64,000 nucleotides of DNA from Armatimonadota bacterium (GTDB taxonomy: Bacteria > Armatimonadota > Fimbriimonadia > Fimbriimonadales > ATM1), in the NCBI GenBank assembly GCA_003577165.1, contig QEUM01000007.1, positions 62,001-126,000 of the forward strand, read 5' to 3'. Each line of letters opens with the position of its first letter. Position 1 is the stretch's first letter. Under the pieces are notes generated by a model. That model saw nothing but the letters and a program-made list of their open reading frames with translations, was not told the DNA's origin and did no database searches. This document shows positions 1 through 64,000 of the stretch, in pieces. The translations under genes and the position numbers were made by a program.

Positions 1-81
1 AACTCGAGTGTGCAGCACGCGAACCCTCTCATGACCAGCGTGGCCCGCGTCACACAATTCCGGCAAGAATCTGTAAAATAG
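1..81 (+). CDS. C-terminal end of an unidentified protein, cut by the window edge
   Basis: Frame 1 is open from the left edge to a TAG at 79-81 and would encode 26 residues ending in TQFRQESVK. The stop lies 6 nt before the ATG of the nucleotidyltransferase gene, which fits an operon. In type I restriction loci this position could belong to hsdS or hsdM, but nothing in these 26 residues is diagnostic. The frame could also be open by chance. Confidence 0.35.
   Translation, partial: NSSVQHANPLMTSVARVTQFRQESVK
74..79 (+). promoter_or_regulatory. -10-like hexamer TAAAAT upstream of mntA
   Basis: TAAAAT ends 8 nt before the ATG at 88, the layout seen for leaderless genes elsewhere in the window. 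It overlaps the end of the upstream open frame and a weak GAGG lies closer to the ATG, so this case is less certain than the others. Confidence 0.3.
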
Positions 82-87
82 AGGTCC

Positions 88-390
88 ATGATCGAGTTGC
101 CCAGAGAGAAGATCGCCGAACTTTGCCGCAAGTACGCGGTGAAGCGCCTGTGGGTCTTCGGCTCCGCGGTGAGCGGCAAGTTTGCCCTTGAAACGAGCGA
201 TGTGGACTTCGTCGTCGAGTTCTTGCCCCCGCCACCAGGCCTTAGCCTGCCCGCACAATACTTCGACTTTTGGGAAGATCTTAGAGCCTTGCTCAAGCGT
301 GAAGTGGACTTAGTTGAACGTTGCGCCATCAAGAACCCATACTTCAAGCGAAACATTGAGGAGCAGGAGGTACTGCTCTTTGCTGCCTGA
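88..390 (+). CDS. mntA: MNT-family nucleotidyltransferase antitoxin
   Basis: This 100-residue protein has the minimal nucleotidyltransferase signature: a GSAVSG loop near residue 26 followed by SDVDFVVEF near residue 37 (the two metal-binding Asp) and a third acidic site, EVDLVE, near residue 72. In known MntA/HepT pairs the MNT protein neutralises the HEPN RNase by adding AMP to it. The next gene encodes that HEPN partner and overlaps this one by 11 nt, so the two are translationally coupled. Length is typical. The pair sits directly upstream of hsdR, inside a type I restriction locus. Confidence 0.85.
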   Translation: MIELPREKIAELCRKYAVKRLWVFGSAVSGKFALETSDVDFVVEFLPPPPGLSLPAQYFDFWEDLRALLKREVDLVERCAIKNPYFKRNIEEQEVLLFAA

Positions 391-724
391 AGCAAAGAAG
401 TTGGTTCTCGACGCGCTGCAGGCAGCGGAGGCCGTGAATCAATTCATCGAGGGCAAGACCGAAGCCGACTACTTGTCGGATCTGTTTCTTCGTTCAGCGG
501 TAGAGAGGCAACTGTTCGTCGTTGGAGAAGCAATCACACAATTACGGCAGGTAGACCGCGATCTGTTCAATGCCCTTGCAGAGTCTCGAAGGCTCGTCGG
601 CTTCAGAAACCTTCTCGCTCACGGGTATGGAAGTGTGGACGATAGACGTGTCTGGGCATTGATACACGAAGAGTTGCCGACCACGGTTGAGCAACTGCAG
701 CATCTTATGAAGGGGCCGGATTGA
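380..724 (+). CDS. hepT: HEPN-domain toxin RNase (DUF86)
   Basis: I chose the TTG at 380. An AGGAGG at 365-370 sits 9 nt upstream, and the product then begins MLPEAKKLVLDAL like other DUF86 proteins. An ATG at 314 in the same frame lies wholly inside mntA and adds a non-family extension. The 114-residue product is helical and carries the HEPN RNase motif R-x4-H as RNLLAH near residue 79, followed by YGSVDD. This motif is the catalytic centre of HepT ribonucleases. The stop overlaps the hsdR start (TGATG), so mntA, hepT and hsdR form one transcription unit. Confidence 0.8.
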   Translation: MLPEAKKLVLDALQAAEAVNQFIEGKTEADYLSDLFLRSAVERQLFVVGEAITQLRQVDRDLFNALAESRRLVGFRNLLAHGYGSVDDRRVWALIHEELPTTVEQLQHLMKGPD

Positions 725-3615
725 TGCCAATCGGCTCGGAAGGCGGCTCGGTTCAACGCCCTTTCATAGAGTACGCGCAAGAGGTCGGGTGGACGTATCT
801 CGAGCCCGCCAAGGCGTCTGAACTTCGGTGCGGCGAGAACGGCCTGCTTCTTTACGAAATCTTCAAGCAGCAGGCTTGCGCGATGAATCCCGGTTGGCTT
901 ACCGACGAAATGGCGGAGAACTTGGCCGCGCGGCTCGAGCGGGTACGCCCGAACATTGAAGGCAACCAGGACGCGTGGCTCTATCTTCGTGGACAGAAGA
1001 CCATGTTCGATCCCGACGCGAAGAGGGAGCGAAACGTCACGCTGCTGGACGTGTACGACCCGAGCAACAACGTGTTTCACATCACTCAGGAACTTCGATT
1101 CGACAACGGAGGGGGCCAGCCGAACCGGTTCGACATCACGCTCTTCGTCAACGGCATTCCGGTTCTCTTAACCGAAGCGAAAGCGCCACACGTTCAGGAC
1201 GCAATGAGCATGGCGCTCGACCAGATAGAGCGCTATCATCGCGAATCGCCCGAATTCGTCGCGTTGACCCAGGTTTATGCGGCGACTCATCTCATCCGAT
1301 TCTTATATGGCCCCACGTGGAACCTCTCGGCGAGGGCGCGGCTGAACTGGAAGGACGAGACCGCTGGAGACTACGAGACGCTCGTCAAGCACTTCCTCGC
1401 GCCACCGAGAACAGTTCGTGTGCTTAACGACTACGTGAAGTTCGTAAGGAAAGAGGACGAACTGTCAAAGATCGTCCTCGCGCCGCACCAAATGCGGGCA
1501 GCGGAGAGAAGCATCGGCCGTGCGCGCGAGCAGAAGACTCGTGGTCTTATCTGGCATACGCAAGGCTCCGGCAAGACCCATACCATGATGGTGATAGCCA
1601 AGCGGCTCACAGAGGAGCCCGCTTTCGAAAACCCCACCGTGCTCCTCATCGTGGACCGCCTGGAATTGCTCGATCAACTTTCTAAGAACTTAGACGCCAT
1701 AGGTTGTTTTTACAAGATCGGGGAGGGCATTAGGCATTTGCAGGGGATGTTGGAGTCAGACGAGCGCGGCATCATCCTTACAATGATCCATCGCTTCGAT
1801 GAGATGCCGGCTAACATGAGTGCGCGTAGCAACATTGTCGTCCTCATAGATGAAGCACACCGCACGATGGGCGGAACCTTGGGCAGTTACCTGATGGGAG
1901 CGTTTCCCAACGCTACATTTCTCGGCTTCACCGGCACGCCCATAGACAAAACCGCATACGGAAAGGGCACGTTCAAAACCTTCGGCACAGACGACGAGAA
2001 GGGATATCTCGACAAATACAGCATTCGCGAGTCCATTGAAGACGGTACGACGGTTCCACTACACTACACGCTGGCGCCCAACGATTTGCGAGTGGACCGT
2101 GAAACCCTCGAACGCGAGTTCCTGGACATGGTCGTCATCCAGGGGGTCGCGGTCGACATGCAGCAGATAGACCGCGTACTGGAAAGAGCCGTAACGCTGC
2201 GCACGATGTTGAAGAAGCCGGAGCGTATCGAGAGAGTCGCGGCGTTCGTTGGGGAGCACTTCACGTTGAACGTGGATCCAATGGGCTACAAAGCGTTCCT
2301 GGTCGCCGTGGATCGGGAAGCGTGCGCCCATTATAAGGTCGCGCTTGACGAGCACCTGCCGAGCGAGTGGTCGGAGGTAGTGTATAGCGACTCGAACAGC
2401 GATTCGGAACTGATGAAGCGTTTCCATATTTCGGAAGAGCGCGAGAAGCAGATTCGGAAGGAATTTCGCAAGCCCGACGCGTTGCCGAAGATTCTCATCG
2501 TTACCGAGAAACTCTTGACGGGGTACGACGCAGAGATTCTCTATTGTATGTATCTGGATAAGCCAATGCGCGACCACGTGCTCCTGCAAACCATCGCGCG
2601 CATCAATCGGCCCTTTGTGGATGAGCATAAACGCAAAACGTGTGGGCTGGTGCTCGACTTCGTCGGCATATTCGAAAACTTGGAGAAAGCCCTCGCCTTC
2701 GACTCTGCGGACGTCAGCGGAGTCATAGACGACATCGGCGTTCTGGAAGAGCTCTTCGCTTCCGAAATGCAATTGGGCCGTGACCGATACCTTTCTCTAT
2801 GCGCCGGACTCAAAGGCGACAAGGAAGTGGAAGCAATCCTTGATTACTTTCTCGACGAAGATAACCGTACCGAGTTCTACCAATACATCTACCGATTGCA
2901 GGATGTCTTCGAGATTCTCGCGCCTTCTGCGTTTCTTCGGCCGTTCCTTGCGGAATACGATGAGTTGATTCGTGTCTATCTCATTGTTAAGGAAGCCTAT
3001 GATCCCGGAACGCCGACCGACAGGGAACTTCTACGAAAGACCATTGACCTTGTTCACAAGCACACCGAAGCAGGGGAGATTAGCCCTCCGCTGGAGGTCG
3101 TGCCACTGGATGAGAACGCCCTTGACCAACTGTCAGGGAGTTCGAAGCCCGACATCATCAAGGTCTTCAACTTAGTCAAGACCATAGAAGAGGAAGTTCG
3201 ATTACACGAAGCGACCGAGCCCTATCTTGGCTCGATCGGCGAACTGGCACAAGTAGTCGTGGAGCGGTTCCAGCAGCGCCAAATCGAAACTGAGGAAGCG
3301 CTGAAACAGCTTCGCGAACTCTTCCGCGACATCATGCGCGCGCGCAAAGCGAGCAAGGAAGAAGGCTTGGGCAGGCTCGCATTTGCGGTGTTCTGGGAGC
3401 TGCAGCGGCTGGGGATTCCAACAGCCAAGGATTTGGCACTGAATGTGGATAAAGTCTTCCAGGAATCCCCACACTGGCGCACCAGTACGGCGCAATATCA
3501 ACAGGCGCGCACACGACTCTACGCTATGCTATTGCAAGGTGGACTCAAGACTGACGAAGTGAAAACCGTAGTGGACCAAATAATCCGCGTGGGAGAGCGG
3601 GCAACCGATGCATGA
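724..3615 (+). CDS. hsdR: Type I restriction enzyme, R subunit (HsdR)
   Basis: This 963-residue motor-nuclease subunit of a type I restriction enzyme pumps DNA by ATP hydrolysis and cuts it at a distance. An N-terminal PD-(D/E)XK nuclease is visible (FDITLF near 138, TEAK near 152). It is followed by SF2 helicase motifs: TQGSGKT (Walker A) near 280, LIDEAH near 375, FTGTP near 402, and QTIARINR near 625. The C-terminal part is helical, as expected for the region that docks on HsdM. ATG at 724 overlaps the hepT stop by one base; the TTG at 721 is an alternative. hsdM and hsdS are not in the window and are presumably to the left. Confidence 0.93.
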   Translation: MPIGSEGGSVQRPFIEYAQEVGWTYLEPAKASELRCGENGLLLYEIFKQQACAMNPGWLTDEMAENLAARLERVRPNIEGNQDAWLYLRGQKTMFDPDAKRERNVTLLDVYDPSNNVFHITQELRFDNGGGQPNRFDITLFVNGIPVLLTEAKAPHVQDAMSMALDQIERYHRESPEFVALTQVYAATHLIRFLYGPTWNLSARARLNWKDETAGDYETLVKHFLAPPRTVRVLNDYVKFVRKEDELSKIVLAPHQMRAAERSIGRAREQKTRGLIWHTQGSGKTHTMMVIAKRLTEEPAFENPTVLLIVDRLELLDQLSKNLDAIGCFYKIGEGIRHLQGMLESDERGIILTMIHRFDEMPANMSARSNIVVLIDEAHRTMGGTLGSYLMGAFPNATFLGFTGTPIDKTAYGKGTFKTFGTDDEKGYLDKYSIRESIEDGTTVPLHYTLAPNDLRVDRETLEREFLDMVVIQGVAVDMQQIDRVLERAVTLRTMLKKPERIERVAAFVGEHFTLNVDPMGYKAFLVAVDREACAHYKVALDEHLPSEWSEVVYSDSNSDSELMKRFHISEEREKQIRKEFRKPDALPKILIVTEKLLTGYDAEILYCMYLDKPMRDHVLLQTIARINRPFVDEHKRKTCGLVLDFVGIFENLEKALAFDSADVSGVIDDIGVLEELFASEMQLGRDRYLSLCAGLKGDKEVEAILDYFLDEDNRTEFYQYIYRLQDVFEILAPSAFLRPFLAEYDELIRVYLIVKEAYDPGTPTDRELLRKTIDLVHKHTEAGEISPPLEVVPLDENALDQLSGSSKPDIIKVFNLVKTIEEEVRLHEATEPYLGSIGELAQVVVERFQQRQIETEEALKQLRELFRDIMRARKASKEEGLGRLAFAVFWELQRLGIPTAKDLALNVDKVFQESPHWRTSTAQYQQARTRLYAMLLQGGLKTDEVKTVVDQIIRVGERATDA

Positions 3616-3934
3616 GGTGAGGCCGCCACTCGAGGAAATCGTTCCGAAGGCAATCTTCAGGTCGGAAGTTGCAGCCTGGGCCAACCGAATCGGAGTTGAG
3701 TTTCGCGAAATCCATATCCGGCCGATGAGAAATAAGTGGGCAAGTTGTTCGACCAACGGTCGCTTATCTTTCGATATCGCTCTGCTTTCGCAGCCTGCAC
3801 GCGTGCGAACAGAGACCATCGTGCACGAATTGCTTCACCTCAAGGTCCCCAACCACGGCAAACTGTTCAAGGCGCTTCTGCGTGGTCATTTGCGAAGGGG
3901 TAGTCCGTACTCTGGCTCCGACTGGAGCCCTTAG
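3608..3934 (+). CDS. Small M48/YgjP-type zinc metallopeptidase of a type I restriction locus
   Basis: The 108-residue protein carries HELLHLKVPNHGKLF near residue 75, in which HExxH is the zinc-binding and catalytic motif. It is preceded by the family-typical stretch REIHIRPMRNKWASCS. Short peptidases of this type are commonly encoded next to hsdR; their target is not established. The ATG lies 8 nt inside the end of hsdR, so expression is coupled. The protein appears complete up to the helix after the second zinc region. The last ten residues (YSGSDWSP) look unlike the family and may reflect a junction with the following ORF. Confidence 0.75.
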   Translation: MHEVRPPLEEIVPKAIFRSEVAAWANRIGVEFREIHIRPMRNKWASCSTNGRLSFDIALLSQPARVRTETIVHELLHLKVPNHGKLFKALLRGHLRRGSPYSGSDWSP

Positions 3935-4169
3935 CTCCGGAGCAGCCGACTTGGCTTGTGATCCGGTTTCTTGGGGCAACGGGCAGGCGCAAGGGATGCG
4001 GAATTGCCCGGACTTCCTGGTGGAGTATTCGGATGGCAGAAGGGCACTCATCGAAGTGAAGGACCCCAGCCGGATTGATTCGGACGACGTGAAGCGAAAA
4101 CGGAAGGCGACTGAAATGTGGTGCAAGAAAGGGGGAGTGGAATACGTGATTGCCACTATAGGCTCGTAG
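3882..4169 (+). CDS. Short PD-(D/E)XK (TnsA-like) nuclease protein, possibly a remnant
   Basis: The 95-residue frame overlaps the end of the peptidase gene. Its first ~38 residues are unconvincing, so the ATG at 3996 (after AAGGG) may be the true start. From there CPDFLVEYSDGRRALIEVKD gives the PD...D...EVK pattern of a PD-(D/E)XK nuclease. It continues with a Lys/Arg-rich helix and WCKKGGVEYVIAT, as in TnsA N-terminal-type endonucleases. At 57-95 residues it is far shorter than full TnsA, so it may be a stand-alone nuclease fold or a decayed gene. No Tn7 genes are adjacent. Confidence 0.45.
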   Translation: MVICEGVVRTLAPTGALSSGAADLACDPVSWGNGQAQGMRNCPDFLVEYSDGRRALIEVKDPSRIDSDDVKRKRKATEMWCKKGGVEYVIATIGS

Positions 4170-4456
4170 AGTGCATCCAGGCTGACTGGTCCACTCCCGC
4201 AACCCCCCTCCCCCAGTCGCTCCGCGGCCCGGGGGAGGAACGAGTCGCCGGGGGGCGTGCGGGGCGTCGGAGGCTGTCTTGCGGCGGGTCATGCCTCTTA
4301 GGCCATCTCAGCCGGGATCGTCAAGGCACGGAGGCGGTCTTTCGATGGGGTAGGGAGAGGGGACTTTCGGGGTGAGGTACAAATTATTGGGCGGGGGCTG
4401 CCCGACCGCAGAACTGGCGACAGTACCTTTGGAGACTACATCGAAGGAGGAAAGGA

Positions 4457-4798
4457 ATGCCGTTTAGTTTGACCGGCTTGCGAGACTTGTTCCTTGGCAT
4501 GAGATCCACTTGGGGAAACAAAGTGGACGGTCCCATGCTATGGGGATACTTCTTTCTCGATCCCAGCAAAGAGAAATTGGGAAGGCTTGCTGATCATCTT
4601 GTCGCCCAAGGCTATCGGGTTGTTCGACTGGAGGATACGGACAGCGAAGACGGTGACGCAATTCTACATGTGGAGAAAGTCGAGGTGCACACACCGCTCA
4701 CGCTTTCGAAGCGCAATGAAGAACTCGAAGCGCTGGCGAATCGATTCGGCGTCGAATCTTACGACGGGATGGACTGTGGGCTAGTTCCTGAGGGCTGA
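4457..4798 (+). CDS. RraB-like regulator of ribonuclease E (domain family)
   Basis: A strong GAAGGAGG lies 9 nt upstream of the ATG. The 113-residue acidic protein matches the RraB fold pattern: a helix DPSKEKLGRLADHLVAQGY, a strand RVVRLED, EKVEVHTPLTL, a second helix NEELEALANRFG, and the ending YDGMDCGLV that mirrors YDGWET in RraB. RraB binds RNase E and inhibits mRNA decay in enterobacteria. Whether RNase E is the partner here is unknown. It stands alone, 290 nt after the nuclease ORF. Confidence 0.65.
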   Translation: MPFSLTGLRDLFLGMRSTWGNKVDGPMLWGYFFLDPSKEKLGRLADHLVAQGYRVVRLEDTDSEDGDAILHVEKVEVHTPLTLSKRNEELEALANRFGVESYDGMDCGLVPEG

Positions 4799-5030
4799 CT
4801 TCACCGTCCCTGCGACAAAGGGTGAGGCATGAATGTGAGGCGTTGCGGGGGGGTGGCATCCTTCCCTTCACTTTGCCGCCGTCCGCGCACGCATAAACCG
4901 ACCTCAGCCTGGGCGCTAAGGTGCGTTCTGCGGGCAACGAGGCACAGCGAGATCGCGCGCCGGGGAGCTAAGAGGACCGTGACTCACCCGACGGGACAAG
5001 GTTGCGCAGCTTCGGCAGGGGACTGAGGGC

Positions 5031-5651
5031 TTAAGATTCCACCAGGGCTTTCAGGCGGTTGAGGGCGTCGGTCCAGGCGTTGCGCAGGCCGTCGGCCTCG
5101 GCGCGCGTTTGGATGCGCGAGGTCATGACGTTCATCAGCGTCTTGCCTTTGTTGTCCTGGAACTGCACGTCGAGTGTCATGGGCGCGCTCGCGCCAGGGT
5201 GCTCCCAGGTCATGCGGAGGTCCTTGTTTGGGCGGACGCGCGAGAACGCGCCTTTGCAGCCGCATCCGCATGACAACTGCCCGCCCTCCTTCGCGTCCTG
5301 CTTTCCGCTCGCGCAGAAGAACGAAGCGAATCCCTTGGAGTCGGTCCAGGCGGCGTAGGTCTTTTCGACCGGCGCGGCGATGGTCTTCGTGCAGCAGATC
5401 GTGTAGCCCTCCGGGAGGCCGTCCTTCTTGGTGATGCCTTTGTGCTTTTCGTATTCGACGGCGAGGGTGGTGGGCCACCAGACGTCGGTGCCGGGGATGG
5501 AAGAGTAGAGGTGGTTGACGGATTCGCGGCGTCCCTTGTCGAGGGCTCCGAAGGCGTCGAGTTCCGCGAACCACTGGGCGATGGTCTTGCCGGTGGCCTC
5601 CTTGCAGGCGGCGTCTTCGAGGGGATGATCGGGCCGGTTGGCGACTTGCAT
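5031..5651 (-). CDS. SRPBCC/AHSA1-like protein with an N-terminal DUF4287-like segment
   Basis: The 206-residue protein starts at ATG 5651; a longer frame upstream overlaps the divergent vapB gene and its leader. Residues ~16-75 (GKTIAQWFAELDAFG ... VNHLYSSIPGTDVWWPTTLAVEYE) resemble DUF4287. Residues ~90-206 form an AHSA1/START-like half-barrel (TKTIAAPVEKTYAAWTD ... MTWEHPG). A CGCGC cluster lies near residue 132. Such proteins bind hydrophobic ligands or assist Hsp90 in eukaryotes; no specific role can be given. A CATAAT box 7 nt before the ATG suggests a leaderless transcript. Confidence 0.7.
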   Translation of the reverse strand: MQVANRPDHPLEDAACKEATGKTIAQWFAELDAFGALDKGRRESVNHLYSSIPGTDVWWPTTLAVEYEKHKGITKKDGLPEGYTICCTKTIAAPVEKTYAAWTDSKGFASFFCASGKQDAKEGGQLSCGCGCKGAFSRVRPNKDLRMTWEHPGASAPMTLDVQFQDNKGKTLMNVMTSRIQTRAEADGLRNAWTDALNRLKALVES

Positions 5652-5658
5652 GGGGCGG

Positions 5659-5664
5659 ATTATG
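5659..5664 (-). promoter_or_regulatory. -10 box CATAAT for a leaderless start (SRPBCC gene)
   Basis: CATAAT ends 7 nt before the ATG at 5651 and no Shine-Dalgarno sequence intervenes. It lies back to back with the vapB promoter at 5693-5698. Confidence 0.5.
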
Positions 5665-5692
5665 GACGGTGGGGGCGAACTGGCCTCGGAAG

Positions 5693-5698
5693 TACAAT
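5693..5698 (+). promoter_or_regulatory. -10 box TACAAT for a leaderless start (vapB)
   Basis: TACAAT ends 7 nt before the GTG at 5706, so transcription would begin at or next to the start codon. No clear -35 is visible. Confidence 0.5.
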
Positions 5699-5705
5699 AT
5701 GGGGC

Positions 5706-5963
5706 GTGGATCTGCACGTGAACCTCTCCAAAGAGACACAGGCTCGCCTCCGAGCGCGGGCTGAAGAACTCGGGCTGAAGGTCGAGGAGTACGCGGCAGA
5801 ACTCCTCGAAAGGTCAGCCAGAATGCCGGCTCGTACGATCACTGGCGCGGAGGCGGTTGCGGTCTGGAAGCGGGAGGGAGTCATCGGCAGTCGTGGGGAC
5901 ATCACGGATTCGGTAGCGCATGCCCGCCGTCTGCGCCGGAAAGCTGAGCGCAGGAGGGCCTGA
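5706..5963 (+). CDS. vapB: VapB-type antitoxin
   Basis: GTG 5706 is the start. The same frame is open further upstream, but that part runs through the divergent gene and its promoter. The 85-residue protein begins DLHVNLSKETQARLRARA and continues EELGLKVEEYAAELLER, the strand-helix-helix shape of ribbon-helix-helix antitoxins. Its basic tail (RRLRRKAERRR) would contact toxin or DNA. It is 2 nt upstream of a PIN-domain gene, the classic vapBC order, and these antitoxins usually repress their own promoter. Confidence 0.7.
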   Translation: MDLHVNLSKETQARLRARAEELGLKVEEYAAELLERSARMPARTITGAEAVAVWKREGVIGSRGDITDSVAHARRLRRKAERRRA

Positions 5964-5965
5964 GA

Positions 5966-6208
5966 TTGCGAATCGTCGACACGGATGTCCTGATCGACAT
6001 TCAGCGGGGTTCGGAGTCGGCGGTTGCGTGGGTGTCCGCGCTTGACGGATGTACAGAGGTCGGCGCAACGTTGCCTGTTGTGGGTTGCACGAAGTGTGTC
6101 CTGCAGCAGCGTAGTGTCCTCGAGGTCGTGACCGATCGCCAATCGCGGCTAGGACCCTGGGCAACCTCGTGGGAAGTGAGCACTCGCCTGCCCAAGGTCG
6201 TACTGTGA
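5966..6208 (+). pseudogene. vapC: VapC-type PIN-domain toxin, truncated
   Basis: TTG 5966 follows AGGAGGG with an 8-nt gap. The first 30 residues (MRIVDTDVLIDIQRG ... AVAWVSAL) are a clear PIN-domain N terminus with the first catalytic Asp in VDTDVLID. After about residue 38 the sequence loses all similarity to PIN domains and the frame stops at 80 residues, against the usual ~130. The later catalytic acids are missing, so the nuclease is probably dead. I did not find the missing part in another frame. Confidence 0.6.
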
Positions 6209-6233
6209 CCCAGTCACGCGTGCTTCATCCGGG

Positions 6234-6239
6234 TAGTCT
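6234..6239 (+). promoter_or_regulatory. -10-like TAGTCT for a leaderless start (methyltransferase)
   Basis: TAGTCT ends 6 nt before the GTG at 6246 and there is no ribosome binding site between them. Confidence 0.4.
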
Positions 6240-6245
6240 GGCTGA

Positions 6246-7652
6246 GTGTCACAAAGGCACGAGGAGGATAGAGCCAACACGATGCGGAGTAGTTCTGGTC
6301 GCACGAGTAAGCCGTCGAACGCCAGCGAAGGAATGACCCTCAGGCTGTTCGAAGAGCCTGAGAGCGATTCCGAGACCCAAGGCCACGGCCGAAACGGGTC
6401 AGCGAACGGCGACCAGGCGGGGGCGGAATCATCGGTCGCTACGCTGAACGGATCGACCTACAGTCCAGAGTACTGCGGACCTCCGTTCGTTGAATTTGAC
6501 ACCGTTACCGCTGATACATGCCTCCAGGAGCTGAACCTCAACTGGCGAGAGCGCGACTTGCCAGAGCGGCAAAGGACCAAGCATGTCCACCGCTTGCACC
6601 CGTATCTTGGCAAGTTCATTCCTCAGTTGGTCGAGATTTTCTTGCGGAAGTATTTCTCGCCCGGGATGATAGTTGCGGACCCCTTCGCCGGTTCTGGCAC
6701 TACGCTAGTGCAGGCAAATGAGCTTGGAATCCGTTCGATCGGATACGACATTTCCGCATTCAATGTTCTATTGATGAACGCCAAGACGGCGAGTTGCGAT
6801 CCGACCGTGCTGAGACAAGAGGTACATGATGCACTTGCGAGGACACGATCGCTGTTGCAGGAAGGTGATGCATTACCCATCTTTGAAGAGACGCCGCATG
6901 AGACGGAGGAACCAGACAGCGAGTACCTGCGCAGATGGTTCGCACCCGAGGCGCTGCGGGAGCTTATCGCCTTCCGACATGTAATTTGCACGCAGCGATA
7001 TTCGTGCGAAGATGTCCTCAAGATACTGCTTTCACGGTCGGCTCGATCCGCACGATTGACGACCCACTTCGACCTTGACTTCCCGAGGGAGCCTGTAACG
7101 GAGCCGTACTTTTGTTACAAGCATCGGCGGATCTGCGAGCCCACGAGGGATGCCTTTAAGTTCTTGATCCGTTACTCCCAAGACACGATCAAGCGAGTTG
7201 CTGAGTTTCAGAAGTTTCGCACCGATGCGTCGTTGAAAATCATCCATGGTGACAGCAGACAGGAAGACATCCCAAAGATCGACGGAGTCTTCACGAGCCC
7301 CCCGTACGTGGGATTGATCGACTACCACGAGCAGCATGCGTATGCTTATCATCTGTTTGGGTTAAAAGACAGAAGGTCGGAGGAAATAGGAGCCGCAGTT
7401 GCCGGTTCAAGTCTGAAGGCGCGGCAACAGTACATGGAGGACATTGCCGCAGTACTTGGTCGATTCCTAGACCGAATGCCAAAGGGGGGGCCGCTAATCA
7501 TAGTTGCGGGCGACAAGCACAATCTTTATCCGAGAATCGCTCAAATGCTCAATGTTCACGTCGAGGGTGTAGTCGAGCGACACGTAAACCGAAGGACGGG
7601 ACGCCGCAGCACGCCTTTCTTCGAGTCGGTCTTCGTGTGGCGGAAGAGGTAG
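6246..7652 (+). CDS. DNA methyltransferase of a TdeIII-type restriction-modification system
   Basis: The 468-residue protein carries the AdoMet loop VADPFAGSGTTLVQA near residue 138 and the catalytic TSPPY near residue 350, so the AdoMet motif comes first. The TSPPY form is usual for N4-cytosine methyltransferases, though N6-adenine is possible. The segment HRLHPYLGKFIPQLVEIFL before the AdoMet loop is typical of this subfamily. The first ~80 residues are low-complexity, and one of the later Met codons could be the true start. The partner endonuclease gene begins 4 nt downstream, so both are cotranscribed. The methylase protects host sites from that enzyme. Confidence 0.88.
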   Translation: MSQRHEEDRANTMRSSSGRTSKPSNASEGMTLRLFEEPESDSETQGHGRNGSANGDQAGAESSVATLNGSTYSPEYCGPPFVEFDTVTADTCLQELNLNWRERDLPERQRTKHVHRLHPYLGKFIPQLVEIFLRKYFSPGMIVADPFAGSGTTLVQANELGIRSIGYDISAFNVLLMNAKTASCDPTVLRQEVHDALARTRSLLQEGDALPIFEETPHETEEPDSEYLRRWFAPEALRELIAFRHVICTQRYSCEDVLKILLSRSARSARLTTHFDLDFPREPVTEPYFCYKHRRICEPTRDAFKFLIRYSQDTIKRVAEFQKFRTDASLKIIHGDSRQEDIPKIDGVFTSPPYVGLIDYHEQHAYAYHLFGLKDRRSEEIGAAVAGSSLKARQQYMEDIAAVLGRFLDRMPKGGPLIIVAGDKHNLYPRIAQMLNVHVEGVVERHVNRRTGRRSTPFFESVFVWRKR

Positions 7653-7656
7653 ACGG

Positions 7657-8529
7657 ATGGCGGCAAAGGAGGAAATAAAGTCGGCGATTCAGGGAGTCAT
7701 TCGCGACCTCATGTCCCGGGTGATGCACAAAGTCATGATAAGGGACCCTTTCGTCGTGGAGGAGCATCGAGCCAAGAAGCCAATCTATGCTGCGCTAGTT
7801 CCTGATGAGATTTTCAAGGGGGCACACTTTGAGCGGCGCTTTGTGACGCCATTCGGGAAGGTGTGGGAGAGAATTGCGGCTGCAGTTGCGCGCAAAGTCA
7901 TGGGTAATGCTGAGATCGGATACCGTATCAAGGGGACGGTTCGACAGCAGCGCATGCAGCGAATCCAAGAGGTTCTTAATAAGTTGGAACACGGGCGGAG
8001 CGAAACCACGGACGAGCGAACTCGACCCGACTGGGAAGTCGAGCTGAAGTACGTGCTAGACGGAGGGGGCGAACCTATACCCACAGAAGTGATTTGCGAT
8101 GTGTACGCGTGGTCGATTGACGCGAAAAAGGGTATGGCTTTTGAGTTGAAAGCACCGTTACCCAACAGCGACCAGACGAAGGTGAGCAAGGAGAAGATCC
8201 TGAAACTGTATGCAATGGATCCGACACAGGTGGGGGGGGCTTACTACGCTCTTCCCTATAACCCGTACGGCAGAGAACGAACCGATTACAGGTGGGGGAT
8301 CCCCGGGCGCTGGTTTAACATGCAGGCGGATCCTGTGGTCCTGATTGGTCGAGAGTTTTGGGACGCCTTGGGCGGTCCCGGAACCTATGAGGCCTTTATT
8401 GATGCAGTCAACGAGTTGGGTGGCGATTATCGAGACCGTATATACCGCGATTATCTTGGCATGGAGCCGCCCGAGGAACCCGGACGGACGTTCACGATCC
8501 GCGAGGAGAACGCCCCATACGAACCCTAG
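7657..8529 (+). CDS. Type II restriction endonuclease, TdeIII family
   Basis: The 290-residue protein matches the TdeIII endonuclease family in its signature blocks: AFELKAPLPNSDQTKVSKEK near residue 165, which contains the ExK half of the active site, and GGAYYALPYNPYG near residue 192. IPTEVICDVYAWS near residue 145 would supply the metal-binding Asp. Known TdeIII and MjaII enzymes cut GGNCC; extending that specificity to this protein is inference. ATG 7657 follows the methylase stop by 4 nt. The system looks intact, unlike the neighbouring vapC. Confidence 0.85.
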   Translation: MAAKEEIKSAIQGVIRDLMSRVMHKVMIRDPFVVEEHRAKKPIYAALVPDEIFKGAHFERRFVTPFGKVWERIAAAVARKVMGNAEIGYRIKGTVRQQRMQRIQEVLNKLEHGRSETTDERTRPDWEVELKYVLDGGGEPIPTEVICDVYAWSIDAKKGMAFELKAPLPNSDQTKVSKEKILKLYAMDPTQVGGAYYALPYNPYGRERTDYRWGIPGRWFNMQADPVVLIGREFWDALGGPGTYEAFIDAVNELGGDYRDRIYRDYLGMEPPEEPGRTFTIREENAPYEP

Positions 8530-8674
8530 GCTCATCGAGTCGAAGGAACTAGCTCGCACCGTTGCCCAGTGATCATCGCCGGTCACTGGCCGTTGGTTTC
8601 CGAGCGCGCGCAGCCGATCGGAATCCCATGTCAGCTAGCGTGCGGACATCAGAGGGCCTTGTGAGTGCTCCTAA

Positions 8675-8690
8675 GCGGCCAGCTGGCCGC
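8675..8690. repeat. Perfect 16-bp palindrome
   Basis: GCGGCCAGCTGGCCGC is a perfect inverted repeat in the 194-nt gap between the convergent endonuclease and metalloprotease-like genes. No T-run follows on either strand, so it is at best a weak terminator or a protein-binding site. I see nothing else in the gap. Confidence 0.4.
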
Positions 8691-8723
8691 AAACCGAGGC
8701 GTTCGCGCTAGCCGAGCATTGAA

Positions 8724-9665
8724 TCAGCGCATGGACACTAGCAACTCTTCCAGCCAGAGCTTGTGCAAACCGACCTCTTTCCACTTGGGCAGGAGGCGGT
8801 CGAGGAGGCGTGCCTGCGCGAGTCCGGTTTGGTAATACCGGATGTCGCCCTTCGCGATCGCCAAGCCCGAGCGCAACTGAAACGAGTCGGACATCCTGCG
8901 CCTCGTCGCCGCGCTCAAATCGTAGAGCGGAGGAGTTTTCGTGTCGAGGCTCGCGAGTTCGATGATCCGGACTTCCGCGTATTTGCCCATGCCCTCGAGC
9001 CACTCCAACTGCGTTTCATACGCGATCAGGTCTTTGTCCAGTTTGGCGCGCTTCCTTCTTTCCGAACGAAAGGCGAGGAAGTTGGCGACGGCGCTGCGCG
9101 TTTCGTCCGACATGGCCGTTGCGAGGGCGTCCGCCAGCAGGGAGCCCTCTCTCTTCCAGTCCTCCAAGAGCGTTGAGTCACTCTCCGGGTACTTCGATTC
9201 GAAGGCGTAGACGGCCATTGCGCTTTTGAATCGGTCGGGAGCGGTCTGCGCCTGAAAGGCGTGGAACATCTCGTGGATGGTCGCCGCGATGTGCAACTCG
9301 CGCCCGGATTGGAGGCGCTTCGTCATGTAGTCGAATGTGGCAAAACTGGCGCACCAGACGTCTCCGACGCGCACTGTGAAGGCGGACGGCTTGTGGGGGG
9401 GGCGGCGATGTAGGTCTTTGCCGGGAAGGAATCCGACTTCGATTCGAGTCCAGCTTTCCGGAGGCGACGGATGCCCGATCAGATACTCGAATTGTTCATC
9501 GTAAAGGAGGATCGGAATATTGGCTCGCGCGAATCCCGGCCAGATTCCGTCGCCATATTGACGCTGGAACCGGAGAAGTTCTTCGATCTCTCGTTTGTCT
9601 TCCGCGGTGGGGAAGACGTTCGTCTGGCCGAGGGCCAGCATGAAGGCGGCCGCGGCGAAGTGCAC
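8724..9665 (-). CDS. Secreted HExxH metallopeptidase-like protein
   Basis: GTG 9665 starts a 313-residue product with a short signal peptide (MHFAAAAFMLALGQT). Near residue 132 the sequence IAATIHEMFHAFQ contains HExxH, the zinc-binding catalytic motif of metallopeptidases, at the end of a helix. A third zinc ligand cannot be assigned by eye. The C-terminal half is helical and charged (FRSERRKRAKLDKD) with no recognised domain. A TAAACT box 6 nt upstream suggests leaderless expression. It stands alone; substrate unknown. Confidence 0.6.
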   Translation of the reverse strand: MHFAAAAFMLALGQTNVFPTAEDKREIEELLRFQRQYGDGIWPGFARANIPILLYDEQFEYLIGHPSPPESWTRIEVGFLPGKDLHRRPPHKPSAFTVRVGDVWCASFATFDYMTKRLQSGRELHIAATIHEMFHAFQAQTAPDRFKSAMAVYAFESKYPESDSTLLEDWKREGSLLADALATAMSDETRSAVANFLAFRSERRKRAKLDKDLIAYETQLEWLEGMGKYAEVRIIELASLDTKTPPLYDLSAATRRRMSDSFQLRSGLAIAKGDIRYYQTGLAQARLLDRLLPKWKEVGLHKLWLEELLVSMR

Positions 9666-9671
9666 GCGGTT

Positions 9672-9677
9672 AGTTTA
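9672..9677 (-). promoter_or_regulatory. -10 box TAAACT for a leaderless start (metallopeptidase-like gene)
   Basis: TAAACT ends 6 nt before GTG 9665, with no Shine-Dalgarno sequence between. Confidence 0.45.
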
Positions 9678-9811
9678 GCCGGAAACGGATCGCGGCGTTC
9701 CTGATTCGCTGGGGGCTGCGATTCATGGTTGCTTCTGACGGAAGCGCAGGGCGACTTCGCGATGGGGGACTTCGCGACGCGGGGTGCCATACTTCCGAGG
9801 GCGGCTCCGGA

Positions 9812-10096
9812 GTGACTCAGGATCAAAAAGCGCTACTGGCCCATCGCCTGACTTCGGTTGCGACGCTCTCGCCACTTGTAAGTGGCTGCGCCTTGATGGG
9901 GTTCTTCGGGGGCTCGGATCGCGACCCGATGTGGGTCTGGATGCTTTTCTACATCATCTTCTTCGGCGGGTTCGCGGTCTCGTTACTTGCGCTGCTGTGT
10001 TTGGTCTTCCTTAAGCTGTTCGTGAAGCCGGAGCCTGTTCTACCGCCCCCCATCGTTCCTGACAGGCAGGATGAGAACAGTGTGGATGGGAGTTGA
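9812..10096 (+). CDS. Small membrane protein of unknown function
   Basis: I take GTG 9812 as the start, giving 94 residues (MTQDQKALLAHRL...). An ATG at 9725 in the same frame adds a Gly/Arg-rich stretch that looks non-coding. One hydrophobic segment (MWVWMLFYIIFFGGF) runs almost directly into another (VSLLALLCLVFLKLF), suggesting a two-helix membrane hairpin, and a Pro-rich charged tail follows. No family recognised and no operon partner. Confidence 0.5.
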   Translation: MTQDQKALLAHRLTSVATLSPLVSGCALMGFFGGSDRDPMWVWMLFYIIFFGGFAVSLLALLCLVFLKLFVKPEPVLPPPIVPDRQDENSVDGS

Positions 10097-10195
10097 GAAC
10101 TTTTCAACACGTGATTGACCGGGTCTAACGCAAATCAGGTGAGTCGGCGCGCTACGGTTCACAGGGATCCTGGACGGGCGGGTCGAGGGCGTGCC

Positions 10196-11659
10196 TCAGG
10201 TGCGAGCCTCTTGCGGCGGGGCGACGTCGGACGCAGCGAGGATGTCGTCGAGCACGTCGTCGGCAGTGTAAGTGCGCTTGCCGTTCGACAGGAAGCGCGC
10301 GATGTTGCGCAGATCGTCGCCAGCCGTCACGATGGGCGGCTCCGATACGCCGCTCCGACGTTGCCCGAGGCCGACAGCGGCGAGGAGCCCGTTGCAGAGG
10401 CACTTGCGATTTTCGGTCTCCTCTGCGCTGCCGCCTTTTTCGATGAAGTCTTCGATCGGTTCTGAGGCGCAGCGATATCCAATCGTTCCCTTCTCGGTGA
10501 GGTAGGGCTGCCTCAAGTATCCAAGATCGCAAATCCTTTCTCGCGCTTCGTACACGGACTGCTCTGAGAGCGAACCTTCAAGCGACACGACTTTGAACGG
10601 GAATCCGGTGGGAGATGCGCCGGCGTCGGTGCGGATGTGCGCGGTGCCGTTCGCGCAGGCATCGAGAACTTGCGCTTTGATTTCGGGCGCGAGTCCGGAC
10701 TCTTGACAGAAGGCGAAGGGAGTCCCGACTTGTATGCCCGTCGCTCCCAATTCCAGCGCACGGTGCAATTTTTCTCGCGATCCGTACTCGCCAGCGAGCC
10801 AGAAGGGCACTCCGAGTTCGCGAATGGCTTCGATTTCGGGGTCGTCTTTGGGTCCGTAGATGGGATTACGGTCTTCATCGAATTGCAGGGGCCCTCGCGG
10901 GGGGGCGTTGTGTCCGCCGGCCGTCGGGCCCTCTATGACGAGGCCGTCTACCGGAGGCGTGCAGCGTTTGACCAAGTGCGTGGCGAGAGCATTCGATGAC
11001 ACGATGGCGAGGAATTTTGGCCGCGTGAGTTCTGGCGTGTCGCTGCTGATGTAGTGGGTGGGATGGAATGTGGCGAACTTAGATTCAACTGCGGGAGAAC
11101 CCGCGACATCGAGCCGCAGTTTCGTTTCCTCCAGCGCAGCAAGGGAATCGAGGACGCCGGGGATCTGACGAGGAATGCCAGCGCCCATTAGAACGAAATC
11201 CACGCCTGCGAGCATCGCTCCGAACAGAGCCGGAAGAGTTGGAAGTTGGACCTTCTCTAAGAGATTGATGCCGACCCAACCGTCTTGGTCGCGTTTCGCG
11301 AGATGGACTTCGACGAAGTTCGCCAACACAGTGAGGTCTGTGAGCGATTGCGAGAACTTCACTGTCGGCACGGGCTTTGAGCGAAACGACTGGTCGGCCC
11401 TGAGACCCTCCGGGCGGAAATATCTGTCTAGGACTCTGTCCGCGATCTCCGGAATCGGGAATGCGTCGAGGGCGCTTCGAATGTGGCCGCCTTGATCGCC
11501 GAGCTGAAGGCGCCGGGCGAGAACCGCGTCTGCGGCTGTGCCGGAGACGACCCCTAACTGTCCGCGGATTGAGACGGCGCGCGCGAGGCGCCAGCCTGAA
11601 ACGGCGACGCCCATGCCGCCTTGGATGATGGTCGGCAGCCTCGGCGGCTGAGTCTTCAC
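10196..11659 (-). CDS. Nitronate monooxygenase / 2-nitropropane dioxygenase-like flavoprotein
   Basis: This 487-residue TIM-barrel flavoprotein has IIQGGMGVAVSGWRLA at its N terminus (the FMN-binding PIIQGGMG motif) and VIEGPTAGGHN near residue 243 with the conserved GGH. IQVGTPFAFCQESG near residue 313 is the phosphate-binding region. Family members oxidise alkyl nitronates using FMN and O2, and some longer ones act as enoyl reductases. At 487 residues it is longer than the usual ~330, with about 120 extra C-terminal residues (CLCNGLLAAVGLGQ) as in the longer subfamily. GTG start with a CATAAT box 6 nt upstream. Confidence 0.8.
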   Translation of the reverse strand: MKTQPPRLPTIIQGGMGVAVSGWRLARAVSIRGQLGVVSGTAADAVLARRLQLGDQGGHIRSALDAFPIPEIADRVLDRYFRPEGLRADQSFRSKPVPTVKFSQSLTDLTVLANFVEVHLAKRDQDGWVGINLLEKVQLPTLPALFGAMLAGVDFVLMGAGIPRQIPGVLDSLAALEETKLRLDVAGSPAVESKFATFHPTHYISSDTPELTRPKFLAIVSSNALATHLVKRCTPPVDGLVIEGPTAGGHNAPPRGPLQFDEDRNPIYGPKDDPEIEAIRELGVPFWLAGEYGSREKLHRALELGATGIQVGTPFAFCQESGLAPEIKAQVLDACANGTAHIRTDAGASPTGFPFKVVSLEGSLSEQSVYEARERICDLGYLRQPYLTEKGTIGYRCASEPIEDFIEKGGSAEETENRKCLCNGLLAAVGLGQRRSGVSEPPIVTAGDDLRNIARFLSNGKRTYTADDVLDDILAASDVAPPQEART

Positions 11660-11665
11660 CCTGCC

Positions 11666-11671
11666 ATTATG
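11666..11671 (-). promoter_or_regulatory. -10 box CATAAT for a leaderless start (nitronate monooxygenase)
   Basis: CATAAT ends 6 nt before GTG 11659 on the minus strand. No ribosome binding site is present. Confidence 0.45.
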
Positions 11672-11725
11672 GGCTCCGCTGGGGACCGATCGCCTTGTTT
11701 TGGGCCAGGGGGGCGGTTCCAGGGG

Positions 11726-11872
11726 TATAATGAGCCTCGTTACGATTCTTTGTCCGAAGTATTCCCACTCAGTTTCATGCCTCTTGGCCTGTTCCTGGAA
11801 GAGATTGCGATTGACACGAACCGGAACAGACTACGCCTCGAACGATTCGAGGCCACATAAGGAGGCCATATT
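11726..11872 (+). promoter_or_regulatory. TATAAT promoter and ~135-nt leader of the RRM gene
   Basis: A perfect TATAAT at 11726-11731 precedes a long untranslated leader. Just before the ribosome binding site is a perfect hairpin: CCTCGAA 11836-11842, loop CGA, TTCGAGG 11846-11852. AAGGAGG follows at 11859-11865. Long structured leaders are known for cold-inducible RNA-binding protein genes, where the RNA itself senses temperature. That this applies here is inference. Confidence 0.55.
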
Positions 11873-12166
11873 TTGGCTACAAAAACACTCTACGTAGGGA
11901 ATCTCTCCTACAACACATCTGAGGCGGCGCTCGCGAATGCGTTTGCCCCGTTCGGCGGACGCAATACCCGCATCATGGACAGTCGAGGCTTCGGCTTCGT
12001 GGACGTGGACGCGGATCAGGCGGATGCAGCGATCTCTGCGATGAACAACAAGGAGTTCGACGGCCGAACGCTCAACGTCAATGAAGCGCGACCTCGCGAA
12101 GAGCGAAGCGGCGGCGGTGGCGGCGGCGGCAATTACCGCCAGGGCGGACGCAAGCGAAGCTGGTAA
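11873..12166 (+). CDS. RRM-domain RNA-binding protein, glycine-rich tail
   Basis: TTG 11873 with AAGGAGG 7 nt upstream starts a 97-residue protein. One RNA recognition motif fills residues 1-75: RNP2 is LYVGNLSY near residue 5 and RNP1 is SRGFGFVDV near residue 39. The tail is Gly/Arg-rich (RSGGGGGGGNYRQGG), as in cyanobacterial cold-inducible Rbp proteins, which bind single-stranded RNA. A strong terminator follows 56 nt after the stop, so it is monocistronic. Confidence 0.9.
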   Translation: MATKTLYVGNLSYNTSEAALANAFAPFGGRNTRIMDSRGFGFVDVDADQADAAISAMNNKEFDGRTLNVNEARPREERSGGGGGGGNYRQGGRKRSW

Positions 12167-12222
12167 CGCCAGCGCGATGAGCGCTTTGGGAAGCGAGTAG
12201 TTTCGCATAGCGCCCGTCATCG

Positions 12223-12262
12223 AAGCGACCCTCGGAGACATCTCCGAGGGTCGCTTGTCTTT
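12223..12262 (+). terminator. Rho-independent terminator after the RRM gene
   Basis: A 16-bp perfect stem (AAGCGACCCTCGGAGA, 12223-12238) with loop CA is followed by its complement at 12241-12256 and then GTCTTTTTT. Confidence 0.9.
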
Positions 12263-12285
12263 TTTGTAGGCGCTGACTCGCGCCC

Positions 12286-12423
12286 TTACCGCGGGCCGAG
12301 GAAGGTGCCGATTTCGAGTTTCTCGAACGTCTGGCGGAGCTGCTCATTCGCGTTCATCACGATGGGGCCGTACAACTCGACGGGCTCTTTTAGCGGTTCG
12401 CCGGATACGAGTTCGAGTAGCGC
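12286..12423 (-). pseudogene. Detached copy of the pirin 3' end
   Basis: The minus strand encodes 45 residues with LVSGEPLKEPVELYGPIV and NEQLRQTFEKLEIGTFLG, matching the last ~43 residues of the pirin gene at 14279-15178. At DNA level 12300-12411 matches 14287-14398 without gaps, 100 of 112 bases. It has no start codon of its own and follows in frame right after the TAG of the 602-residue gene. Many of the differences are conservative, so it probably evolved under selection before or after detachment. It closes a ~1.9-kb islet behind intact pirin. Confidence 0.8.
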
Positions 12424-14232
12424 CTACTTAGGCACGTTGAGCAGGATGATCTCCTTCTCCGGGGGATTCCAAGCGTTCAGGAGTTTGAGGGCCTGGCCGG
12501 CGATGGCTTTGTCTTCGGAAAGGCACAGCAGCCAAAAAGACATGAGGGTTTCTTTGGCGAGTTTTTCCCGTGCTGCGCTCGGCACCGCAGACATGATTGC
12601 AATGGCAGCTCGCTGCGCTTCGACGTTCTGCGAAGCGGCAAAGATGCTCACGACGCGCGCGAAGTGGTGCGCTTCCTGTTCAGTAGCACTCGGACCCAAG
12701 AGTTGCGCCATTTCGCTTGCGCCGCTACGTACCCAAGTCGAGAGTCTCGCAGGAGTGCGCGCAATGCGGTGCGCGAGCCACACGGTGGCTCCTTTGCTGC
12801 CGTATGCCGTCAGCAGTGTTGGCTCGATGCACTTGCTCCACTTAGGCGCGTCGAAGTTCGTTCCCGCCACTGCGGCCTCATAGAGAGCCCTGGCGTAGGA
12901 GCCCTTCCCAGGCGCCGGCAGGAGGCGCTTTTGGATGTCCTCGTAGGTTGCGCCGTCGGTGTAGATCCAGATTTTGGCTTGGTCCCAGGAGCCGATAAAC
13001 CGGGAGCGCGAGATTTGATGGCCTATTCGTGCAAGTACAGGGTCGGAGTTCGGCATCAGACTGAACTTTGTGGACTTGCTCGGCTCATGCTTGGACATTT
13101 CCATGCACATGGTTCGCAACTTGGCCGTCACACGGACCGGGCCGTCGGGCGAGAAGATGCTGAGGGATGGAAGATAAATCACGCAGGGCCGGATGATGAG
13201 GCAATCCTGCACACCGTCATTGTCCGTGTCGCAGACCGAGCCGGCAGGGATCCAGAAGTCGAACGGAACTGGGAACGGATTCTCGCACGTGACCTCTCCG
13301 CCGTTCATGTCATCGAGTGTGATTTTGAAGTTGAACTGTTGCAGCACGTTCGGACTTACTGGAATTCCGTTTTCATCCGTGCCGATGACGGGGCCTTCGA
13401 AACCGATCGGTTCGAGACCTGGAGAATTCGGTGGCTCGAGGTCTTCGATCAACGGAGTCTTTGGCTCGATGTACTCCTCGTTCGGTGGCTGTCCTGGGTG
13501 TGGAGGCGTCGGTGTGGGTTCGTCGAAGTCTCCTCCGTCTTTGATTGACTTTACGACTGAGCATCGGCAATTCACGACCGGCGGTAGTTCGACGAACTCT
13601 TCAGTGGGCACCCAAAGTTCCGTCCATGCAGCATCGAACTGTCCGCCGGGAGTGACGGTCATCGTGCCGTCCGGCGCTGTTTGTTCACGAGATATCTTCA
13701 CGTGCACAACTCGTGAGTAGACGTTGTACTTGATGCAACGTTTGGAGGTAGAGCAAGGCGTCTTGTTCCAGCATCTCCACTTTAGCTGGACGCCGGGGCC
13801 CTGGACTTCTCCGCCGCCTCTTCTAACAACCTGCCAATAGAATTCGTTCGCAAGCGACCCTTTGAGCCCATGTGCTTCTGCGGCTTTGATCGCCTCTTCC
13901 CAACCCTTTTCGTTTGGCTGCACCCATGTCGGAAGAATGGGGCCCCTCACGTGGTTGCTTTCGCACGCGATGTCGCAAGACGTGTCGCACTCGGGATGTG
14001 CGAGGTGTTTCTGCCCTTTACAGCTGTTCGTGCAAGCATAAGCGCCCAGGAATGGATCGCTCTTCACGCCGAGGAACTTGAATTCGACTTTGAATTCGGC
14101 ACGGATTCCCCCGCCCATGTAGACATTGCCGCTGCCAGCTTTCAGTTCGAAGTTCTGGCTTAGCGGCTCCTGGTCTTGCGGCGCTGCAGGAAGGAGGCAG
14201 AGGGCAACTATTGCGAGCGAGGTCATCGTCAT
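12424..14232 (-). CDS. Large secreted protein, Cys-rich N-terminal part, unknown function
   Basis: The 602-residue product has a signal peptide (MTMTSLAIVALCLLPAAPQ) and a Cys-rich N-terminal part (ACTNSCKGQ ... CDTSCDIACESN, residues ~65-95). A Pro-rich linker lies near 235-275. DTDNDGVQDC near residue 335 resembles a thrombospondin type 3 calcium loop. An Ala-rich helical C terminus recalls ARM/HEAT-type repeats. No family is recognised. It lies 46 nt downstream of the pirin stop and ends where the detached pirin tail begins, so it is the sole cargo of an islet flanked by copies of the pirin 3' end. An AAGGAGG is present but about 25 nt from the ATG. Confidence 0.65.
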   Translation of the reverse strand: MTMTSLAIVALCLLPAAPQDQEPLSQNFELKAGSGNVYMGGGIRAEFKVEFKFLGVKSDPFLGAYACTNSCKGQKHLAHPECDTSCDIACESNHVRGPILPTWVQPNEKGWEEAIKAAEAHGLKGSLANEFYWQVVRRGGGEVQGPGVQLKWRCWNKTPCSTSKRCIKYNVYSRVVHVKISREQTAPDGTMTVTPGGQFDAAWTELWVPTEEFVELPPVVNCRCSVVKSIKDGGDFDEPTPTPPHPGQPPNEEYIEPKTPLIEDLEPPNSPGLEPIGFEGPVIGTDENGIPVSPNVLQQFNFKITLDDMNGGEVTCENPFPVPFDFWIPAGSVCDTDNDGVQDCLIIRPCVIYLPSLSIFSPDGPVRVTAKLRTMCMEMSKHEPSKSTKFSLMPNSDPVLARIGHQISRSRFIGSWDQAKIWIYTDGATYEDIQKRLLPAPGKGSYARALYEAAVAGTNFDAPKWSKCIEPTLLTAYGSKGATVWLAHRIARTPARLSTWVRSGASEMAQLLGPSATEQEAHHFARVVSIFAASQNVEAQRAAIAIMSAVPSAAREKLAKETLMSFWLLCLSEDKAIAGQALKLLNAWNPPEKEIILLNVPK

Positions 14233-14278
14233 TTGGGTTTACGACGCCTGAGTTGGAACCTCCTTCAAGCCGCGGGAA

Positions 14279-15178
14279 CTATCCCAGGAAGGTGCCGTTT
14301 TCGAGTTCCTCGAAGGCCTGGCGGAGTTGCTCGTTCGTGTTCATGACGATGGGGCCGTACCATGCGACGGGCTCTTTTAGCGGTTTGCCGGATACGAGCA
14401 GGAACCGCACGCCTTCGTCGCGGGTTTCGAGCGTGATCTCGTCTCCCGCATCAAAGAGGATGAGGGACCGGTTGTCCGCTTCGGAGGGGGGCGACGTGTC
14501 GAGCCAACCGACGCCCTCGGTCGGAACGTCGAATGGCTCGGAAGCGTTGCAGAAACTCGCGGCGCCCTCGAACACGTAAGCGAATGCGTTGCGCCGCGTG
14601 TCCATTGGGAGAGGGCGCCTGACTCCGGGGGGGACGTACACGTCGAGGTAGATGGGCTCGGCGGCGATGCCGTCCACGGGGCCGGTCGCGCCCCAGAACG
14701 TGCCGCAGACGACTCGCACGCGCGTCCCGTCGTCTTCCACCACTTCGGGAATTTGCCCAGATTTGACTTCTTGATAGTGCGGCGCGGTCATCTTTAGGGA
14801 TGAGGGGAGGTTCGCCCAAAGTTGAAAGCCGTGCATTCGTCCCTGCACGTCGCCCTTCGGCATCTCTTGGTGGATGATGCCGCGACCCGCGGTCATCCAC
14901 TGCACGTCGCCCGCTGCGATCTCGCCGCTGTTGCCCATGCTGTCGCCATGCTGCACCGTTCCGGCGAGCACGTAGGTGATGGTCTCGATTCCTCTATGAG
15001 GATGCCACGGAAAGCCAGCGAGGTACTCGTCTGGGTTATCGTTGCGGAAGTCGTCGAGCAGAAGGAACGGGTCGGTGTCGGACGTGCTGCCGAAACCGAA
15101 CGCGCGCCGAAGGTGGACGCCTGCGCCTTCGATGGTGGGCTTGGCTCTGATGAGTTTCTTGACGGGGCGGATGGACAT
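14279..15178 (-). CDS. Pirin family protein
   Basis: ATG 15178 gives 299 residues; a TTG at 15193 would add five. The N-terminal cupin has HPHRGIETITYVLAG near residue 57, supplying the metal-binding histidines, then VQWMTAGRGIIHQEMP near 93. The C-terminal cupin ends near LYGPIVMN-like sequence. Pirins are iron-binding bicupins; some have quercetinase activity. A TAGAAT box lies 17 nt before the ATG. The last ~110 bases are duplicated at 12300-12411 on the far side of the downstream gene. Confidence 0.9.
   Translation of the reverse strand: MSIRPVKKLIRAKPTIEGAGVHLRRAFGFGSTSDTDPFLLLDDFRNDNPDEYLAGFPWHPHRGIETITYVLAGTVQHGDSMGNSGEIAAGDVQWMTAGRGIIHQEMPKGDVQGRMHGFQLWANLPSSLKMTAPHYQEVKSGQIPEVVEDDGTRVRVVCGTFWGATGPVDGIAAEPIYLDVYVPPGVRRPLPMDTRRNAFAYVFEGAASFCNASEPFDVPTEGVGWLDTSPPSEADNRSLILFDAGDEITLETRDEGVRFLLVSGKPLKEPVAWYGPIVMNTNEQLRQAFEELENGTFLG
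14287..14398. repeat. Direct repeat: pirin 3'-end copy within the intact gene
   Basis: This segment of pirin is repeated in the same orientation at 12300-12411 (100 of 112 bases identical, no gaps). The two copies flank the 602-residue gene. Confidence 0.85.
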
Positions 15179-15319
15179 CGCTTTTCTCGCCAAGAATTCT
15201 ACGCCATCTTCGGCGCGCGTGTCACGCGCGTGCGAGGGCGGACGAGCGGATGCACGCCTTTGTCCTGCCTATCGGAAAAGGCGTGCTCGTTTGTCGGAGG
15301 AACTGAGACCGATTTCGGC

Positions 15320-18300
15320 TTACCAGGGGGGCAACCAGAACGGCCACCATCCGATCGGGCCGCCGAGTTGTGGGATCTTCTTGAGTCTCCCCGGAGGGGA
15401 GGACGGGCTCAGGTCTGGTCCGTGCATGCCGGACGGCGTGGCTGCGCCTCCCTCGACGCGAGTGAATGTGAATCTCGGCTGGACATAGAACTCGGACGTG
15501 AATGTCCCGCCGTTTTGCGGGTAGGACGATCGTTGGATCGCCGGTAGGTCCACTTCAACGAACACGTCGAAGAATGAGGACCTGTTGTAGTCGCCATCAG
15601 AGAGCGACGGCGTCCGAGGCATGAAGTCGGCACCAGCGTTGATCCATGGGCTGATTCCGTTAGGCGAGACGGAGAAGGTCGAATTCGTTCCTCTGTCGGC
15701 GATGTCGTCCCGGGCCTGGGCGACCGCTTGCATCCACAAGAGATAGTCCGCAGCGTCCACGAAACCGCTCGCAGGTCCTGTAGGAATGCGCAGGCCGATC
15801 TTCGGATCGTAGAACCTGTTTGTGCCAGACATGAGGCCAGCATCTCCCTCCGTTCGGAGACCGCGATCTGCGCCGAAGCCGTACACGCGAGACTGGCCGG
15901 TTTGCTGGACGACTTGTCCGAAGGCGTCGTACACGACACTATAGTTTCCGGCCGAGCCGTTAGCGCCTGTGTAGCCGCGCAGGTTGCCGAGTCCGTCGGT
16001 GGCGGGCCAATAGTCCGTTCCCGTCAAGTTGTTCGATCGCTGGATGCCGTGCGACCAAGTCAGCAACTCCGTCGAAGGCTGTCCCTGGATGTTCTTGTCC
16101 ACCCGAATCGGTTCGCATGACACGAGGCTGAGTGAGACCAGTTCGATCGGAACTTGATAGTAGTCGTGGCGCTCTGTTTGCGATCCACCGACGAACACGT
16201 CCCGAATGACGCGGCGGTTGAGGGCGTCGTATTGGTAACTGCGATAGGGGAGGAAGGCTTGCCCATTCCACTGCGTCATTCCGCGCACATTGCCGGAAGT
16301 GTCGTACGCGAACTGGAAGATCTCCGTGTTGTTGTTGCGAATGCGCTGCACAAGCCTGCCGTTCCCGTCATACTGATACATCTCCGGCGCCATGCCCTGC
16401 GGGATTGCCTGCGTGAGGAGGCCGTCCATGTCGTACTGATAAGTTGTAAGTACGCCGCTTCGGTTGTGTTGGATGCGGTTCCCTACGGCGTCATAGGCGT
16501 ACGTGTGATTGAACGCGGGGCCCGCGCTTCGCTCCTCTCGTATCAGGCGATTGAGGAAGTCGTACTGATACCGTGTGGAACTGCCAGTCTCGTTGATTCG
16601 TGAGAGGGCGCCGTTGTCTTGGTACTGATAGGTGTGCGTCACGATGGGCATCGCAACGCGATCCTGCTGCATGACGCTCGACAGTCGGCAGTTCATGTAT
16701 CCGTAAGTCGCGCTCGCTCCGTTGGCAAGCATCCTTGAGATGAGTCTGTCGTTCGCGTCGTAAGTGTACTGGCTCACCATGCCCAAGTCGTTCATGCTGG
16801 TGAGCAGGTTGCGCGCATCATAGTTGTAGACGATGCCGTGCGGCCCTGTCGGCGAATTGTCGGTTTGCGAGCTGAGCAATCCGTTCGCGTAATATCCGAA
16901 CGTGCAGTTCCACGGGCCGCGGGCGATAACGACGAGCCAGCCACGGGAATCGAAACTGTAGTCGGTCTGGCCGACCGCGTCGATCGTCCTGACGAGGCGA
17001 CTCATGGCATCGTAGGAGTAGCGGCGGTCCGGTTCATTGAGGAAGTCGACTATGCGAAGCCGGCCCCACTCGTCTCGAAGCAATTCCGTTCGAAGGCCGT
17101 TGGAGTCTTCCCAGGCGTTCGGGACGGTAAGTCCGTGCGTTATGAGTCCGCTCTCGTAGAGCCAGCGCGTCTTTCTTCCAGCCGGCGTAAGGACGCGCGT
17201 CATGTTCCCGTAGGCGTCGTATTGATAGGACCACATGCGTCCGAGCGGGTCGGTGTAACTCACGAGTTGTCCGGCGGCGTCGTAAGAGAAGAGAGACGAG
17301 TCGTAGTTCATCTGATCTCGGTACCGATTCACGCGAACGAGCCGATCCATAGCGTCGTATTGGTAGTCGGTCCGATGTCGAGCAGGTTCTACGTTGCCGA
17401 AAGCATCGGTAACGAGTGGCTCCAAAGTTTGAGTCAGGTTGTTGTGCGAATCGTAGGTCATGCTCCAAGTTTCGCCGGCCGGATCAGTGGCGGACGTCAA
17501 GTTGCCGTTGGCGTCGTAGGCGTATTGGTAGTGATCTCCTGATGGAAGGGTCACTCCGCTCGGTGACCAGAGGAAGTCAGGATGGTTGTATTCCCAGGTG
17601 ACGTCGAAGAAGGAGGCGTTCTCCTTTCGGATCAACCGGGACAGGCCATCGTATTCGTAGCGAGTCGAGTTGCCTCGCGGATCCGTGACGGTTCGTAACG
17701 TGCCTTGTTCGATGTAAAGAACTCGCTGCGCGCTCGAGTTGCCAGGCCACTGCTCGAAAGAGATGCTGTTTCCCTGATAGCCGTACTGCCAGACGTTTCC
17801 TCGCGGATCCGTGATTGATACGATGTTGCCATTGGCATCGTAGGCGTATTCGACAAAGTACGTCTGCGGGCCGGAGTCGGTCGTCACGGTGGGGAGGGTG
17901 ACGCGCTTGATCCGCCCGCTCGGGTCATATTGAAACGTCCACGTTCGCGTGAATCCGCCGGGTGTGGAGAAGTCGAGGGATTGGAGTCGGCCTGAGCCGT
18001 AGTGAAGCTGAAGGGCACGCGACGTCGAATCCTCAACGCGTACGAGTCTGCTCATCGCGTCGTACTGGTACTCGATACGGTTGCCGCTCGAGTCCTCGAT
18101 GTATTCTAGGCGAAAGCGCTCGATGACGCTCCTCCTCGGAACGAAAGCGAGGGGAGGGAGCGGGCCGAAGTGTAGCACGGTCTGGTTTTTGAGGACAAGC
18201 TCATAGCTGTTTCCCAGTTCGACGAGACTGTCACGGTAGCCGTCAAGAGGTCTCCACGTTTGCGTCTTCGTGAACATCTGAATGGTGTGCCTTCCCCACA

Positions 18301-18685
18301 CAATCGCCGCACGCAGAGCCCCCCCCTCCGACCAAACCTGGAGCTGAGTGTTGCAGGAGTGCAGCCACTTCTTTCCAAGCGTGGGGTCGTAGACTCTTGC
18401 CTGGCTATTGTGAAACAGGTCGAAGGAAATGGGAAGCCCGCCTTTCGTTCGCCATCCGATGAGATGAAGTCCGGTTTGCTTAGCGAGCGAAAACAGATTA
18501 ACAGATCCAGGCCCGCCCTGCCACGGATGACCTGGTCCGGAGCGACGCGCCTGCTCTTCTGTAATAAATACCGGGTCCTGTGCGAGAGCCGACTGTGCGG
18601 CCACAAGCGTCAGAAGCGAGAGTGTGACGCAGCGGGACGTGCTGAATCGGGCGCGAAAGCGCCTGGAAGTGCCTTCAAGAGCCAT
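15320..18685 (-). CDS. Secreted RHS/YD-repeat protein
   Basis: ATG 18685 gives 1121 residues with a signal peptide (SRCVTLSLLTLVAAQSALAQ); a longer frame upstream is not needed. From about residue 230 to 930 it is filled with YD repeats (YQYDAMSRLVR, YAYDANGNLTS, TYDSHNNLTQ), which fold into a sugar-binding or cocoon-like shell in RHS and teneurin proteins. The usual core end (YYDPxxGRF) is replaced by NRFYDPKIGLRIPTGP near residue 955. A ~160-residue tail of no known fold ends in a Trp/Pro-rich motif (GWWPFWLPPW). No immunity gene is obvious nearby. GGGGGG lies 5 nt before the ATG. Confidence 0.85.
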   Translation of the reverse strand: MALEGTSRRFRARFSTSRCVTLSLLTLVAAQSALAQDPVFITEEQARRSGPGHPWQGGPGSVNLFSLAKQTGLHLIGWRTKGGLPISFDLFHNSQARVYDPTLGKKWLHSCNTQLQVWSEGGALRAAIVWGRHTIQMFTKTQTWRPLDGYRDSLVELGNSYELVLKNQTVLHFGPLPPLAFVPRRSVIERFRLEYIEDSSGNRIEYQYDAMSRLVRVEDSTSRALQLHYGSGRLQSLDFSTPGGFTRTWTFQYDPSGRIKRVTLPTVTTDSGPQTYFVEYAYDANGNIVSITDPRGNVWQYGYQGNSISFEQWPGNSSAQRVLYIEQGTLRTVTDPRGNSTRYEYDGLSRLIRKENASFFDVTWEYNHPDFLWSPSGVTLPSGDHYQYAYDANGNLTSATDPAGETWSMTYDSHNNLTQTLEPLVTDAFGNVEPARHRTDYQYDAMDRLVRVNRYRDQMNYDSSLFSYDAAGQLVSYTDPLGRMWSYQYDAYGNMTRVLTPAGRKTRWLYESGLITHGLTVPNAWEDSNGLRTELLRDEWGRLRIVDFLNEPDRRYSYDAMSRLVRTIDAVGQTDYSFDSRGWLVVIARGPWNCTFGYYANGLLSSQTDNSPTGPHGIVYNYDARNLLTSMNDLGMVSQYTYDANDRLISRMLANGASATYGYMNCRLSSVMQQDRVAMPIVTHTYQYQDNGALSRINETGSSTRYQYDFLNRLIREERSAGPAFNHTYAYDAVGNRIQHNRSGVLTTYQYDMDGLLTQAIPQGMAPEMYQYDGNGRLVQRIRNNNTEIFQFAYDTSGNVRGMTQWNGQAFLPYRSYQYDALNRRVIRDVFVGGSQTERHDYYQVPIELVSLSLVSCEPIRVDKNIQGQPSTELLTWSHGIQRSNNLTGTDYWPATDGLGNLRGYTGANGSAGNYSVVYDAFGQVVQQTGQSRVYGFGADRGLRTEGDAGLMSGTNRFYDPKIGLRIPTGPASGFVDAADYLLWMQAVAQARDDIADRGTNSTFSVSPNGISPWINAGADFMPRTPSLSDGDYNRSSFFDVFVEVDLPAIQRSSYPQNGGTFTSEFYVQPRFTFTRVEGGAATPSGMHGPDLSPSSPPGRLKKIPQLGGPIGWWPFWLPPW

Positions 18686-18706
18686 TTTTCCCCCCTTACA
18701 ATGGCC

Positions 18707-18712
18707 AGTATA
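18707..18712 (-). promoter_or_regulatory. -10 box TATACT of the YD-repeat gene
   Basis: TATACT lies 21 nt before the ATG at 18685, giving a short leader that holds the GGGGGG ribosome binding site. Confidence 0.5.
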
Positions 18713-19056
18713 ACAAACAAATGCGATGATTGAGCGCCGAAAGGGGGGACCGGGTCGCCGACAGTGGATCTCGGGCTCCGGGCTTTCGCCGGTACCTTGT
18801 GATCGCTTGCCTGATTGGGAAGCATTGGCGCGAGAGGTGAAGCGTGTCCGCGCGGCAGCGGTGATCAGGCGATCCATCAGGTCGCAAAGGTGTTCCGGTC
18901 GTTCTTATGCTGCACAGTGACCGGCGAGCACTGGACGCTCTTTCGCCATCTCGCGATAAGGACTTGCCGGCTCTGCAGCGGGGGTCCTCTGAGTTCAGGA
19001 TTGCGAGAAGCCAGTATCGCCCAAGGCATTACGATGGGCTGCGACACCTGATTGTG
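18713..19056. other. Intergenic region between divergent genes
   Basis: This 344-nt stretch separates the YD-repeat gene from the aminotransferase gene. Only short overlapping frames without family resemblance or ribosome binding sites occur. I see no RNA gene or repeat in it. Confidence 0.5.
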
Positions 19057-19062
19057 TAAGAT
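19057..19062 (+). promoter_or_regulatory. -10 box TAAGAT for a leaderless start (aminotransferase)
   Basis: TAAGAT ends 6 nt before ATG 19069. No Shine-Dalgarno sequence is present. Confidence 0.5.
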
Positions 19063-19068
19063 GGCGCG

Positions 19069-20295
19069 ATGCAACCGGGCCCACCGCTTTCTCGCCGATC
19101 CGTCATCGCCTCTGCAGTAGCGGCAAGTCTGGCGGGTATTTCGCACTCTTTCGCCAGTTGGCTTCCGCAATTCGGCGGGAGGGCAGGGCTGGCGCGCCGC
19201 AGCGATTTCGCATTTCCGGCGAACATGACGTACTTGAACACGGCCTCTGTTGGGCCGAGTCCGAAGGAGGTGCTGGAGAAGATGGTGGCGACCTGGCACC
19301 TGATCGAGCGATCACCTGTCGCAGAATCGTATGCACGGGGAACAGAGCGGCTCGATGAAATTCGCCAGAAAATTGGCGGGCTGCTCAACTGCGATAAGGA
19401 GGACCTTGTCTTCACGGGTTGCACATCGGATGCAATGAACCGCTTGTCGTTCGCGTTGTCGCTGCAGCCAGGCGATCACATACTCAGCACCGATCAGGAG
19501 CACGACGGTGGACATAACTGCTGGAAGTTCCATGCCCGGTCTCATGGCGTGGAGGTGGAGGACATTCCGATCGGGTTTGACGAGCGAGACCCCCGGGCGA
19601 TCATCAGCCGGTTCGCTCAAGCGATGCGACCGAAAACGCGAGCCATTTCGTTCTCTCACGTGCTCTATACAAATGGGCTCCGCATGCCTGCCGCCGGCCT
19701 GTGCGAACTGGCTCGACGCCGCGGCGTGGTGTCTATCGTCGATGGGGCACAAGCCGTCGGGAACATCGCGGTGGATATATCAAGAATCGGATGCGATGCC
19801 TATGCTGCGCCGGGACACAAATGGCTTCTCGGACCGAAGGGCACCGGCTTCATGTACGTCAGTCGCACCGCTGCACCGGGGCTTGAATTGTTGACACGCC
19901 TGACTGACACCAAGCCACAAAACGATTCGACTGGCTTAATCAACCACATGGGCTTCCAGGGATTAGGCGCGGCGATCGACTACGTTAACCGCATCGGAAT
20001 ACCGGCGCTCGAGCGCCACAACCTTCGACTTCATGCTTACGCCTACGACCGCATCCAGTCTTTGCCTGTGGAGGTACTGAGTCCCCGTGACGGATCCGTT
20101 GCGACTCCTTTGCTTGCTTTCAAAGTCGCTGACAAGTTTGAAATCCCAAAACTGATCCCAGCACTGTTGGCGGAGGAAAACTTGGTGATCAAGGGCCTTC
20201 CAAAGGTCGGCGGCTTGCGGCTGTCTTGCCACCTGTTCAATTCGGAGCCTGACGTTGATCGTGCGGTTGCGATTCTGAAACGGCGGCTGACGTGA
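19069..20295 (+). CDS. Tat-exported class V aminotransferase-like PLP enzyme
   Basis: The 408-residue protein starts with a twin-arginine signal: PLSRRSVIASAVAASLAG, then a hydrophobic stretch to about residue 30. The rest is a class V PLP fold: YLNTASVGPSP near 53, FTGCTSDAMN near 115, SIVDGAQAVGN near 222 (the PLP-ring Asp), and APGHKWLLGPKGTGF near 244 with the Schiff-base Lys. It resembles isopenicillin N epimerase and cysteine desulfurase relatives. Export of a folded, cofactor-loaded enzyme fits Tat, and tatC is in this window. Substrate unknown. It stands alone. Confidence 0.82.
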   Translation: MQPGPPLSRRSVIASAVAASLAGISHSFASWLPQFGGRAGLARRSDFAFPANMTYLNTASVGPSPKEVLEKMVATWHLIERSPVAESYARGTERLDEIRQKIGGLLNCDKEDLVFTGCTSDAMNRLSFALSLQPGDHILSTDQEHDGGHNCWKFHARSHGVEVEDIPIGFDERDPRAIISRFAQAMRPKTRAISFSHVLYTNGLRMPAAGLCELARRRGVVSIVDGAQAVGNIAVDISRIGCDAYAAPGHKWLLGPKGTGFMYVSRTAAPGLELLTRLTDTKPQNDSTGLINHMGFQGLGAAIDYVNRIGIPALERHNLRLHAYAYDRIQSLPVEVLSPRDGSVATPLLAFKVADKFEIPKLIPALLAEENLVIKGLPKVGGLRLSCHLFNSEPDVDRAVAILKRRLT

Positions 20296-20350
20296 CGCTG
20301 GGCCGTGACAACGGCGATCCCTGCCTGCGACCGCGGGCAACTTTGAAGAG

Positions 20351-20426
20351 TGGTACCCCGGACGGGATTCGAACCCGCGACCTTCGCCGTGAAAGGGCGA
20401 TGTCCTAACCGCTAGACGACCGGGGC
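20351..20426 (-). tRNA. tRNA-Glu (anticodon UUC)
   Basis: On the minus strand a full cloverleaf starts GCCCCGGTCGTCTAGCGG. The anticodon loop CTTTCAC gives UUC. The T-arm reads GCGGGTTCGAATCCCGT and the 3' CCA is encoded (20351-20353). Length 76 nt with CCA. Acceptor pairs are GCCCCGG/CCGGGGT, with a G-U at the end. Confidence 0.95.
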
Positions 20427-20524
20427 AGACGAGAACGCTAAGTGTGATTTACGAGGCGGCGCCAAGTCAAGGCGCAGCGCAATGTCGGCGAGAGATCGTG
20501 ATCGGAGGAAACGGCGAAAGGAGC

Positions 20525-22063
20525 TTAGCCCCCAGTGCCGCCGCCTGATCCCGTCGAATTACCCCCCGAATTGCCGGAGGAGCCTGCGTCCTGGACGGTG
20601 GCTGGAGGCTTGCTCGAGTCTTTGGACGCGGAGGGCGATTTCGCCGGCTTCGCGTCGGCGGATTCGGACGTCTGGACCTTCGGTTCGGCGTCCTTCTTTT
20701 CCGAGTTCGACGATTTGCCGTTCGCCTTGGGCAACGGCGTCGTCTTCGAGCCGGATCCCGTCTTGAGCGTAGTCTTCACCCTCTTCGCGCCTGCGAAAAC
20801 TCGCGAGTAGTATCCGCTTGACAGGCTGTCGATTCGAACCTCATCTTTTGCGCTGCTTGCGTGGATGAACTTCCCGCCGCCGATGTAGATTCCCGAGTGG
20901 TTGATTCTCGCCGCTCCGCGCGTTTTGAAGAACACGATGTCGCCCGGCGCGAGTTGGTCTTTCGACACCGACCCGCCAACACCAGCCTGATGGCTCGCGC
21001 GTCGCGGGAGGCTCACGCCTTCGATGGACTTGTAGAGATACCAAACGAATCCCGAGCAGTCGAAACCGCGAGTGGATTCTCCGCCATACACATAATCCGT
21101 TCCGAGCAGTTGCTTCGCGCGATTGACGAGGAGGACCATCGAAGGGTCCTTGATCGCGGCGGGAGCCGCTTTGTTGTTTCGCGCGGCAACGTATGTGTCG
21201 CGAGAATCTCCGCGGCGATACGGGTTCAGGAGGTCGCCGCGAATGTAGCCGATCGTGCCCTTTGGAAACTTAAGTTTGTACCAGGCGCCCGAGCGGCCGA
21301 GGACGGTCGCGACGGTTCCCTTGTTGACGACGGTGACCTTTCCATGTCCTGTCGACGGCCCGGTGCGAACTGTTGCGCCGCTCAAATTGACGATGACTTG
21401 TGAAGTCGAGATGTAATTGATCTTCTCGCCGTTTGGCGCGTGAGTCGGCCGTCCCGCCGATTTCGTCGAAACGGGAAGTTTGATCTTCTGCCCGATCTGG
21501 AGCGCGCGCCAGTTCGTCTTTGGATTCAGTTTCTTAATCGCCGCGACCGTGGTTCCGTATCGCTTGGCGAGGCGCTCGGCCGTGTCACCGCGTTGGACGA
21601 TTGCGACTTGAGTCGCCTTTGGAGCGGGGGCAGAACCTGTGGACTTCGCGATGCCGAGCATGTCGCGCCGGATGTATCCGGACTTGCCGTTCGGGAACTT
21701 GACCTTGTACCAAAGGCCTTCGCGCCCGATGACCTGCGCGATTGCGCCCTTCGCGGCTTCAGCGACTTTCGGGCTTTCGGTCGAAGGCGCCTTGCGGACG
21801 GAAACACCCTGCTTGATGACCTGGACTTTGCCCGTCGCCGCTCCGACGTAACTGTCGGCTGCCGTCGGCAGAGCGATCTTCTTGCCCGCCGTCAGCGGGG
21901 AACTCGTCTTAAGCCCGTTCTTTGCGGCCAGGGCTTCCGGCTTGCAGCCGAATTTCTCTGAAATCTTCTTGATGGTGTCGCCCTTCTGAACGGTGTAACT
22001 TGCTTGGGCGAGCGCGGCGCCCGCTGTAATCAGTGCGAGCGCAAGCGTGAGCAAATATCTCAT
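20525..22063 (-). CDS. Secreted peptidoglycan hydrolase: LysM-SH3-LysM-SH3-NlpC/P60
   Basis: ATG 22063 follows GGAGAGG and gives 512 residues with a signal peptide (MRYLLTLALALITAGAALAQ). Domains in order: LysM (~22-66, SYTVQKGDTIKKI), bacterial SH3 (~78-135), LysM (~152-196, AIVQRGDTAERLAKRYG), SH3 (~222-280), and NlpC/P60 (~305-420). The catalytic Cys is in FDCSGF, with His in INHSGIYIGGG and a third polar site in KFIHASS. The enzyme should cleave the D-Glu to diamino-acid bond in stem peptides. A low-complexity Ser/Lys/Gly tail follows. Gene stands alone, divergent from a glycosyltransferase. Confidence 0.93.
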   Translation of the reverse strand: MRYLLTLALALITAGAALAQASYTVQKGDTIKKISEKFGCKPEALAAKNGLKTSSPLTAGKKIALPTAADSYVGAATGKVQVIKQGVSVRKAPSTESPKVAEAAKGAIAQVIGREGLWYKVKFPNGKSGYIRRDMLGIAKSTGSAPAPKATQVAIVQRGDTAERLAKRYGTTVAAIKKLNPKTNWRALQIGQKIKLPVSTKSAGRPTHAPNGEKINYISTSQVIVNLSGATVRTGPSTGHGKVTVVNKGTVATVLGRSGAWYKLKFPKGTIGYIRGDLLNPYRRGDSRDTYVAARNNKAAPAAIKDPSMVLLVNRAKQLLGTDYVYGGESTRGFDCSGFVWYLYKSIEGVSLPRRASHQAGVGGSVSKDQLAPGDIVFFKTRGAARINHSGIYIGGGKFIHASSAKDEVRIDSLSSGYYSRVFAGAKRVKTTLKTGSGSKTTPLPKANGKSSNSEKKDAEPKVQTSESADAKPAKSPSASKDSSKPPATVQDAGSSGNSGGNSTGSGGGTGG

Positions 22064-22234
22064 AGGCTGTCTACCTCTCCCTCCGGTGGGTGCCGTGGAG
22101 CGTGCTGATGAGTCACTCCCGACAGCTGATACGCCAGGATACCCCGGAGCCGTCTCCCCCCGCAAGGTTGTCGGGCGGTAAGGCGGTCCTCCATAGGCTA
22201 AGATTCGCGCGGCGGACCGCACCCGGGGCCAGGC

Positions 22235-23098
22235 ATGCTGAGCGTTCTCATCGTCAACTGGAACACCCGAGACCATCTGCTGAGGTGCTTGGAATCGTTA
22301 CGTAAGTACCCGCCGCCGGGAGACTGGGAGGCGGTGGTCGTGGACAACGCCAGCACGGACGGCTCGGCCGAGGCGGTGGAGAGGGACCATCCGTGGGCGA
22401 GGCTGATCCGCTCGGGCGGGAACCTCGGATACGCCGCGGGCAACAACCTCGCGATCCGAGAGGCCAAAGGGGACCTCCTCCTCACCCTGAACCCGGACAC
22501 GGAGATGCTCGAAGGCACTCTGACGAAGGCCGTCGAGATCATGGAGGCGCGGCCGGACGTTGGCGTGCTTGCAGGCCGGCTCCTGAATCCCGATGGGACG
22601 ACTCAGCCCTCCGTGCGAGGCTTCCCGACGCCCGGCACGATTCTCGCGGAAATCCTGGGGCTTGGGAGGGCCTTCCCGGCGAGCCGCTCGATGGGGGCGT
22701 ACCGCCGCGCGTTCTTCGATTACGATCGGGAGGGCGAGGCGGAGCAGCCCATGGGGACGTTTCTGCTGTTTCGGAAGTCCGCTCTCGATGCCGTCGGACT
22801 GCTGGACGAGGGGTTCCCGATCTTCTTCAACGAAGTGGACTTGCTGTATCGCCTTCGGAGGAGTGGATGGATGATCCTGTACTCCCCGGACGTGCGGCTC
22901 ATCCACTACGGAGGTGCGAGCACGAAGCAGGTTCGCAAGAAGATGATCTGGGAGTCGCATCGGAGTCTCATTCGGTATTTGCGGAAGTGGTTTGGGCAGT
23001 GGTGGCGTTGGCCGCTGTTGGTGCCGCTGTTTGGTTTGATATGGTTGGGAGCGCTGGTTCGCGCACGCGGTTGGGACGCTGGGTTTCGGAGGACGTGA
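22235..23098 (+). CDS. GT2-family glycosyltransferase (rhamnosyltransferase-like)
   Basis: The 287-residue protein begins LSVLIVNWNTRDHLLRCLES, followed by VVVDNASTDGS near 35, GGNLGYAAGNNLA near 65 and LLTLNPDTEM near 84. NPDTE stands in for the metal-binding DxD. FFNEVDLLYRLRRSG near 190 holds the catalytic-base region. A hydrophobic C-terminal helix (LLVPLFGLIWLGAL) would anchor it to the membrane. Family members add sugars to lipid-linked O-antigen or cell-wall glycans. It is a paralogue of the gene at 27256-28158. A TAAGAT box lies 30 nt before the ATG. Confidence 0.88.
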   Translation: MLSVLIVNWNTRDHLLRCLESLRKYPPPGDWEAVVVDNASTDGSAEAVERDHPWARLIRSGGNLGYAAGNNLAIREAKGDLLLTLNPDTEMLEGTLTKAVEIMEARPDVGVLAGRLLNPDGTTQPSVRGFPTPGTILAEILGLGRAFPASRSMGAYRRAFFDYDREGEAEQPMGTFLLFRKSALDAVGLLDEGFPIFFNEVDLLYRLRRSGWMILYSPDVRLIHYGGASTKQVRKKMIWESHRSLIRYLRKWFGQWWRWPLLVPLFGLIWLGALVRARGWDAGFRRT

Positions 23099-23253
23099 CG
23101 CGAAGGCTGCGCGGGCTGCGTTTATTCTGGACCGCGAACAGCGCCAATCCTGACGGAGTGTGCGTAGAGGCCACGCCGACCAATCCCTTTGCGAGGGCCC
23201 CAATTTGCGCGACGTTCGGGTATCTTTTTTCCGGGTAGTAGGGAGGCAAACGG

Positions 23254-24627
23254 ATGGTTCATCGCCATACGAGCGCGGCCCGGAAACGCCGCGTGTGGCC
23301 GTGGATTTTCGCGGGGGTCTGCTTCGCGCTGATCGGTGTTTTCTTTGTCGCGCGATTCTGCTCTCGCATTCAGGAAGATTTGGCCTCCGCAGGAGCGCAA
23401 CTGGATGCCGAGAGAGAATTGGCGCGACGAGAGGGAATCCCGCTCGAACCGAGAGACCTCTTTCCTGACCGGCCCATAGACGATTCGTCCAACGCTGCGC
23501 CAATTCTCGCCGAGGCGTGCGCGATCATCAACAGGGCGTACGAAGACGCCGATGCGGGCAAGGCGATAGAGGGCCTTTTCGCCACGGCGTCCGAAACTGA
23601 TGTGCGCGTCGTTGCCAAATTGATTGAGGACGTGGGGCCGCAGCTCGAGGCAGTCATCCAGGCGGCGAAACTCCCGCATTGTGATTTCGGCAAGGACTAT
23701 TCTGTCGGTACGAGGATCACGTATCCTGAGTTTGTTGGCATGCGGATCGCCGCAAAGGTCCTTACGTCACATGCAGTGCTGCTGTCGCGCGCCAAAAGAT
23801 TCGATTCTGCGGAGCGCAACCTGAAGGCGGCGATGAGGTTGGCGGAATTCATGGCCAGGGAACCTTCCGCCATCGCGCAAATGGCCAGCACCTCGCCGAC
23901 GGCGATCGTTCAAAGTGGGCTCCGGAAGATTCTCAAGGAGAACTCGAGCGATGCGCGGGCGTACGAAATGGCCGAACGGATCCTCTCGCAGCAATCGCTT
24001 CCCGACGTGCGAAGGGCTTTGGAGGGCGAAGTCGTGATTCTCGTCGCCACCATCCGCGGCCTCGGAACGATTGGCGATGTGAAGGCGATGGCGGAGGAGT
24101 ACGGAGCCGCAGAGCCGATCGAGTCGGGAGGACTCTCGAATGTCTTCTTCAATGCGATTAAGAGGGGCTGGGAAACGAGGGTCATCCAATACTATCGAGA
24201 GATATTGAATGGGCTGCAAAATTATTCCGCGGACGATCGGGGACTAATCTCATTCGTCGAGCAAGTTTATGGCCGGTATCGCCAGTCGAACGACCCGAGT
24301 TACTGGTTCGCCGCACAGGGAGGCCTGGCCGCTGTGTCGGCTGTCCGATCAAGGATCGTCCTTCAGGCGCGAACGGAAATGTGTAAGGGTTACTGTCTCC
24401 TCTTGGCCTACCGACGCGAACACGGGGAATTTCCGCAGGATCTCGGCGCGTTGGGAGTGGAACTCGTCGATCCGATCGTCGGCAAGCCACTTCGCTACAG
24501 GCGAACGAAGGAGGGATTTCTGATCTACAGCGTCGCGTGGGACCTCCAGGACGATGGCGGCATTCACCGCAGCGAGTCGGCAGATGATGAGCAGCGGCAG
24601 TACGACTACGTCGTCCAATACCCGTAG
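23254..24627 (+). CDS. Membrane-anchored protein of unknown function
   Basis: GGAGG lies 9 nt before the ATG. The 457-residue product has a basic N terminus and one membrane helix (WPWIFAGVCFALIGVFFVA, ~15-35). A large helical, presumably periplasmic domain follows. The last ~70 residues (LLAYRREHGEFPQDLGAL ... GKPLRYRRTKEGFLIYSV) match a C-terminal block common in hypothetical proteins of planctomycetes and related phyla. Function unknown; it lies between two glycosyltransferase genes. Confidence 0.6.
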   Translation: MVHRHTSAARKRRVWPWIFAGVCFALIGVFFVARFCSRIQEDLASAGAQLDAERELARREGIPLEPRDLFPDRPIDDSSNAAPILAEACAIINRAYEDADAGKAIEGLFATASETDVRVVAKLIEDVGPQLEAVIQAAKLPHCDFGKDYSVGTRITYPEFVGMRIAAKVLTSHAVLLSRAKRFDSAERNLKAAMRLAEFMAREPSAIAQMASTSPTAIVQSGLRKILKENSSDARAYEMAERILSQQSLPDVRRALEGEVVILVATIRGLGTIGDVKAMAEEYGAAEPIESGGLSNVFFNAIKRGWETRVIQYYREILNGLQNYSADDRGLISFVEQVYGRYRQSNDPSYWFAAQGGLAAVSAVRSRIVLQARTEMCKGYCLLLAYRREHGEFPQDLGALGVELVDPIVGKPLRYRRTKEGFLIYSVAWDLQDDGGIHRSESADDEQRQYDYVVQYP

Positions 24628-24770
24628 GGTCTGGCCTCCGCGCGATGCTCCCGAGATCGCGTGAGAGGAGGGGGCGGGAGGGAAGTCTAAGGAGATTGAG
24701 GAGCGAGGAGTGCGGGCGGATCGGCCGTACTCCGTATGGGTGCTTCTGATGAAAGCATGAGGTGCAGTCC

Positions 24771-27119
24771 ATGACGATGACCATCGCAATCGTCGCCGCC
24801 TTCGGCGCGCAACTGTCTCCGGTGGGAGACCTGGGTGTCGGAGACAAACTTCCGGATACCCGCAAGATCCCCCTTCTTTCCATCGAGACTCGACCCTACC
24901 GGCCGCAGCCGGGCCGCAGTCCCGGGTCGTTGGAAGACCGGCTGCTGACGAACGGAGTCGCGATCGTGCACTTCACCTCGCCGAGGCCGAAGGACGGAGC
25001 CGAGGCGACGTTCATTCAGGAACTCTCGGCCCTTCAACGGGCCGCGCTCGGGGTTTCCTATCCGTGCAACGCCGTTGCGATTGTGCCGTTTGGAGAGAAG
25101 GGCGCAGAAGACGCGAGCGTTCTGCTGGACGCGAGTGAGCAGAAGGTGTGGGGCGATCCTCACATCTATTGGGAGCCAACATTTCCGAGGCCCGGCCTTT
25201 ACCGCACGTTTCGGCCCAACGCGGGCGGGGGGGGAGGAAGGCCGATCGAAACTCCCTTGACATTCTTGATCGGCCCCGGACGCGAGATCCTTGCCGTGAG
25301 AGAGCCTGGCGATGGAGAGGACCTCTACGCGTGGCTGAAGAAGTCGCTGCCGGCGGAAGTGAAGGCGGTTCCGAAAGACCCGACGACGAACGTTTCGCTT
25401 CCCGAAAAGGACGCGTGGGTGTGGGCTGCATTCGGCCGCACGGCCGACCGGCAGCCACAAGCGACGCGGTTGCCGAACACTCTGCCGTACACGTACCTTG
25501 CGTGGCAACTTCCGATCGGACGAACGTTCGCCTCTCCGGTGGTGCTCGACAACACGATTTACGTCAACACGGATTCGGCGGGGCTGCGGGCCGTCGCCTT
25601 GTCAACCGGGCAGTCGTTGCTCGCCTACGGCCTCGGGCCGTCTTGGTGGACGTCGCCTGCCGTCGCAGGCCCCTACGTCTTCGCGGCGACTGCGAATGGA
25701 ACGGTGTTTTGTCTGGAGCGCGCGAATTTCCGATTCAAGTGGCGACGGGACCTTCAAGGGCTGATCACGTCTTCGCCCATCGTGAGCGGCGGCGCCCTGT
25801 ATATCGGCTCGCGAAATGGGAAAGTGTTCGCATTGGATGCCGAGACGGGGGAGACCCTCTGGGAGTTTCAAACGGGCGGCGAGATCAGTTCGTCTCCTGC
25901 GGTCAGTCGCGGCGTCGTGCTCATCGGATCTGGGGACAGGAATCTGTACGCCATTGACGCGCGGACGGGGATCGAGAAGTGGTCGTTCATCACCGAAGGC
26001 GCGGTGGACTCTTCGCCGACGGTTGTGGAAGACGAAGTCGTTTTTGGCTCGTTCGATGGCGCGGTGTACTCGGTGAACTTGCAGTCGGGAAAGCAGAACT
26101 GGAAGTCGCAACTTGAAGGATGGGTTCACTCGTCGCCTGCGGTTTCGGATCGGTTCGTATATGTGGGCACAGTCTCGGTGCGTCCGGGTGAAACGCAGGG
26201 CTTCAACTGGATCGACAGAAAGACCGGGGAGAGGAAGGGGAGGTTCGAGACGCCGGACGACATCTATTCGTCGCCGACGATTTGGGGCGATGCGGTGCTC
26301 GTCGGTTGCCGCGATTACAACCTCTACGCTTTCGACAAGGAGATGAAGCAGACGCAGCCTCTGTGGACTTTCCGAACTCGAAGTTATGTTCACGCATCTC
26401 CGGTGGTGGTCGGCGACACGGCGCTCGTTGCCTCGTTCGATGGCAACCTTTACGCGCTGCGCCAGGCGAAGCCGATCGAAGTGTGGACAGATGGAGACGT
26501 CGTTCCCCGCTGGTTCATCGCCGCTCTTGCACGACAACTCCACAAAGAGACCGCGGATATGATCGATCGTGCGGCCCGCGGAAAGGTGGGCGACGAACTG
26601 AGGCTGACGAAATTCGACGCGCTGTTCAAGGAGGTCAAGGCGCGCGTCGCGAAACCGGACGTTCCGCCGAGGACACTTCCGCGCGACGTGCCTCCGACCC
26701 TGCCGGGAGCGACGTTCATCGAGTACGCGCTGACGGCCGGGCTGCTGACCGGATATCCCGACGGCACGTTCCGACCGAACGACCCGTCGAGCCGGTATCA
26801 GTTCGCCTTCGCTTTGGCGTCGGTGCTCGAGTCTGTCGCGCGGCCGGATTACGTTTGGAAGGTGCTCGGGGAGAGGAACGGTCCACCGGCCCAGGTGGAA
26901 GTTCGCGTCGTCCCCCCCTCCGGCGCGCCGAGGACGCCGCCGAGCGACGTTCCGGATCGCCACTGGTCGAGGGTGATGCTCGCTCAACTCGCGGAGACGG
27001 GTCTGCTGGTGATGGACGACGAGCGGAGGTTCCGTGGCGAGAGGCTGGTGACGCTGCGGGACGTGGCGGAGCAATGGGATCGCATCGTGGACGGCATCCG
27101 CGTGGTTCGGGTGAAGTGA
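24771..27119 (+). CDS. PQQ-type beta-propeller protein with a C-terminal SLH region
   Basis: ATG 24771 gives 782 residues; GTG 24762 would add three. A short hydrophobic N terminus (MTIAIVAAFGAQL) may be a signal peptide. Residues ~240-570 hold repeats of the PQQ-like blade (FALDAETGETLWEFQTGGEI, YAIDARTGIEKWSF, YSVNLQSGKQNWKSQL), giving a beta-propeller. From ~640 the sequence turns to S-layer homology: EYALTAGLLTGYPDGTFRPN, then SRYQFAFALASVLE, then a second, weaker unit. SLH regions bind pyruvylated cell-wall or outer-membrane-linked polymers, so a cell-surface location is likely. Ligand unknown. Confidence 0.78.
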   Translation: MTMTIAIVAAFGAQLSPVGDLGVGDKLPDTRKIPLLSIETRPYRPQPGRSPGSLEDRLLTNGVAIVHFTSPRPKDGAEATFIQELSALQRAALGVSYPCNAVAIVPFGEKGAEDASVLLDASEQKVWGDPHIYWEPTFPRPGLYRTFRPNAGGGGGRPIETPLTFLIGPGREILAVREPGDGEDLYAWLKKSLPAEVKAVPKDPTTNVSLPEKDAWVWAAFGRTADRQPQATRLPNTLPYTYLAWQLPIGRTFASPVVLDNTIYVNTDSAGLRAVALSTGQSLLAYGLGPSWWTSPAVAGPYVFAATANGTVFCLERANFRFKWRRDLQGLITSSPIVSGGALYIGSRNGKVFALDAETGETLWEFQTGGEISSSPAVSRGVVLIGSGDRNLYAIDARTGIEKWSFITEGAVDSSPTVVEDEVVFGSFDGAVYSVNLQSGKQNWKSQLEGWVHSSPAVSDRFVYVGTVSVRPGETQGFNWIDRKTGERKGRFETPDDIYSSPTIWGDAVLVGCRDYNLYAFDKEMKQTQPLWTFRTRSYVHASPVVVGDTALVASFDGNLYALRQAKPIEVWTDGDVVPRWFIAALARQLHKETADMIDRAARGKVGDELRLTKFDALFKEVKARVAKPDVPPRTLPRDVPPTLPGATFIEYALTAGLLTGYPDGTFRPNDPSSRYQFAFALASVLESVARPDYVWKVLGERNGPPAQVEVRVVPPSGAPRTPPSDVPDRHWSRVMLAQLAETGLLVMDDERRFRGERLVTLRDVAEQWDRIVDGIRVVRVK

Positions 27120-27255
27120 CGAGCCGTCTTCGGTCGTAGCGCGGCGCGTCCCTCCACCCGTCTGACGGCCGATCTCCGACCGTCACGTCAGCGTCGCTGG
27201 GCTATCATGCTCGTCGAGCGGCGGGGGGCCGTCTGCGCCGCGGCCAAACGTTCGC

Positions 27256-28158
27256 ATGCCGACCCTGGACCTGAGCATCACGATCTGCAGTTGGAACACG
27301 AGGGAAGACCTGAGGGCCTGTCTCGCGAGCCTGGAGCGCGTGAGGGACGAAGCGCAGTTCGAGGTCATCGTCGTGGACAACGCGAGCGCAGACGGAAGCG
27401 CCGACATGACCGCTCAGGAGTTCCCCTGGGTGCGCCTCATTCGTTCCGAAACGAATCTGGGCTTCACCAAGGGCCACAACTTGGCGATGAAGGAGGCGAA
27501 TGGGCGAATTCTCATGCCGCTCAATTCGGACACGATCGTTCATGACGGCGCCCTCGCGAAAATCGTGGCGTTCATGGGCGAGCACGTGGACGTCGGCGTC
27601 TTGGGACCGAAACTTCTCAACCCGGACGGGTCACTCCAGTTCAGTTGCCGCAGGTTCCCGACTCCGATGGCCGCGCTGTTCCGAAATACGCCACTTGGAA
27701 GACTGTTTCCCAACAACCGGTACGCTCGTGAGTACTTAATGCAGGAGTGGCCGCATGACGAGCCGCGAGAGGTGGACTGGGTGAGCGGCGCAGCGATGTG
27801 CATTCGCAGGGAAGCCTACGAGCAACTCGGCGGGTTCGACGAAGCGTTCTTCATGTTCTTAGAGGATGTGGACGTTTGCTATCGCGCGTGGCAACTCGGC
27901 TACAAGGTGATGTACTTCCCGGACGCCGTGATCACCCACGCGATCGGAAAATCCACCGACAAGGCGGCGAATCGGATGATCCGCCAGTTCCATAAGAGCA
28001 TGTATCTGTTCTACAGGAAGCACTACCTCCACAAGGTGAACCCGATATTGCGTCCGTTCGCGATCATCGCCTCTCGAGTTTTCCTGTGGATGCGGCAGTC
28101 CATGTACATCACGAAGAACAATTTCGACGCGCTGCGAAGGAAGTTGGGATGGGCGTGA
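27256..28158 (+). CDS. GT2-family glycosyltransferase
   Basis: This 300-residue paralogue of the protein at 22235-23098 has DLSITICSWNTREDLRACLA at the N terminus, VVDNASADGSADM near 37, NLGFTKGHNLAM near 68 and MPLNSDTIV near 88. FFMFLEDVDVCYRAWQLGY near 198 carries the ED(V)D catalytic region. Likely adds a sugar to a lipid-linked surface glycan. The start codon of the O-antigen-ligase-like gene lies inside its last codons, so the two are coupled. Confidence 0.88.
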   Translation: MPTLDLSITICSWNTREDLRACLASLERVRDEAQFEVIVVDNASADGSADMTAQEFPWVRLIRSETNLGFTKGHNLAMKEANGRILMPLNSDTIVHDGALAKIVAFMGEHVDVGVLGPKLLNPDGSLQFSCRRFPTPMAALFRNTPLGRLFPNNRYAREYLMQEWPHDEPREVDWVSGAAMCIRREAYEQLGGFDEAFFMFLEDVDVCYRAWQLGYKVMYFPDAVITHAIGKSTDKAANRMIRQFHKSMYLFYRKHYLHKVNPILRPFAIIASRVFLWMRQSMYITKNNFDALRRKLGWA

Positions 28159-30320
28159 CGGCTTCGCGGGTCGCGACCGTTCTGTTTTTGCTTGGGCTGT
28201 TCGCCACGCCGTGGATGGCGGGCCGCATTCCTTTGGATCCCATGCCCCTCGAGCCGGGCTTCGCATCTTGGTTCGATGTGACCTTCCTCTCTCGCTTGGA
28301 GCCCGCGTCGTCGCTGTTCGTCCTTTCGATTCCATTTCTTGTCGCCCTGTTGCTTCAGGGGTTGCCGGGCGCGGTGCTGCAGCTTCCGGTCGGGAAATTG
28401 ATGGGCCTGACGTTCGGGTTCTGGGTGATCTTGGCGATGTCCGCGCTCGCGTCGGAGCGCACTCACACTGCGCTTTGGGAACTTTGCCGGTGGACTCTCT
28501 ACCTTGCCGTGATGACGCTCGCTGTGATGTGCTTGGGGAGGGGGACGGGTCCTCGCAGGGCGGCGTGGGCGTTCTTCGGGGGGGCGTCCTGTGTGGCGTT
28601 CTCAGGGCTGCTCGAGTATGCCGCGACCGCGCAGTTCGATGCGAACTGGCGCATCTTCGGAGGGTGGCATCATCCGAACGCCCTCGCTTCGATGCTTGCG
28701 CTTGCGCTTCCGATTGCGGCGGCGGTCCTGAGGAGTCAGGTCGAGAGCGCGGACCGGAAACTCGCCGTGTTGGTCGCGGCGGCGCTGGGCTCTGGCGCGA
28801 TCGTGTGCGCATTGTGGCTGACCGGCTCGCGGGGGGGGCTGCTCGCAGCCGGCATCGGGGTGGCTGCGATGCTTGCCTTCGCTTGGGTCGAGTCGCGCAG
28901 AAGGGCTGAGCCGGTGGCTCGCGGGATGGCCGTTGCGCTGCTTGCGGCGTGCCTGCTCGGTGCAGGTTGGTTTGCTTTGACGCGCGCCGCGTCGGGCGCG
29001 AGTGGAGGCGTGGGCCGCGCAGCGTCGGTCGGCGCGGAGGGGGGGGCCTCGACGGCGTTCCGCATGACTCTTTGGACGCAGACGGCGCGGTTGGCTGCGT
29101 CTCGACCGATGCTCGGAGTCGGGCTGGGGTCGTTTCAACCGGAGTACGCCAAAGTCGGCACGATCGAGGCGCCGAAACTTGCGCATAATTCGTATTTGCA
29201 GATTGCGGCGGAGGCCGGCGTGCCCGCCGTGCTGCTGTTCCTTGCTTGTGCGGGGTACTGGCTGTACCTCGTCAGTCGCCCCCACCCGGCGCTGTCGCGC
29301 GATAGCGCTGCGCTGCGCTCCGGCGTCGTGGGCGCGGTATTCGCAGGCGGCGCGTTGGCGATTACGGATTCGAGTTTCAGCGTGCCGGGGTTCTCGATTC
29401 TGTTCTTCGTGGTCTTGGGGGTGGGGCTGCTTCTTTCGCCGGACGGCGCGCGGCCCGAGAGGCTTCCCCTTTCGTCGCGCCTGATGTTGTTCGTTCCTTT
29501 GACCGCCGCGGTCCTTTACTTCTTCGGCACGTCGGCTTACTCCACGGTTCAGAACTCTGTTGCCCTCGACGCGATGACAAAGGGCCATCGCGAGGCGGCA
29601 GAAAGCAGAGCGCGGTCGGCGGTCGCCGCCTCGCCGCTCATGGCGACCGGATACTCCATCCTCGCCCAACTCGCGTCCGCGGGGGGGGAGGCGAAGTCTG
29701 CGGTGGAGTTCGCGCTGCGGGCGGCAGACTTGGCCAAAACTTCTTCCGCCTATGCCCGCCTCGGGGACGCTTACGCGGAAGCCGGCGAAACCGACCACGC
29801 GAGCGCGGCATTCGAGACGGCCATCTCCCTCTCTCCGTCGAATCCGCATTGGCGGAGACGGTACTTCGACTTTCTCATCGGCGCAGGAGAGCAGGAAACA
29901 GCCGAGGCTGTGGCGCTCAAACTCGTCGAGATGGAGGGGTCCGACTTCTTCCGCCTGAATCCTCTACCTTCGTTCGTCGACACTTCGACAGTCGAGCCGC
30001 GCGTGTTTCTCGCTTCACTGGCTTCGTCGCGTGGCGAAAAGGAACGCGAAGCCGAGCACCTGCGGCGCGCATTCGAGGTGCTTGTCGAATATCACGAGAG
30101 GACTTTCGCCGAACTGCTGCGGCAGAAGGAGCGGTTTGGGGAGGGGCTGAGCGAAGAGGAGATCGTTTTGGCTGGCGAGTCGCTTCCTGAAGCGCGTCGC
30201 AAATTCGAGCAGCTGAAGGAGATTGCGTCGAAGTTGGCAGCGACGCTCCGAAGTCTCGGCCGCGTCGAGGACGCTAAGCAGATCGAGTCGCGCGTCGAAG
30301 AGTTATCGGCTTCGGGCTGA
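28149..30320 (+). CDS. O-antigen ligase/Wzy-like membrane protein with TPR tail
   Basis: ATG 28149 overlaps the previous gene by 10 nt and gives 723 residues; the longer open frame upstream lies inside that gene. About eleven hydrophobic segments cover residues 1-465. HNSYLQIAAEAGVPAVLLFL near 345 is the Wzy_C/O-antigen ligase block, and GGWHHPNALASMLAL near 175 is another conserved loop. These enzymes transfer polymerised glycan to lipid A core or protein, or polymerise it. Residues ~490-600 form TPR-like helices (AAAFETAISLSPSNPHW). It ends convergently, overlapping the PBP2 stop by 18 nt. Confidence 0.82.
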   Translation: MGVTASRVATVLFLLGLFATPWMAGRIPLDPMPLEPGFASWFDVTFLSRLEPASSLFVLSIPFLVALLLQGLPGAVLQLPVGKLMGLTFGFWVILAMSALASERTHTALWELCRWTLYLAVMTLAVMCLGRGTGPRRAAWAFFGGASCVAFSGLLEYAATAQFDANWRIFGGWHHPNALASMLALALPIAAAVLRSQVESADRKLAVLVAAALGSGAIVCALWLTGSRGGLLAAGIGVAAMLAFAWVESRRRAEPVARGMAVALLAACLLGAGWFALTRAASGASGGVGRAASVGAEGGASTAFRMTLWTQTARLAASRPMLGVGLGSFQPEYAKVGTIEAPKLAHNSYLQIAAEAGVPAVLLFLACAGYWLYLVSRPHPALSRDSAALRSGVVGAVFAGGALAITDSSFSVPGFSILFFVVLGVGLLLSPDGARPERLPLSSRLMLFVPLTAAVLYFFGTSAYSTVQNSVALDAMTKGHREAAESRARSAVAASPLMATGYSILAQLASAGGEAKSAVEFALRAADLAKTSSAYARLGDAYAEAGETDHASAAFETAISLSPSNPHWRRRYFDFLIGAGEQETAEAVALKLVEMEGSDFFRLNPLPSFVDTSTVEPRVFLASLASSRGEKEREAEHLRRAFEVLVEYHERTFAELLRQKERFGEGLSEEEIVLAGESLPEARRKFEQLKEIASKLAATLRSLGRVEDAKQIESRVEELSASG

Positions 30321-32087
30321 GGCCGCGTTGCGTCCCGCGAAGTAGGCCTTCATCACGTCACCCGCGACCGGCGCGGCCTCCGTGCCGCCTCGCCCCCCCT
30401 CCTCGACAACGACGACGATGGCGATTTCCGGGTTGGTCGCCGGAGCGAAACCGATGAACCACGCGTGCGGCCTTTGGTCGGCTCCATGTTCTGCGCTGCC
30501 GGTTTTGCCTGCGACTCGGACGCCCGAAATCTGGGCGCGGACGCCGCTTCCGGAGTCGACGACGCGCACCATCGCGCGCACCACCCGATCCCACCACTGC
30601 TGGGAAAGATCCACGCTCAAGCGAACGGGGCTCTCCGTTGGCGCAGGGGGGGGAGAGTTTCCGGGCGGCGTGGAGGCTTTGACGAGGATCGGCGCATAGG
30701 CGACGCCGCGGTTTGCCAGCGCGCAGGCGTACGCCGCCATCTGCAGAGGCGTCACTTCGAGATAGCCCTGGCCGATGCCGAGGTTCAGAGTGTCTCCGCG
30801 GTACCACTGGAGATTTCGCGAGTGGACGAATTCGTCTGTCGGAAGCGTGCCGCGCCGCTCGCCGCGAATCTCGATGCCGACTCGGTCTCCGAGTCCGAAC
30901 TGCTGCGCGACCTGAACGATGCTTTGCCGATCGAGCCGTCGAGCAAGTTCGTAGAAGAACACGTTGCAGGATTTTTCAACGGCGGTCTCGTAATTCACGC
31001 GGCCGTGGTGTCCCAGGCAGCGGAAACGCTGATTGCCGACCATGATGGACCCAGTGCAGACGAAGGTCGTTCCGGGACTCACGAGGCCGGCGCGCACCGC
31101 GGCGATGAGAGTGATCGGTTTAAACGTGCTTCCGGGCGCGAAAGCGCTGCTCAGCGCTCGGTTCTGCATTGGCAGGCGCAGATCGTTGGCGAGCGAGTTC
31201 CACTCGGCCCGCGTGATCTTTCGCGCAAACCAGTTGGGATCATAACTGGGCGTACTGACCATGCAGAGGACTTCGCCTGTGCTGGGTTGTATCGCGACGA
31301 CGGCGCCGCGCTTGCCGGCGAGCGCGCGGATCGCCGCTTCTTGGAGCGAGGCGTCGAGGGTAAGAGTGAGTTTGTTCCCGGGGAGGGGGGCCCGCGTCTC
31401 GCGTGGCCGCAGGGGCCTGCCGGCGCGGTCCACTTCGATGGACTCCGCTCCAGGAATCCCCATCAGCTCGAAGTCGCGTGAAAATTCGACTCCCACCTTG
31501 CCGACGAACGTGGGCAAGGGCTTGTCGGCCTGCGTGAGTCGCTCGACGTCCTCCTGATCCAAGCCGCTGACATATCCGAGAACGTGAGCGAACGCTCGTC
31601 CACGCGGATAACTCCGAATCGAGTGCATTCGCACGAATACTCCGGGAAGGAACGCCCTCTGCTCTTCAACGGCGACGGCCTCTTCGGGAGTCAGGCCGAC
31701 CTTTGCAGGAAACGGGAGGTAGCCGCGATAGAGATTCTCCTGGATGTCCTCTTTGAGGTCATCGGGGGGGAGGTGAAGAAGTCGAGCGAGCTTTTGTATC
31801 GCGGCAGCGTCGTCGGCGATCTCCTTCGGAGTGACCATTGCGGCGAGCGTCGGCTTGACTGCCGCGAGCACACGGCCTGAGCGGTCTACGACCTGCCCTC
31901 GCGGCGAGGGAATCGGAACGCTGATCGTTCTGTTCGCCGCCGCGAGACGGCTCAACTCTTCACCGCGGACGACCTGCAAGTACCACAGCCGAAGCAGGAG
32001 AAGCATGAAGCAGCACAGAGTGACGCCGGGGAGGAGATACTGGGATGTGTCCCGTCTCCGTGGCTCGCTGCCGTGGTCTATGGCCAT
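30303..32087 (-). CDS. Penicillin-binding protein 2 (monofunctional transpeptidase)
   Basis: The 594-residue class B PBP has a membrane helix (TLCCFMLLLLRLWYLQVV, ~23-40), a dimerisation domain, and a transpeptidase domain with STFK near 320 (acylated Ser), SCN near 373 and KTG near 537. It crosslinks peptidoglycan with a SEDS partner during elongation; no SEDS gene is in the window. Its ATG lies 10 nt inside the end of the PBP1A gene, so a class A and a class B PBP are cotranscribed. Confidence 0.92.
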   Translation of the reverse strand: MAIDHGSEPRRRDTSQYLLPGVTLCCFMLLLLRLWYLQVVRGEELSRLAAANRTISVPIPSPRGQVVDRSGRVLAAVKPTLAAMVTPKEIADDAAAIQKLARLLHLPPDDLKEDIQENLYRGYLPFPAKVGLTPEEAVAVEEQRAFLPGVFVRMHSIRSYPRGRAFAHVLGYVSGLDQEDVERLTQADKPLPTFVGKVGVEFSRDFELMGIPGAESIEVDRAGRPLRPRETRAPLPGNKLTLTLDASLQEAAIRALAGKRGAVVAIQPSTGEVLCMVSTPSYDPNWFARKITRAEWNSLANDLRLPMQNRALSSAFAPGSTFKPITLIAAVRAGLVSPGTTFVCTGSIMVGNQRFRCLGHHGRVNYETAVEKSCNVFFYELARRLDRQSIVQVAQQFGLGDRVGIEIRGERRGTLPTDEFVHSRNLQWYRGDTLNLGIGQGYLEVTPLQMAAYACALANRGVAYAPILVKASTPPGNSPPPAPTESPVRLSVDLSQQWWDRVVRAMVRVVDSGSGVRAQISGVRVAGKTGSAEHGADQRPHAWFIGFAPATNPEIAIVVVVEEGGRGGTEAAPVAGDVMKAYFAGRNAASARSR

Positions 32088-34384
32088 CTTCGGGGGGGGT
32101 GATCGGCGGTCTCTTCGGGCCGATGCTTTCTACACTCCGCCGTCGGCGCAGCGCTGCGCGGGAAAGTCTCCATTCGTTTGACTGGGCAGTACTGCGTTGC
32201 GCGCGCGCCTGTTTCGACGCAGATTTCGACCGTCACGGTTCCGCCGTCCGTAGCGGGTGGGGGCGTCGGATCTGTGATCGGCGGATCGGGGTCCGTCTCC
32301 GGTATGTCTATGGGTGGCGGGTCGTCTCCCGGTGTGCCGTGCATCGGACAGATTTCGAGCGCCTTCGCCTCGGCGGTCTTCATGGTGCGCGTTTCCTGGC
32401 GCGGGCAGGCCTTCGTCGCTCGCATCTGCGAATCGAGGCAGATGTTTGTGGACGTTTCGAGGGTTTCGCCGCCGCCGTAACTTTTCGGCTTGTGGCCGTT
32501 CGACTTCTCGCCGAGCATCTCCTGGATCGGCTTGATGACGCTTGCCCAGAGGGGGGCCGAAACCTCGCCGCCAAATACGCCTCGCATCGTGCCGTAGTGC
32601 CACGGCGGATTTCGCTTCGGATCGTAAGTCGCGTTCGCGACCCAAACGATGCCGATGACTCGATCGGTGTAGCCGCAGAACCAGGCGTCCTTGTGGTCGT
32701 TCGTCGTGCCGGTCTTTCCGGCCGCGTTCGTTACACTCGAAGCGGCTCGGCCTGTGCCGTTGAGGACGACGCGGCGCAAGATGTCACGCATCGGCTCGAC
32801 AGTGTTTTCACTGAGAACGTTGTAGACGATTCTCGGTCGGTATTCGCGAAGCACGATTCCGCTTGGGCCTTCGACTCTCCGAATCCCGAAGGGAATCACT
32901 CTGTTCCCGTGCGCTGCGAAGACACTGTAGGCTTCCGCCATTTCGAGTGGGCGGACGGCGCTCGACCCGAGCGGCAGTGACGGCACTGGGTCGAGGAAAG
33001 AACGAAAACCGAAAGTCTCCTTCGCGAAGCGTGCGACGTTGTCCGGGCCGACCGTCCATCCCGCGTGTACTGCGGGAACGTTGATGGAACTGACGATCGC
33101 GGTTTGGATGCTTACGTATCCACCTTTTCCGCCGCCCTTCGGCCTCCATCCGTTGAAGACAAACGGCGCATTCGAGACCATGGAGTTCGGTTTGAAGAAC
33201 CCCATCTCGATGCCGGCTGCGTAGACGAACGGCTTGAATGCGGACCCCGGCTGGCGACGGCCTTGTGTGATCGCGTTGTATTGCGAGCGTTTGAAGTCGC
33301 TTCCGCCGACCATCGCGAGAATCTCCCCTGATGTGGTCATCACTAGGACTGCGCCTTCTGTGACGCGTCGGCCCTTGTTTCTCTGGAGCGCGCGCTTGAG
33401 GCCCTCTTCAGCGTGCTTTTGCGCTTTCGAATTGAGGGTCGTGTAGATCTTGTATCCGCCCCGCGTGAAGTCTTCGCTGGGAAACTCCTTGCGAAGTTGA
33501 TCCAGGATGTAGGTTACGAAATAGGGCGCGGCGAGAATGCCAACGTGCGTTTCTTGACGCTTGACGACTTTCACCGGCTCTGCCAGAGCTTTGCGGTACT
33601 CCGACTCGGAGATCATGCTCTCTTCCCGCATGATTTCGAGGACGATGTCGCGGTTCTTCTTTGCGGCTTCCGGATTGACGAACGGGTTTTCGTCGGAGGG
33701 TCGCCGTGGGATTCGCGCGAGGAGCGCCGCTTCGGCGACGGTCAGGTCGGAGAGCGGCTTGTTGAAGTACACGGACGCAGCGGCCTTGATGCCGTACGCT
33801 CCTGCTCCGTAGTAGATCTGGTTCACGTAGAGCGTGAAGATCTGCTCTTTCGTTAGTTCACGCTCGATGAGCACGGCGAGGCAGGCGTCTTCGACCTTCC
33901 GTGTGAACGTTCGCTCTCCGCTGGTCAGCAGCCTCTTCGCCACCTGCTGGGTGATCGTCGAGCCGCCCTGACGCACGGAGCCGGAGGTGATGTTCACCCA
34001 GAGGGCACGCAGGACCGCCGTAAAGTCGACGCCGCGGTGATCCATGAACCTTCTGTCCTCCGCCGCAATGGTGGCGTCGAAGACGGTCTTGGGGATCTCC
34101 GGCCAGCCGACCGGCTCGCGATGCTCCGTGGACATTCGGTAGAGAAGCACCCCGTCCGCGGAGTAGATCATCGTCGGTTCGCGCGACAGGTCGGTCTGAA
34201 TCTGCGGAAGGTGAGCGACGAGAGGCTTCTTGCTCTCCATCACGGAGTAGATCCACGCGCTGAAGCTGAGCGCCGATACGAACACGACGAGCGCGACAGT
34301 CCAGCAGACCCGCTTAAGCCACTTCTTCCAGCGGGGCTTGGTGCCGTTCGGCTTGGCCGTGCGCAAGGCGGCGCGTGTAGACAT
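32078..34384 (-). CDS. Penicillin-binding protein 1A (glycosyltransferase-transpeptidase)
   Basis: I prefer ATG 34384 over GTG 34393, giving 768 residues. A membrane helix (VCWTVALVVFVSALSFSAW, ~26-44) precedes the GT51 domain: AAEDRRFMDHRGVD near 110 with the catalytic Glu, then GGSTITQQVAKRLL near 142. The transpeptidase has SAFK near 382, SIN near 434 and KTG near 557. The last ~130 residues are a Pro/Asp-rich linker (DPPPIDIPETDPDPP) followed by a small Cys-containing module (VEICVETGARATQYCPVK). A C8 run lies eight codons from the stop. A CATAAT sequence lies 11 nt before the ATG. Confidence 0.93.
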   Translation of the reverse strand: MSTRAALRTAKPNGTKPRWKKWLKRVCWTVALVVFVSALSFSAWIYSVMESKKPLVAHLPQIQTDLSREPTMIYSADGVLLYRMSTEHREPVGWPEIPKTVFDATIAAEDRRFMDHRGVDFTAVLRALWVNITSGSVRQGGSTITQQVAKRLLTSGERTFTRKVEDACLAVLIERELTKEQIFTLYVNQIYYGAGAYGIKAAASVYFNKPLSDLTVAEAALLARIPRRPSDENPFVNPEAAKKNRDIVLEIMREESMISESEYRKALAEPVKVVKRQETHVGILAAPYFVTYILDQLRKEFPSEDFTRGGYKIYTTLNSKAQKHAEEGLKRALQRNKGRRVTEGAVLVMTTSGEILAMVGGSDFKRSQYNAITQGRRQPGSAFKPFVYAAGIEMGFFKPNSMVSNAPFVFNGWRPKGGGKGGYVSIQTAIVSSINVPAVHAGWTVGPDNVARFAKETFGFRSFLDPVPSLPLGSSAVRPLEMAEAYSVFAAHGNRVIPFGIRRVEGPSGIVLREYRPRIVYNVLSENTVEPMRDILRRVVLNGTGRAASSVTNAAGKTGTTNDHKDAWFCGYTDRVIGIVWVANATYDPKRNPPWHYGTMRGVFGGEVSAPLWASVIKPIQEMLGEKSNGHKPKSYGGGETLETSTNICLDSQMRATKACPRQETRTMKTAEAKALEICPMHGTPGDDPPPIDIPETDPDPPITDPTPPPATDGGTVTVEICVETGARATQYCPVKRMETFPRSAAPTAECRKHRPEETADHPPRRWP

Positions 34385-34434
34385 TCGTTCCACTGATTAT
34401 GGCCGTCTCTATATACGCCTGGGTCCGAGTCGGC

Positions 34435-35382
34435 CTAACGTAGAGACTTCAGAATCTTGCGCAGTGTTTCGCGTTCGAGGCTTCCGACGACGGCGGCCCA
34501 GAGGGGCCCGTCCCGCACGCTCTCGAAGTTGAGGACCCGCTCCGGCCCCTGCTTCGGCACTTCAAGGTTGACCCTCGTTTCCGATTGGAAGATTGAGAAG
34601 TGGTCTTTGCCATTGCTGAAGTGGATCAGGACCACGTCGGCGCCGCGAAGTCTTCGGAGCCCCCGGCCGGTCTCGTGAAAGCCCTCGGGGATCCACGTCG
34701 GCACGCGGATCCGCCACGGGACGTCGATCCCGAAGTCCTCGTCGACGACTGGAACCTCCGGAAGGTTGAGCCAATTCGGGTTGAAGACGGGTTCGTAGTT
34801 GACCCGGACGAACTCGAATCCGCCCTGGTAATCGCCGCCTCGACCGTACTGTTCGCCCTTCAGGACAAGCCCAGTCCTGTGATCAATCCAAAACTTGCGG
34901 GCGACGTTGCCGTTTCTATCTCGGAAGAGGATGCCGACGGTCGGCCTACCGGCCACCTGGCCCCCTGGAAACTCCTGGACCCCGACGTGCCCCTGCTTCA
35001 CCAGTTCGATGAGTTGCTGTAGAAGCTGCACGGCGAGGTCGCGGCCGCCTCGGCCCCTTCGAATCTCGTTGCGGCCCGGGTCGTACTCAAGTCTCTGTCC
35101 TCGGCGTTCGACGACGATGTAGCCGGCCCTCGGGCTGTTCTCAGGGTAGGTCGTTCTGGAATCGAGTCCGCTTCGGAGGACGACCTCGCTCAATTCGACG
35201 CGGCGGCCCTCCAGGAAGACCCGGATCACGCGAGTGCCAGCGAAGCGAAGGGACGCCTGCGCGTCCATGATCCGCTTCAGTATCTGCATCGGGCCGTCAG
35301 GCGGTGGCGGCGGATGGTTCGGCCTTTGGGCGACTGCCGTGGCGAGGATTGCGAGGGACGCCATAAATGCGACGAGCTTCAT
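34435..35382 (-). CDS. RseB/MucB-like periplasmic regulator of an ECF sigma factor
   Basis: ATG 35382 overlaps the upstream stop (ATGA) and gives 315 residues with a signal peptide (MKLVAFMASLAILATAVAQ). Residues ~35-200 resemble the LolA-like domain of RseB (LRFAGTRVIRVFLEGRRVELSEVV, with YDPGRNEIRRG). A second domain near 210-315 has the RseB-type WIPEGFHETGRG and DVVLIHFSNGKDHFSIFQ. RseB senses mislocalised lipids or lipopolysaccharide and protects the anti-sigma factor from proteolysis. The gene order sigma, anti-sigma, RseB-like supports that role. Confidence 0.8.
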   Translation of the reverse strand: MKLVAFMASLAILATAVAQRPNHPPPPPDGPMQILKRIMDAQASLRFAGTRVIRVFLEGRRVELSEVVLRSGLDSRTTYPENSPRAGYIVVERRGQRLEYDPGRNEIRRGRGGRDLAVQLLQQLIELVKQGHVGVQEFPGGQVAGRPTVGILFRDRNGNVARKFWIDHRTGLVLKGEQYGRGGDYQGGFEFVRVNYEPVFNPNWLNLPEVPVVDEDFGIDVPWRIRVPTWIPEGFHETGRGLRRLRGADVVLIHFSNGKDHFSIFQSETRVNLEVPKQGPERVLNFESVRDGPLWAAVVGSLERETLRKILKSLR

Positions 35383-35864
35383 AGCCTGTCCAGCTCCTTG
35401 CCGTAAAGGATCGCGTCCGCGCGATCCTGCTCCCGGTACGCGGTTGCCTGAATGCCGGCGAGGTTCACCCCGTCGCCCGGCAGGATGGTCGCCGCGACGG
35501 CTTCCTTGTGCCACCGCGCGAGCGTCTCCGCGTTCTCCTTCGCCAGCGCCTCCGGGCTCTTCGCGTCCTGTCCTACTCGGGTGAGGAGGAACACGCCGAA
35601 GAGGCCCGCCGCGACCGCCGTCGCGGGGAGCAGGAGCAACCAGGTCTTGGGCCTGCGCTTCGTCGTGGCTACGGCAGCCAGGCGATCATTCAGCCGGGCC
35701 CTCCATGCGAGGCTCGGCTCGTGCTGCGTGGCGGACTTCAAGGCGGTGACGGCTGGATCGGTCTTCCCGTCCTCGAGGTAGGCGTCGAGGAGTGCGCGCT
35801 CCACCGGAGCGAGAGATTCGCCACTTTCCAATTTCTGCTTCAGTTCTTCTCGAGTCATATTCAC
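35379..35864 (-). CDS. Single-pass membrane anti-sigma factor (RseA-like position)
   Basis: The 161-residue protein starts with GTG, overlapping the sigma stop, and contains one membrane helix (TWLLLLPATAVAAGLFGVFLL, ~75-95) between a cytoplasmic N-terminal part and a periplasmic tail of ~65 residues. The N-terminal part (EELKQKLESGESLAPVERALLDAY) is helical and lacks the HxxxCxxC zinc motif of many anti-sigmas. Topology and gene order are as in RseA. Direct sequence recognition is weak, so the call rests mostly on context. Confidence 0.72.
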   Translation of the reverse strand: MNMTREELKQKLESGESLAPVERALLDAYLEDGKTDPAVTALKSATQHEPSLAWRARLNDRLAAVATTKRRPKTWLLLLPATAVAAGLFGVFLLTRVGQDAKSPEALAKENAETLARWHKEAVAATILPGDGVNLAGIQATAYREQDRADAILYGKELDRL

Positions 35865-36502
35865 GCCCCCGCCTCGATAAACCCGCGGAGGGCTTCCTGT
35901 AAGTGCCCGCGTGCGAGGAAGAGCCGGGACTTCACGGTTCCCACCGGTATCTTCAACGCGCTCGCGATCTCGTCGTAACTCATTTCTTCAATATCGTGGA
36001 GGAGCAGAACGCTCCTGAGTTTGTCGGACAGTTGAGAGATGGCGCCTTCGACAGCGTCTTCCATCTCAAGAGCGACAAGGTGGGTTTCAGGGTCCCATCT
36101 CGGATCGCTCGCCTTTGCCCCGGATTCGGGGTCTTCGACCGACGCGAGCGGCGCCTCTTCCGGCCTTCGCCCCTTTCGCCGCGAGCGGTCGATGCACAGG
36201 TTGCTGGCAATCTTGAACAGCCAGGTCGTGAGGGAGGCGCGCCCGTCGAACCTGCCGATGTTCTGGAAGGCACGAACGAAGACCTCTTGAGCGATGTCTT
36301 CGGCGTCCTCCGCCGATCCGACCATCCGGCGCACATATCCGAAGACGCGCGTCTGGTAGCGGTCCACGAGCAGCCCGAAGGCCTCTGCGTCCCGGTTGCG
36401 GCACCGGTCAATGAGCGCTCCGTCCAAAAGGGCGTCCTCGTGAGTCCGCTGCGTCAATCGAATGGCTCCAGTCGAGAGTTCCACCTGCGCGGCTCCGTAC
36501 AC
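35861..36502 (-). CDS. ECF-family RNA polymerase sigma factor (RpoE-like)
   Basis: The annotated GTG 36502 gives 213 residues; an internal GTG 21 nt later is possible. Region 2 spans ~35-105 (VDRYQTRVFGYVRRMVGSAEDAEDIAQEVFVRAFQ... in part, then LTTWLFKIASNLCIDRSRR). Region 4 spans ~140-205 (LSDKLRSVLLLHDIEEMSYDE, IPVGTVKSRLFLARG). It should direct RNA polymerase to envelope-stress genes when released by the membrane anti-sigma encoded next. A sequence resembling an ECF promoter lies just upstream, pointing to autoregulation. The preceding gene encodes an outer-membrane-type barrel. Confidence 0.92.
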   Translation of the reverse strand: MYGAAQVELSTGAIRLTQRTHEDALLDGALIDRCRNRDAEAFGLLVDRYQTRVFGYVRRMVGSAEDAEDIAQEVFVRAFQNIGRFDGRASLTTWLFKIASNLCIDRSRRKGRRPEEAPLASVEDPESGAKASDPRWDPETHLVALEMEDAVEGAISQLSDKLRSVLLLHDIEEMSYDEIASALKIPVGTVKSRLFLARGHLQEALRGFIEAGA

Positions 36503-36505
36503 ACA

Positions 36506-36530
36506 TACGCTCCGCCGGGCGCAAGGTTCA
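36506..36530 (-). promoter_or_regulatory. Candidate ECF-type promoter upstream of the sigma gene
   Basis: On the minus strand TGAACC (36530-36525), 15 nt, then CGTA (36509-36506) resembles the TGAAAC-N16-CGTA layout of ECF promoters such as those of SigW. It ends 3 nt before the sigma start codon. Confidence 0.4.
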
Positions 36531-36575
36531 CCCTTCCGCCCGGCAATGCCGCCTGGTTTGAAGGCGAATCGGACG

Positions 36576-37079
36576 TTAGAGGCGGACGCCGATCGTCAGG
36601 CCGACGCCGTCCAGGCTGCTGGCCACATCCGCGATGCTCCGCCAACGGAGTTCGACCGTCGTCCCGGTCGGCCCCGTGCTGAAATCCCATCCGATGGCCA
36701 CTTGATACGCCAGTTTCATCGGGTCGTCGAACCCTGGCCGATCCACGGCCGCGGCCCCGACGCCGAAACTGATGTGGAAGTCCTTCGAGTACGAGGTGAA
36801 GTTGAGAAGAATCGGCACGCCCGTGAAGCCGCCCTTGGAGTAGGTGTCCACCGAGACCGAGTAGCGCAGATTCGAGGCGGAACTGATGAGGGGCACCTTG
36901 CCGAGGTCCAGTTCGGCGCCAAAAGTGAACCACTGTTTCCCCTCCTCTCGTGCGACCGTGTCGCTGGGATAGAAGAAGCCCGCCCTGACGAGCAGCCCGA
37001 GGGGCGCCTGACCAGAGTTCTGGGCGCTGGCCCCGGCGGCTGCCAACACACAGGCGACGGCTAATCCAAATCGTTTCAT
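36576..37079 (-). CDS. Small outer-membrane beta-barrel-like protein
   Basis: AAGGAGG lies 5 nt before the ATG. The 167-residue product has a signal peptide (MKRFGLAVACVLAAAGASAQ). It then has alternating polar-hydrophobic strands (LRYSVSVDTYS, FHISFGVGAAAV, TTVELRWRSIA) and ends GLTIGVRL, with a hydrophobic C-terminal segment suited to outer-membrane insertion. About eight strands are plausible. It is 73 nt upstream of the ECF sigma gene on the same strand, so it may be part of, or a signal for, the envelope-stress circuit. Confidence 0.65.
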   Translation of the reverse strand: MKRFGLAVACVLAAAGASAQNSGQAPLGLLVRAGFFYPSDTVAREEGKQWFTFGAELDLGKVPLISSASNLRYSVSVDTYSKGGFTGVPILLNFTSYSKDFHISFGVGAAAVDRPGFDDPMKLAYQVAIGWDFSTGPTGTTVELRWRSIADVASSLDGVGLTIGVRL

Positions 37080-37187
37080 TTCATCCTCCTTGATTCGCGA
37101 AATCTTACATCCCTGAGACGGGGCGGGCGCACCATTCGGGGCTGGGAACCTGGTGGGGTGCGTCCCGGATTCCGACGATTGTTATAT

Positions 37188-38747
37188 ATGGCTGCACCTG
37201 CGCACATGCCCGGCGAGGACGTATGGCAGCTTTTCGACCTGGGAGCAGGCCTCAGCCCGGCGGACCTCTCGACCCATCTCTCGAAGGTCACAAAGCTCTG
37301 CAAGGCTTGGTTTTCGGCTGACGGGGTGTCCCTGTTCGTCCGCCTCGAGGACTCGGACGCCTTCGTACTGGCCGCGCAGTCGGGGGCGGACCGGGAGTTG
37401 CCCGGCGCATCGAGTTTCCGGCTTGGAGAGGGGATCGCGGGCACGGTGGCGAGGTCGGGCGAGCCTCTGATCCTGAACGGCCCCGTAGATCATCCTCAAG
37501 TCGGTCGAAGCGGCGGGCCGCCCATCGGCTCCTCGATCGTCGCGCCCCTCACGGCGACGGACGGCGAGACCGTCGGCGTTCTCAACATGACGCGGAACCT
37601 CGGCACGCCGAGGTTTCAGGAAGAGGACGCGCGAACTGCGACCGCGCTGTCGCGACACCTCGGATTTGCGCTCGCAAACGCCAGACTGGTCGCTCGACTT
37701 CACGCATCCGCGGAGCGAGAGAGGGCGATGGCGGCGCAGACCAACCTCATCCTCAACAGCCTGCACGTTGGTGTGCTCGTAGTTGACGCAGTGGGGCGGA
37801 TCGAGCAAGCAAACGGAGAAGCGAGCCGATTCCTGCGCCAAAGCGATTCCGACATCGTCGGCGAGTCGTGGCTGAAGATCGTGGGCCGGCTGCCCAAGAC
37901 ACTCGGCCGCGCGCTCAAAACTGCGCACGACAGCGCGCTTCGGGGAATCACGCAGAGGCACGATCTGCCGAAGGTAGCCGGTCGGTATCTCACTGCCTAC
38001 ACGACGCCGGTTCCGAGGGGCGGGGTGCTGCTCGTTATCGAAGATCACACGGAGCAGTTAGAGACTGAGCGCGAATTGCAAAGAAGTCGGAGGATGGCGG
38101 AGATCGGCCAGATGACTGCTGCGTTAGCGCATGAGATTCGCAATCCGCTAACGAGCATTCGCGGCGCAGCGCAGATGATCGCGGCGGACAATTCCCTGGA
38201 GGGAGCGAAGAAGTGGGCCTCCGTCGTCGAGGAGGAAGCGCTCGCTCTCAACAGCCTGTGCGACCAGTTCTTGGAGATCGCTCGGCCACTCAGCCTGCAC
38301 ACCGACGACGTGAACCTGAATGCGCTTCTGGAGACTCTGGCCTCGCGAACGAGGCTCGAGGCCTCGGAAAACGTGTCCATCGAGTTCAGACCGTTGGCCG
38401 GGAAGCCGATAATTAAAGCCGACGGCCCCAAGTTGGTTCAGGCCTTAAGGAACCTGATCCGAAACGCGATCGAGGCGATGCCGGACGGAGGAGAGTTGTC
38501 ACTTGGACTCCGACGGTCCAAGGGCTTCGTGAGGATTTTAGTGAAGGACACAGGAATTGGAATGACCGACGAGCAGGTCGCGAAACTCTTTACCGCTTTC
38601 TTCACCACGAAGCCGAAGGGTACGGGCCTCGGCCTCTGCAATGCGCGCCGCGTCGTGGAGGCGCACGGGGGGGCGATTCACGTGAAGTCGCGCGTTGGCA
38701 GAGGATCCACTTTTGAAATTCGCATGCCGCTGGAGGCGTCCGCTTGA
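37188..38747 (+). CDS. Sensor histidine kinase (GAF-PAS-HisKA-HATPase)
   Basis: ATG 37188 gives 519 residues. ATG 37206 and GTG 37158 are alternatives, and a TATATA just before 37188 makes 37206 attractive. A GAF domain covers ~20-165 ([32 protein letters not shown]). A PAS domain follows at ~180-290 ([20 protein letters not shown]). HisKA has [16 protein letters not shown] near 312 with the phosphorylated His. The ATPase has NLIRNAIEA (N box), DTGIGM (G1) and GTGLGL (G2). No membrane helix is present, so the sensed signal is cytoplasmic. The cognate regulator gene overlaps its stop by 4 nt. Confidence 0.93.
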
Positions 38748-39925
38748 AAGAAAAACCCAGAATTCTGGTCGTTGACGATGAGCCAAACATTCGCCGAATC
38801 CTACAGGCGGCGTTGGAGCGCTCCGGTTATGTCGTGACGACAGCTGAGAGCGGCGAGCATGCGCTCGAACTGCTGGCGAACACGGATTACACGCTGGTCA
38901 TCTCCGACGTGCTCATGCCGGGAATCACAGGCGTGGAACTTCTGAAGCGGATCAAGTCGAAGAAACCGGACGTCCCCGTTTTGATCGTGACGGCGTTCGG
39001 GACGATCCCGCAGGCAGTGGAAGCGATTCGCGCCGGAGCAGCGGATTACATCACGAAGCCGTTCGATCTCGACGCCATGCGAAAGCATGTTGCCTATTGG
39101 ATATCACAAACGAAGAAGCCGAAGTCGGCCACGAAACCTGCGAACACACCTTCCGGATTGGACGACATCATCGGCGAGAGCCCGGCGATGCAAGAGGTGT
39201 TCGATCTCGTGCGGCGCATCGCCGACTCCACAGCGACGGTGCTGATTACCGGCGAGAGCGGCACAGGCAAGGAACGTATCGCGCGTGCGATTCACAAATG
39301 CAGCACGCGGTCCGACAAGCCTTTTGTAGCCGTGAGTTGCGCGGCGCTGCCGGAAACGCTCTTGGAGAGCGAACTGTTTGGACACGAGAAGGGCGCGTTC
39401 ACCGGAGCTGACACACCAAAGCCAGGCAGATTCGAGTTGGCAGATGGAGGGACGCTCTTCCTCGATGAGATCGGAGAAGTGCCACTCTCGATCCAAGTCA
39501 AGCTTCTACGGGTGCTCCAGGAGCGCGAGGTGGACCGTCTTGGAGGCACGGCGCCGAAGTCGGTGGACGTTCGCCTCATTACGGCGACGAACCGCGATCT
39601 GGAGGCCGCCGTCTCCGAGGGCGTGTTCCGCCAGGACCTGCTGTACCGCCTGCAAGTTCTTCACATCGAACTCCCGCCTTTGCGCGAGCGGACGGAGGAC
39701 GTCGAACCGTTAGCCCTGCTATTTTTGAGGAAGTACGCGTCGGCGAACGGTAAGCCCCTGACGGCGATTGCGCCCGATGCTTTGGACCTTCTGAAGGCCT
39801 ATCGCTGGCCCGGCAATGTTCGCGAACTCGAGAACGTGGTCGAGAGGGCCGTTGTGCTCGCCGGACCGGGTGAAACGAGGGTCACAGCGGATCTGCTTCC
39901 GAAGGGAATTCACCGAGCGGCCTGA
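38744..39925 (+). CDS. Sigma-54 activator response regulator lacking a DNA-binding domain
   Basis: TTG 38744 overlaps the kinase stop. The 393-residue protein has a receiver domain (~5-118) with VVDDEPN, phospho-Asp in VISDVLMPG near 55 and Lys in ITKPFD near 105. An AAA+ domain follows (~140-385): GESGTGKE (Walker A), KGAFTGAD (the GAFTGA loop that touches sigma-54), [12 protein letters not shown] (Walker B), [11 protein letters not shown]. It ends about 25 residues later, without the Fis-type helix-turn-helix that NtrC-class proteins carry, so it probably acts without specific enhancer DNA, as FlgR and CtcC do. Confidence 0.9.
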
Positions 39926-40054
39926 ATTGGCAGGCCGTTTGCCGTCTCTCCCCCCGGGGCCTACGGGTCCGGGAAGGGGTATCCTTTTCCCACTTGCGGC
40001 GCGACCCCTCCGGGACGCGTCGAACCCCCCAACCCTAAGGAGACCGCAAACGAT

Positions 40055-41155
40055 ATGAATCCAAGATGGATGCTTTGCTCGGCCGTCCTGTTGTGCGCGT
40101 TCGTCGCCACCGGATGCGGCTGCGGAGGTGGCTCAGAGTCTTCCTCCATTGCCGACTACAACGGGCAGAAGATTTCGCGTGATGAGTACCTCAAGAGGCT
40201 CGAAACGCTCAGCACGGTTACGGTGACGATCAACGGACAGACGGTTTCAGCGCAACTCGCAGAGCCCCTGAGCATTCAGGCGATGCGATCCCTCCTCACG
40301 GAGCGCGCTCTGCTGGAAGCGGCGAGTGAAGAAAAGGTCTTGCCGACCGAGCAGGAGATCGAGAAAGAGAAGAAGGATCGCTCGACGATGCAGGCCAACT
40401 TCCTCACTAAGTTGCAGGAGGCTGGGCTTTCCAAAGACGACATCGACAAGTTGTTGATGGTGGACCTTGCGCGCGAGAAACTGCTGACGCAGGGAGTGGA
40501 GCCGAAGACCATCGAAGAGGTGGAGAAGTTCATCAAGGACAACCCGGAGCAGTTCATTACTCCCGCCACTGTGACCTTCCGATGGATCGTCGTTTCGACT
40601 CCGCAGAAGAAGGCTGAAGTCGACAAGGACTTAGCCGCCGGCATTCCATTCCCCGACGTCGCCGCGAAATACAGCGAAGCGCCGAACTCCTCCATCACCA
40701 AGGGAGCCTTCCCAGTCGAGTCGCGCGAACCGCGTCCGGTTCCCGTCAAGTCGCTCCAAGCCGACCTGCTGAAGTTGATTGAAGAGACGGACCAGAATCG
40801 AAGAAGCGCGTGGAAAGCGATTGGGAATCGGCAAGTGATGGTCTACGTGATGTCGAAGACCAAGGAAGAGCAGAGGAAACTGCTCGAAATCGAGAAGGAG
40901 TACCTTCGCCGCCAGTTGACCATGCAGGAAGGACAGGCTGCGATCGATCTCGACAAACTCGTCCTCGACCGATTGCTGAAGGCGAAGATCATGATCGTCC
41001 CGCCCTACCTGAAGAAGGCTTGGGAAGAGTACAAGTCCAGGCTCGAGCAACAGGTTAGGGAGCGCGAACAGCCAGGATCGACCGGCCAAGCGGGCAACGC
41101 AGGAAACGCTGGAGACAGCGGAGCGAACACCGGCACTCAGGGCGGCAACAACTAA
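40055..41155 (+). CDS. SurA/PrsA-like chaperone lipoprotein
   Basis: AAGGAG lies 9 nt before the ATG. The 366-residue product has a lipobox (LLCAFVATGC, Cys near 22) and then a SurA_N-type helical chaperone domain (LLTERALLEAASEEKVLPTEQEIEKE). A parvulin-like segment near 170-230 (TPATVTFRWIVVSTPQKKAEV) lacks the clear catalytic His motifs, so isomerase activity is doubtful. The tail is Gly/Asn-rich. Such proteins help exported proteins fold. A terminator follows the stop. Confidence 0.75.
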   Translation: MNPRWMLCSAVLLCAFVATGCGCGGGSESSSIADYNGQKISRDEYLKRLETLSTVTVTINGQTVSAQLAEPLSIQAMRSLLTERALLEAASEEKVLPTEQEIEKEKKDRSTMQANFLTKLQEAGLSKDDIDKLLMVDLAREKLLTQGVEPKTIEEVEKFIKDNPEQFITPATVTFRWIVVSTPQKKAEVDKDLAAGIPFPDVAAKYSEAPNSSITKGAFPVESREPRPVPVKSLQADLLKLIEETDQNRRSAWKAIGNRQVMVYVMSKTKEEQRKLLEIEKEYLRRQLTMQEGQAAIDLDKLVLDRLLKAKIMIVPPYLKKAWEEYKSRLEQQVREREQPGSTGQAGNAGNAGDSGANTGTQGGNN

Positions 41156-41174
41156 CACAACGATCCGTAACTTG

Positions 41175-41217
41175 AACGGCGTCCCTCCCGATCTACCGGA
41201 AGGGACGCCGTTCGCTT
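41175..41217. terminator. Rho-independent terminator between convergent genes
   Basis: AACGGCGTCCCT (41175-41186) pairs with AGGGACGCCGTT (41201-41212), and CGCTTTGT follows. It lies between the SurA-like gene and the convergent SIMPL gene and could serve both. Confidence 0.8.
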
Positions 41218-41250
41218 TGTCAAACGAAAGGCTTCGCTCGTTGGGCGTCG

Positions 41251-41970
41251 CTAATCTGCCAAGTAGTAAACGACCGTCGTAACGACCCTCACCCTTTTGA
41301 TGTGGGGATTGCTTGGATCGCGGTCGTCAATTTCAAATAGGCCTTGGTTCGCGCTGCGGATCTTGCCCAATCGGCTACCGGAGTCCTTTGCGAACTTCTC
41401 AGCGGCCTCTCGCGCGTTCTTCGTCGCCTCTTCGATCATCTCTGGTTTTACGTCGTTCAGTTTCGTGAAGAGGTAGGTGGGTTCACTTTCCCAACCCCCT
41501 GAAATGACGATTCCCAATTTGCCGAGGTCGAGGGTTTCTTGGATCGCGGATCGAACGGCGTCGATCTTGTCGCTGTACACCGTCACTTCGGCGGTACCTG
41601 TATAGCGCGGTCCCTTCTGTACCTCCGACGACTCCGTGCTCCTGTCGCGCACGGAAGGAGGAGAAACCGTGATTTCGCTCTTTTCGAGTCCGTGCTGCTC
41701 CAAGAACTTGGCGATCACCTCGGCTTTCTGCTGGATGGCCGCATACAGGGCTACGAGGTCGTCGTTGGAATCTGTGAATTGGATGGGCCAAATTGCGATG
41801 TTGGCTGGCATCTCTCGTTCAGCGAGGCCGCGAACGGAGACCACTCGATCCATGCTGCGGAGCCTTGCAACTCCGTTGGCAACGAAGAACCCTGCGAGCG
41901 CGAGGCCGACGCAAATGAAGATTCCGAGCGCCGCTGATGCGGCTACTCGTTTGTCGGATCCGTTGGTCAT
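41251..41970 (-). CDS. SIMPL-domain membrane-anchored protein
   Basis: A GAGGGGGG sequence precedes the ATG. The 239-residue product has one N-terminal membrane helix (AASAALGIFICVGLALAGFFVA, ~10-30). A SIMPL/DUF541 domain follows (VVSVRGLAEREMPANIAIWPIQF, EATKNAREAAEKFAKDSG, SRLGKIRSANQG). The biochemical role of these periplasmic or surface proteins is not settled. It lies 25 nt downstream of the transaldolase gene on the same strand. Confidence 0.82.
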   Translation of the reverse strand: MTNGSDKRVAASAALGIFICVGLALAGFFVANGVARLRSMDRVVSVRGLAEREMPANIAIWPIQFTDSNDDLVALYAAIQQKAEVIAKFLEQHGLEKSEITVSPPSVRDRSTESSEVQKGPRYTGTAEVTVYSDKIDAVRSAIQETLDLGKLGIVISGGWESEPTYLFTKLNDVKPEMIEEATKNAREAAEKFAKDSGSRLGKIRSANQGLFEIDDRDPSNPHIKRVRVVTTVVYYLAD

Positions 41971-41995
41971 TGGTGCCCCCCTCTGGGAATCCAGA

Positions 41996-42670
41996 CTAAG
42001 TCTTGAGCGCTCCCTCGAAAATCTCGAGACCAGCAGCGTTCCAATCGTCGAGGAATCGCTTGAGTCCGATGTCCGTGAGAGGATGGTTGAACAGCGCGTT
42101 CATTACAGAGAACGGCATAGTTGAAATGTGCGCTCCGGCTCGGATCGCATCCACGACGTGCTGTGGGTGCCGGATGCTTGCGACGAGGACCTCGCTATCG
42201 AATCCGTAGGTCTCGATCATCTGCACGGACTCTGCGACCGCGACCATTCCCTCGCCGCTGATGTCGTCCACTCGGCCGACGAAATTGCTAATGAAGGTCG
42301 CGCCCGCCTTGGCAGCCATCAGCGCCTGGGTGACGGAGAATACGAGAGTGACGTTGGTTCTGATTCCTCGCGACGCCAATTCGCTGACAGCGCGAACTCC
42401 GTCGCGGATAAGGGGAACTTTGACCACAACCTGCGGATGCCAGGAGGATATCTCTTGCGCCTCACGCAGAATTCCCTCGTAATCGGTGGCAACGACCTCC
42501 GCGCTGATCGCGCCGTTCGGCACGGCGCGGCAGATGTCGAGCACCGTCTCCCTGAATCCTCGACCGGTCTTCGCGATGAGAGTCGGATTTGTCGTGACAC
42601 CGTCGAGCACGCCCCACTCGGCGGCCTTTTCGACTTCTGCGATGTCGCCGGTGTCGAGGAACAACTTCAT
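41996..42670 (-). CDS. tal: Transaldolase (short TalC / fructose-6-phosphate aldolase type)
   Basis: The 224-residue protein has MKLFLDTGDIAEVEKA at the N terminus, VTTNPTLIAK near 25, HPQVVVKVPL near 82 with the Schiff-base Lys, TNVTLVFSVTQAL near 107 and FVGRVDDI near 130. It transfers a dihydroxyacetone unit in the non-oxidative pentose phosphate pathway; some short members act as aldolases. Xylulokinase is encoded just upstream, which suits pentose use. A TACAAT box 8 nt before the ATG implies a leaderless transcript separate from the xylB unit. Confidence 0.92.
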   Translation of the reverse strand: MKLFLDTGDIAEVEKAAEWGVLDGVTTNPTLIAKTGRGFRETVLDICRAVPNGAISAEVVATDYEGILREAQEISSWHPQVVVKVPLIRDGVRAVSELASRGIRTNVTLVFSVTQALMAAKAGATFISNFVGRVDDISGEGMVAVAESVQMIETYGFDSEVLVASIRHPQHVVDAIRAGAHISTMPFSVMNALFNHPLTDIGLKRFLDDWNAAGLEIFEGALKT

Positions 42671-42678
42671 ACGCCGAG

Positions 42679-42684
42679 ATTGTA
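42679..42684 (-). promoter_or_regulatory. -10 box TACAAT for a leaderless start (transaldolase)
   Basis: TACAAT ends 8 nt before ATG 42670; no ribosome binding site intervenes. It lies just after the terminator of the xylB unit. Confidence 0.5.
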
Positions 42685-42692
42685 TCCCGCCG

Positions 42693-42724
42693 CAAAGAAA
42701 CGGGGCCCGGCGATCGCCGGGCCC
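42693..42724 (-). terminator. Terminator of the xylB-lipoprotein unit
   Basis: A perfect 22-bp palindrome (42703-42724: GGGCCCGGCGATCGCC and on) is followed on the minus strand by CCGTTTCTTTG. Confidence 0.75.
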
Positions 42725-42748
42725 GTGAACTGTCGTAAACGCCGTAGC

Positions 42749-43273
42749 TTAGCCTTTGCCAGCCTTCTCGTCCCGGATGAAGCGAAGCGTTCCTTCGTTC
42801 TCCTTGCCGGGGTCGTTGACTGCCACCAGCGTGCCGTCGGAGGATGGCTTGAGTTTCATCGGCTCGTTGAAGCCGGATTCCTTTGTGCCGTTCAGCTTGT
42901 TCGCTTCCTCGACGTCCATCCCCATCACCTTCTTGGGGTGGAGCAGGAGAAACTCGCCTTCCTGCTTCCATTCGCCTTCGATGTCGAACATGAGTTTCAT
43001 GGAGAACTGGCCGCCGGACCGAAGCTCCAGATAGGAACCATCCAGCATGGACTCCGCCATAGCCTCGGCGAACTCCGCCATAGGGTCACCCTCCTTCGGC
43101 TTTGGCATCTCCATCTCGAGGCGATACCGGCCTTCGAAGCCGTTCATCGAGGCGAGTTTCGTCGGGGACGGAGATCCTTCAGGCCCCTGTTGGACCGACG
43201 TGGAGCCGGACTGGTTCGAACAGGCCGATAGGACGAGAGCGGAGGTGATCAGCAACCCTGCTACCCATTTCAT
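42749..43273 (-). CDS. Lipoprotein of unknown function
   Basis: ATG 43273 shares ATGA with the xylB stop and gives 174 residues; the longer frame upstream only runs inside xylB. The signal ends in a lipobox (ALVLSAC, Cys near 18). The mature part starts with a Ser/Gly/Pro linker. It then shows GFEGRYRLEMEMPKP, a helix EFAEAMAESML and a strand set GQFSMKLMFDIEGEWKQEG, reminiscent of small lipocalin-like lipid-binding domains. No family is certain. Coupled to xylB. Confidence 0.65.
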   Translation of the reverse strand: MKWVAGLLITSALVLSACSNQSGSTSVQQGPEGSPSPTKLASMNGFEGRYRLEMEMPKPKEGDPMAEFAEAMAESMLDGSYLELRSGGQFSMKLMFDIEGEWKQEGEFLLLHPKKVMGMDVEEANKLNGTKESGFNEPMKLKPSSDGTLVAVNDPGKENEGTLRFIRDEKAGKG

Positions 43274-44718
43274 GCGCCGGTTGTTCCACGGCGAACGTGC
43301 TCCCTCACCTGTGTCAACCACCTGATCCTCCTTTCCCGGACCGCGTCCTGCTCGGGGCCGGGCCGAAATTCCCGCCCGACCCGCACGGCTTCCGCCGCAG
43401 CCTGCCCGACGCTCGGCCAGACGCCTGCGCAGACCCCCGCCAACAGGGCTGCCCCGAAAGCCGGGCCCTCGTCGGCTTCGATTCGCACCGTGACGCAACC
43501 GGTGGCGTCCGCCAGGAGCTGCATCCAGTAGTCGCTCGCCGCTCCTCCTCCGGTCACTCGGAGCGCATCCGGTCGGTGGCCGCCGCGAATCTCCGTGAGA
43601 ATATCGAGGCCGTCGCACAGGCCGAACGTCACGCCGTCGAAGACCGCACCGGCGATTTCCGCCCGTCCGTCGGTCAGGCTCAGCCCACGGAATGCGCCTC
43701 GCAGGTTGGGATCGTTGTGCGGGGCTCGCTCTCCTGCGAGGTAAGGCAGGAACACAGATTCCGTCTGATCTCGCTCGGCTGCAAGCGCAGCCATTTCGTC
43801 ATATCCGGCAAAGCCAAAGGTGTCTCGCGCCCAGCGAAGGGCCCCGCCGCAGGAGAGCATCACGGACATCGAGTGCCAGGACCCGTTGGCGTGGCAGAAG
43901 GTGTGAACCCGGCCCTCGGGGTCATAGGCCGAGTCGTTCTGCGCGGAGAACACAACACCGCTCGTGCCGAGGCTGACGGAGACTACGTCGGGCGTGACGG
44001 CGCCCGTGCCGACTGCTCCGGCCGCCTGATCTCCACCTCCGCCTGCGATCGGAACGCCGGCCCAGCCCGGCAGGACCTCCGAGGACACACGACCAGCCGG
44101 TTCGAACCCCTCGACGCAGCCAGGCAGTTGCCCAAGGCCCAGACCGACCGCCTCGGCCAGTTCGGGACAGAAGCGCCGCTGCACGACGTCGAACAGTGAT
44201 GTTCCACTCGCATCGGAGGTGTCTGTGATCCTCTCCCCGCACAAGCGGAATCGGATGTAGTCCTTAGGCAACAGAAGAGTTGCCAAACGGGAGAAGTTGT
44301 TCGGCTCATGCTGCTTGAGCCAGAGGGCCTTCGGCGCCTGAAACCCGGTCAGGGCCGGGTTCCGGGTGATCCGCATCAGCCTCTCTCGGCCGACGCGTTG
44401 CTCGAAATCGGCCGCCTCGGCGGCGGTTCTCTGGTCGTTCCAAAGCAAGGCAGGCCGAATCACCGAACCCGTGTCATCGAGGAAGACCGAGCCGTGCATC
44501 TGCCCCGTGAGACCGACCGCATCGGGCCGTTCTCCCAGGTGTGAGAGGCAGTCCAGGGCAGCGGACCACCAATCCGCGGGGTCTTGCTCCGTCCAGCCCG
44601 GCCTCGGTGTGAGCAGTTCGTACTCGCGGGAAGCCGAAGCCAGGAGGCGTCCGGCCTCGTCTATGGCGACGGCCTTGCAAGAGGTTGTACCGAGGTCAAG
44701 TCCGACGAGACGGGGCAC
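43270..44718 (-). CDS. xylB: Xylulokinase (FGGY family)
   Basis: The 482-residue sugar kinase starts LVGLDLGTTSCKAVAIDEAG (phosphate-binding loop 1). It has TEQDPADWW near 43, GLTGQMHG near 69 with the XylB-typical Met-His, and ALLWNDQRT near 90 with the catalytic-base Asp region nearby. GGGGDQAAGAVGTG lies near 226, LRVTGGGAASDYWMQLLADA near 388. It phosphorylates D-xylulose for entry into the pentose phosphate pathway, in line with the transaldolase downstream. GTG start. Confidence 0.92.
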   Translation of the reverse strand: MPRLVGLDLGTTSCKAVAIDEAGRLLASASREYELLTPRPGWTEQDPADWWSAALDCLSHLGERPDAVGLTGQMHGSVFLDDTGSVIRPALLWNDQRTAAEAADFEQRVGRERLMRITRNPALTGFQAPKALWLKQHEPNNFSRLATLLLPKDYIRFRLCGERITDTSDASGTSLFDVVQRRFCPELAEAVGLGLGQLPGCVEGFEPAGRVSSEVLPGWAGVPIAGGGGDQAAGAVGTGAVTPDVVSVSLGTSGVVFSAQNDSAYDPEGRVHTFCHANGSWHSMSVMLSCGGALRWARDTFGFAGYDEMAALAAERDQTESVFLPYLAGERAPHNDPNLRGAFRGLSLTDGRAEIAGAVFDGVTFGLCDGLDILTEIRGGHRPDALRVTGGGAASDYWMQLLADATGCVTVRIEADEGPAFGAALLAGVCAGVWPSVGQAAAEAVRVGREFRPGPEQDAVRERRIRWLTQVREHVRRGTTGA

Positions 44719-44724
44719 GCCCGT

Positions 44725-44730
44725 ATTCTG
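44725..44730 (-). promoter_or_regulatory. -10-like CAGAAT upstream of xylB
   Basis: CAGAAT ends 6 nt before GTG 44718, with no Shine-Dalgarno sequence. A weaker match than the other leaderless-type boxes. Confidence 0.3.
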
Positions 44731-44798
44731 ACCAGGTTTGAATCTTAATTCTCCTGGGGTTCGCGAAAATGGTTAATCCGGTTTGTGGCAACCTGCGT

Positions 44799-44804
44799 TA
44801 TAAT
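44799..44804 (+). promoter_or_regulatory. -10 box TATAAT of a PEP-CTERM gene
   Basis: A perfect TATAAT lies 72 nt before ATG 44877. No convincing -35 is seen. The leader contains CTGGCCGGGC, also present in the leader of the second PEP-CTERM gene. Confidence 0.55.
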
Positions 44805-44876
44805 TGCTGTAACTGGCCGGGCGAGGGCGTTGCCTTCGGCCCTGGGCCGTATGAACTAATTCGAGAGGAGCAAATC

Positions 44877-45653
44877 ATGAAAAGGACGATCGCCATCGCT
44901 TTCGCAGCGGTAGGGGTTATCGGCCCCGCGGCTGCGGCAATCACCCTGACAGACGGCAACAGCCTCGTCGAAATCGACGAGACGAGTCAGGCGGGAATGG
45001 GCACCTGGATGGTGGACGGAGTCGACCACCTGTTCCAGCAGTGGTACTGGATTCGGATCAACCAGTCGCCCGAAGTGTCGGTGGACGCCATCGGCGCGCC
45101 GAACGTCACGCTATACGGCTCGAACATCGCCGTGATCAGCTACTCGAACGCGCTGGTTCAGGTTGACATGACGTTTGTGCTGACTGGTGGCACACCCGGC
45201 AGTAACACGTCGGACATCGCGGAGTCGATTCGCGTCATCAATCGTACGGACCGAGCCTTCCACCTGTCGCTCTTCGAGTACGACGACTTTGACCTGGACG
45301 GGACGGCCGGCGGCGACAGAGCCGAGGCTTTCGGGGCGCCAGTGACAACCATTACACAGTGGGACAGCAGCCGCGTTTTCGTCGGGGCTGTGCCACCGGT
45401 GACGCACTGGGAGATCGCTTCCTTCCCGAGCATTCTTGACCGTTTGAACGATGCCAATCCGGACAACCTGCTCGACACGGGCTCTCCGTTCGGCCCTGGC
45501 GATGCGACGTTCGCGATGCAGTGGGACACTCAACTCGCCCCAGGGGGCGCCTTCATCATCAGCAAGGACAAGTTGATTGTTCCGGAACCGACGACGATCG
45601 CCGCGATCGGCTTCGGCCTCGCCGCACTCGCCGCGCGCCGCCGCCGAAAGTAA
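44877..45653 (+). CDS. PEP-CTERM exported protein
   Basis: ATG 44877 follows GAGAGGAG and gives 258 residues. A frame upstream to 44769 is open but crosses the promoter. Signal peptide MKRTIAIAFAAVGVIGPAAA is followed by a beta-rich body. The C terminus is the sorting signal: VPEPTT, a hydrophobic helix (IAAIGFGLAALAA) and RRRRK. Exosortase recognises this motif and cuts it to anchor or release the protein; no exosortase gene is in the window. A strong terminator follows. Confidence 0.85.
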   Translation: MKRTIAIAFAAVGVIGPAAAAITLTDGNSLVEIDETSQAGMGTWMVDGVDHLFQQWYWIRINQSPEVSVDAIGAPNVTLYGSNIAVISYSNALVQVDMTFVLTGGTPGSNTSDIAESIRVINRTDRAFHLSLFEYDDFDLDGTAGGDRAEAFGAPVTTITQWDSSRVFVGAVPPVTHWEIASFPSILDRLNDANPDNLLDTGSPFGPGDATFAMQWDTQLAPGGAFIISKDKLIVPEPTTIAAIGFGLAALAARRRRK

Positions 45654-45679
45654 GCTCCGTTCGACCTGGCGACGCTCTG

Positions 45680-45720
45680 GGCGTCGTGGAGGAAACTCCA
45701 CGACGCCTACTTGCTTGTTT
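45680..45720. terminator. Terminator between the PEP-CTERM gene and convergent comM
   Basis: GGCGTCGTGGAG (45680-45691), loop GAAA, CTCCACGACGCC (45696-45707), then TACTTGCTTGTTT. A 12-bp perfect stem that could serve both strands. Confidence 0.85.
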
Positions 45721-45732
45721 GCGGGATCCGGC

Positions 45733-47259
45733 TCAGGTTAGATATCGGTCGAGAGAGCGGTACTGAACGGCCTCTGCAAGGTGATTGACTTCAATCTCGT
45801 CGCCGCCTTCCAAATCTGCGATCGTCCGCGCAACTTTGATGACGCGGTCAAACACTCGCGCCGATAGGCCGAGTCTTCCGGACGCCTGGCGAAGGAACTC
45901 TTTGCACGGCTCGGAAAGAGGGCAAAGTTCTTTCAAGTCCTTGCTGCTCATGCGCGCGTTCGTGCGGTTCTTGGAGCCTGCGAAGCGCGCCGCTTGCCTT
46001 TCCCGCGCGGCCTGAACGCGTGCGCGAATCTGCTCCGAACCCTCGCCGGACTTCGCGACGAGCAGTTCGTCTTCGGTGAGTCTCGGAACGTCCACGTGCA
46101 GGTCTATGCGGTCGAGAAGCGGCCCGCTAATCCGACCCGTGTACCTGCGGATGGCGTCAATGGTGCAGGAACAGTTCTTGATACGGTCGCCGTGGTATCC
46201 GCACGGGCAAGGGTTCATTGCTCCGATCAGCATCAGTTCCGCGGGGAACTCCAAAGAGGCTTGAACGCGTGCGACGCTCACGATGCCGTCTTCGAGCGGC
46301 TGTCGCAGACCTTCGAGGACGTTGCGATCGAACTCCGGCATCTCATCGAGGAAAAGCACGCCGTTGTGAGCAAGGCTCACTTGGCCGGGCCGCGGCACGC
46401 GCCCCCCACCCACGATGGCCGCGTGACTCGCGCCGTGGTGCGGCGCGCGAAACGGACGTTCCCAAATCAGTCCGCGCTTGCCGTCCATCATCCCGGCGCT
46501 GCTGTAGATGCGCGTCACTTCCACCGCCTCCGGCTGCGTAAGGGGGGGGAGGATGGTGGGCACTCTTCGGGCGAGCATCGTTTTGCCGCTGCCGGGCGAA
46601 CCGACGAGGAGGACGTTGTGACCGCCGGCCGCTGCGATTTCGAGGGCGCGCTTCGCCTGCGCCTGTCCCTTCACGTCCGCAAAGTCGACGTCGTACTCGG
46701 GTCGAGAGTCCAGTGCGAACTCCGGCCTTTCCACAGGGTCAAATGAGTGAGGGCTGTTGAGGAGGTCGCAAACATGGCGGAGCGTCGTGATGCCGTAAAC
46801 CGTGACGCCTTCCGCGACCGTGGCTTCCGGAGCGCTGTCTTCCGGCAGGATGAGCCGTGGCACGGAGTTGTTCTGGCAGTAGAGAGCGATATTGACTGCG
46901 CCGGGAATCGGCCGCACGATTCCGTCGAGACCCAGTTCGCCAGCCACCATCGTTCCCTCGAAAGAGGCGAGATCCAATTGTCCATCTGCGGCAAGGACGG
47001 CAAGGGCGATGGGCAGGTCGAGCGCGGGGCCCTCCTTGCGCAGGTCTGCCGGCGCAAGGTTGACCGTGATGCGGCGTTGAGGAAATGAGAACCCGGAACT
47101 GCGGATCGCGTTGTGCACGCGCTCCCGGCTTTCCTGCACGGCGGCGTCCGGGAGTCCTACGATTGTGAAGTGCGGCATCCCCCCGCTCAGGCCGGCTTCG
47201 ACGGTGACTCCGATTGCGTCGATGCCGTTCAGGGTGGCCGTCAGCACCTTGGCGATCAT
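45733..47259 (-). CDS. comM: ComM/YifB-family AAA+ helicase (Mg-chelatase-like)
   Basis: The 508-residue protein has an N-terminal ChlI-like domain (VGLPDAAVQESRERVHNAIR near 35). The AAA+ core has LVGSPGSGKTMLARR (Walker A) near 217, RAPHHGASHAAIVGGG near 272, GVLFLDEMPEF (Walker B) near 301, and MNPCPCGYHGD with the conserved Cys pair near 350. ComM is a hexameric helicase that drives branch migration in natural transformation. The helicase gene upstream was probably adjacent once: a copy of its 3' end lies 31 nt before this ATG. Confidence 0.92.
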   Translation of the reverse strand: MIAKVLTATLNGIDAIGVTVEAGLSGGMPHFTIVGLPDAAVQESRERVHNAIRSSGFSFPQRRITVNLAPADLRKEGPALDLPIALAVLAADGQLDLASFEGTMVAGELGLDGIVRPIPGAVNIALYCQNNSVPRLILPEDSAPEATVAEGVTVYGITTLRHVCDLLNSPHSFDPVERPEFALDSRPEYDVDFADVKGQAQAKRALEIAAAGGHNVLLVGSPGSGKTMLARRVPTILPPLTQPEAVEVTRIYSSAGMMDGKRGLIWERPFRAPHHGASHAAIVGGGRVPRPGQVSLAHNGVLFLDEMPEFDRNVLEGLRQPLEDGIVSVARVQASLEFPAELMLIGAMNPCPCGYHGDRIKNCSCTIDAIRRYTGRISGPLLDRIDLHVDVPRLTEDELLVAKSGEGSEQIRARVQAARERQAARFAGSKNRTNARMSSKDLKELCPLSEPCKEFLRQASGRLGLSARVFDRVIKVARTIADLEGGDEIEVNHLAEAVQYRSLDRYLT

Positions 47260-47290
47260 CGGCGTTCCGGGATTCGCCGCCCACGGTTTG

Positions 47291-47358
47291 GACTCCTTCC
47301 TATTTCAGGAGAGCGCGGGCGGCCTTTGCCGCGTGGGCCTTGTCGAGAGCCTCGTTCG
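47291..47358 (-). pseudogene. Detached copy of the MrfA/YprA-type helicase 3' end
   Basis: This 68-nt stretch matches 49048-49115 at 66 of 68 bases and encodes NEALDKAHAAKAARALLK plus stop, the last residues of the helicase at 49057-51318 with its first bases of 3' flank. It lies right before comM. The intact helicase end is 1.7 kb away, with other DNA between. Confidence 0.85.
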
Positions 47359-47933
47359 GCGACTCAGACCGGAGATGCTGCGCTCCTCCTGCCACACCCT
47401 TTCTGGGGTTGGAAGTACGAGGACAGAGGCCGCTTCGACCGCATGCCGCTGCCCGCAATCTCCGGGAGTGCGGGGAGAGCGGTAGGGGGCAGGTTTGGTT
47501 TGGTGTTTGCACGCGCTTGCAACGCTCAGAGGACTGCACTCGGGCATCCATCACCGCCGCGCCGTGATCACACAAGTCGAGCCACGTGCGCACGGGGCCA
47601 CAGGCAGAACGTCCGTGCGATCGGACGAAGCCAGACTGGCCCTTCGTGGTCGCGGCCGGAGCGCGGGCCATCCTGATAGTCGAGGATTAACCAGTGGAGG
47701 AGTTCCGTGAGGCACTGTCGGGCCGGTGTTATACTGACCTAAAAGTCGCGATCTTCGACGAGCCACGAGGTGCGGGTGTGAAGAGAACCTACCATACTGT
47801 CAACGGCCGGGTCGTCGCGGAGACAACAAGCGGCGTTCAAACCGGTCGGGCATATTCCATGACGTTCTATACCGGATTGGTGATTGTATCAAGCGCATCA
47901 TCAGGCCGAAGTGAAGATCATCGGATCAAAGAA
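47359..47933. other. Inserted DNA without a clear gene (left part of an islet)
   Basis: No frame here has family resemblance. A minus-strand frame (47300-47671) runs into the detached helicase tail, but its body is Arg/Pro/Ser-rich and has no ribosome binding site. GTTATACTGACC near 47725 contains a TATACT box that could serve the following gene with a long leader. Confidence 0.5.
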
Positions 47934-48743
47934 ATGAAGCAGCATCGACCCAATCTACGATCAACCCTGAGTTGTCTGTGCTTACTTTGCCTGTCGTTGG
48001 GTGGCGTTCTGTCAGCATCGGCCCAACGAACAGGAAGCGAATCAGAGATTGAAAGTTTATTCAAGGCCTACCGTAGCGCGAATACAGATCAACGAGCGGA
48101 GATCGAAACTAACTTGCGCCTAAATGCGCCTGGGCGTGAATTCTTAGAGCGTAAGCTAGGAAGCGGAATCCTGTCTGATCGGATTCTGGCAACCAGTCTG
48201 TTAGCGACATTTGGCAACGAATCTAGCCTACCAGCGCTGCGTGCCCAGTTGACTCACGCAGACTCGAACCTAAGGTGCCTTTCCCTGACCACGATAGGGA
48301 TTCTAGATCGTGAGTCAGGGCTATTGGAGGCAAGGAGGCTTACCAATGATCCCGCGGCCGGAGTCCGGGCTGAAGCGATCAGAATTATCGGCCTCTGCGA
48401 ACGTCGAGAAGACTGGCCATTGCTTGTTGAAGCGTTTTCAGATCAGAACGCGACCGTTCGAGCTGCTGCGGTTAGCAATGCTCGCGCTCCCGTCGACGAT
48501 CCAGCCCCAAAGGCAGTGCTCTGGCAGAAGTTTCACTCTGCGATGAGGGACCGAGCGGTCAGCGTCCGGTCTGCGCTCTGTCTCCGGCTCTCCAATGAGC
48601 CGGATGAAGCTGCGCTCATGATGCTCCAGCTGTTGGCGGCGCGGGATAGGAGCCAGCAGATTCGGGATCAGGCTGTGTGGAGTCTGGACACATGGTATCG
48701 GAGATTCCTGGACAGGGGAGACCGGACGGCAGTCAAGGCTTGA
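47934..48743 (+). CDS. Secreted HEAT-repeat-like protein
   Basis: ATG 47934 gives 269 residues with a signal peptide (LSCLCLLCLSLGGVLSASAQ); the upstream extension to 47694 is unlikely to be translated. The body is helical with HEAT/PBS-like units (GNESSLPALRAQLTHADSNL, DPAAGVRAEAIRIIGLCERRE, DQNATVRAAAVSNA). Such solenoids bind proteins. Base composition is somewhat less GC-rich than in neighbouring genes. It is the only convincing gene of the islet between the two copies of the helicase 3' end. Confidence 0.65.
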   Translation: MKQHRPNLRSTLSCLCLLCLSLGGVLSASAQRTGSESEIESLFKAYRSANTDQRAEIETNLRLNAPGREFLERKLGSGILSDRILATSLLATFGNESSLPALRAQLTHADSNLRCLSLTTIGILDRESGLLEARRLTNDPAAGVRAEAIRIIGLCERREDWPLLVEAFSDQNATVRAAAVSNARAPVDDPAPKAVLWQKFHSAMRDRAVSVRSALCLRLSNEPDEAALMMLQLLAARDRSQQIRDQAVWSLDTWYRRFLDRGDRTAVKA

Positions 48744-49047
48744 ACCCGGTTGTTGCTTAGGTATCGGATCCCGTGGAAGCACCCGTCGTGATGTCTTCCC
48801 ACGCGTGGGGGGTCCGGCCCACCCATTTCACCGTGGCGTTGGGCATGAGGTGAATGTCGGCGGTTCAATGCGCGGTTTGACTCAAAGCGAGGTCGCCCTC
48901 ACATGCGTAAGGCATAGTCGGTGGCAGTCAATTGCAGCAGCGCGTCATGCGTTGCCACAGGCACCACAACCGAGGAGCCGTGAACAGACTCCACAAAAAA
49001 GTGTACCGGGAGCTTCCCAGCCTGCCGGTTGGCTTTGGAGATCCTTC
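48744..49047. other. Right part of the islet, no clear gene
   Basis: Only short frames occur. On the minus strand one of them (48899-49171) ends in a protein-like stretch, VVVPVATHDALLQLTATDYA, but begins inside the helicase gene in another frame. It may be a gene remnant. Confidence 0.4.
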
Positions 49048-49115
49048 GACTCCTTCCTATCTCAGAAGAGCGCGGGCGGCCTTTGCCGCGTGGGCCTTGT
49101 CGAGAGCCTCGTTCG
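49048..49115. repeat. Direct repeat: intact helicase 3' end
   Basis: This segment is repeated in the same orientation at 47291-47358 (66 of 68 bases). The copies bound a 1.7-kb islet. Confidence 0.85.
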
Positions 49116-51318
49116 AGTAGGGACAGCGAGGGCTGAGGATGCATCCGGGGCATCCCGAGGTGCAGCCGCACGACTCAAGGAGATCGAGGGCGGCGGCGAC
49201 CCAAGCCCTTGCATCCTCGAAGAGAGCCTGTGCGATGCCCGCGCCTCCCAGCACACTGTCGTGCACGAAGATGACAGGCCCGGTGTGGTCGAGCCAAGAG
49301 GAATAGAACGCGCTGCCCACGTCCCGCGGATCGCACTGCGCGATGATCGGAGCAAGCGACACGAGAACGTGCTCCAGCGCGTGAACTCCCGCCTGCGCGT
49401 CTGGATCGTCCGCCGCGAAACTGGAAGGCAGGCCGACTCGAACGGCGATGGTCGAGATCGTGTGAGGCGGCATGTCGAGTTGGGCGACCTCGAGCACTTC
49501 GCCCGTGAGAAGTTCACGTTTCCGGTATGCCGTCACGATCGTCGTGACATCCACGCCCTCGAAGCGAACATTCCCTTCGCCGAGGGGCGCGGAAGCCAAC
49601 TCGACTTTCGGCAGCACCGAGGTCTCGGCCAGAGCCTGAGTGTAGTAACCGACGTCTGCCCTCTCTAACTCTACGTTAAGCGAGATCGTGTCGAGTTTCG
49701 TGACCCTGTACGACTCGCCGCGATGGAGATAGATCGCACCCGGATGGGCGGCTTGGTAGGTCCGCCACTCCTCCATGTCGCCGATCTTCTCTCCCTCGAG
49801 CAGGAGGTCGTAAGAGTTCTTCTGAACGCCTCGAATGTCCACAGATGCCGCAGGAGACTCGTGGCCCGGCACGAACCACAGGCCGCCGGAACGCTTCAGC
49901 AGCCCCTCTTCCTCGAGCGATTCGACGCACTGCAGAGCGCCGGGTGGAAACTCGTCCAATTCGGACGCAGCGATCGGCCGCTCATGCGCCGCGCACCTGA
50001 GCTGTGATGCGAGGACGAACGGGTTCTCCGGACGCACTCGCACGGCTTCGACTTCGCTGCCCAGAAGTCGCTCCGGGTGTCGCATCAGATACTGATCGAG
50101 CGCGTCTTCGTTCGCGACAAAAACTGCAAAGCCGCGCTTCGCGCCGCGTCCCGCCCTTCCCGCCTGCTGTCGGATGCTTGCGACGGAGCCGGGGAACCCC
50201 GCGATGACGACCGCGTCGAGGTGGCCGATGTCCACGCCGAGTTCGAGCGCGGTCGTGGTGCAGATGGCGAGCAGTTCGCCGGAGTGCAATTTCCTCTCGA
50301 TGATTCGACGGTCTTCGGGCGTGTAGCCCGAGCGATAACTGTCGATTCGCTTTGCCGCCTCCGGGGTGGAGTCTTCGAGGAGCGATCTCAAGTGTCCCAG
50401 CACGAGTTCCGCCGCCAGCCGAGACCGCGCGAAGATCATCGTTCGCTTTCCAGAAGCGATGAGGTGTGACGCAACGGCTGCAGCCTCGCGAAGCGTGCTG
50501 CGGCGAGATCCGTCCTTCAACTCGGGAGGGTTCCACATCACGAAGTCGCGCCCCCCCGATGGCGCGCCGTCTTTTTGGATTAGTTCCGCGCTTCGCCCAG
50601 TTAGAGCGTGGAAGTGCTCCACCGGGTTTCGGATCGTCGCAGACGTCGCGATGACGGCGGGGCGCGAGCCGTACCACTCGCTCAATCGGAGCAGCCGGCG
50701 AAGGACGAGCGCGACGTGCGAACCGAAGACTCCGGAGTAGTTGTGAAGTTCGTCCACGACGATGAAGCGCAGATTCTTGAAAAACGCTTTCCAAGCCGAG
50801 TGATTCGGGAGGATGGCGAGATGGAGCATGTCCGGATTCGTGAGGATGATCTGCGCGGATTGCCGAATGCCCTTGCGCTTCTCCTGCGGAGTGTCGCCGT
50901 CGTATGCGGAGGCGCGGATGCCGACGGGCAGCATCGCCTGCGTCTTTTCGAGTTGGTCGTGCGCAAGGGCTTTCGTCGGAAACAGGTGCAGCGACTTACC
51001 CGCCGGAAGCGAGGTGAGGGTGTGTAGAACCGGAAGCAGATAGCAAAGGGACTTGCCGCTGCCAGTGCCTGTTACAACGACAACGTCGTGACCGGATACT
51101 GCGAGATCGAACGCGATCGCCTGATGGGAGTAGAGCGAAGTGATGCCCAGGCCACTCAGGTGCTCCCGCAAACTCGGGTCCAACGGACGCTCGACGTCGG
51201 CGAACTCGGCGTCCCGCGGTTCCTGGAAGCCGACGGCTTCAATCTGTCCTTCGTACGATTCGGAAGCGGTGAGGATTTCCGTGAGCGACCCGGGGGGGGA
51301 CTTACTCGAACGGATCAT
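49057..51318 (-). CDS. MrfA/YprA-type SF2 DNA helicase with DUF1998-like Cys cluster
   Basis: The 753-residue protein has VVTGTGSGKSLCYLLPV (Walker A) near 80, IVVDELHNYSG (DExH as DELH) near 190, a second RecA domain with TTALELGVDIGHLDAVVIAG near 360 and QQAGRAGRG near 387. Four Cys cluster near the end (CGCTSGCPGCILSPRC), as in Hrq1 and MrfA. MrfA unwinds DNA 3'-5' in RecA-independent repair of mitomycin lesions. The ATG lies inside the end of tatC, so the genes are coupled. Its last ~57 coding bases are duplicated 1.7 kb downstream. Confidence 0.88.
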   Translation of the reverse strand: MIRSSKSPPGSLTEILTASESYEGQIEAVGFQEPRDAEFADVERPLDPSLREHLSGLGITSLYSHQAIAFDLAVSGHDVVVVTGTGSGKSLCYLLPVLHTLTSLPAGKSLHLFPTKALAHDQLEKTQAMLPVGIRASAYDGDTPQEKRKGIRQSAQIILTNPDMLHLAILPNHSAWKAFFKNLRFIVVDELHNYSGVFGSHVALVLRRLLRLSEWYGSRPAVIATSATIRNPVEHFHALTGRSAELIQKDGAPSGGRDFVMWNPPELKDGSRRSTLREAAAVASHLIASGKRTMIFARSRLAAELVLGHLRSLLEDSTPEAAKRIDSYRSGYTPEDRRIIERKLHSGELLAICTTTALELGVDIGHLDAVVIAGFPGSVASIRQQAGRAGRGAKRGFAVFVANEDALDQYLMRHPERLLGSEVEAVRVRPENPFVLASQLRCAAHERPIAASELDEFPPGALQCVESLEEEGLLKRSGGLWFVPGHESPAASVDIRGVQKNSYDLLLEGEKIGDMEEWRTYQAAHPGAIYLHRGESYRVTKLDTISLNVELERADVGYYTQALAETSVLPKVELASAPLGEGNVRFEGVDVTTIVTAYRKRELLTGEVLEVAQLDMPPHTISTIAVRVGLPSSFAADDPDAQAGVHALEHVLVSLAPIIAQCDPRDVGSAFYSSWLDHTGPVIFVHDSVLGGAGIAQALFEDARAWVAAALDLLESCGCTSGCPGCILSPRCPYSNEALDKAHAAKAARALLR

Positions 51319-52129
51319 AGCCCAGTCGTCGTGCGCGGCGCTTCTCCGTGACGCGGACGGCGTAGATGCTCGCGAGATAGAGAAGACAGAGCGGCGTGGA
51401 CATCATGATGAGGCTGAACGCGTCGCCCGATGGCGTGATGATCGCAGCCGTGACTGCGATGACGACCATTGCGAACCGCCAGTTCTTCCAGAGGCCATCT
51501 GCTGTCAGGATGCCGATCGCGCCCAAGAACCAGACGGCAAGCGGCAACTGGAATCCCGCGCCGAAGGCCAGCATCATCTTGAGGATGAACACGATGTACG
51601 TGCCTGGGTCCTGAAGCAACTCCGTTCCCTCGAAGTCCGGCAGGAAACTGAAGAACCAACTGAAGGCGGGCTTCATGATCAGCCACGCGAAGCCAACTCC
51701 CATGAAGAACAGAGCGACGCTGATTGGCGCGACGATTCGCATCGCCTTCAGTTCGCTGCGCTTCAAGGCAGGCTTCACGAAGCCCCAGAGTTGGAGGACG
51801 ATGAACGGGAACGTGAGAAGAAGTCCGATGACGAAGGACAGTTTCAGTTTGAGGAAGAAGGGCTCCGCGAAGTTCGTGAATACCTGCTTGGGAAGTTCCA
51901 TGCCTTTCGGCATGAGATCCGGGTCGCGCAGGAATTGAGTCAGGAACTTGTAGACATAAGGCTCGAGGAGCCAGCCCCCCACCCAGCCGACCATAAGAAA
52001 GAAAAGCGAACGCATAATTCGCGTTCGCAGTTCTTCCAAATGCTCGACGAGTGTAGCTTTGTGTCCTTCGTTCTCCTCGGACTCTAAGCGTTCGTCCTCG
52101 TCATCGTATGAATACGGCGCACTCGCCAT
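51302..52129 (-). CDS. tatC: Twin-arginine translocase subunit TatC
   Basis: The 275-residue protein has an acidic N terminus, then LVEHLEELRTRIMRSLFFL, the classic TatC opening that binds twin-arginine signals. Six hydrophobic segments follow. FITxP-like AAIITPSGDAFSLIMMSTPL near 235 is also typical. It exports folded proteins together with TatA/B, which are not in the window. A Tat substrate, the aminotransferase at 19069, is present. Confidence 0.94.
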   Translation of the reverse strand: MASAPYSYDDEDERLESEENEGHKATLVEHLEELRTRIMRSLFFLMVGWVGGWLLEPYVYKFLTQFLRDPDLMPKGMELPKQVFTNFAEPFFLKLKLSFVIGLLLTFPFIVLQLWGFVKPALKRSELKAMRIVAPISVALFFMGVGFAWLIMKPAFSWFFSFLPDFEGTELLQDPGTYIVFILKMMLAFGAGFQLPLAVWFLGAIGILTADGLWKNWRFAMVVIAVTAAIITPSGDAFSLIMMSTPLCLLYLASIYAVRVTEKRRARRLGYDPFE

Positions 52130-52159
52130 GCGTCATGAGAAGGTATCGGCTAAGCCGCG

Positions 52160-53578
52160 CTACTTCTCCATCGTCATGCGCACGTAGAGCGTCTGCCGCA
52201 CGAAGGTCGCGCCTCCGCCTTGGCGTCCGCCTGCTGCGGGTCCGCCTCCGACCTGCGGGCCGCCACCCTGAGGTGCGCCGCCGCCCATCGAAGGGCCGCC
52301 GCGCCTCTGGCCGCCTGCAGGAGAGTAAAGGTCAATGCTCGGGCTGCCGACCGATCCGCCGCCGCCGGTTCCCGGGGGGCCACCGCCGATTTGCGGGCCG
52401 GTGCGGCCGCCGGGCGTCTGGCCTGCGGAGGGCTGCTCGACTTTGAAGTCAGCCTGGACACGGAAGTCCTGTCGAACGAGCACGCCCTCATCGAGCGAGA
52501 CCCAGACGTCCTGCTCGTAGGAGGTGCGGCGGTCGTTCTTAAACTCGCGGCCCTGCATTCGCAGAGTCGGCGTTTCGCGCGAGCCTTCGGCGAACGCAAG
52601 TTCGTAATGGATCCTCGCGCACCGCTTGCCCTGCTCCCACTCGAAGTTCACGAGTCGGCCGGACGCGGCGATGCCGACCGCCGCCTTCCCGCTCTCTCGG
52701 GCCTCTGCGAGGCTTCCGACCTGGAACAGGATTTGGGAACGCCAGGTGCTGCCCACTTTGACCTTGTCTTCAGGGAGCAGAGGGAGCGGGAGCATTACGA
52801 AGAGGTCGGTCAGGCTGTCGCGGCCGACGAATCCTTCAATGCCGTACCAGGCCGGGGCGTCCGCGTAGACTTCGCGGCCGGCTTTGGTGAGGAGCCTGTA
52901 GATGGGGGCGAATTCGGCTTCGTGTCGCTTCGTCGGCCTATCCTCGTTATCGACGGTCGCCACAACGTAGTCCTTGCCCGCGTACGGGAGCAATTGGGTT
53001 CGGATCAGGCCGGTGCCGTCCGGCTTTCGGTCATCGCACGCAATGAGCACGCGGATCTTTTCGAAGGCGACGGGCAGTTCAGCCGCGCGCCCGCCGATCC
53101 TGTTTCGAGCCTCGGAGAGGGTGGACACGAGTTGGCCGATCTCGACTGTGTACGAGATCTTGCGGCCAGGAGTGAACTTGTAGTGAACGTAGGTGCCGTC
53201 TTCGGGGATGTTGAAACCCTCGTGGTTGCCGACCTTCACCTGGACGGACGACTCCTCGACCACGGCCGGCTTCCCACCGACGTTGCCGTAGAGGCGGATG
53301 GTCAGGGTGTGCTGCCCGTCAGGGATGGCCCGCCCCTTGGTGTCGAGGCGATACACCAGCCGGTCCTTCACTTGGACCGGTACTGTGGCTTCGATAAACT
53401 TGTCGTCCACCATCACCCCGATGAACGTGCCCTGGGGCACGCTGCCGTCCGGCATGGCGATCTCGACAACCTCTCGAACGGTGGCGCCGTTCTTGGGGCT
53501 GACGATCGTGAACGGGGCTTGCGAATAGGCCGTGGCTGTCAGGCCGACGACCAGAGCGAGCGCGCTGAACGTTTTCAT
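52160..53578 (-). CDS. Secreted protein with Gly/Pro-rich tail, unknown function
   Basis: I chose the second ATG (53578), which leaves room for the GGAGG; the first (53590) abuts it. The 472-residue product has a signal peptide (MKTFSALALVVGLTATAYSQ) and an Ig-like N-terminal segment (FTIVSPKNGATVREVVEIAM). A long beta-rich middle follows (GKISYTVEIGQLV-like strands, VGSTWRSQILFQVG). The ~90-residue repetitive tail is rich in Gly, Pro and Gln (GGGPPGTGGGG, GGGAPQGGGPQVGGG). No family recognised. Confidence 0.6.
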   Translation of the reverse strand: MKTFSALALVVGLTATAYSQAPFTIVSPKNGATVREVVEIAMPDGSVPQGTFIGVMVDDKFIEATVPVQVKDRLVYRLDTKGRAIPDGQHTLTIRLYGNVGGKPAVVEESSVQVKVGNHEGFNIPEDGTYVHYKFTPGRKISYTVEIGQLVSTLSEARNRIGGRAAELPVAFEKIRVLIACDDRKPDGTGLIRTQLLPYAGKDYVVATVDNEDRPTKRHEAEFAPIYRLLTKAGREVYADAPAWYGIEGFVGRDSLTDLFVMLPLPLLPEDKVKVGSTWRSQILFQVGSLAEARESGKAAVGIAASGRLVNFEWEQGKRCARIHYELAFAEGSRETPTLRMQGREFKNDRRTSYEQDVWVSLDEGVLVRQDFRVQADFKVEQPSAGQTPGGRTGPQIGGGPPGTGGGGSVGSPSIDLYSPAGGQRRGGPSMGGGAPQGGGPQVGGGPAAGGRQGGGATFVRQTLYVRMTMEK

Positions 53579-53676
53579 GCTGCGATTCATCCTCCGTCTG
53601 CTCGAGGCGAAATGCTACCCGACCCACCGGGGACGGGTTCTGTCACATATTTCGACGTGCCGAGGGGCGGCGAACG

Positions 53677-54339
53677 TTACAACTGTTTCACCGCGGCGTG
53701 GGCTTCGCCCACCTTCAGGCTGATCGCCAGACCGTCGTGGATCGGGTCGAGGAAGGTCATCAGTTCGGGGTGGTCCACGGCGTCGCGGTTGTACTGGCGG
53801 ATGGCCACGGTGGAAGGCTCCAGGTCCGAGGTGTCGGCCACTCGACCGCTCCAGATCGCGTTGTGCGTGAAGATGAGGCCACCATAGCGCAACTTTTCAG
53901 TTGCGATGCGAAGCGCGAGGGGGTACTGGGTCTTGTTCACGTCGATCAGGATGCAGTCGAAGGGCTCCTGCTCCTGAGCGAGCAGTTCCAGGGCGTCGCC
54001 GTTCAGGAAACGGCAGCGATCCAGGAATCCCGCGCGATCCAGGTACCCGCGAGCGGCCTCGGTGTTGGCCGCGTCGCCGTCCGTGTGGACGACTTCTCCG
54101 GTCGGACCGACGGCGGCGGCGAACCAGACGGTCGAGTACCCGACGCCGCTGCCCATCTCGAACACCCGCCTCGCCTCGATCGCCACCGACAGAGTGGCTA
54201 CGGTTCGGCCGCACTCGGGGCCGAAGATGGGGAAGTCGTTCTCCTTCGCCCACTGCTCCATCTCTCGAAGGATGGGGCTGCGGCTGGCGTGGTGGGCCAC
54301 AAGGTAGCGGTCCAACTCCGGACTTAGATGATTTGCCAT
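53677..54339 (-). CDS. Class I SAM-dependent O-methyltransferase
   Basis: The 220-residue protein matches the catechol-O-methyltransferase-like family (Methyltransf_3). It has FGPECGRTVATLSVAIEARR near 38, VFEMGSGVGYSTVWFAAAVG (AdoMet motif I) near 58, GEVVHTDGDAANTEAARGYL near 80, and FDCILIDVNKTQYP near 127 with the metal-binding Asp. Substrate unknown. It overlaps the OsmC gene end by 16 nt, so the two are cotranscribed. Confidence 0.85.
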   Translation of the reverse strand: MANHLSPELDRYLVAHHASRSPILREMEQWAKENDFPIFGPECGRTVATLSVAIEARRVFEMGSGVGYSTVWFAAAVGPTGEVVHTDGDAANTEAARGYLDRAGFLDRCRFLNGDALELLAQEQEPFDCILIDVNKTQYPLALRIATEKLRYGGLIFTHNAIWSGRVADTSDLEPSTVAIRQYNRDAVDHPELMTFLDPIHDGLAISLKVGEAHAAVKQL

Positions 54340-54743
54340 TCGTTTGCGATTGTGGGCCCGAAGCGCAGCGTGGCGGTTGCGGAGCAGTACTTCTGGTCGC
54401 TCAATTCGATGGCGCGGGCGAGCGCCGCCTCTTCGATGTTTTCGCCCTCGACGACGTGGCGGATGCGGATCGCCTTGATCGGTCGCGGCCAGTCGCCCGG
54501 AGGATCGCGGTCCCAGTCCACTTCGACCCGATATGCGGTCACCTTCTGGCGCTTCTTCTCAAGGATGCTGAGGACGTCGAGCGCGGTGCAGGCGGCGATG
54601 GCGCACACCATGGTTTCGAGGGGCATGGGGCCGGCGCCCGTCCCGCCGAAGTCAGGGTCAGTGTCGAAAACGATCTTGAATCCGGAGGGCGGTGTGGCTT
54701 CGAAGGCCTTGCCGTTGCCCGTCCACTCCAATGTGGCTTGCAT
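54324..54743 (-). CDS. OsmC/Ohr-family peroxidase-like protein
   Basis: The 139-residue protein has MQATLEWTGNGKAFEATPPS at the N terminus, GAGPMPLETMVCAIAACTAL near 56 with the resolving or peroxidatic Cys pair region, and a long helix at DVLSILEKKRQ. The last part has ELSDQKYCSATATLR with the second conserved Cys. OsmC proteins reduce organic hydroperoxides. A TAGAAT box overlaps the stop of the upstream short ORF and ends 7 nt before this ATG. Confidence 0.85.
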   Translation of the reverse strand: MQATLEWTGNGKAFEATPPSGFKIVFDTDPDFGGTGAGPMPLETMVCAIAACTALDVLSILEKKRQKVTAYRVEVDWDRDPPGDWPRPIKAIRIRHVVEGENIEEAALARAIELSDQKYCSATATLRFGPTIANEWQII

Positions 54744-54750
54744 GGGCGCG

Positions 54751-54756
54751 ATTCTA
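54751..54756 (-). promoter_or_regulatory. -10 box TAGAAT for a leaderless start (OsmC)
   Basis: TAGAAT ends 7 nt before ATG 54743; no ribosome binding site is present. Confidence 0.5.
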
Positions 54757-54936
54757 CTTACGGCCAGGATCGGAAGAGATGATCGCCGTCATGCCGCCTA
54801 AGACCGCTCCCACCAGAACCGGCAACGCCGGTATGCGGCAGGAGGCTCACGTGGAGCCTGCCGCCTTCATGAGCAGGTGGTAGCCGAAGCCGGCGGTTGC
54901 GCCTAATACGGCGCCGATGAGAAAGCGAACGATCAT
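54754..54936 (-). CDS. Small membrane protein ORF with one in-frame TGA (possible selenoprotein or pseudogene)
   Basis: From ATG 54936, 29 codons read MIVRFLIGAVLGATAGFGYH then LLMKAAGST. A TGA follows at 54849-54847, then the frame continues ASCRIPALPVLVGAVLGGMT to a TAG at 54756-54754. Both halves are hydrophobic and together look like a two-helix DUF6132-type protein, whose central loop has Cys residues. Reading TGA as selenocysteine gives a U-x-x-C motif in that loop. After the TGA a hairpin ACCGGC-GTT-GCCGGT begins 14 nt downstream. AAGGAG touches the ATG, which is poor spacing. A plain nonsense mutation is equally possible. Confidence 0.35.
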
Positions 54937-55003
54937 CTCCTTCTCTAACGCACGAATCGCGCCGCCCGCCGCACGGTTTGCCACGAGCACGCGCCCCGTG
55001 GTG

Positions 55004-55009
55004 TAACCT
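55004..55009 (+). promoter_or_regulatory. -10-like TAACCT for a leaderless start (tricorn homologue)
   Basis: TAACCT ends 7 nt before ATG 55017; no Shine-Dalgarno sequence. Confidence 0.4.
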
Positions 55010-55016
55010 GCCGACG

Positions 55017-58000
55017 ATGATCCGCTCGTTTCTATGCGTCTGCGGCGCGCTCGCGATGATCGCCTCCACGCAGGCGGTCGTGTCTTTTGAAGGCCCGGTG
55101 AAGCGCACTCGCTATCCCTCTCTTTCTCCCGACGGGAAGACCCTTGCGTTCTCTTATCAGGGCGACATCTTTCGCGTGTCGAGTGAGGGAGGTCGCGCGG
55201 AGCGGCTGACCGTGCATCCGGCAGCGGAGACGATGCCGAGGTTCAGTCCGGATGGAAAGCATATTGCGTTCACCAGCACGCGTCACGGCAACATGGACGT
55301 GTTCGTGATGGCTGCGGACGGAAGCGGACTGCGCCGTCTTACTTTTCTCAGCGCCAACGATTACGCGATGGGGTGGACGCCGGACTCCAAGTGGGTGCTG
55401 TTTTACACGCAGGGGTGGGGGAGCCTCGAAATCATGAAGGTGCCCGCATCCGGCGGCGAGCCGATTCGCCTGTCGCAGGACAGCATGGAATTCGAGTTCT
55501 TCCCATCTGTTTCGCCGGACGGCAAGAAGATGCTTTACAACTACGGCGGTGGACCGGGGCAATGGCGGCGAGTCGGGCAGAAGGGAAGCGGCACGGCGGA
55601 CATCTGGATCTCGGACTTCACGTCTCCTTTGTCCAACATGAGGAACTTGACGAAAGATGACATGCCGCAACTCTGGCCGATGTGGTCACCGGACGGGAGA
55701 TCCATTTGGTACGTCGCGGATGACGGCAGTCAAAACCTCTGGCGGATGCAGTCGGACGGAACCGGCGCGCGCCGAATCACGAATCACACGACGGGAAAGG
55801 TCAGTTACGCTTGCATCTCAGCAAACGGGGCGATGATCGCCTATGAGCACGAACATTCGATTTTCACATTCGACACGAGAAGCAGCCGCGAGAAGCGAGT
55901 GGACATCTACGTGCCGGGGGATCAGAGATACAACGACATCACGCGATTGGCGCTGACCGCCGGGGCTTCGTCTTACAGCGTTTCACCGAACGGGAAGCGG
56001 CTCCTCCTCTCCGCGCGCGGAGAGATTCTGATGACTCCGGAGGGGGGCGGCGCGACGAAGGTAATGACCACCTTTCCCGGGCGGGACGAGGAGCCGGTTT
56101 GGAAGTCCGACACGGAGTTCTTTTACGTCACGCTTCAGAACGGCAACAAGGACGTGTACCTCATGAATCTGGAAGGGAAGGCGAGGCCGTTCCTCGATTC
56201 GCCTTCCGACGAGATGGGCATTCTGCTAAGTCCCGATCGAAAGACTCTCGCCTTCCATCGCGGCCTCAACGAAGTGTGCGTCGTGCCTGCAGACGGAGGC
56301 GCGCCGAAGGTCGTCCATAAGGGCGAGTACTACAGCGCGCTGTTCGGTCTGCCCGAGTACTCGTGGGCGTTCGACAGCAAGCACTTGGCGGTCACCGCGC
56401 CCACGTCAAGGGGGGGGACGAACATCTATCTCGTGGACGTCGAAACCGGCAAGTCGCAGTTGGTTGCGATGGCTGCGCGAGGAACGGGAGTTCCGATCGT
56501 GACCAACAACGGAAAGGTCGTCGCCCTTCCTTCGCAAGAGACCGAAACGGTGGGGCTATGGGCGGTCGATCTCGTGCCGCAGCCGCTCAGCTTCCTCGAA
56601 GACGCGCTCGACAAACTGGACGCGAAAGAGGAACCGAAGGGCGAGCCGAAAATCGAAGTCCAAGAGCGGGGGTTGTTCGAGCGTTACCGAAGCCTCGGCG
56701 CGCCGGGCGATGTCGGCGAAGTCGTTTCGGACAAGTCGGGGACGACTCTGTACGCGACGATGGATGGAGACATTTACTCCGTTCCCTCGTCGGGCGGAGC
56801 CCCCACCCAAATCACCTCGCTTCCCGGCACAGAGTCAAACCTCTGGATGAGCCCCGACGGCTCAAAACTGTATTTCCTCAATGCCGGCCGCGTCAATTCT
56901 GTCGCGCTCGCGACCCGGACGGTGTCCACGCGATCCTTCTCCGCGAGCCTCGAGATCAACCAACACTCCGAAGCCAAGGCGCTCTTCGATGAGATTTGGT
57001 GGGTGATGGACAGACTCTTCTACGACAGAGAGCATCACGGAAAGAACTGGCAAGCAATCAAGAGCGCGTATGAAGCCGTGCTGCCGCACGCGTTCGATCG
57101 CGCTGAGTTCTACGACCTCATGCAGGAGATGGTCCACGAACTCAACGCATCGCACCTCGGCGTATCCGGCCCCACTCAGCAGCCAACGACCGGCGACGAT
57201 TCCACGGGATCGCTCGCGGTGGAGCCCGATTGGGCCAGGCTTGAGGCGACCGGCGAGTACGTCGTCACGCGAGTCATGGAGGGGGGGCCGGCCGACCACC
57301 CTCAATCGAAATTGGAACCCGGCGATCGCATCGTCGCGGTCAACGGCGTCGAACTGAGCGCAGCGAATCCGATGGACAGATTGCTGCTCGGAACTGTCGG
57401 GAAGAAGGTGCGCCTGTCGGTCATCGGACGATCCCGCGAGACGCGAGAGGTGTTCATCAAGCCGATCCCGGTGAGCGGGCTAACGGGCCTGTCGTACGAC
57501 GACTTCGTGAGACGGTCGCGTGCGCTCGTGGACAGATACAGCGGTGGCCAGATCGCGTATCTGCACATCCAAGGGATGAGCATGCCGAGCCATGAACTGT
57601 TCATGCGACAGGTGCGCACTCTCACGCAGAACAAGAAGGGCCTCATCATAGACGTGCGATACAACGGAGGCGGGAACACAGCGCATCTCGCCCTCGGAAT
57701 GCTCGTGAAAAGGCTGTGGCTGATTCGCGCGAATCGCGATTCCGACATCCGCATCAGCGAAAACCTCTATCGAGGCGAGTCGGTTGAACTGCCGTCCGCG
57801 CTCATGATCAACGCATCCAGTTTCAGCAACGCGGAGATCTTGGCCGAGGGGTTCAGGAGGCTCGGCGTGGGTCCGGTCGTCGGCGTGGCGACGCCGGGGG
57901 CGGTCATCGGCACGGCGTCCTGGACTCTGTTCGACGGCGGGTCTCTGCGGACGCCCTTCGCCGGTGCGTACACGGTGGATGGGGAGAACCTCGAGGGGAA

Positions 58001-58121
58001 TGGAAGGAAGCCGGACATCCCCGTTCCTTACGACCCGAATGCGGCCGCTGCCGGCGAAGATCCGATGCTCAAGGCCGCCGTCGAGGCCCTGCTCAAGAGG
58101 GCCGGAGCGGGGGCGATTTGA
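55017..58121 (+). CDS. Tricorn protease homologue (PD40 propellers, PDZ, S41 peptidase), exported
   Basis: ATG 55017 gives 1034 residues with a signal peptide (SFLCVCGALAMIASTQAV); an earlier start in the same frame lies before the promoter box. Residues ~25-640 hold WD40/PD40 blades (YPSLSPDGKTLAFSYQGDIF, SPDGKHIAFTSTRHGN, WSPDGRSIWYV) forming two propellers. A C1 helical domain and a PDZ domain (PGDRIVAVNGVELS near 775) follow. The S41 protease has GLIIDVRYNGGGNTAHLALG near 875 and INASSFSNAE near 928, which holds the nucleophile Ser. Tricorn trims oligopeptides; signal-bearing bacterial forms act outside the cytoplasm. Confidence 0.92.
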   Translation: MIRSFLCVCGALAMIASTQAVVSFEGPVKRTRYPSLSPDGKTLAFSYQGDIFRVSSEGGRAERLTVHPAAETMPRFSPDGKHIAFTSTRHGNMDVFVMAADGSGLRRLTFLSANDYAMGWTPDSKWVLFYTQGWGSLEIMKVPASGGEPIRLSQDSMEFEFFPSVSPDGKKMLYNYGGGPGQWRRVGQKGSGTADIWISDFTSPLSNMRNLTKDDMPQLWPMWSPDGRSIWYVADDGSQNLWRMQSDGTGARRITNHTTGKVSYACISANGAMIAYEHEHSIFTFDTRSSREKRVDIYVPGDQRYNDITRLALTAGASSYSVSPNGKRLLLSARGEILMTPEGGGATKVMTTFPGRDEEPVWKSDTEFFYVTLQNGNKDVYLMNLEGKARPFLDSPSDEMGILLSPDRKTLAFHRGLNEVCVVPADGGAPKVVHKGEYYSALFGLPEYSWAFDSKHLAVTAPTSRGGTNIYLVDVETGKSQLVAMAARGTGVPIVTNNGKVVALPSQETETVGLWAVDLVPQPLSFLEDALDKLDAKEEPKGEPKIEVQERGLFERYRSLGAPGDVGEVVSDKSGTTLYATMDGDIYSVPSSGGAPTQITSLPGTESNLWMSPDGSKLYFLNAGRVNSVALATRTVSTRSFSASLEINQHSEAKALFDEIWWVMDRLFYDREHHGKNWQAIKSAYEAVLPHAFDRAEFYDLMQEMVHELNASHLGVSGPTQQPTTGDDSTGSLAVEPDWARLEATGEYVVTRVMEGGPADHPQSKLEPGDRIVAVNGVELSAANPMDRLLLGTVGKKVRLSVIGRSRETREVFIKPIPVSGLTGLSYDDFVRRSRALVDRYSGGQIAYLHIQGMSMPSHELFMRQVRTLTQNKKGLIIDVRYNGGGNTAHLALGMLVKRLWLIRANRDSDIRISENLYRGESVELPSALMINASSFSNAEILAEGFRRLGVGPVVGVATPGAVIGTASWTLFDGGSLRTPFAGAYTVDGENLEGNGRKPDIPVPYDPNAAAAGEDPMLKAAVEALLKRAGAGAI

Positions 58122-58193
58122 GGGGCTTCCACAGGCTGAACCCCCACACTTACGGGGAATTGCCAGGTTTTGATGGAAAAGGCCTGAACGGGG

Positions 58194-58344
58194 TTGTCAG
58201 ATTCGACGTTCTTTGGTATAGTCCATTCACACCGATAGGCTCGGACAAGCTTTAGCTGGCCGGGCCGTTCGGGTGGAGTTCTGCCTCGCAGAGGGCTAAT
58301 CACCCTGTGAGGGGCTAAATACATTCCGAGAGGAGGAAATTCGA
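58194..58344 (+). promoter_or_regulatory. Sigma-70 promoter and ~115-nt leader of a PEP-CTERM gene
   Basis: TTGTCA (58194-58199), a 17-nt spacer and TATAGT (58217-58222) form a near-ideal promoter. The leader has CTGGCCGGGC as in the other PEP-CTERM leader, two copies of GAGGG(G)CTAA around 58292 and 58309, and GAGAGGAGG before the ATG. I recognise no known riboswitch. Confidence 0.75.
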
Positions 58345-59028
58345 ATGAAGAAGCTTCTTATTCCGGCCTTCCTTGTCGGCGCCGTGGCATCCGCTAACGC
58401 CGTCGTCCTTTGGAACCAGCCGGCGGCTGACGTCAACCAGAACGGTTACGTCAACCAAGAGTTCGCCGACTTCCCAACGTTCAGCACGTACGAGGTCAAT
58501 GACGTGAACACAGGCCCGGGCTGGATCATGGAGAAGATCACGATCCGACTCCAGACGTCCAGCGCGTCCTGGGGCGCGGTCAACTCGGCTCGCCTGAACA
58601 TCTTCAACAAGACCGGCGCTCTTCCGGGCGCGGGCGATGACCCCACCACCGGGACCGCCGTGGCCGTCACCATGACGAACATGGGCACCAACTCTGGTGG
58701 CTTCACGCTCTATGACATGGTCTGGACCGGCAGCATCAACGTCGGCGCCGGCGACAAGTGGATCGGCCTCACGCCGGTCGCTGCGTTCGGCACCGCTGGT
58801 CAGGCGTTCGGCATCCAGGTCGCTAAGGTTGGCGATGCTTCCGCTTACCGCAATCCGGGCGGCGGATTCGGCCTCGGCACGGCTTGGGGCAACTCCGGCA
58901 TGTTCGGCGAAACGGACCCCCGAGATAACAACATCATCATCGAGGGCCAAGTGGTTCCCGAGCCTGCTACCCTGCTCGCTTTGGGCGCCGGCCTCGCCGC
59001 GCTCGCTGCTCGCCGCCGCAAGGCCTAA
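58345..59028 (+). CDS. PEP-CTERM exported protein
   Basis: The 227-residue product has a signal peptide (MKKLLIPAFLVGAVASANA). Its beta-rich body is rich in Asn, Gly and Thr. The C-terminal sorting tag is VPEPAT, a hydrophobic helix (LLALGAGLAALAA), then RRRKA. The ideal promoter, strong ribosome binding site and UUCG terminator suggest high expression, as for a surface-layer or matrix protein. Function unknown. Confidence 0.85.
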   Translation: MKKLLIPAFLVGAVASANAVVLWNQPAADVNQNGYVNQEFADFPTFSTYEVNDVNTGPGWIMEKITIRLQTSSASWGAVNSARLNIFNKTGALPGAGDDPTTGTAVAVTMTNMGTNSGGFTLYDMVWTGSINVGAGDKWIGLTPVAAFGTAGQAFGIQVAKVGDASAYRNPGGGFGLGTAWGNSGMFGETDPRDNNIIIEGQVVPEPATLLALGAGLAALAARRRKA

Positions 59029-59054
59029 GACCAGCAAGCAACGCGTTGCGTAAT

Positions 59055-59089
59055 GAAATCCCGGCTTCGGCCGGGATTTCGTTCTTTTG
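59055..59089 (+). terminator. UUCG-loop terminator after the PEP-CTERM gene
   Basis: GAAATCCCGGC (59055-59065), loop TTCG, GCCGGGATTTC (59070-59080), then GTTCTTTT. Confidence 0.92.
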
Positions 59090-59144
59090 GTCGGCCGCCA
59101 GGACCGCTTTGGGAGCCCCGACGCCAGCCTTGCGCAATTCGACG

Positions 59145-59354
59145 ATTGCGCTCGTCGAATGTGCAATCGGCCAGATCACCGTTGATTTGGCCGATATCAG
59201 CGGTGATTTGGGCCGGATCAACGCCGCTCTCCCCCTCGTCACCGCCGCTTTTCCACAGGTCAGCGAGGCTCCTGGGCAGATCGTCTCTCCTTTGCCGCGC
59301 GTCGCCTCCCCTCTGGGGTAGATCGGCGTCTCTTTGCGGCGGGTCTGTGCCTAT
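59145..59354. repeat. Degenerate tandem repeat, 10 units of 21 nt
   Basis: Units start at 59145 and recur every 21 nt, e.g. ATCGGCCAGATCACCGTTGA, TTGGCCGATATCAGCGGTGA, TTGGGCCGGATCAACGCCGC. The invariant core is a TC at the 11th-12th base of nearly every unit, and six of the ten end in CT or AT. One frame reads as a 7-residue repeat but is closed by a TAG in unit 9 and has no credible start. The array fills the gap between a terminator and the radA promoter. Confidence 0.65.
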
Positions 59355-59385
59355 CCGGCTGGCTCCGCGCGCGGCCGGGGGCGGC

Positions 59386-59391
59386 TACAAT
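59386..59391 (+). promoter_or_regulatory. -10 box TACAAT for a leaderless start (radA)
   Basis: TACAAT ends 7 nt before ATG 59399 and no ribosome binding site is present. Confidence 0.55.
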
Positions 59392-59398
59392 CGGAAGC

Positions 59399-60754
59399 AT
59401 GCCCAAGGCGAAGTCCGCGTACCTCTGCCAGTCCTGCGGGCACTCTTCTCCCAAGTGGCTCGGCCAGTGCCCCGACTGCGGGGAGTGGAACACGCTGGTC
59501 GAGGAGGTGGTTCGCGCGTCGGTGGGCGGGAAGGCTGTGGAGAGGATCGCGATCCAGGCGCCGGACATCCTGAGCGTCCAGTCGCTCGACGCGCGGCGCG
59601 AGCCGACCGGCATCCCCGCGCTCGACGCGGTTCTGGGGGGCGGGCTCGTTCCGGGCTCCATCGTGCTCGTTGGCGGGGAGCCTGGCATCGGCAAGAGCAC
59701 GCTCCTGACGCAGGTCGCCGCCGCCATGGCCCATGAGGGCGAGGTCGTCCTCTACATTTCCGGCGAGGAGTCGCCTTCTCAGGTGCGCATGCGGGCGGAG
59801 CGAATCGGCGCGCTAAGCGAGAACTTCCGACTGGCCACCTCGACCGACCTCGAGGAGACGCTCGCCATCCTCCGGGGCACGGAGCCGCGGGTCGCCATAG
59901 TGGACAGCATTCAAACGATGTCGTCCTCAGAACTCGAGGGCGGCGCCGGCGGGGTCTCGCAGGTGCGCCACTGCGCGTCGGTCCTGCACGCGTTCGCGAA
60001 GGAGGCGGGAATCGCGATGTTCGTCGTGGGGCACGTCACGAAGGACGGGTCGCTCGCCGGGCCGAAGGTGCTCGAACACCTCGTGGACTGCGTGCTGGTT
60101 TTCGAGGGCGAAGGGTTCGGTCGTCTACGGACGATCCGCGCCGCGAAGAACCGATTCGGCTCCGTGGATGAACTCGCCGTTTTTGAGATGACGGAGTCGG
60201 GGCTTTCCGAAGTGGAGAATCCGTCGCAACTCCTGCTCGCGGAGAGGCAGGCCGGCGCGCCCGGCTCGTGCGTATTCGCGGCGATGGAGGGCCGGCGCGC
60301 GGTTCTGCTCGAAGTGCAGGCGTTGGTGAGCCCGAATTACACGCAGTCGCCGCGGCGAACCGTGACCGGTCTCGATTTCAACCGCGTGCTCCTGACGCTC
60401 GGAGTGCTGGAAAAGCGCGGCGGGGTGCGACTGGCGGGCCAGGATGTGTTCGTGAGCGTCGTCGGGGGGCTGACGGTGCGCGAGCCGGCCGCCGACCTCG
60501 CGGTTCTGCTCGCGGTCGCGAGCGCGGCCAAAGGGGCGGCTCTGCCGGAGGACCTGGTGGTCTTCGGCGAGGTCGGGCTTACTGGCGAGATCCGGAGCGT
60601 GGGTTCCGTCGGAGCGAGGCTCAAAGAGGCGGCGAGGATGGGCTTTCGGCGCGCTGCGACGAGCCGAACCGGCAAGCAGGACTACTCGCAGCCGGGAGTC
60701 ACAGTCGGCGGACTCAGGAACATCGCGGACGCCCTCAGCCTCGTTTCCGAATAA
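59399..60754 (+). CDS. radA: DNA repair protein RadA
   Basis: The 451-residue protein has an N-terminal zinc finger (CQSCGHSSPKWLGQCPDCG), a RecA-like core with GGEPGIGKSTLL (Walker A) near 96, the RadA-specific KNRFG near 255 (AAKNRFGSVDE), and a Lon-like C-terminal domain (EPAADLAVLLAVASAAKG, GEVGLTGEIRSVGSVGARLK). RadA drives branch migration during recombinational repair. Length is typical. Monocistronic. Confidence 0.96.
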   Translation: MPKAKSAYLCQSCGHSSPKWLGQCPDCGEWNTLVEEVVRASVGGKAVERIAIQAPDILSVQSLDARREPTGIPALDAVLGGGLVPGSIVLVGGEPGIGKSTLLTQVAAAMAHEGEVVLYISGEESPSQVRMRAERIGALSENFRLATSTDLEETLAILRGTEPRVAIVDSIQTMSSSELEGGAGGVSQVRHCASVLHAFAKEAGIAMFVVGHVTKDGSLAGPKVLEHLVDCVLVFEGEGFGRLRTIRAAKNRFGSVDELAVFEMTESGLSEVENPSQLLLAERQAGAPGSCVFAAMEGRRAVLLEVQALVSPNYTQSPRRTVTGLDFNRVLLTLGVLEKRGGVRLAGQDVFVSVVGGLTVREPAADLAVLLAVASAAKGAALPEDLVVFGEVGLTGEIRSVGSVGARLKEAARMGFRRAATSRTGKQDYSQPGVTVGGLRNIADALSLVSE

Positions 60755-60804
60755 CCGGGAACCCAAACGCCCCCAGAACATTCTTAGGGTATGGGCGACA
60801 GGAA

Positions 60805-60832
60805 TTGCCGCTCAAAACACGTTTTGTATACT
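60805..60832 (+). promoter_or_regulatory. Promoter TTGCCG-N16-TATACT
   Basis: TTGCCG at 60805-60810, a 16-nt spacer and TATACT at 60827-60832. GAGGAGG follows at 60837-60843, then ATG 60854. Confidence 0.65.
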
Positions 60833-60853
60833 GATTGAGGAGGCACTTCAAAT

Positions 60854-62164
60854 ATGTTAGCGGCACTGGGCATTGCACTCGCGACACTGCAGCCCGTCGC
60901 CCCCGCTCAGCCTGCGGTGGTCACGGGCGAGATGACTCTTTCACACGGCTTCGTCGTGGACGCGGCGACGGGGAAACGGCGGTCCGTCGTGGGGCTCGTC
61001 ATCCCGTTCCGTGCCGAACGGGTTTCGACCATGCGCGACAAGGCGCCCGCTTCGAAGCAGGACTCGAACGTCGGCTTCTCGCAACAGGTCCCGCCGCTGG
61101 TCTACAAGAACGACAACGGGACGAACACGTACTTCTACACCGATCCCTACACGATGCCGAGCGCGGCGGACGACATCGTCATGTCGCCGACCGGCGCAGG
61201 CGCGAGTTGGAAGTGGATCACGACTGGCCTCTACGCTGAGTACACAGGCAACTTCCTTTGGCGATGGAAGGTTTACGACACGGATCTCGGGAACACGGGT
61301 CCGGGCAACATGGAGTTCGCGGGGCTGCTTGCCGACTTCGGCGGCCGCTTCGCGCTGCAGGATTACAACCTCCAGCCTGGCGCGTACAAGATCACGTTCG
61401 ACATCTCCGTCGTGGCGGTGAACGTTCCGGACGGTGAGTGCTATCTATGCCAGCAGTTCCGAATGTGGACCGGCTATCCGCCGAACCCCGAGGCGCCGTT
61501 CCGGATTGACCTCTTCAACCTGTTTTCGATCGGAGGCGTGACTCTCGGATCCAGTCAGGACTACTTCTGGTACGACGATCTGCCTGGCGGTAACCCGAAC
61601 AGCATCTACGAGTTTGAAGAGCATGACCAACTCGGCGACGAAGGCGGCAACGTCTACGAGAGCAACTTCCTGTTCGAGATCTATGCGGGCAATCCGGTCG
61701 AAGTGGCGCTGCCGGTCAGCCTGACACTCGTCCGAGGCAACCACGTCAGCGGTGATCATGTGGACACTTGGTATAGCGACAACGTGTACTACAGTGCCCG
61801 GCCCGGAGTCGCAGCGAGCCCGCAGGTGCCTCCTTTGGAAGTCATGGTGGAGGGCGCTCTTCCCATCGCAAACCCGAACTCACTGAAGTTCCTCTTCGAG
61901 ACGGCATGCACGTCGGTTGGCATTAACGAGCGAGTGGACCTCTACAACTACTCGACGGGCCAATGGGTGAACTTCTACTCGGGCACGGCAGGCGTAAGCG
62001 ACCAGACCCACGAGGTGGTCGTCCAAGGGACGATCTCGAACTACGTGAATCAGTCCACTCGGCGGGTTCGGGCCCGGTTGACGTACCGGCAGAACGGTCC
62101 GGCAACGGGCTGGCCGTGGACGGTGCGCTTCGACCTGACGAACTGGCAATTCACACGGCCTTAG
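60854..62164 (+). CDS. Secreted beta-rich protein of unknown function
   Basis: GAGGAGG lies 10 nt before the ATG. The 436-residue product has a short signal peptide (MLAALGIALATLQPVAPAQ). It continues as a beta-rich, aromatic-rich protein (NGTNTYFYTDPYTMPSAADD, LEVMVEGALPIANPNSL) with one CYLC pair near residue 197. It ends FDLTNWQFTRP, without a PEP-CTERM tag. Repeated strands near 320-430 suggest a carbohydrate-binding or Ig-like fold, but no family is recognised. Confidence 0.6.
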   Translation: MLAALGIALATLQPVAPAQPAVVTGEMTLSHGFVVDAATGKRRSVVGLVIPFRAERVSTMRDKAPASKQDSNVGFSQQVPPLVYKNDNGTNTYFYTDPYTMPSAADDIVMSPTGAGASWKWITTGLYAEYTGNFLWRWKVYDTDLGNTGPGNMEFAGLLADFGGRFALQDYNLQPGAYKITFDISVVAVNVPDGECYLCQQFRMWTGYPPNPEAPFRIDLFNLFSIGGVTLGSSQDYFWYDDLPGGNPNSIYEFEEHDQLGDEGGNVYESNFLFEIYAGNPVEVALPVSLTLVRGNHVSGDHVDTWYSDNVYYSARPGVAASPQVPPLEVMVEGALPIANPNSLKFLFETACTSVGINERVDLYNYSTGQWVNFYSGTAGVSDQTHEVVVQGTISNYVNQSTRRVRARLTYRQNGPATGWPWTVRFDLTNWQFTRP

Positions 62165-62186
62165 GCAGGGGGCGCAGGTGGCATGA

Positions 62187-62219
62187 CGGGCCGGGGTCTC
62201 TGCCCCGGCCCGCCGTGGT
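62187..62219 (+). terminator. Rho-independent terminator
   Basis: CGGGCCGGGG (62187-62196), loop TCTCTG, CCCCGGCCCG (62203-62212), then CCGTGGTTTTT. Confidence 0.85.
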
Positions 62220-62245
62220 TTTTGGGGCTGGTGGAAAAATCCCAC

Positions 62246-62275
62246 TTGACAAACGGGAAGGGATGTGCCTATAAT
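62246..62275 (+). promoter_or_regulatory. rRNA promoter TTGACA-N18-TATAAT
   Basis: Perfect consensus hexamers, 62246-62251 and 62270-62275, about 90 nt before the mature 16S 5' end. A second TTGACA at 62306 has only a weak -10 partner (TTTACA at 62331). Confidence 0.85.
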
Positions 62276-62363
62276 CTCCCTTGCCTCAGTTCTGGGGCGT
62301 GCTCCTTGACAACCGGATTCGGTTACGTGCTTTACAGCACCGTCATCAACCATTCAAACGATT

Positions 62364-63807
<1,444 letters not shown>

Positions 63808-63930
63808 ATAGGGAGCAGAATTTCCTCACGGGAACATTGGGCGCAAGCCCGAACTCCCTGGTCGAGCTGTAAAGACTTCACGCGCGAAGCGACGGTTATC
63901 GCGCGGCGTACCGATCCGGATAAGGAGCAT

Positions 63931-63966
63931 TGAGCCTCGTTCGCAAGAACGGGGCTCATTTGGTTT
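63931..63966 (+). terminator. Hairpin terminator downstream of 16S rRNA
   Basis: TGAGCCTCGTTC (63931-63942), loop GCAA, GAACGGGGCTCA (63947-63958) form a 12-bp stem with one G-U pair, followed by TTTGGTTT. Confidence 0.75.
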
Positions 63967-64000
63967 GTGGGGTGTTGCGGGTTGCGATGCGGCGCGCGGG

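Follow-up and report, generated by a model that had tools for sequence, protein, structure and literature searches.

A probable new selenoprotein family of two-helix mini-proteins, apparently related to DUF6132, in Armatimonadota

Introduction

In the bacterial selenoproteins described so far, an in-frame UGA is read via SelB, a SECIS element lies just downstream, homologues carry cysteine (Cys) in place of selenocysteine (Sec), and a UxxC motif is often present. Table 1 of a 2026 review lists 119 bacterial selenoprotein families or subfamilies (PMC13188914). The rules for SECIS elements given in the same review require a stem of 4-16 bp, a loop of 3-9 nt with a G in the first two loop positions, a distance of 16-37 nt from the UGA and a minimum free energy of at most -7.5 kcal/mol (PMC13188914). 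The deep-Sep study, as far as its text was available, adds nine new selenoprotein families, three of them without any domain and none named with DUF6132 (PMC12013277).

DUF6132 (PF19628) is a Pfam family of unknown function whose members have two helices and a loop in which a Cys is followed by an N/S-P stretch. Neither DUF6132 nor PF19628 is among the 119 entries of Table 1, and the OsmC-like selenoprotein entered there is the OsmC protein itself and not a mini-ORF of the kind described below (PMC13188914). No paper treating DUF6132 or PF19628 as a selenoprotein was found in a literature search, whose coverage excluded preprints and most subscription papers. A further search combining Fimbriimonad or Armatimonad with selenoprotein or selenocysteine returned, judged by the listing of its results, no selenoprotein study of the phylum.

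Here we describe a mini-ORF with an in-frame TGA in a 64,000-nt stretch of DNA from an Armatimonadota bacterium (hereafter the window), together with its homologues in the phylum. The gene resembles known selenoprotein genes in its UGA, in its downstream hairpin and in its Cys homologues, and it resembles DUF6132 in the predicted fold of its product, with Sec in the place of the loop Cys.

Results

Gene and predicted protein

The mini-ORF occupies positions 54754..54936 on the minus strand and comprises 60 codons followed by TAG. A first-pass annotation of the window had noticed a 60-codon two-helix ORF split by a TGA, without giving its strand, and this description was borne out. Translated with TGA as Sec, the product reads MIVRFLIGAVLGATAGFGYHLLMKAAGSTUASCRIPALPVLVGAVLGGMTAIISSDPGRK. 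The in-frame TGA (54847..54849, minus strand) encodes residue 30, and three residues on stands Cys33 (TGC, 54838..54840, minus strand), which may act as the resolving Cys of a UxxC motif. In the AlphaFold2 model (mean pLDDT 70, pTM 0.35), residues 2-25 and 37-54 form helices and Sec30 lies in the intervening loop; a fold search of the PDB with this protein gave no match. Judging from their length and composition, both helices probably lie in the membrane.

The stop codon of the mini-ORF is followed after 10 nt, on the same strand, by an OsmC-family gene (54324..54743, minus strand; Pfam OsmC, 66.3 bits), which is a probable operon partner, and next after it comes an O-methyltransferase-like gene (53677-54339). 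The plus strand of the window also carries, at 54978-58121, a large tricorn-protease-like ORF with PD40 beta-propeller repeats and Tricorn C1, PDZ and S41 peptidase domains, and at 58345-59028 an ORF that ends in VPEPATLLALGAGLAALAARRRKA, which resembles a PEP-CTERM sorting tail.

Homologues and the TGA column

Three of the seven other genomes in the window's GTDB family contain a homologue (G002, G005 and G006), each with TGA at the corresponding position, and in all four genomes the copy immediately precedes an OsmC gene. At E <= 0.1, a profile built from these four copies matched 64 of the 113 genomes in the order (Fimbriimonadales). Four of the matches (G007, G021, G030 and G110; E 0.017 to 0.07) lacked the family sequence and were dropped, leaving an order alignment of 60 members. 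The column of the TGA in this alignment holds TGA in 42 members and TGC or TGT in 18, and nothing else. A search of the 60-row profile against the phylum (291 genomes) yielded 75 hits, namely the 60 members, 14 genomes outside the order and G067, a genome of the order (E 4.4e-4) that was dropped for having neither Sec nor Cys at the column. A profile of the 14 outside members in turn gave 67 hits, including 39 outside the order (31 TGA and 8 Cys), so that 99 genomes of the phylum were counted in total, 73 with TGA and 26 with Cys. The first-pass annotation had proposed a search for homologues with Cys at the TGA position, and this search thus returned TGA or Cys in all 60 order members and in the 39 counted outside. 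This homologue column very probably points to a new selenoprotein family.

These homologues also bear on the explanation that the TGA is a plain stop or results from a sequencing error or from decay of the gene into a pseudogene, the second half being either remnant coding sequence or open by chance. GC-rich DNA is rich in short open frames and hairpins, and TGA is indeed an ordinary stop in the window: when non-overlapping ORFs with 250 codons or more were picked mechanically, 16 of 35 ended in it. Nevertheless, conserved protein sequence continues past the TGA in 73 genomes, and across the 99 counted members Cys is the sole alternative at the column. The homologues accordingly led us to reject a sequencing error, a pseudogene, a plain stop and a code change alike, and they leave this explanation with next to no probability.

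Both the TGA form and the Cys form occur within each of six genera (g12, g18, g20, g22, g25 and g127), indicating repeated switches between them; a SelB-like gene has been retained in the Cys genome of g18 and in that of g25. The position of TGA in the loop with a Cys three residues on, as first annotated, holds for the window copy by translation. This Cys is not a constant of the family: Cys33 is present in the window, but a Cys at +3 occurs in 29 of the 42 order members with TGA. Another Cys besides Sec is found somewhere in 40 of these 42, and of the 31 members with TGA beyond the order, 22 have a Cys at +4, 8 have one within the six residues before Sec and 1 has a Cys at neither place.

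When the single window sequence was searched against named genome records and viral contigs, no match was obtained, and the four-row alignment searched against the named genome records matched seven. One of these, a SAR202 record (L058), was judged by its translation to be a chance match. Another, JADZEW010000008.1 (L057), is titled Methanoregulaceae archaeon isolate SJ84 and contains the bacterial mini-ORF family with TGA; the record appears to correspond to G064:C8, a genome placed in the same bacterial order, and its title looks wrong.

SECIS-like hairpin

Downstream of the TGA, the sequence ACCGGC-GTT-GCCGGT (54818..54832, minus strand) can form a hairpin with a 6 bp stem and a 3-nt loop whose first position is G. 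The loop begins 20 nt after the UGA, and the stem alone has a folding energy of -8.7 kcal/mol. The first-pass description of a SECIS-like hairpin with G first in its apical loop at this distance is therefore correct, and the hairpin agrees with all of the SECIS rules given in the review (PMC13188914). An outer CTCC/GGAG pairing had also been suggested; in the window the 43 nt after the UGA do fold with it, at -23.6 kcal/mol, but this pairing differs among members and is not conserved. Judged by those same rules, the inner stem alone passes in 33 of the 42 order genes with TGA, in none of the 18 with Cys and, as a simple contiguous stem, in 7 of the 31 TGA members outside the order (among loci L119-L188). 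Nine of the 42 have an inner stem that stops at -7.0 kcal/mol, just short of -7.5. Folding energies for the 42 nt that follow the codon range from -11.6 to -23.6 kcal/mol in the order genes with TGA and from -4.8 to -14.8 kcal/mol in the Cys genes. For the TGA members outside the order, the SECIS elements may contain bulges or belong to another type.

The arms of the hairpin overlap the codons of a conserved PAVPV stretch. Because protein conservation alone could keep these arms, we ran a synonymous-codon test, in which codons were drawn from local usage (4000 draws per gene) and Watson-Crick stems were scored at the fixed site. Among the 42 TGA genes, 39 had a stem of at least 5 bp where 2.1 were expected; among the 18 Cys genes none did, the expectation being 0.09. 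For the window copy, 15% of draws gave at least 5 bp and 0.025% (1/4000) gave at least the observed 6 bp. The caution in the first-pass annotation that the hairpin could be chance in GC-rich DNA is thus partly justified: the single window copy is suggestive only, but the family-wide count is strong. Across the family, these data strongly suggest that the hairpin of the TGA forms is kept beyond the demands of coding.

Individual members are consistent with this view. Four Cys genes (G016, G022, G023 and G059) keep the PAVP residues in codons that no longer form the stem. In G002, which has an extra codon, a hairpin is rebuilt at the same distance with other arms (GGGCAC-GGTC-GTGCCC), and in G091, also with an extra codon, AGGGACC-GGC-GGTTCCT forms a hairpin at the same distance that contains a G-U pair and hence lies outside the 39. 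G050 and G073 have re-registered stems. Classical covariation is weak. In the test on 40 of the 42 TGA rows, the two with an extra codon being left out, 91.9% of cells were paired versus a mean of 91.2% in shuffled columns, 27 of 500 shuffles being as high or higher; slid versions of the structure paired at most 59.8%, and a two-sided change was found in one pair. With strict covariation weak, the argument for the hairpin rests on the codon test and on the loss in Cys forms. Rfam gave no SECIS match at the window site, the two hits there being at chance level.

Selenocysteine machinery

The first-pass annotation had also suggested looking for Sec genes in the genome, and tRNA-Sec, SelB and SelD were all found; neither this search nor the one for homologues refuted its interpretation. 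The window assembly (2.75 Mb, 23 contigs) contains a tRNA-Sec of 76 bits with anticodon tca, a SelB of 376 bits and a SelD of 355 bits. The catalytic position of this SelD is itself a TGA (MVDCAG-TGA-ASKL), which is an internal control for recoding. For SelA, neither NCBIfam models in nine ORFs near SelB and tRNA-Sec nor a SelA motif in three stretches gave a hit. Two further tRNA-Sec matches in this genome, of 47 bits each, were assigned to tRNA-Ser by ARAGORN.

Across the order, SelB or tRNA-Sec is present in 42 of 42 TGA genomes. SelB exceeds the cut-off in 40 of them, and in the two where it was not found, G002 and G084 (88% and 95% complete), tRNA-Sec was detected at 81 and 77 bits. Among the 18 Cys genomes of the order, G059 (77% complete) has a SelB over the cut-off and yielded no tRNA-Sec, a full-length SelB-like gene in G044 falls below the cut-off, and in the remainder the SelB matches are partial, EF-Tu-like or absent. 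No tRNA-Sec was found in these 18 or in the two Cys genomes tested outside the order; three matches of 49-50 bits (Rfam cut-off 47) in Cys genomes proved to be tRNA-Ser or tRNA-Leu by ARAGORN. Outside the order the machinery was tested in 14 of the 39 members (12 TGA and 2 Cys). SelB exceeds the cut-off in 11 of the 12 TGA genomes and the twelfth, G228, has a tRNA-Sec of 69 bits, and the two Cys genomes, G191 and G232, have neither a SelB over the cut-off nor a tRNA-Sec. Fisher tests on these machinery counts ignore kinship and serve as a guide only.

The two Cys genomes of the order that keep a SelB-like gene, G059 (L062) and G044 (L084), may be at an intermediate stage in the loss of Sec decoding. 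In the window's own family, G001, G003 and G007 have SelB and gave no match to the mini-ORF family at E <= 0.001.

Some read-through of UGA can occur without a SECIS element. The UGA might accordingly be read as another residue, either by near-cognate read-through, for example as Trp, or under a changed code. Against such a reading, Trp never occurs at the column, where the alternate residue is Cys throughout; TGA serves as a regular stop in the window genome; the hairpin is tied to the TGA forms; and all TGA genomes tested (42 within the order, 12 beyond it) have Sec machinery. We regard it as very improbable.

Relationship to known families

The first-pass annotation had noted a resemblance to DUF6132-type two-helix proteins. 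The window protein itself gave no match to Pfam DUF6132 (PF19628) at E <= 1, but a link was found via other members. When the order members were scanned singly, 6 of 60 matched DUF6132 at E <= 0.5 (best 0.0011), and among the first 14 members outside the order 12 matched at E <= 0.1 (best 2.1e-7). The curated cut-off of the family (23.2 bits) was passed by G254 (TGA, 30 bits), G213 (Cys, 25.2 bits) and G253. Moreover, the order profile and the outside-order profile aligned over 58 columns with 98.5% probability (E 1.9e-15). Comparison of GGG-U-PMTSNP in G253 and G254 with GGG-C-PLTCNP in G191 places Sec exactly where the loop Cys stands. On the evidence of these profiles, the mini-ORF family appears to be a divergent arm of DUF6132.

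Other assignments were weaker. NCBIfam gave no selenoprotein model at E <= 0.5 for the 60 order members, its commonest weak matches being MyrrCad (14) and XapX (9). The XapX matches at E <= 0.5 (9 of 60, best 1.1e-4) are too weak for assignment, and Pfam DUF1427 matched 3 of the 60 order members (best 0.05). To our knowledge, a loop with Cys or Sec is not a feature of the XapX/DUF1427 family. The comparison with described selenoprotein families was made by domain name; Table 1 of the review includes three hypothetical families that have no domain, DG, DW and DF (PMC13188914), and three of the new families in the deep-Sep study likewise have none (PMC12013277).

Genomic context and possible function

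OsmC follows the mini-ORF in eight TGA genomes, namely the four of the window's family and G223, G224, G228 and G229, the gene being placed by sequence only in G223 and lying at a distance of 562 nt in G229. One explanation for this arrangement is that the UGA and the hairpin act mainly as a selenium-responsive switch, in which termination or read-through at the UGA sets the translation of OsmC, with the small protein itself mattering little. The 10 nt gap in the window and the recurrence of OsmC in seven other TGA genomes favour such a switch. However, OsmC is not the neighbour of most members; in 27 of the 60 order members, for instance, the downstream gene carries a motif that we take to be HemW-like, and the one scanned contains Radical_SAM and HemN_C. 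In addition, conservation of the protein extends to the Cys forms, in which no switch is needed. A switch as the main role is therefore unlikely.

Thioredoxin-type motifs were sought within 700 nt upstream or 900 nt downstream of the members. Of the 39 members outside the order, 18 had such a motif nearby, in one case TlpA-like, and as a limited control 0 of 2000 random placements in the window genome sequence had one. In nine matching g92 genomes and in G228 and G229, a thioredoxin gene lies 13 to 31 nt upstream, with Pfam confirmation in the four that were scanned. The Cys form of G192 is followed by a thioredoxin and by a Pyr_redox_2 protein resembling thioredoxin reductase.

In the related genomes G213-G216 (L180, L189, L190 and L191), the Cys form and a thioredoxin share one stop-free frame; a Pfam scan of two of these ORFs found thioredoxin in both and DUF6132 in one. 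These frames may encode a fusion or, since internal Met codons exist, a coupled pair. Such a possible DUF6132-thioredoxin fusion hints at the function of DUF6132.

From these neighbours, a membrane-anchored Sec/Cys redox centre that would exchange electrons with thioredoxin, and would work with OsmC where the two are linked, can be proposed as the function of the family, a proposal to which we give even chances. The product may otherwise be a selenoprotein that acts as a carrier or as a metal- or sulfur-binding membrane hairpin and not as a thioredoxin-linked redox centre. In two of the order's 42 TGA members Sec is unaccompanied by any Cys, and no thioredoxin motif was found near any of the 60 order members. 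The predicted topology presents a further puzzle that fits a carrier or binding role: should both helices span the membrane, the C-terminal thioredoxin of the one-frame forms would be on the opposite side from the loop. On the other side of the balance, the linked redox genes, where seen, are thioredoxin, Pyr_redox_2 (thioredoxin-reductase-like) or OsmC, and 40 of the 42 have another Cys. We consider a carrier or binding hairpin possible, though the less probable of the two.

Discussion

Taken together, the TGA/Cys column, the hairpin of the TGA forms and its loss in Cys forms, and the distribution of the Sec machinery give us high confidence, from comparison of genomes, that the mini-ORF is a real selenoprotein gene and a member of a family spread through Armatimonadota. 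In the proposed mechanism, SelB would deliver Sec-tRNA-Sec to the in-frame UGA, guided by the hairpin 20 nt downstream. The predicted product would be a 60-residue protein with two membrane helices joined by a loop that holds Sec, and a Cys would usually lie close by. Across the family, Cys would have taken the place of Sec mainly in genomes that lack Sec decoding.

A more specific and rather doubtful model extends the proposed redox centre to a minimal membrane selenium relay, in which the Sec-Cys pair of the two-helix hairpin would pass electrons from thioredoxin to OsmC or to membrane hydroperoxides as presumed substrates, possibly across the bilayer. Such a relay would be an old trait of the phylum that was repeatedly converted to Cys on loss of Sec decoding.

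The mini-ORF family would add to the 119 families and subfamilies listed in the published table (PMC13188914). Genes of 60 codons that are interrupted by a UGA are easily overlooked, and members of the family are probably unannotated or shortened in many genomes. The TGA-to-Cys switches within genera, mostly with the Sec machinery absent, offer a natural experiment on Sec loss, and on the maintenance and later erosion of a SECIS element that lies entirely within coding sequence. Finally, DUF6132 would gain a role that can be tested.
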